Shown here: piece after piece, positions 1 to 13,732 of the stretch
Position numbering within the stretch: position 1 is the first letter of the stretch
How the letters are laid out: each line of letters starts with the position of its first letter
Assembly: GCA_019418195.1 (NCBI GenBank)
Contig: DYCJ01000021.1
Span: 5,557 to 19,288, forward strand
Direction: 5' to 3'
Source: Clostridiales bacterium
Lineage (GTDB): Bacteria > Bacillota > Clostridia > Lachnospirales > Lachnospiraceae
Length of the DNA stretch: 13,732 nt
The notes under the pieces: model-generated
Seen by the model: the letters and a program-made list of their open reading frames with translations, nothing else
Databases searched by the model: none
What the model was told of the DNA's origin: nothing
Position numbers and translations under genes: made by a program

Positions 1-17
1 ATGTGTATAAGAGACAG
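1..17. other. Tn5/Nextera mosaic-end adapter remnant (artefact)
   Basis: The first 17 bases, ATGTGTATAAGAGACAG, match the 3' part of the 19-bp Tn5 mosaic end used in Nextera tagmentation libraries (known sequence AGATGTGTATAAGAGACAG). The bases directly after it continue in the ligA reading frame. This is library adapter left at a contig end rather than organism DNA, and the apparent ATG at position 3 is not a start codon. Confidence 0.93.
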
Positions 18-19
18 CA

Positions 20-1351
20 TTCACTCTTGTGCAGGCCGGCGGTGTGGACTTTAAAAACTCCAGACTGTACCAGATGCAGTGGCTTAAAGGACAGGGATTT
101 GATGTGGTGGAGAATCATCCGGTCACAGCGGATACCATTGAGGAAGAAGTGGCATGGTTTGCGGAGCATATTGAGAAGAATGAAGTGCCGTCCGACGGAC
201 TGGTACTTGTCTATGACGATATTTCCTACGGCCAGTCATTGGGGACGACGGCAAAGTTCCCCCGGGATTCTTTTGCTTTTAAATGGGCGGATGAGATCCG
301 CGAGACTACGCTGACAGAGATTGAATGGAGCCCGTCGAGAACAGGGCTGATCAATCCGGTGGCAATCTTTGAACCGGTGGAACTGGAAGGGACGACTGTG
401 AGCCGTGCCAGCGTCCACAACATCAGCATCATGGAGGAACTGGAGCTGGGAGTGGGCGACAGGATCACTGTGTACAAGGCAAACATGATCATTCCGCAGA
501 TCGCGGAGAACCTGACAAGGAGCGGCGTGAAAGATATTCCGAAAGAATGTCCGGTCTGCGGCGGTCCCACAAGGATCTCGATGGAAAATGAGACGAAGAC
601 GCTCTATTGTACCAATCCGAAGTGCCAGGCAAAGCATGTCAAATCATTTACACTTTTTGTGAGCAGGGACGCCATGAATATCGAAGGACTTTCCGAGGCG
701 ACTCTGGAGAAATTTATTATGAACGGATATGTAAAAGACTTTGCGGACCTGTTTCATCTGGACAGATATGCGGATGAGATCCGGCAGATGGAAGGCTTTG
801 GAGATAAATCTTATGAGAACCTGCAGAACAGTATCAAAAACGCACGGACAACGACACTTCCCCGTCTCGTCTACAGCCTGGGAATCCCGAATATCGGTAT
901 CGCCAACGCGAAGATGATCTGCGGGGCGCTCGGAAATGATCCGGAGCGTATCCTGAATGCAACGGAAGAGGAGCTGGGCGAAATTTCCGGAGTGGGCGGT
1001 GTGATCGCGGGAACCTTTGTGGCTTATTTCGCAGACGAAGAACACAGAGACCTGTTCCGGCGGCTGCTTGCAGAAGTTGAGATACCAGAAGAGGAGATTA
1101 CAGAAGACTCCCGGAAATTTGCGGGAGTGAACTTTGTCATAACCGGGAGCGTGGAACATTTCGCTAACCGGGCAGAGGTAAAAGAAGAAATCGAAAAGAG
1201 AGGAGGAAAAGTGACAGGGAGCGTAACATCGAAGACAAATTATCTTATCAACAATGATGTGAATTCCACTTCTTCCAAGAACAGAAAAGCGCGGGAACTT
1301 GGAATCCCGATCATCTCGGAGGAAGAGTTTTTAAATATGTTGAATGGATAA
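20..1351 (+). CDS. ligA: NAD-dependent DNA ligase LigA, 5'-truncated
   Basis: This enzyme seals nicks in duplex DNA with NAD+ during replication and repair. About 443 residues remain; the family is usually about 650-670 long, so the NAD-binding Ia domain and the KxDG lysine motif lie off the left edge. What remains, numbered from the GTG at 29: the end of the adenylation domain (DGLVLVYDD at 56-64, then a PRxxFAFKW motif near 78-86), the OB fold (TGLINPVAIFEPVEL, then TVSRASVHN), a four-Cys zinc finger (C174, C177, C194, C199), a helix-hairpin-helix region and a C-terminal BRCT domain (about 365-440). The GTG at 29 is an internal Val codon, because the frame runs open to the adapter junction. 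The stop lies 22 bases before the DUF1538 gene, suggesting one transcript. The family call is certain; completeness cannot be judged here. Confidence 0.95.
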   Translation, partial: FTLVQAGGVDFKNSRLYQMQWLKGQGFDVVENHPVTADTIEEEVAWFAEHIEKNEVPSDGLVLVYDDISYGQSLGTTAKFPRDSFAFKWADEIRETTLTEIEWSPSRTGLINPVAIFEPVELEGTTVSRASVHNISIMEELELGVGDRITVYKANMIIPQIAENLTRSGVKDIPKECPVCGGPTRISMENETKTLYCTNPKCQAKHVKSFTLFVSRDAMNIEGLSEATLEKFIMNGYVKDFADLFHLDRYADEIRQMEGFGDKSYENLQNSIKNARTTTLPRLVYSLGIPNIGIANAKMICGALGNDPERILNATEEELGEISGVGGVIAGTFVAYFADEEHRDLFRRLLAEVEIPEEEITEDSRKFAGVNFVITGSVEHFANRAEVKEEIEKRGGKVTGSVTSKTNYLINNDVNSTSSKNRKARELGIPIISEEEFLNMLNG

Positions 1352-1373
1352 CATGAAGAAAGGCAGGTAATGT

Positions 1374-2921
1374 GTGAATTTTAAAATCGCAAAATTAAAA
1401 GAAAAGCTACTGGAAAAACTAAATGAGACTCTGAAAGCAGTACTCCCGATCATTGCGATCGTGCTTATGTTATGCTTTACGATCGCCCCGCTGGAGCCTG
1501 GCATCCTGTTGGCATTTCTGCTGGGAGCCGTATTTTTGATCGCAGGGATGATGTTTTTTACTTTGGGTGCCGAGATGTCCATGACACCCATCGGCGAAAA
1601 CGTGGGGACAAGTATGACGCAGACGAGAAAGCTGTGGTTAATGACAGCTCTGACTTTCATTCTCGGTTTTATCGTGACCATATCAGAACCAGATCTGCAG
1701 GTGCTGGCCGAGCAGGTGCCCGCAGTGCCGAACATGGTCCTTGTGCTGTCTGTGGCGTTCGGTGTAGGTATCTTCCTTGTAGCATCTCTTTTGCGCATGT
1801 TGTACAATATTTCGCTGGCGCATATGCTGATCGTGCTTTATATTATAGTGTTTATACTGGCTTTTTTGGCGCCGGATGAATTTGTGGCTGTTGCATTTGA
1901 TTCCGGCGGTGTGACGACAGGACCTATGACAGTGCCTTTTATTATGGCATTTGGTATCGGTATCTCTGCGATCCGAAGTGATGAGCGGGCAGAGGACGAC
2001 AGTTTCGGCCTTGTGGCGCTTTCATCAGTGGGGCCGATTCTTTCCGTGCTCGTGCTGAGCCTGATCTACCGGCCCGACAGTGCTTCTTATGTGCCGGAAA
2101 GCATTCCGGATATCGGTAACTCAGTAGAACTCTGGGGAATATTTGCAGAGGGACTTCCGGAATATATGAGGGAGATGGCGGTTTCACTTCTGCCGATCAT
2201 TGCATTCTTTATCATTTTTCAGATTGTATTCCGGAGAGTACAGAAGAGAATGCTCATCAGGATTGCAGTCGGTATGGTCTATACTTACGCGGGGCTTTTC
2301 CTGTTCCTGACAGGGGTAAATGTAGGTTTTATGCCTGCCGGTAATTATCTCGGGCAGGTGTTGGCGGACAATCCGTATAAATGGGTGATCGTTCCCATCG
2401 GCATGATCATCGGATACTTTATTGTACGTGCAGAGCCTGCGGTGTTCGTCCTGACACGCCAGGTGGAGGATATCACTTCGGGGACTATAAGTGCGGGAGC
2501 TATGGGCCTGAGTCTCTCCATTGGTGTAGCGGTATCTCTGGGACTCGCTATGGTGCGGGTGCTGACCGGAATATCGATCTTCTGGTTCGTGATACCGGGA
2601 TATGCCATTGCACTGCTTTTGTCGTTCTTCGTACCAAAGATCTTTACAGCTATTGCTTTTGACTCCGGCGGCGTGGCGTCGGGCCCGATGACCGCGACAT
2701 TCCTCCTCCCGTTTGCCATCGGGGCATGTACGAGCGTGGGAGGAAATATCGTAACAGACGCATTTGGCGTGGTCGCTATGGTCGCAATGACGCCTCTTAT
2801 TACAATACAGATATTAGGGCTTGTGTTTGAGCTCAATTCCAGACATCTCGAAAAGATGGAAGCAAGAAAGGCAGCCGCTGCATTTGCCCGGCTTCCGGAT
2901 GATGAGATCATAGAACTTTAA
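1374..2921 (+). CDS. DUF1538 family polytopic membrane protein (putative transporter)
   Basis: This 515-residue protein is almost wholly hydrophobic, with roughly 12 membrane segments and short basic ends. I recognise DUF1538 (PF07556) from the motif FDSGGVTTGPMT at 175-186, repeated as FDSGGVASGPMT at 429-440. The halves match in order: a GENVG/GNYLG-type loop (74-78, 324-328), an EP-containing helix (105-106, 354-355), then the FDSGG segment. This looks like an internal duplication of the kind that gives transporters inverted or pseudo-symmetric halves, with FDSGG as a likely pore or re-entrant motif (inference). No substrate can be named. The start is GTG at 1374 behind a weak AGGCAGG; the ATG at 1370 is in another frame and stops after four codons. 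It sits between ligA and a P-II-like gene 18 bases downstream, which suggests that the P-II protein regulates it. Confidence 0.88.
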   Translation: MNFKIAKLKEKLLEKLNETLKAVLPIIAIVLMLCFTIAPLEPGILLAFLLGAVFLIAGMMFFTLGAEMSMTPIGENVGTSMTQTRKLWLMTALTFILGFIVTISEPDLQVLAEQVPAVPNMVLVLSVAFGVGIFLVASLLRMLYNISLAHMLIVLYIIVFILAFLAPDEFVAVAFDSGGVTTGPMTVPFIMAFGIGISAIRSDERAEDDSFGLVALSSVGPILSVLVLSLIYRPDSASYVPESIPDIGNSVELWGIFAEGLPEYMREMAVSLLPIIAFFIIFQIVFRRVQKRMLIRIAVGMVYTYAGLFLFLTGVNVGFMPAGNYLGQVLADNPYKWVIVPIGMIIGYFIVRAEPAVFVLTRQVEDITSGTISAGAMGLSLSIGVAVSLGLAMVRVLTGISIFWFVIPGYAIALLLSFFVPKIFTAIAFDSGGVASGPMTATFLLPFAIGACTSVGGNIVTDAFGVVAMVAMTPLITIQILGLVFELNSRHLEKMEARKAAAAFARLPDDEIIEL

Positions 2922-2939
2922 GGAGGAAAGACTATCGCT

Positions 2940-3620
2940 ATGAGTGAGATAAATATGTTGATGACTGTCACCAAAAGATCGGTGGGACGCAGGCTGCTGG
3001 CATGCTATGAGGAGATCGGTCTTTCTTCCACCCTGTGTACACTGGCTCAGGGGACGGCAACCAGTGAGACGCTGGACTACTTTGGTCTTGAAGTTACAGA
3101 GAAGATGGTGACGCTGACTGTAGTGTCGGACGACACATGGAAACAGGTAAAACGAGAACTTGAGGACAGGTTTCAGATCGACGTCCCCGGTACAGGGATT
3201 GCTTTCCTGATGCCATTGTCCAGTGTAGGCGGTAAGAAAGTACTGCAGTTTCTGATTGACGGGCAGAAGGTTGAAAAAGTAGAGGAGAGTGTCATGAAAA
3301 ATACAAATTATGAACTGATCATCGTAGTTGCAAACCACGGGCACAGCGAAGAAGTGATGGATGCGGCACGGGCAGAGGGAGCCGGCGGAGGCACTGTGAT
3401 CCATGCGAAAGGGACAGGACTTGAACGGGCGGAGAAATTTCTCGGAGTATCCATTGCGGATGAGAAAGAGCTCATCCTGATCGTCACAAAGACAGAGTCC
3501 AAAAAAGCGATCATGAAATCCATCATGGACCATGCGGGGCTTGAGAGCAAAGCACGCTCTGTCGTCTTTTCTCTCCCTGTGACGGATACTGCCGGACTGA
3601 GACTGCAGGAGATCCAGTAA
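2940..3620 (+). CDS. Tandem P-II-like signalling protein (two GlnB-type domains)
   Basis: This 226-residue soluble protein is twice the usual P-II length of about 112. The second half (about 123-220) follows the P-II pattern: strand ELIIVV, a helix HSEEVMDAARAEGAGG, a T-loop region with GTGLERAEKFLGVSIADEKE, strand LILIVT, a helix, then a short B-loop region and the strand SVVFSLPV. The first half (about 4-98) has the same order with weaker similarity. P-II proteins bind ATP/ADP and often 2-oxoglutarate as trimers and control transporters and enzymes through the T-loop. The uridylylated Tyr of classical GlnB is not apparent, so control is probably by ligand binding alone. AGGAGG at 2922-2927 precedes the ATG by 12 bases, slightly long. 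Its position right after the DUF1538 gene suggests that it gates that membrane protein (inference). Calling it GlnB itself would be wrong. Confidence 0.82.
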   Translation: MSEINMLMTVTKRSVGRRLLACYEEIGLSSTLCTLAQGTATSETLDYFGLEVTEKMVTLTVVSDDTWKQVKRELEDRFQIDVPGTGIAFLMPLSSVGGKKVLQFLIDGQKVEKVEESVMKNTNYELIIVVANHGHSEEVMDAARAEGAGGGTVIHAKGTGLERAEKFLGVSIADEKELILIVTKTESKKAIMKSIMDHAGLESKARSVVFSLPVTDTAGLRLQEIQ

Positions 3621-3643
3621 CAATAGCTTTAGAAAAAGTTCAT

Positions 3644-3672
3644 TTGTATAACCTGTGTATCTGTACTATAAT
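3644..3672 (+). promoter_or_regulatory. Sigma-A-type promoter of the clpX-like gene
   Basis: TTGTAT at 3644-3649 and a perfect TATAAT at 3667-3672 are separated by 17 bases. The predicted leader of about 70 bases contains an A/T-rich hairpin (GTATTTT at 3692-3698 pairing with AAAATAC at 3704-3710). The promoter indicates that the clpX-like gene can be transcribed independently of the ligA-DUF1538-P-II group. I see no clear terminator between the P-II gene and this promoter. Confidence 0.7.
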
Positions 3673-3752
3673 AAAAAAGCCGGATGTGTGCGTATTTTAC
3701 AGGAAAATACTCCAGAATGCCGGAGATTAATTGATTGCAGAAGGGAATTACT

Positions 3753-5246
3753 ATGTCAGATCAGGATTTCATCTTAGTGGATGAGGAAGATAAAGAAAAA
3801 GAGAATAACGGACAGGACTGCTGTTCCAAAGAGGAGCAGAAACAGGAAGTTGTTTCTTCTGACAGCAGCAGGAAAGACGGCAGCAGCTCCGATCAGAAAG
3901 ATGATGACGGATATGAAAAGGTATGTTTTATCTGTCACCGCCCGGAGAGTGTGACGGGAAAGATGATCGATCTTCCCAATAATATCACGGTCTGCCCGGA
4001 CTGTATGCAGAGAAGTTTTGACGCCATGACCAACGGCTCGATCGATCTTAACCGTCTTATGAACATGCCCGGCGTCCAGTTCTTCAATATGTCAGATCTG
4101 GAGAATATGCAGCCGAAGCCGCAGAAGATCAAGAAGAAAAAGGAAAAACCGAAAGAATTCCACAAGCTGGATATCAAAAATATCCCGGCACCCCATAAGA
4201 TCAAAGCAAAGCTGGATGAATACGTGGTGGGACAGGAATATGCAAAAAAGGCGATGTCCGTTGCCGTGTACAATCATTATAAGAGAGTAGCTACGGACAC
4301 GATGGACGACATTGAGATCGAAAAATCCAATATGCTCATGATCGGCCCGACAGGAAGTGGAAAGACCTATCTTGTCAAGACGCTGGCGAGACTTCTCGAT
4401 GTGCCGCTCGCCATCACGGACGCCACGTCTCTTACAGAGGCCGGCTACATAGGCGATGATATCGAGAGTGTGGTATCCAAGCTGCTGGCAGCTGCGGACA
4501 ATGATGTGGAGAAAGCAGAGCAGGGGATTATTTTTATCGATGAGATAGACAAGATCGCCAAAAAGCGCAACTCCAACCAGAGAGATGTAAGCGGAGAGTC
4601 TGTACAGCAGGGAATGCTGAAGCTCCTTGAGGGAAGCGATGTGGAAGTGCCGGTGGGCGCCAACAGCAAAAATGCCATGGTGCCGTTGACTACGGTCAAC
4701 ACAAAGAATATCCTTTTCATCTGCGGAGGCGCTTTCCCGGATCTGGAGGAGATCATCAAGGAACGTCTCCAGAAGAAGACTTCCATGGGATTTAACTCAG
4801 AACTGAAAGACAAGTACGAAAATGACAAGGATCTTCTCTCAAAAGTTACGGTCGAAGACCTGAGAAAGTTCGGTATGATCCCGGAGTTCTTAGGACGTCT
4901 CCCGATCATATTTACACTGAAGCCTCTTGACAAAAATATGATGGTCAAGATTTTAAAAGAACCGAGAAATGCAATCTTAAAACAGTACCAGAAACTGCTG
5001 GCCCTTGATGAGGTCAAACTGGACTTTAACGAGGGAGCACTTGAGGCTATCGCGGAAAAGGCGATGGAAAAGGATACCGGAGCCCGTGCTCTGCGCGCTA
5101 TCATAGAGGAATTCATGCTTGATATCATGTATGAGATCCCGAAGGACGACAGCATCGGCGAGGTAGAGATCACGAGAGAGTATATTGAGGGGACCGGAGG
5201 ACCGGTCATACGGCTGAGAGGGCAGGAAGTGCCGCGGCTGGGATAA
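3753..5246 (+). CDS. ClpX-like AAA+ protein unfoldase, paralog with acidic N-terminal extension
   Basis: This 497-residue AAA+ ATPase probably unfolds proteins and feeds them to ClpP. An acidic, Ser-rich tail (1-55) precedes a zinc finger (C58, C61, C81, C84) like the ClpX N-domain, then a very basic linker (124-135). The AAA+ module shows Walker A GPTGSGKT (198-205), pore loop GYIGDD (231-236; GYVGED in E. coli), Walker B FIDEIDK (261-267), pore loop 2 RDVSG (277-281), arginine-finger GRLP (381-384) and sensor 2 GARALR (443-448). The ClpP-docking IGF tripeptide is MGF (345-347). E. coli ClpX has about 424 residues; most of the excess is the N-terminal tail. The start is ATG 3753, with AAGGGA six bases upstream; the TTG at 3735 has no such site. 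No tig or clpP is adjacent, so I regard it as a second, dedicated ClpX rather than the housekeeping copy (inference). It converges with the subtilase gene 12 bases away. Confidence 0.88.
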   Translation: MSDQDFILVDEEDKEKENNGQDCCSKEEQKQEVVSSDSSRKDGSSSDQKDDDGYEKVCFICHRPESVTGKMIDLPNNITVCPDCMQRSFDAMTNGSIDLNRLMNMPGVQFFNMSDLENMQPKPQKIKKKKEKPKEFHKLDIKNIPAPHKIKAKLDEYVVGQEYAKKAMSVAVYNHYKRVATDTMDDIEIEKSNMLMIGPTGSGKTYLVKTLARLLDVPLAITDATSLTEAGYIGDDIESVVSKLLAAADNDVEKAEQGIIFIDEIDKIAKKRNSNQRDVSGESVQQGMLKLLEGSDVEVPVGANSKNAMVPLTTVNTKNILFICGGAFPDLEEIIKERLQKKTSMGFNSELKDKYENDKDLLSKVTVEDLRKFGMIPEFLGRLPIIFTLKPLDKNMMVKILKEPRNAILKQYQKLLALDEVKLDFNEGALEAIAEKAMEKDTGARALRAIIEEFMLDIMYEIPKDDSIGEVEITREYIEGTGGPVIRLRGQEVPRLG

Positions 5247-5258
5247 GCCGGCGACTCT

Positions 5259-6968
5259 TTACAGCTGCCGCATTGTCTCAAATGTATTATACAGATTGAG
5301 CTGCCCGTAACCCCATTCCCGGTTGGGATACTCCATTGTCCTTGGGCGCACTGCACCAAGGATCAGAAGGCTCTTGATCTGAAAAGAATCAATGCCCGGG
5401 ACTTCCTGGATGTCAAGAAGCCATTCCAGCATCAGCGCTACAGCGCCGGATGTGACGGCAGCTGAGATACAGGACCCGGTGCGGGGCGAGAATCTGCCTC
5501 CGGGAAGTGCACCGGCAACATTGACGCCGGGGGCGGTGATATCAGGCTTGAGCCGTCCGGTACGTGTGTAACCTCTGCCTGAGGACTGGGAAACTGCGCC
5601 TGTCGTTCCGTTGTAATAGGACACGACCACGGGACTGTCAGCATTGGCCGGATTTGTCAGAGTGTAGTACGGATCAGATTCAAGGAAGAAGACTTCCCCG
5701 GTCAGGAATTCTGTCAGGGGAAGCCACATATGGAAGCGTCCGTCCGCGATCGTGAGCGGTTCTACAATGATCTTCCAGATGCCGGGAGCGGGCGCGTTAA
5801 AACGGAAGAATACCAGCTCAGAACTGCTCTTCTCCACAAGGAGCCGGTAGTCTATGGAGACCTTTGTGCGCTCGAAGAGAAAGTCAATCTCGGCACTGGC
5901 GCCGACCCGGAATGGGATACGTGATGTGTTTTCCCCCGAAGGTGAGATGATGGATATGGAGAGAATGTTGGGCACTTCGGTCCACAACTCCATAGAGAAG
6001 CCGGTTACATTTTCTCCAACCCTCAATTCTACTGTCTTTGTATCTTCTGTAGTTTCCAGTGTATTGAAATAATGGTGGCGTTTGTCCGCTTCATTTCCGG
6101 TGCCGATCACTGTGATGTGGTTTGCCCTTGTGCTGTAGCCCTCGATCAGAAAAGAAAAGGGCAGTGTGCCGATGTGTCCGCCCATGCTGGAACCGCATGT
6201 AATGCAGACGACCAGCGGCATCCCGAGACTGTCGGCAAGATCGTTCAGATATTTGAGCCCCAGCATCAGGTCGGTTTCCTGGTAGCAGACTGCATTATCA
6301 GGGATAAAATAATAGTCTCTCAGGTACTGCTTCGCCTGTTTCAGTTTGACCATAGCAATGGCTGCTTCCGGGGCGGCTCCGAGAAACTGCTCCCCGGCGT
6401 CAGCACCGCCCGCAGCAAGACTTGCTGCATAAGTGCCGTGCCCGCTGTCGTCTGTGGAGGGAACCAGTGTAAGCGGCTCTTCGGAACGGAGAGCGGCATC
6501 GATCTGCTCCTGTGTGTATTCACTGCCATAAGAGAAATCCCGGGGCGGAGTGCCGCTTTGTACCGTCTGATCCCAGATGGCGGCGATCCGGGTGGATCCG
6601 TCGAGATTCCGGAAAATATCATTAGTATAGTCGATCCCGCTGTCCATAAAACCGATCAGGATTCCGTTCCCTTTTAACTGCAGGGTGGGATAATTCTGGA
6701 CAGGAAGGATCCCGGTCTGATTCAGTGTCTCCATACTGATCGGAGAGTAACATTTCGGGATGGAGTTGTAAGAATATTTTGGAAGCGTGATCGGATCGGC
6801 TGCCGCGGCAGAGAGATAGATGCATTTATATCCGAATCCGGCATCCTGCTCGCAGTGGGCATCCCGGGTAATGCTGTCAAAAAAAGAAGTCCGTACATGA
6901 TTGCCGATAAAATCACGGTAATCCTCGGACAGAATGTTTTTCCTGCATGTTTCAAGATCTGATGGCAT
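5259..6968 (-). CDS. S8 (subtilisin/CspB-like) family protein with Cys at the nucleophile position
   Basis: This 569-residue protein belongs to peptidase family S8 and resembles the Csp-type subtilases of Clostridia. The Asp motif is MDSGID (D109), the His motif DDSGHGT (H177), and the oxyanion Asn lies in GTGNE (N292). The usual nucleophile motif GTSxAAA is here G498-S499-C500-I-S-A-A, and an ungapped alignment through VTSGAVAL puts Cys500 (TGT, complement of 5469-5471) on the catalytic Ser. A long insert (about 305-450) between N292 and the nucleophile is typical of this group. No signal peptide is visible, so the protein is cytoplasmic or exported unconventionally. The start is the ATG at 6968, with AAGGAGA eight bases upstream; longer frames lack such a site. 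It could be a pseudoprotease (as C. difficile CspA and CspC are), a thiol protease or a peptide ligase. The family is certain; activity is open. Confidence 0.9.
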   Translation of the reverse strand: MPSDLETCRKNILSEDYRDFIGNHVRTSFFDSITRDAHCEQDAGFGYKCIYLSAAAADPITLPKYSYNSIPKCYSPISMETLNQTGILPVQNYPTLQLKGNGILIGFMDSGIDYTNDIFRNLDGSTRIAAIWDQTVQSGTPPRDFSYGSEYTQEQIDAALRSEEPLTLVPSTDDSGHGTYAASLAAGGADAGEQFLGAAPEAAIAMVKLKQAKQYLRDYYFIPDNAVCYQETDLMLGLKYLNDLADSLGMPLVVCITCGSSMGGHIGTLPFSFLIEGYSTRANHITVIGTGNEADKRHHYFNTLETTEDTKTVELRVGENVTGFSMELWTEVPNILSISIISPSGENTSRIPFRVGASAEIDFLFERTKVSIDYRLLVEKSSSELVFFRFNAPAPGIWKIIVEPLTIADGRFHMWLPLTEFLTGEVFFLESDPYYTLTNPANADSPVVVSYYNGTTGAVSQSSGRGYTRTGRLKPDITAPGVNVAGALPGGRFSPRTGSCISAAVTSGAVALMLEWLLDIQEVPGIDSFQIKSLLILGAVRPRTMEYPNREWGYGQLNLYNTFETMRQL

Positions 6969-6992
6969 AATATATATCTCCTTGAGCATTCT

Positions 6993-7037
6993 ATAATAAA
7001 TAAGGTTGTGCCTGAATAAACAGGCGTTCGCCTGAAT
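6993..7037 (-). promoter_or_regulatory. Putative promoter and operator of the S8-family gene
   Basis: Read on the minus strand, TATTAT (6998-6993) could be a -10 box about 25 bases before the start codon, with only a weak -35 near 7017-7022. Directly upstream is the perfect palindrome CAGGCGTTCGCCTG (7021-7034). GCCTGAAT occurs at 7010-7017 and again at 7030-7037, 20 bases apart, which is about two helical turns. This layout suits a repressor or activator site next to the promoter. The promoter boxes are weak; the repeat pattern is what the sequence shows directly. Confidence 0.38.
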
Positions 7038-7066
7038 CATCATATGCAGGAAGCGATGGGTGTATG

Positions 7067-7311
7067 AACAGTTCAGCCATCTGTCAGCTAGTCGCCGGAT
7101 CTTTATGCAGGCATAAATCCGTCTCCTGTTGACAGATGGCTGGCTTGGTGCAACAGTTCAGCCTGCGCCATTCGCAAAGCCGCACTTACGTGCTTACTGC
7201 GGCGCTGCCGCATCTTTGCTCATAAACGGGCGCTCATCTCATCTGTCAGCCAGTCGCCGGATCTTTATGCAGGCATAAATCCGTCTCCTGTTGACAGATG
7301 GCTGAACTGTT
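7067..7311. repeat. Composite inverted-repeat element with two 65-bp copies
   Basis: Perfect 20-base arms, AACAGTTCAGCCATCTGTCA at 7067-7086 and its reverse complement at 7292-7311, bound a 245-bp block. Inside are two direct copies of a 65-bp unit (7078-7142 and 7240-7304) that differ only at 7089/7251 (T/C). Each unit is itself a hairpin: CATCTGTCA pairs with TGACAGATG, around an inner stem TTTATGC/GCATAAA. The 97-base centre (7143-7239) repeats the arm start AACAGTTCAGCC at 7152-7163 and holds further stems (GCCGCA 7179-7184 with TGCGGC 7198-7203; GCAAAG 7174-7179 with CTTTGC 7214-7219). It has no coding capacity and I see no target-site duplication. A non-autonomous MITE/REP-like element is the best guess. 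Confidence 0.8.
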
Positions 7312-7343
7312 GGTTAAAAAAGTATAAATTCACGGGTGTTTTC

Positions 7344-7371
7344 TTGAAGTTGGCAGATAATAGGGTATAAT
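7344..7371 (+). promoter_or_regulatory. Sigma-A-type promoter of the zinc-ribbon/lspA-like operon
   Basis: TTGAAG at 7344-7349 and a perfect TATAAT at 7366-7371 are 16 bases apart. The expected transcription start is about 7378, giving a leader of about 80 bases with a small GTCCG-TGA-CGGAC hairpin before the AAGGAGA ribosome binding site. The promoter lies 33 bases beyond the right arm of the composite repeat. Confidence 0.72.
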
Positions 7372-7377
7372 AATTAT

Positions 7378-7461
7378 ATGTTTGGACGCCAAAAGCGGAT
7401 GTCGGTTTTCGGATGTGACATGTCCGTGACGGACAAAAGAAGAAAGGAGAAATTGTTATGA
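7378..7461 (+). CDS. Possible leader peptide ORF (27 codons), uncertain
   Basis: An ATG at 7378 opens 27 codons that end in TGA at 7459-7461, overlapping the ATG of the next gene as ATGA. The ATG falls where transcription should begin from the TATAAT at 7366-7371, so translation would have to be leaderless. The product would be short and basic. Overlap and position suggest translational coupling, but a frame this short is easily open by chance and no ribosome binding site is visible. Confidence 0.2.
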   Translation: MFGRQKRMSVFGCDMSVTDKRRKEKLL

Positions 7462-8102
7462 GAGATTTTTTTGAAGATTTAGGAAAACGCATCGGAGAGA
7501 CTGCGGAGACGATGACAAATATGGCCGGGGAAGCTATCGAGATCCAGCGGCTGAAAAGCCAGATCCGCACTCTTGCAAGAGGAAATGCGGTAGACCTGAT
7601 GGAACTCGGGAAGTCGATCTATGACCGTTATAAAGCAGGAGAGGAAGTTGAGGAAAGCGCGCAGGCTCTCTGTGATGCAATCAGGGACAGAGAGTCCACG
7701 ATCGGGGAATATGAAAAGAAGATCTCAAAGATCAAAGGCGCTTCAGAATGTTCTAAATGCGGAAAGATGGTAGGAAAGGATATGGCTTTCTGTCCGTACT
7801 GCGGAGAAAAAGTTGCCTCGGCTTATGAAGAGGATGAGGATACAGAAGAAAGTGATACAGCAGATGAGACTGCGGAAGATTATGCCGGACAGGTAAAAGA
7901 GAAAATGGCAGATGCTGCGGAAAAAGCAGCGGACAAGGCGGACGAGGCTGCGAAAAAAGTCAGCGATATGGCGGAAAAAGCAGCGGCAAAGACCGGAGAT
8001 ATAGCAGGAAAGGCGGCGGCAAAGACCGGGGAGATGGCAGAAAAAGCAGCGGAAAAGATCAATGAGGCTGCAGAGAAAGTTTCAGGTAAATTAAATGAGT
8101 AG
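7458..8102 (+). CDS. Zinc-ribbon protein with LEA-like C-terminal 11-residue repeats
   Basis: This 214-residue protein has no named family that I recognise. Residues 1-95 are helical, with likely coiled coil around 25-95. A zinc ribbon follows (C98, C101, C112, C115, in the form CSKC-x10-CPYC). An acidic linker (124-141) leads into an Ala/Lys/Glu helix. The tail divides into 11-mers: AAEKAADKADE (153-163), a 7-residue spacer, MAEKAAAKTGD (171-181), IAGKAAAKTGE (182-192), MAEKAAEKINE (193-203) and AAEKVSGKLNE (204-214). The period and composition resemble group 3 LEA repeats, which fold as amphipathic helices on drying or membrane contact (family knowledge). There is no signal peptide or membrane segment. 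AGGAG at 7445-7449 supports the start. It overlaps the lspA-like gene by 8 bases. A role at the membrane or in stress protection is inference. Confidence 0.72.
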   Translation: MRDFFEDLGKRIGETAETMTNMAGEAIEIQRLKSQIRTLARGNAVDLMELGKSIYDRYKAGEEVEESAQALCDAIRDRESTIGEYEKKISKIKGASECSKCGKMVGKDMAFCPYCGEKVASAYEEDEDTEESDTADETAEDYAGQVKEKMADAAEKAADKADEAAKKVSDMAEKAAAKTGDIAGKAAAKTGEMAEKAAEKINEAAEKVSGKLNE

Positions 8103-8604
8103 AAAGTGGTCCCTGATCGAAACAGCGGGATTATTTGCGGCAGACCAGCTGTTCAAGACATACGCAGAACAGAATCTGGATAAAAAAGAGGAACGAAAAC
8201 TGGCAGGGATGCTCGTGTTCAGGAGAGTGCACAATAAAGGATTGTGCATGGGACTTTTGTCCGAAAATCAGGCAGCAGTGAAGTGGTTGTCTCTGGCGGC
8301 ATCAGGCATCGTGACAGTGTGTCAGGCAATTGTATCGTTCCGTAGAAAAGGATTCTGGAAAAAGAAAGGACTTGCCTTGATGACAGCAGGCGCATGGAGT
8401 AACACTTTTGACCGGTTTGCCCGGGGATATGTGGTCGATTATATCGGATTTGATATAAAGGATCCGAAGACAGCAAAGATCACATATAATCTGGGGGACT
8501 TCTTTATAACAGCGGGAGCTGTGATCCTGTCACTGTGCTCGTTGTTTTCTCCTTCGGGAAAGGAGAAAAAGAAAGTGCAGAGAACAGAAGATGCTGACGA
8601 ATAA
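8095..8604 (+). CDS. LspA-like signal peptidase II (A8 family)
   Basis: Signal peptidase II cuts the signal peptide from diacylglyceryl-prolipoproteins inside the membrane. This 169-residue protein has the family layout: membrane segments near 5-24, 36-56, 62-81, 92-106 and 131-151. Its motifs are ADQLFK (D18), VHNKGLCMGLL (N47), the SNTFDR box (N103, D106, R107), VVDY (D115) and YNLGDFF (N132, D135). D115 and D135 align with the catalytic aspartates of known LspA, so it is probably active. The C-terminus is a charged cytosolic tail. Differences from typical LspA include GDFF instead of ADSAI in the last motif and an unusual N-terminal half. ATG 8095 overlaps the end of the zinc-ribbon gene, so translation is likely coupled. 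I withhold the symbol lspA because a second housekeeping copy may exist elsewhere. Confidence 0.8.
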   Translation: MSRKWSLIETAGLFAADQLFKTYAEQNLDKKEERKLAGMLVFRRVHNKGLCMGLLSENQAAVKWLSLAASGIVTVCQAIVSFRRKGFWKKKGLALMTAGAWSNTFDRFARGYVVDYIGFDIKDPKTAKITYNLGDFFITAGAVILSLCSLFSPSGKEKKKVQRTEDADE

Positions 8605-8628
8605 CTGAGAGGATAAAAGAAAAGCAGG

Positions 8629-8651
8629 CAGCGCCGGGAATACCGGCGCTG
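8629..8651 (-). terminator. Rho-independent terminator of the HAD gene, possibly bidirectional
   Basis: A 9-bp stem, CAGCGCCGG pairing with CCGGCGCTG, encloses the loop GAATA. Read on the minus strand it is followed shortly by a T-rich run (complement of 8615-8624, TTTTCTTTT-like), as expected at the end of the HAD transcript. On the plus strand no T run follows, so it would be a weaker stop for the lspA-like operon. Confidence 0.72.
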
Positions 8652-8678
8652 TACCTGTGTTAAGAGCTTATTTTATGA

Positions 8679-9269
8679 TCAGAATCCGATGGCCCTTTTT
8701 ACTTCTTCGATATCTCCTGTGTAGACGGTCCCGTTCATACCGAGGGCTTTCCCGGCTTCGATATTTTTCTCAAGATCATCAATAAAGAAACACTCTTCCG
8801 GCTTAAGTGAATAGGTCCGGAACAGATATTGGTAGATGGCAGGATCGGGCTTCGCTGTTTTCAGCGGAGCAGAGAAAACAACGCCGCTGAATTTTTTGAG
8901 CACTTCATACCGTCCGGCCCACTCGGCAAAGTAGGTGGGCGCGTTGGACAGAAGATAGACAGGGACATTTCGCTCCACAAGCTCGTCAATAAAGCGGAGC
9001 GTTTCTTTCTTTGGCGTAATATACCTCGGCCAGTCTTTAAAGAAGGAATGAATCCGGTCTGCCAGACGTTCCGGAAGCGCGGAAAGGCATTCTTCCCTAT
9101 ATTTGTTGTAATCAATCGTTCCTTTGTCCAGTTCTCCCCATTTCTTATAGATGACGGAACAGAGCAGAGTGCAGTCTTCTTCTGATTCACAGAACTGCTG
9201 CATTATATATCGCCCGTCGAATTTTCCGATCACATTTCCAAAATCAAATATTATATTCTTGTATTTCAT
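8679..9269 (-). CDS. HAD-superfamily (class IA) hydrolase, YihX-like
   Basis: This 196-residue cytosolic phosphatase-type protein has the four HAD motifs: nucleophile FDFGNV (D9), LLSNAP (S108), KTAKPDPAIY (K140) and FIDDLEKN (D164, D165). Motif I has Gly where most phosphatases have the second Asp (DxG instead of DxD). The same is true of YihX, a glucose-1-phosphate phosphatase, and of related HAD-IA proteins, so a sugar-phosphate substrate is plausible but not shown. The helical cap lies at about 15-85. The start is supported by GGGAGA five bases upstream of the ATG at 9269. It is a single-gene unit, ended by the hairpin at 8629-8651 and divergent from the sigma-factor operon. Confidence 0.85.
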   Translation of the reverse strand: MKYKNIIFDFGNVIGKFDGRYIMQQFCESEEDCTLLCSVIYKKWGELDKGTIDYNKYREECLSALPERLADRIHSFFKDWPRYITPKKETLRFIDELVERNVPVYLLSNAPTYFAEWAGRYEVLKKFSGVVFSAPLKTAKPDPAIYQYLFRTYSLKPEECFFIDDLEKNIEAGKALGMNGTVYTGDIEEVKRAIGF

Positions 9270-9323
9270 AAGAATCTCCCGGTTTTAGTTTATAGTTATT
9301 TCGGAACAAATATATCCGGATAC

Positions 9324-9329
9324 ATTATA
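9324..9329 (-). promoter_or_regulatory. Putative -10 box of the HAD gene
   Basis: The minus strand carries a perfect TATAAT (9329-9324) about 55 bases before the HAD start codon. No good -35 is visible; the region upstream is A/T-rich (TATAAA-like near 9346-9351). A palindrome TATCCGGATA (9313-9322) overlaps the expected transcription start and could be a regulator site. Confidence 0.42.
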
Positions 9330-9391
9330 CACTATAAAAGTGAGCTTTATATAGCTAAAAAATAATATTTAGGGAAATCCGGACTATCTTT

Positions 9392-9418
9392 TTGGTTATA
9401 TCTATTGTTATACATAAT
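9392..9418 (+). promoter_or_regulatory. Putative promoter of the ECF sigma/ABC operon
   Basis: TTGGTT at 9392-9397 and CATAAT at 9413-9418 are 15 bases apart, with TTATAC as an overlapping alternative -10. The resulting leader would be about 50 bases. The match to a housekeeping promoter is only fair. An ECF-type autoregulated promoter is equally possible, but its consensus for this sigma group is not known to me. Confidence 0.35.
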
Positions 9419-9463
9419 AGAAAGTGAAAAACGTTTTGAACTTTATTCTTTACCGGGCGAGAA

Positions 9464-9469
9464 AGGAGG
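9464..9469 (+). promoter_or_regulatory. AGGAGG ribosome binding site deciding the sigma-factor start
   Basis: A perfect AGGAGG ends five bases before GTG 9475. The ATG at 9473 is only three bases from the site and out of frame, and the GTG at 9424 has no site. GTG 9475 is therefore the start of the sigma factor. Confidence 0.75.
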
Positions 9470-9474
9470 ATCAT

Positions 9475-10035
9475 GTGGATTCAGATTTTTTCCTGATCAG
9501 GAAAATGAGGCAGGGAGACGAGGAGGCTTTTGATGTATTTATCCGCAAATATTACGGAGATATACTCAGATACTGTGCCTGCCATTGTTTTGATGCCGAA
9601 GATGCGCAGGATCTGACGCAGGAAACTTTCGTGCGTTTTTTCTCCCGATTTTCTGATTATCGTCATAAAGGAAAAACAAAGAACTACCTGTACACTATAG
9701 CAGGGAATCTCTGTAAAAATTATTACAAGAAAAATAAAGCGCCCGCGGCGGACGATGTGTATGGAGAATCGAGAGATACAACAGAAAGTCTTGAAGATTC
9801 TGTTATAGAAAGAGCTGCACTTGAATGGGCGTTAGACCATCTGGAGCCCGAATTGCGCGATGTGATCGATATGTATTATTTCCGGGAATTGAAACTGAGG
9901 GAGATGGCAGAAACACTACACATCAGCCTTCCGCTTGTAAAGTACCGCCTGCGGCGGGCGAAAGGCCGGTTGCGGGAATTATTAGGAAAGGAGAGACAAA
10001 GTTATGAATCTGGACGATCAGATGGAGATTTATAA
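9475..10035 (+). CDS. ECF-type (sigma-70 family) RNA polymerase sigma factor
   Basis: This 186-residue protein has the two ECF regions only. Region 2 (about 14-81) contains the DAEDAQDLTQETFVRFF core and the KTKNYLYTIAGNLCKNYY helix; region 4 (about 113-170) contains LEPELRDVIDMYYFRELKL and the helix-turn-helix with LPLVKYRLRRAKGRL. It directs RNA polymerase to a small set of promoters, probably including its own operon. The linker (88-110) is acidic. The start codon is GTG 9475. The end overlaps the following membrane-protein gene by 32 bases, and the next two genes also overlap, so all four are one translationally coupled unit. This arrangement suggests response to an envelope signal such as an antimicrobial compound (inference). 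Confidence 0.9.
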   Translation: MDSDFFLIRKMRQGDEEAFDVFIRKYYGDILRYCACHCFDAEDAQDLTQETFVRFFSRFSDYRHKGKTKNYLYTIAGNLCKNYYKKNKAPAADDVYGESRDTTESLEDSVIERAALEWALDHLEPELRDVIDMYYFRELKLREMAETLHISLPLVKYRLRRAKGRLRELLGKERQSYESGRSDGDL

Positions 10036-10768
10036 GAAAAGAACGGACATTATGCCGGATGAAGACAGGATACGGCAGACAGTACAAGCTTCTATGGAAA
10101 GCTTTTTGCAGTCTGAAAGTGAAAAAATATTGTCATACCACTCATTCCTGTGTATACAGTTCGGGCTTATCCGGAAAAGATGGTGGGCATTGCAGATGGG
10201 TGTGCTGGCACTGGTATGGGCAGCCCTTATGCCTGCACAGGATAATCCATATATATACAGGAGTCTTGGGCTTGCTGCGACACTGTTTGTCATACTGGTC
10301 ATTCCGGAATTATGGAAGAACAGGGTAAACGATTGTATAGAGATCGAAGGATCGACTTACTATACCCTCCGGCAGATATATTCGGCGAGAATCCTGCTGT
10401 TCGGGCTTGCCGATATTCTGCTGATCACCCTTTTCTGCTGTATGGCGGCAGTCTCCCTGCAGATATCCCTGACAGAATTGCTGATACAATTTATCTTTCC
10501 AATGACAGTTACAGCCTGCATCTGTTTCGGAATCTTTGGGAGCAGGAATCAGGTCAATGAATCGGCGGCGCTGGGACTGTGCATTCTGTGGAGCGCTCTC
10601 TGGTGGTGTGTACTTATGGATGAGAAACTTTACAGAGCCATATCAGTCCCGGTGTGGATGATACTGCTGGGAATGGCGCTTCTGTTTTTGATAATTACTA
10701 TTTGCCGTTCAATCCGGCAGTGTGATGATATTTGGGAGGTAAATGCAGATGGAACTGAAAATGATTGA
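10004..10768 (+). CDS. Polytopic membrane protein of the sigma/ABC operon (candidate anti-sigma or ABC permease subunit)
   Basis: I recognise no named family in this 254-residue protein. A charged cytosolic N-terminus (about 1-58) containing DEDRIRQTVQASMESFL precedes about six membrane segments: near 61-78, 86-102, 130-150, 156-173, 186-204 and 213-234. A short acidic tail follows. It has no zinc anti-sigma HxxxCxxC motif. Because it starts inside the sigma gene and is placed between the sigma factor and the ABC ATPase, I see two options: a membrane anti-sigma factor holding the sigma factor through its N-terminal segment, or a second membrane subunit of the exporter. GGAGAG about nine bases before ATG 10004 supports the start. 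The position argument is inference. Confidence 0.7.
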   Translation: MNLDDQMEIYKKRTDIMPDEDRIRQTVQASMESFLQSESEKILSYHSFLCIQFGLIRKRWWALQMGVLALVWAALMPAQDNPYIYRSLGLAATLFVILVIPELWKNRVNDCIEIEGSTYYTLRQIYSARILLFGLADILLITLFCCMAAVSLQISLTELLIQFIFPMTVTACICFGIFGSRNQVNESAALGLCILWSALWWCVLMDEKLYRAISVPVWMILLGMALLFLIITICRSIRQCDDIWEVNADGTEND

Positions 10769-11636
10769 CCTGACAAAGCAGTTTGGGAGTTTTACGGCAG
10801 TGGATCATGTGGATCTGACTATGACAAACGGCGTCTATGGACTGCTTGGGGCAAATGGCGCCGGGAAGACGACACTGATGCGGATGATCTGTACGCTTCT
10901 TAAACCGACAGAAGGAGTGATCATGTGTAACGGAAAAGATATTTTCAAGATGGATAGTAGTTACCGGAGACTGCTGGGATATCTGCCGCAGGATTTCGGA
11001 TTTTATCCGGATTTTACGGCTAAGGATTATCTGCTTTATATTGCAGCGTTAAAAGGAATCCGGCCGGCTGTTGCGAAAAGGAGAGTCCGGGAACTGGCTG
11101 AGAAGACCGGGCTTTCAAAAAGTCTCAATAAGAAAATGAAAAAGCTGTCAGGCGGCATGAAGCGCAGGGCGGGTATTGCCCAGGCCATGCTGGGAAATCC
11201 AAAGATCCTGATTCTTGACGAGCCTACTGCAGGGCTTGACCCCAATGAGAGAATCCGTTTCCGAAACCTGATCAGCGAGCTTTCCGAAGACAGGCTGGTC
11301 CTCCTGTCCACCCATATTGTATCTGATGTGGAGTATATTGCCGGTGAGATCTGGCTTATGGGAGAGGGTAAGGTGCTGCATCAGGGCACGGCAGATGAAC
11401 TTATTTCTTCCATGAAAGAACATGTATGGAAATGTTCTGCAGGCAGGGAGAAGGTCCCCCTGCTGATGAAAAAATATAAAATATCCAATGTCAGAGCAGA
11501 AGCACACGGAGCCGAACTTCGGATCATATCTGCAGAAAAGCCGCTTCCGGATGCGGTTATGGCCGAGCCTGTCCTGGAGGATGTGTTTCTGTATTATTTC
11601 GGAGAGAAGGGTGGGGATAGTAATGTTGTTATATGA
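10749..11636 (+). CDS. ABC transporter ATP-binding protein (BcrA/drug-exporter type)
   Basis: This 295-residue nucleotide-binding subunit powers the membrane partners encoded beside it. Motifs: Walker A GANGAGKT (34-41), Q-loop LPQDFGF (Q81), signature LSGGM (133-137), Walker B ILILDEP (153-159, catalytic E158), D-loop AGLDP and H-loop STH (H189). A C-terminal accessory region (about 222-295), common in exporters of the BcrA/CcmA-like group, contains a VLEDVFLYYFG segment. The start is ATG 10749, eight bases after GGGAGGT (10734-10740); the ATG at 10743 would be only two bases away. It overlaps the preceding gene by 20 bases and the permease gene by 14. Export of a lipid, peptide antibiotic or envelope precursor is likely, but the substrate is unknown. 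Confidence 0.92.
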   Translation: MELKMIDLTKQFGSFTAVDHVDLTMTNGVYGLLGANGAGKTTLMRMICTLLKPTEGVIMCNGKDIFKMDSSYRRLLGYLPQDFGFYPDFTAKDYLLYIAALKGIRPAVAKRRVRELAEKTGLSKSLNKKMKKLSGGMKRRAGIAQAMLGNPKILILDEPTAGLDPNERIRFRNLISELSEDRLVLLSTHIVSDVEYIAGEIWLMGEGKVLHQGTADELISSMKEHVWKCSAGREKVPLLMKKYKISNVRAEAHGAELRIISAEKPLPDAVMAEPVLEDVFLYYFGEKGGDSNVVI

Positions 11637-12846
11637 ACTGAAAAAGGTACTGGTGAGACCTGTAAACAGGATTGTGCTGCTGATCCTTCTGGCTGTACTG
11701 CTGATCGTTACTACTATAGCAGTCAGCGGCGTGTCTTATACTGAATCTGACGGGAGTTCCGTGTCGGGAGTCGAAGCGGCGGCAAAACTACGGCAGGCGA
11801 AAGAGCAGTGGTCAGGATATGTGACAGAAGATGTCCTGAAGAAAGTGATCGAAGAAAATGATGCGGTGAATCAGTCGCCGGAAGCCCGTTCAGATGATGT
11901 GACAGACAACAATATTGCCTATTCCAGAAAACAGGGATTTTCAGACCTTCGGGAACTGATCAATCTGGCGTTTTCTGGTTTTCAAAGTTATGACTATTAC
12001 CGGGCAGACACTGTCAGTGCAGATGAGGCGGGAAGTATTTATGAAAGACGCATAAGCAGCCTGAAGGAATGGCTCGTCTCAGATGAGATCAAGGATCGTT
12101 TTACTGATAATGAAAAGGAATATCTGGTCCGGCAGTACGAGAAGACGGAGACGCCGTTTTATTATACTTACGCGGACGGATGGAGCACGCTGCTGACATA
12201 TTCTTCAACGATTATTATGGTGACCGTACTGGCTGCGGGCTTCCTTGTATCTGGCATATTTTCCAGTGAATTTGCGTTAAAATCAGACTCCATATATTTT
12301 TCATCACAGTATGGGCGAAACCGCGGAGTCCGCTCCAAGATCGCAGCAGGATTTATCCTGCAGTCCGGTATCTACTGGATTGCAATCCTGCTTTATACGG
12401 CGGTCATTCTCATAACATTGGGAGCAGAAGGCGGTTCATGTATGATACAGAGCGGGATGGACGGCTGGAAGAGCTTCTATAATATCACGTATTTTCAGGA
12501 ATATCTTCTCGCTGTGCTGGGCGGATATGCCGGGAGTCTTTTTATCTTGTCTCTGGCAATGCTGGTATCTGCAAAGACAAGATCTGCTGTGTTTGCAGTG
12601 ACAGTCCCGTTTATTGTATTGTTTGTGCCGTCATTTTTGAGCAGTGTAAATGCGTTATCAGAAATCTTGGGACTGCTGCCGGATCAATTGCTGCAGATCA
12701 GTTATGCAATAGGAGCATTTAATCTTTATGAACCGGGCGGGAAAGTCACAGGTGCGATCCCGATCCTGTTCGTACTGTATCTGAGTCTGTATGCGGTCAT
12801 GCTGCCGGGGACGTACCGGGTGTATCGTAAGGCGGAGGTGGAGTAA
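11623..12846 (+). CDS. ABC-2-type transporter permease with large external domain
   Basis: This 407-residue membrane subunit pairs with the ATPase just upstream. One N-terminal membrane segment (about 16-36) is followed by a soluble, charged domain of about 150 residues (37-190), then five membrane segments (near 192-214, 243-267, 294-316, 320-340 and 378-397). This is the ABC-2 permease layout, with the external loop after the first helix as in many antibiotic and lantibiotic exporters. The loop may bind substrate or sense it (inference). The chosen start, ATG 11623, lies inside the end of the ATPase gene behind a GGGTGGGGA stretch; the frame continues upstream but gives no sensible protein there. 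It is the last gene of the four-gene unit; no terminator hairpin is evident after it. Confidence 0.85.
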   Translation: MLLYELKKVLVRPVNRIVLLILLAVLLIVTTIAVSGVSYTESDGSSVSGVEAAAKLRQAKEQWSGYVTEDVLKKVIEENDAVNQSPEARSDDVTDNNIAYSRKQGFSDLRELINLAFSGFQSYDYYRADTVSADEAGSIYERRISSLKEWLVSDEIKDRFTDNEKEYLVRQYEKTETPFYYTYADGWSTLLTYSSTIIMVTVLAAGFLVSGIFSSEFALKSDSIYFSSQYGRNRGVRSKIAAGFILQSGIYWIAILLYTAVILITLGAEGGSCMIQSGMDGWKSFYNITYFQEYLLAVLGGYAGSLFILSLAMLVSAKTRSAVFAVTVPFIVLFVPSFLSSVNALSEILGLLPDQLLQISYAIGAFNLYEPGGKVTGAIPILFVLYLSLYAVMLPGTYRVYRKAEVE

Positions 12847-12853
12847 AGACAAT

Positions 12854-12904
12854 ACGTAAAATAACGTAAAATGGATTGGTGCACGTAAAAATACGTGATA
12901 TAAT
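12854..12904 (+). promoter_or_regulatory. hicAB promoter with two ACGT-N6-ACGT operator sites
   Basis: The promoter is TTGGTG (12876-12881), a 17-base spacer, and an extended -10 TGATATAAT whose TATAAT lies at 12899-12904. ACGTAAAA occurs at 12854, 12864 and 12883, with a fourth variant ACGTGATA at 12893. These form two ACGT-N6-ACGT sites with A-rich centres, 29 bases apart: one just upstream of -35 and one filling the spacer. The second is a perfect inverted repeat, CACGTA-AAAA-TACGTG (12882-12897). HicB has a ribbon-helix-helix domain, a fold that binds such sites as dimers, so autorepression is the natural reading (inference). Confidence 0.7.
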
Positions 12905-12935
12905 ATAGGCATGATAAGGGAAGGAGATACAAAAG

Positions 12936-13124
12936 ATGCCAATGACTCCGAAAGAGATGATAAAACATCTCAAGGAAAACGGGTTTGAAGAAGTCAGTCA
13001 GAATGGTCCACACATAAAATTAAAAAACCCGACAACAGGAAGAACGGTAATCGTTCCTTATCACTCCAAAGCTATGAGAAAAGGGCTGGAGCAGGCAATA
13101 CTTAAACAGGCAGGGCTGAAATAA
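12936..13124 (+). CDS. hicA: HicA-family toxin (mRNA interferase)
   Basis: This 62-residue protein has the HicA dsRBD-like fold signature: an N-terminal TPKEMIKHLKENGFEEV helix, the GPHIKLKNP segment carrying the catalytic His (H26; usual motif GSHH), and RTVIVPYHSKAMRKGLEQAILKQAGL. HicA cleaves mRNA and stops growth unless bound by HicB. The length is normal for the family (about 60-80). AAGGAGAT at 12921-12928 gives good spacing to ATG 12936. It is the first gene of a two-gene operon. The second His of the usual HicA motif is Ile here; since H26 is kept, I expect activity. Confidence 0.9.
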   Translation: MPMTPKEMIKHLKENGFEEVSQNGPHIKLKNPTTGRTVIVPYHSKAMRKGLEQAILKQAGLK

Positions 13125-13131
13125 GCCCTGC
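13110..13131 (+). other. Hairpin spanning the hicA stop codon
   Basis: GCAGGGCT (13110-13117) pairs with AGCCCTGC (13124-13131), 8 bp with loop GAAATA. The stem spans the hicA stop codon (13122-13124) and lies 12 bases before the hicB ribosome binding site (GGAGG near 13144-13148). No T run follows, so it is not a standard terminator. It may stabilise or attenuate the message between toxin and antitoxin. Confidence 0.5.
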
Positions 13132-13156
13132 GCCTGAAAAGACGGAGGTATCGCGT

Positions 13157-13555
13157 ATGAATAAATTATTTTATCCTGCATTATTTCACAAGGCAGAAGG
13201 AGGCGGATTTTGGGTATCATTTCCAGATTTTCCGGAATGCCTTACAGAGGGAGACGATATGTCACAGGCTTACGAAATGGCAGTTGAGGCATTAGGGCTT
13301 GCTCTGGTAAGCAGAAAAGAGGAGAAAGAGGCGATTCCTGTCCCCATGGAGATTGATAAGCTGTCCCCGGAAGATGGGACGTTGGTAATTGTAGAGTTTG
13401 ATATGTTGGAGTATCAGAAGAAACATAATTCCAAGGCAGTAAAAAAGACTCTCAGTATTCCGGAATGGTTGAATGAAGAAGCAATGGCGATGGGGGTGAA
13501 TTTTTCACAGGTGCTTCAGGAAGCTTTGATGAATAAGCTGAATATCAGCAGATAA
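13157..13555 (+). CDS. hicB: HicB-family antitoxin with ribbon-helix-helix domain
   Basis: This 132-residue protein starts with a HicB RNase-H-like fold (FYPALFHKAEGGGFWVSFPDFPECLTEGD, then a helix MSQAYEMAVEALGLAL), which binds and blocks HicA. The C-terminus (about 94-128, with KKTLSIPEWLNEEAM then NFSQVLQEALMNKL) is a ribbon-helix-helix DNA-binding domain. HicB should therefore repress its own promoter and neutralise the toxin. The start is ATG 13157 with GGAGG upstream. It follows hicA by 32 bases and converges with the tRNA genes, eight bases away, with no visible terminator between them. Confidence 0.92.
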   Translation: MNKLFYPALFHKAEGGGFWVSFPDFPECLTEGDDMSQAYEMAVEALGLALVSRKEEKEAIPVPMEIDKLSPEDGTLVIVEFDMLEYQKKHNSKAVKKTLSIPEWLNEEAMAMGVNFSQVLQEALMNKLNISR

Positions 13556-13563
13556 CAAGAAAC

Positions 13564-13636
13564 TGGAGTATACGGGATTCGAACCCGTGGCCTCAACAAT
13601 GCGAATGTTGCGCGCTCCCAACTGCGCTAATACCCC
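13564..13636 (-). tRNA. tRNA-Ala (anticodon CGC)
   Basis: The 73-base cloverleaf is complete. The acceptor stem GGGGTAT/ATACTCC has the G3-U70 wobble that marks alanine tRNA, the anticodon stem CAACA/TGTTG holds the loop TTCGCAT, and the T arm is ACGGG-TTCGAAT-CCCGT. Discriminator A73 is followed by GTT, so CCA is not encoded. Anticodon CGC reads GCG. Confidence 0.93.
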
Positions 13637-13651
13637 ATATATTATTATTTC

Positions 13652-13675
13652 GGGAAGCCGGTCCTTCGGCTTCCC
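13652..13675. other. Strong hairpin in the spacer between the tRNA genes
   Basis: GGGAAGCCG (13652-13660) pairs with CGGCTTCCC (13667-13675), 9 bp with a 6-base loop. On the minus strand it lies between tRNA-Val and tRNA-Ala and is followed by an A/T-rich stretch without a run of T. It may be a partial terminator or a processing signal in the tRNA precursor. Confidence 0.5.
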
Positions 13676-13678
13676 TTA

Positions 13679-13732
13679 TGGAAACAACGGGGCTCGAACC
13701 CATGACCTCCCGCTAGTCAGGCGAGCGCTCTC
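13679..13732 (-). tRNA. tRNA-Val (anticodon GAC), 5' part cut by window edge
   Basis: The 3' 54 bases are present: end of the D arm, anticodon stem CTCGC/GCGGG with loop CTGACTA (anticodon GAC, reads GTC), variable bases AGGTC, T arm ATGGG-TTCGAGC-CCCGT, 3' acceptor strand TGTTTCC and discriminator A. CCA is not encoded. The 5' acceptor strand lies beyond the window and should read GGAAACA. Confidence 0.88.

Follow-up and report, generated by a model that had tools for sequence, protein, structure and literature searches.

A natural cysteine at the nucleophile position of a spore-germination subtilase, fixed across most of the genus Mediterraneibacter

What should be made of a subtilase in which a cysteine stands where the catalytic serine is expected? 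The question is raised by a gene at 5259..6968 on the minus strand of the window, that is, the whole 13,732-nt stretch of clostridial DNA that was analysed. The gene encodes 569 amino acids plus a stop from an ATG start at 6968. A sequence-only reading had placed a cysteine on the subtilase nucleophile within the motif G-S-C-I-S-A-A, with the remaining catalytic residues intact and alanine at the position of the conserved proline, and had likened the site to that of the engineered peptide ligase subtiligase. Translation of 5262-6968 (minus) bears this out: the 569 residues include Asp109 (6642..6644), His177 (6438..6440), the oxyanion-hole Asn292 (6093..6095), Ser499, Cys500 at the catalytic Ser position (TGT, the complement of 5469..5471), Ser502, and Ala504 (5457..5459), the equivalent of subtilisin Pro225, all on the minus strand. 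The site thus matches subtiligase at both positions, with a cysteine nucleophile and a small residue at 225. The start at 6968 has a ribosome-binding site, AAGGAGA, at 6977..6983 (minus), and an alternative open reading frame of 594 amino acids begins within a conserved promoter-like element.

Judged by its sequence, the protein is a subtilase by descent, with putative serine protease activity at most. It matches Peptidase_S8 above the cut-off (PF00082, E 1.2e-18), and has the Asp, His, and Asn of that family with Cys as the nucleophile. By profile and fold, it is a CspA/CspC-type spore-germination protein, an assignment that we base on homology, the promoter-like element, and genome content. 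The best NCBIfam matches were to two C. difficile models, CspBA, at profile positions 636-1099 in the CspA half, and CspC, and neither match reached the curated cut-off of its model. An AlphaFold2 model built from 60 aligned sequences (pLDDT 89.5, pTM 0.92) had C. difficile CspC (6mw4, E 3.8e-49) as its best Foldseek match, followed by the CspA homodimer, the CspC-CspA heterodimer, and then C. perfringens CspB, with 30% identity to the CspB structure 4i0w. In addition, the secondary structure of the model points to a jellyroll-like beta insert at residues about 311-430 (5679..6038, minus; boundaries estimated).

The comparison with known relatives brings out what is unusual. The protein has its fold, domain plan, and prodomain in common with C. 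difficile CspC and CspA, its best profile and structure matches. Those pseudoproteases carry two mutated triad residues (excerpts of PMC6636752), whereas here Asp, His, and Asn are kept and the nucleophile alone is changed. CspB of C. perfringens and C. difficile belongs to the same family and has the same order of Asp, His, and nucleophile, but the nucleophile is serine, and C. perfringens CspB reads GTSMAAP, with proline. Subtiligase and thiol-subtilisin have Cys and Ala at the equivalents of 221 and 225, as the Cys500 protein does. Subtiligase, however, was engineered from a degradative subtilisin, whereas the Cys500 protein is natural and has the jellyroll-like insert and a Csp-type prodomain. 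Hereafter, type A denotes the CspA/CspC-type gene studied here, and type B the second, CspB-like Csp of related genomes.

A cysteine codon seen in one assembly might be a sequencing error, a mis-assembly, or a mutation confined to one strain. For the family this explanation is refuted, and its probability is negligible. Our survey of the genus covered 58 genomes, one of which (G040) was excluded as yielding type-B-like fragments only; among the 57 with the gene, 49 had Cys and 8 had Ser, and no other residue occurred at position 500. Four of the 57 were read from the 59-locus set by coordinates, one Ser gene (L145) is partial, and one Cys gene (L146) is frameshifted. The latter is the gene of [Ruminococcus] faecis JCM 15917 (L146 / L049), which is frameshifted in that assembly. 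Across 76 distinct type-A loci we counted 49 Cys, 26 Ser, and 1 cut gene, with Asp, His, and Asn retained in all 49 Cys loci; these 49 loci and the 49 Cys genomes are overlapping, non-identical sets. Cysteine is encoded by both of its codons (TGC in 38 loci, TGT in 11), including among L001-L012, which are 85-98% identical, and is present in cultured isolates, among them M. catenae SW178 (L007), M. glycyrrhizinilyticus An427 (L041), and Clostridium sp. Marseille-P3244 (L016). The thought that homologs might all carry Ser, with this strain alone differing, fails as well, since Cys occurs in all of the best 120 protein matches. Asp, His, and Asn are present in 119 of these; in the other, P0061, Leu replaces the catalytic His (1 of the 137 Cys proteins among the matches listed). 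Three protein searches together list 285 proteins, 137 with Cys and 148 with Ser, a ratio that is not a frequency, as each search contributed at most its best 120 and relatives with Ser had been picked as the queries of the second and third searches.

A neighboring serine could in principle serve as the nucleophile. Ser499 and Ser502 are disfavoured in this role because some Cys variants lack one or both: L017 reads GACVSAA, without Ser499, and P0065, P0258, and P0260 read GACAAAA, without either, while Cys is kept throughout. The cysteine is fixed in a clade and matches subtiligase; therefore, as far as sequence can test, the ways in which the observation could have been overturned do not hold, and the cysteine at the nucleophile position is confirmed as real.

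Within residues 79-569, column 500 is the only one that separates the two groups, being invariant in the 49 Cys loci and never Cys in the 22 Ser loci that lie outside a nested group with the motif GAS. The median dN/dS was 0.080 (54 usable of 150 sampled pairs, with dS near saturation). Together, the dN/dS, the codon usage, and this single separating column indicate that Cys500 is maintained. The Cys gene is the sole type-A copy in the surveyed genus genomes, except in the nearest genome compared, G001/G021 (Cand. Blautia stercoripullorum, DWUX01), which has a Cys gene, a Blautia-type type-A gene, and a type-B gene. This combination suggests a mis-binned metagenome-assembled genome.

The exchange of Ser for Cys probably took place in an ancestor of most Mediterraneibacter, and it is fixed across dozens of species. 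We built a 96-row tree from the window gene, 75 loci, and 20 of the 285 proteins, picked by motif or as representatives, with active-site columns excluded. All Cys rows and the nested Ser group fall in one clade with 100% SH-aLRT support; the nested group comprises 7 rows with GAS, one of them GSS, and the GACAAAA rows are its sister (support 81). Parsimony on this tree places two changes at position 500. Near outgroup Ser codons are AGC or AGT, so that the gain of Cys needs one transversion. The best tree favours a later return from Cys to Ser, but not significantly, as the AU test does not reject one undivided Cys clade (p-AU 0.27). An origin from an unrelated paralog or by transfer is disfavoured by the tree and by the place beside clpX, which part of the Cys and Ser loci have in common.

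The alanine at the second subtiligase position has a different history. Among distinct loci, residue 504 is Ala in 48 and Val in 1 of the Cys loci, and Ala in 17, Gly in 6, and Ser in 3 of the Ser loci. Proline occurs in none of these, whereas P0153, which has Ser at 500, does have Pro. Ala504, the "P225A half" of the site, is thus older than Cys500. When Cys arose, the relief from steric strain described for P225A in thiol-subtilisin (excerpts of PMC7921005) was therefore already in place. The earlier suggestion that Ala at this position is common in Csp-like subtilases holds for CspA/CspC-type genes but not for C. perfringens CspB or the CspB-like paralogs, which have Pro.

Changes at the nucleophile extend beyond the genus. 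We drew 160 genomes evenly from the bacterial family, found a type-A match at E <= 1e-90 in 105, and read 135 genes (L168-L302), a set that does not contain those of G025 and G033. Position 500 was Ser in 116, Gly in 16, and Cys in 3, with no other residue, and position 504 was Ala in 125, Gly in 9, and Ser in 1. The three Cys genes (L196, L233, and L288, whose open frame does not reach Asp109) are each the sole type-A match of their genome. A quick tree of 170 rows, which is unrooted and so cannot tell gain from loss, has 59 open forks, and includes part of the genus Cys loci, requires 5 changes between Cys and other residues and 4 between Gly and others. Its four Cys groups lie far apart, pointing to about four apparent origins of the Cys nucleophile. 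The Gly-type Csps are the same gene type with the nucleophile likewise replaced and Asp, His, and Asn kept (16/16), which means that an intact Asp, His, and Asn is no proof of catalysis. They differ from the Cys500 protein, which has a thiol, in lacking a nucleophile, and 13 of the 16 are extra copies alongside a Ser copy, the remaining 3 being sole copies. The Gly genes are L252, L256, L266, L267, L270, L271, L274, L279, L280, L282, L284, L287, L292, L293, L294, and L296; some Gly Csp genes belong to tandem arrays, one of which, in G209 C6, has four within 7 kb.

The surroundings of the gene bear on its role. It is convergent with clpX, and in 36 of 59 loci (25/39 Cys, 10/19 Ser, and the frameshifted L049) clpX is found no more than 2.2 kb away. 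Elsewhere it is missing from the available flank, as in the Ser gene of M. massiliensis (L042), and sometimes the sequence runs out. Because 14 of the 39 Cys loci (two with little downstream sequence), L042, and the Blautia gene L158 are not beside clpX, the shared place is only partial. In Dorea, Mordavella, and G042, all with Ser, Pfam identifies ligA and clpX at that place. Upstream, at 7039..7066 (minus), is a promoter element conserved in relatives, CATA-N16-CATATGAT, which resembles the sigma-E consensus. With a pattern framed after viewing 18 upstream regions, its strict form was found in 29 of 50 regions (the window and 49 loci, 10 of the 59-locus set being excluded) against 0.06 expected from mononucleotide shuffles, and its loose form in 42 of the 50, where shuffling predicts 1.0; on the reverse strand, the counts were 0/50 and 1/50. 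The Csps of C. perfringens are produced in the mother cell, according to excerpts of PMC9549277. Immediately upstream of the promoter-like site, at 7067-7311, is a MITE- or REP-like repeat that contains two 65-nt copies (98% alike) and ends in perfect inverted arms of 20 nt; the near-identical L001 is without it.

Related genomes also hold candidate partners for germination. SpoIVA was present in all 15 examined, as was a GerA-family match (split in two in G080). GerAC was found above the cut-off in 0 of the 15, with a weak sub-threshold match in G048 (E 6.7e-4). A strong PG-binding match occurred in 7 of 7 related genomes, with a second, weak match in G042. The corresponding open frame spans 422-439 codons in five genomes and is shorter in G031 and G025. 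Two of these frames read whole (425 and 432 amino acids) have a SleC-like architecture, and neither matched the curated SleC model. Finally, type-B genes are present: the two compared with profiles align to the CspB half of the CspBA model (E about 1e-118), and all 14 type-B loci read (L091-L104, 12 whole and 2 partial) have GTSFA[AVT]P, that is, Ser with Pro.

A prodomain occupies residues 1-76 (6741..6968, minus). Its junction with the enzyme domain probably has Pro76 (6741-6743, minus) at P1, as inferred from an LYTS/CYAP motif and the predicted model; this placement rests on the LYTS motif described in excerpts of PMC3567191 and on a modeled strand at 73-76 followed by low confidence at 78-83. 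All 49 Cys loci have Pro at this probable P1 position, as do some Ser relatives. Proline is normally a poor P1 residue for subtilisins. A profile search of the prodomain against PDB chains returned no alignment. Conservation of the junction relative to the domain was 0.84 for Gly, 0.85-1.03 for the Ser groups, and 1.08 for Cys, and, with Gly and Ser alike, it is uninformative as a test of processing. Excerpts of PMC7921005 and PMC9126251 describe thiol-subtilisin as drastically reduced in activity, with P225A restoring it toward peptide esters, and its thioester as resistant to hydrolysis. In excerpts of PMC3567191, the prodomain of CspB remains in the active site, and that of Tk-SP persists in the bound state only when Ser is mutated to Cys. 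The weakness of thiol-subtilisin and the retention of the CspB prodomain suggest that the Cys500 protein would be capable of little catalysis, which would fit the part that CspA and CspC play as regulators.

With a probability of about one-half, we think that the protein is a prodomain-bound germination regulator with a thiol nucleophile that carries out, at most, slow, near-single-turnover chemistry. We lean toward regulation because members of the C. difficile CspA/CspC class are signaling pseudoproteases, and toward slow chemistry at most because subtilases with a thiol nucleophile make poor proteases. The mother cell would make the protein during sporulation and pack it into the spore, with its active site still clamped by the prodomain. 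The thiol may then permit slow acyl chemistry at most, such as one cut of the protein's own prodomain. Its main part would be that of regulator or sensor partner of a separate CspB-like Ser protease, which in turn would activate a SleC-like cortex hydrolase. A less probable but substantial alternative is that the protein is a true pseudoprotease, in which an inert thiol is tolerated, the prodomain stays uncut, and the function is binding only, as in C. difficile CspC and CspA. These are its nearest families and folds; Gly at the nucleophile needs four tree changes in the same gene type with Asp, His, and Asn kept, and Pro stands at P1 in every Cys locus. However, position 500 is limited to Ser, Cys, and Gly in the 135 family genes and to Cys and Ser in the genus, the Cys gene is the sole type-A copy in the surveyed genus genomes while 13 of 16 Gly copies accompany a Ser copy, and the best tree suggests one return from Cys to Ser, albeit not significant (AU p = 0.27).

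Readings that grant the thiol more activity fare less well. We regard as rather improbable a working cysteine protease with SleC or coat proteins as substrates, whose thiol might put it under redox control and so restrict germination to reducing conditions. The hosts are gut anaerobes, the catalytic residues are all retained in 49 of 49 loci, and Ala504 leaves room for a thiol. Yet a canonical CspB-like Ser protease is available for cleavage in related genomes, the redox gating is only putative, and thiol-subtilisin has drastically reduced activity (excerpts of PMC7921005). A natural peptide ligase or transpeptidase, a counterpart of subtiligase that joins peptides in the spore, is highly improbable. 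It has Cys and Ala at the two subtiligase positions to recommend it, but Ala504 is ancestral in Ser genes and so is no adaptation for ligation, and the Pfam-named neighbors within the window suggest no donor or acceptor substrate. The sequence-only reading had left the function open between cysteine protease, transpeptidase or ligase, and pseudoprotease; our analysis leans toward a regulator that turns over little substrate or none, and the ligase finds nothing in its favour beyond the two residues. A broader proposal is that a natural cysteine-class subtilase, with the thiol serving as its nucleophile, evolved several times among germination Csps, and that slow thioester chemistry or the oxidation state of the thiol times the germination of gut anaerobes' spores; this strikes us as doubtful.

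To our knowledge, the exchange of Ser for Cys at the nucleophile of subtilases has come only from engineering. Among the open-access papers listed by our literature searches, no title or abstract opening describes a subtilase whose nucleophile is naturally Cys, and a term search of PMC12445089 gave no hit for clan SB or subtilisin. On sequence evidence, the replacement of Ser by Cys in this germination subtilase is real and natural, fixed within a clade, and apparently recurrent, with putative chemistry. Lachnospiraceae Csps have been described with intact or catalytically competent triads (excerpts of PMC6636752, PMC12880746, and PMC6021603), and the genes with Cys or Gly at the nucleophile position disagree with that description. 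Within one bacterial family, a single germination gene occurs with Ser, with Cys, and with Gly, a series in which the passage from protease to signaling protein can be tested directly.

Some of the germination genes are interrupted. In Dorea phocaeensis (L303, G033) and in Cand. M. faecavium (L304/L305, G024), the cspB-like gene breaks at about query residue 259-272, with 6.6 kb and about 24 kb of sequence between its halves. A tandem pair of large serine recombinase genes closely precedes the downstream half, identified by the Pfam Resolvase and Recombinase families for L303 and by eye for L305, where one further open reading frame lies between. The arrangement resembles that of a germination gene carrying a skin-like intervening element. 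Split or partial cspB-like copies also occur in G040, G045, G073, and G075. Similarly, the sleC-like gene of M. catenae (L163, G025) is apparently interrupted by a serine-recombinase open reading frame, possibly another intervening element.
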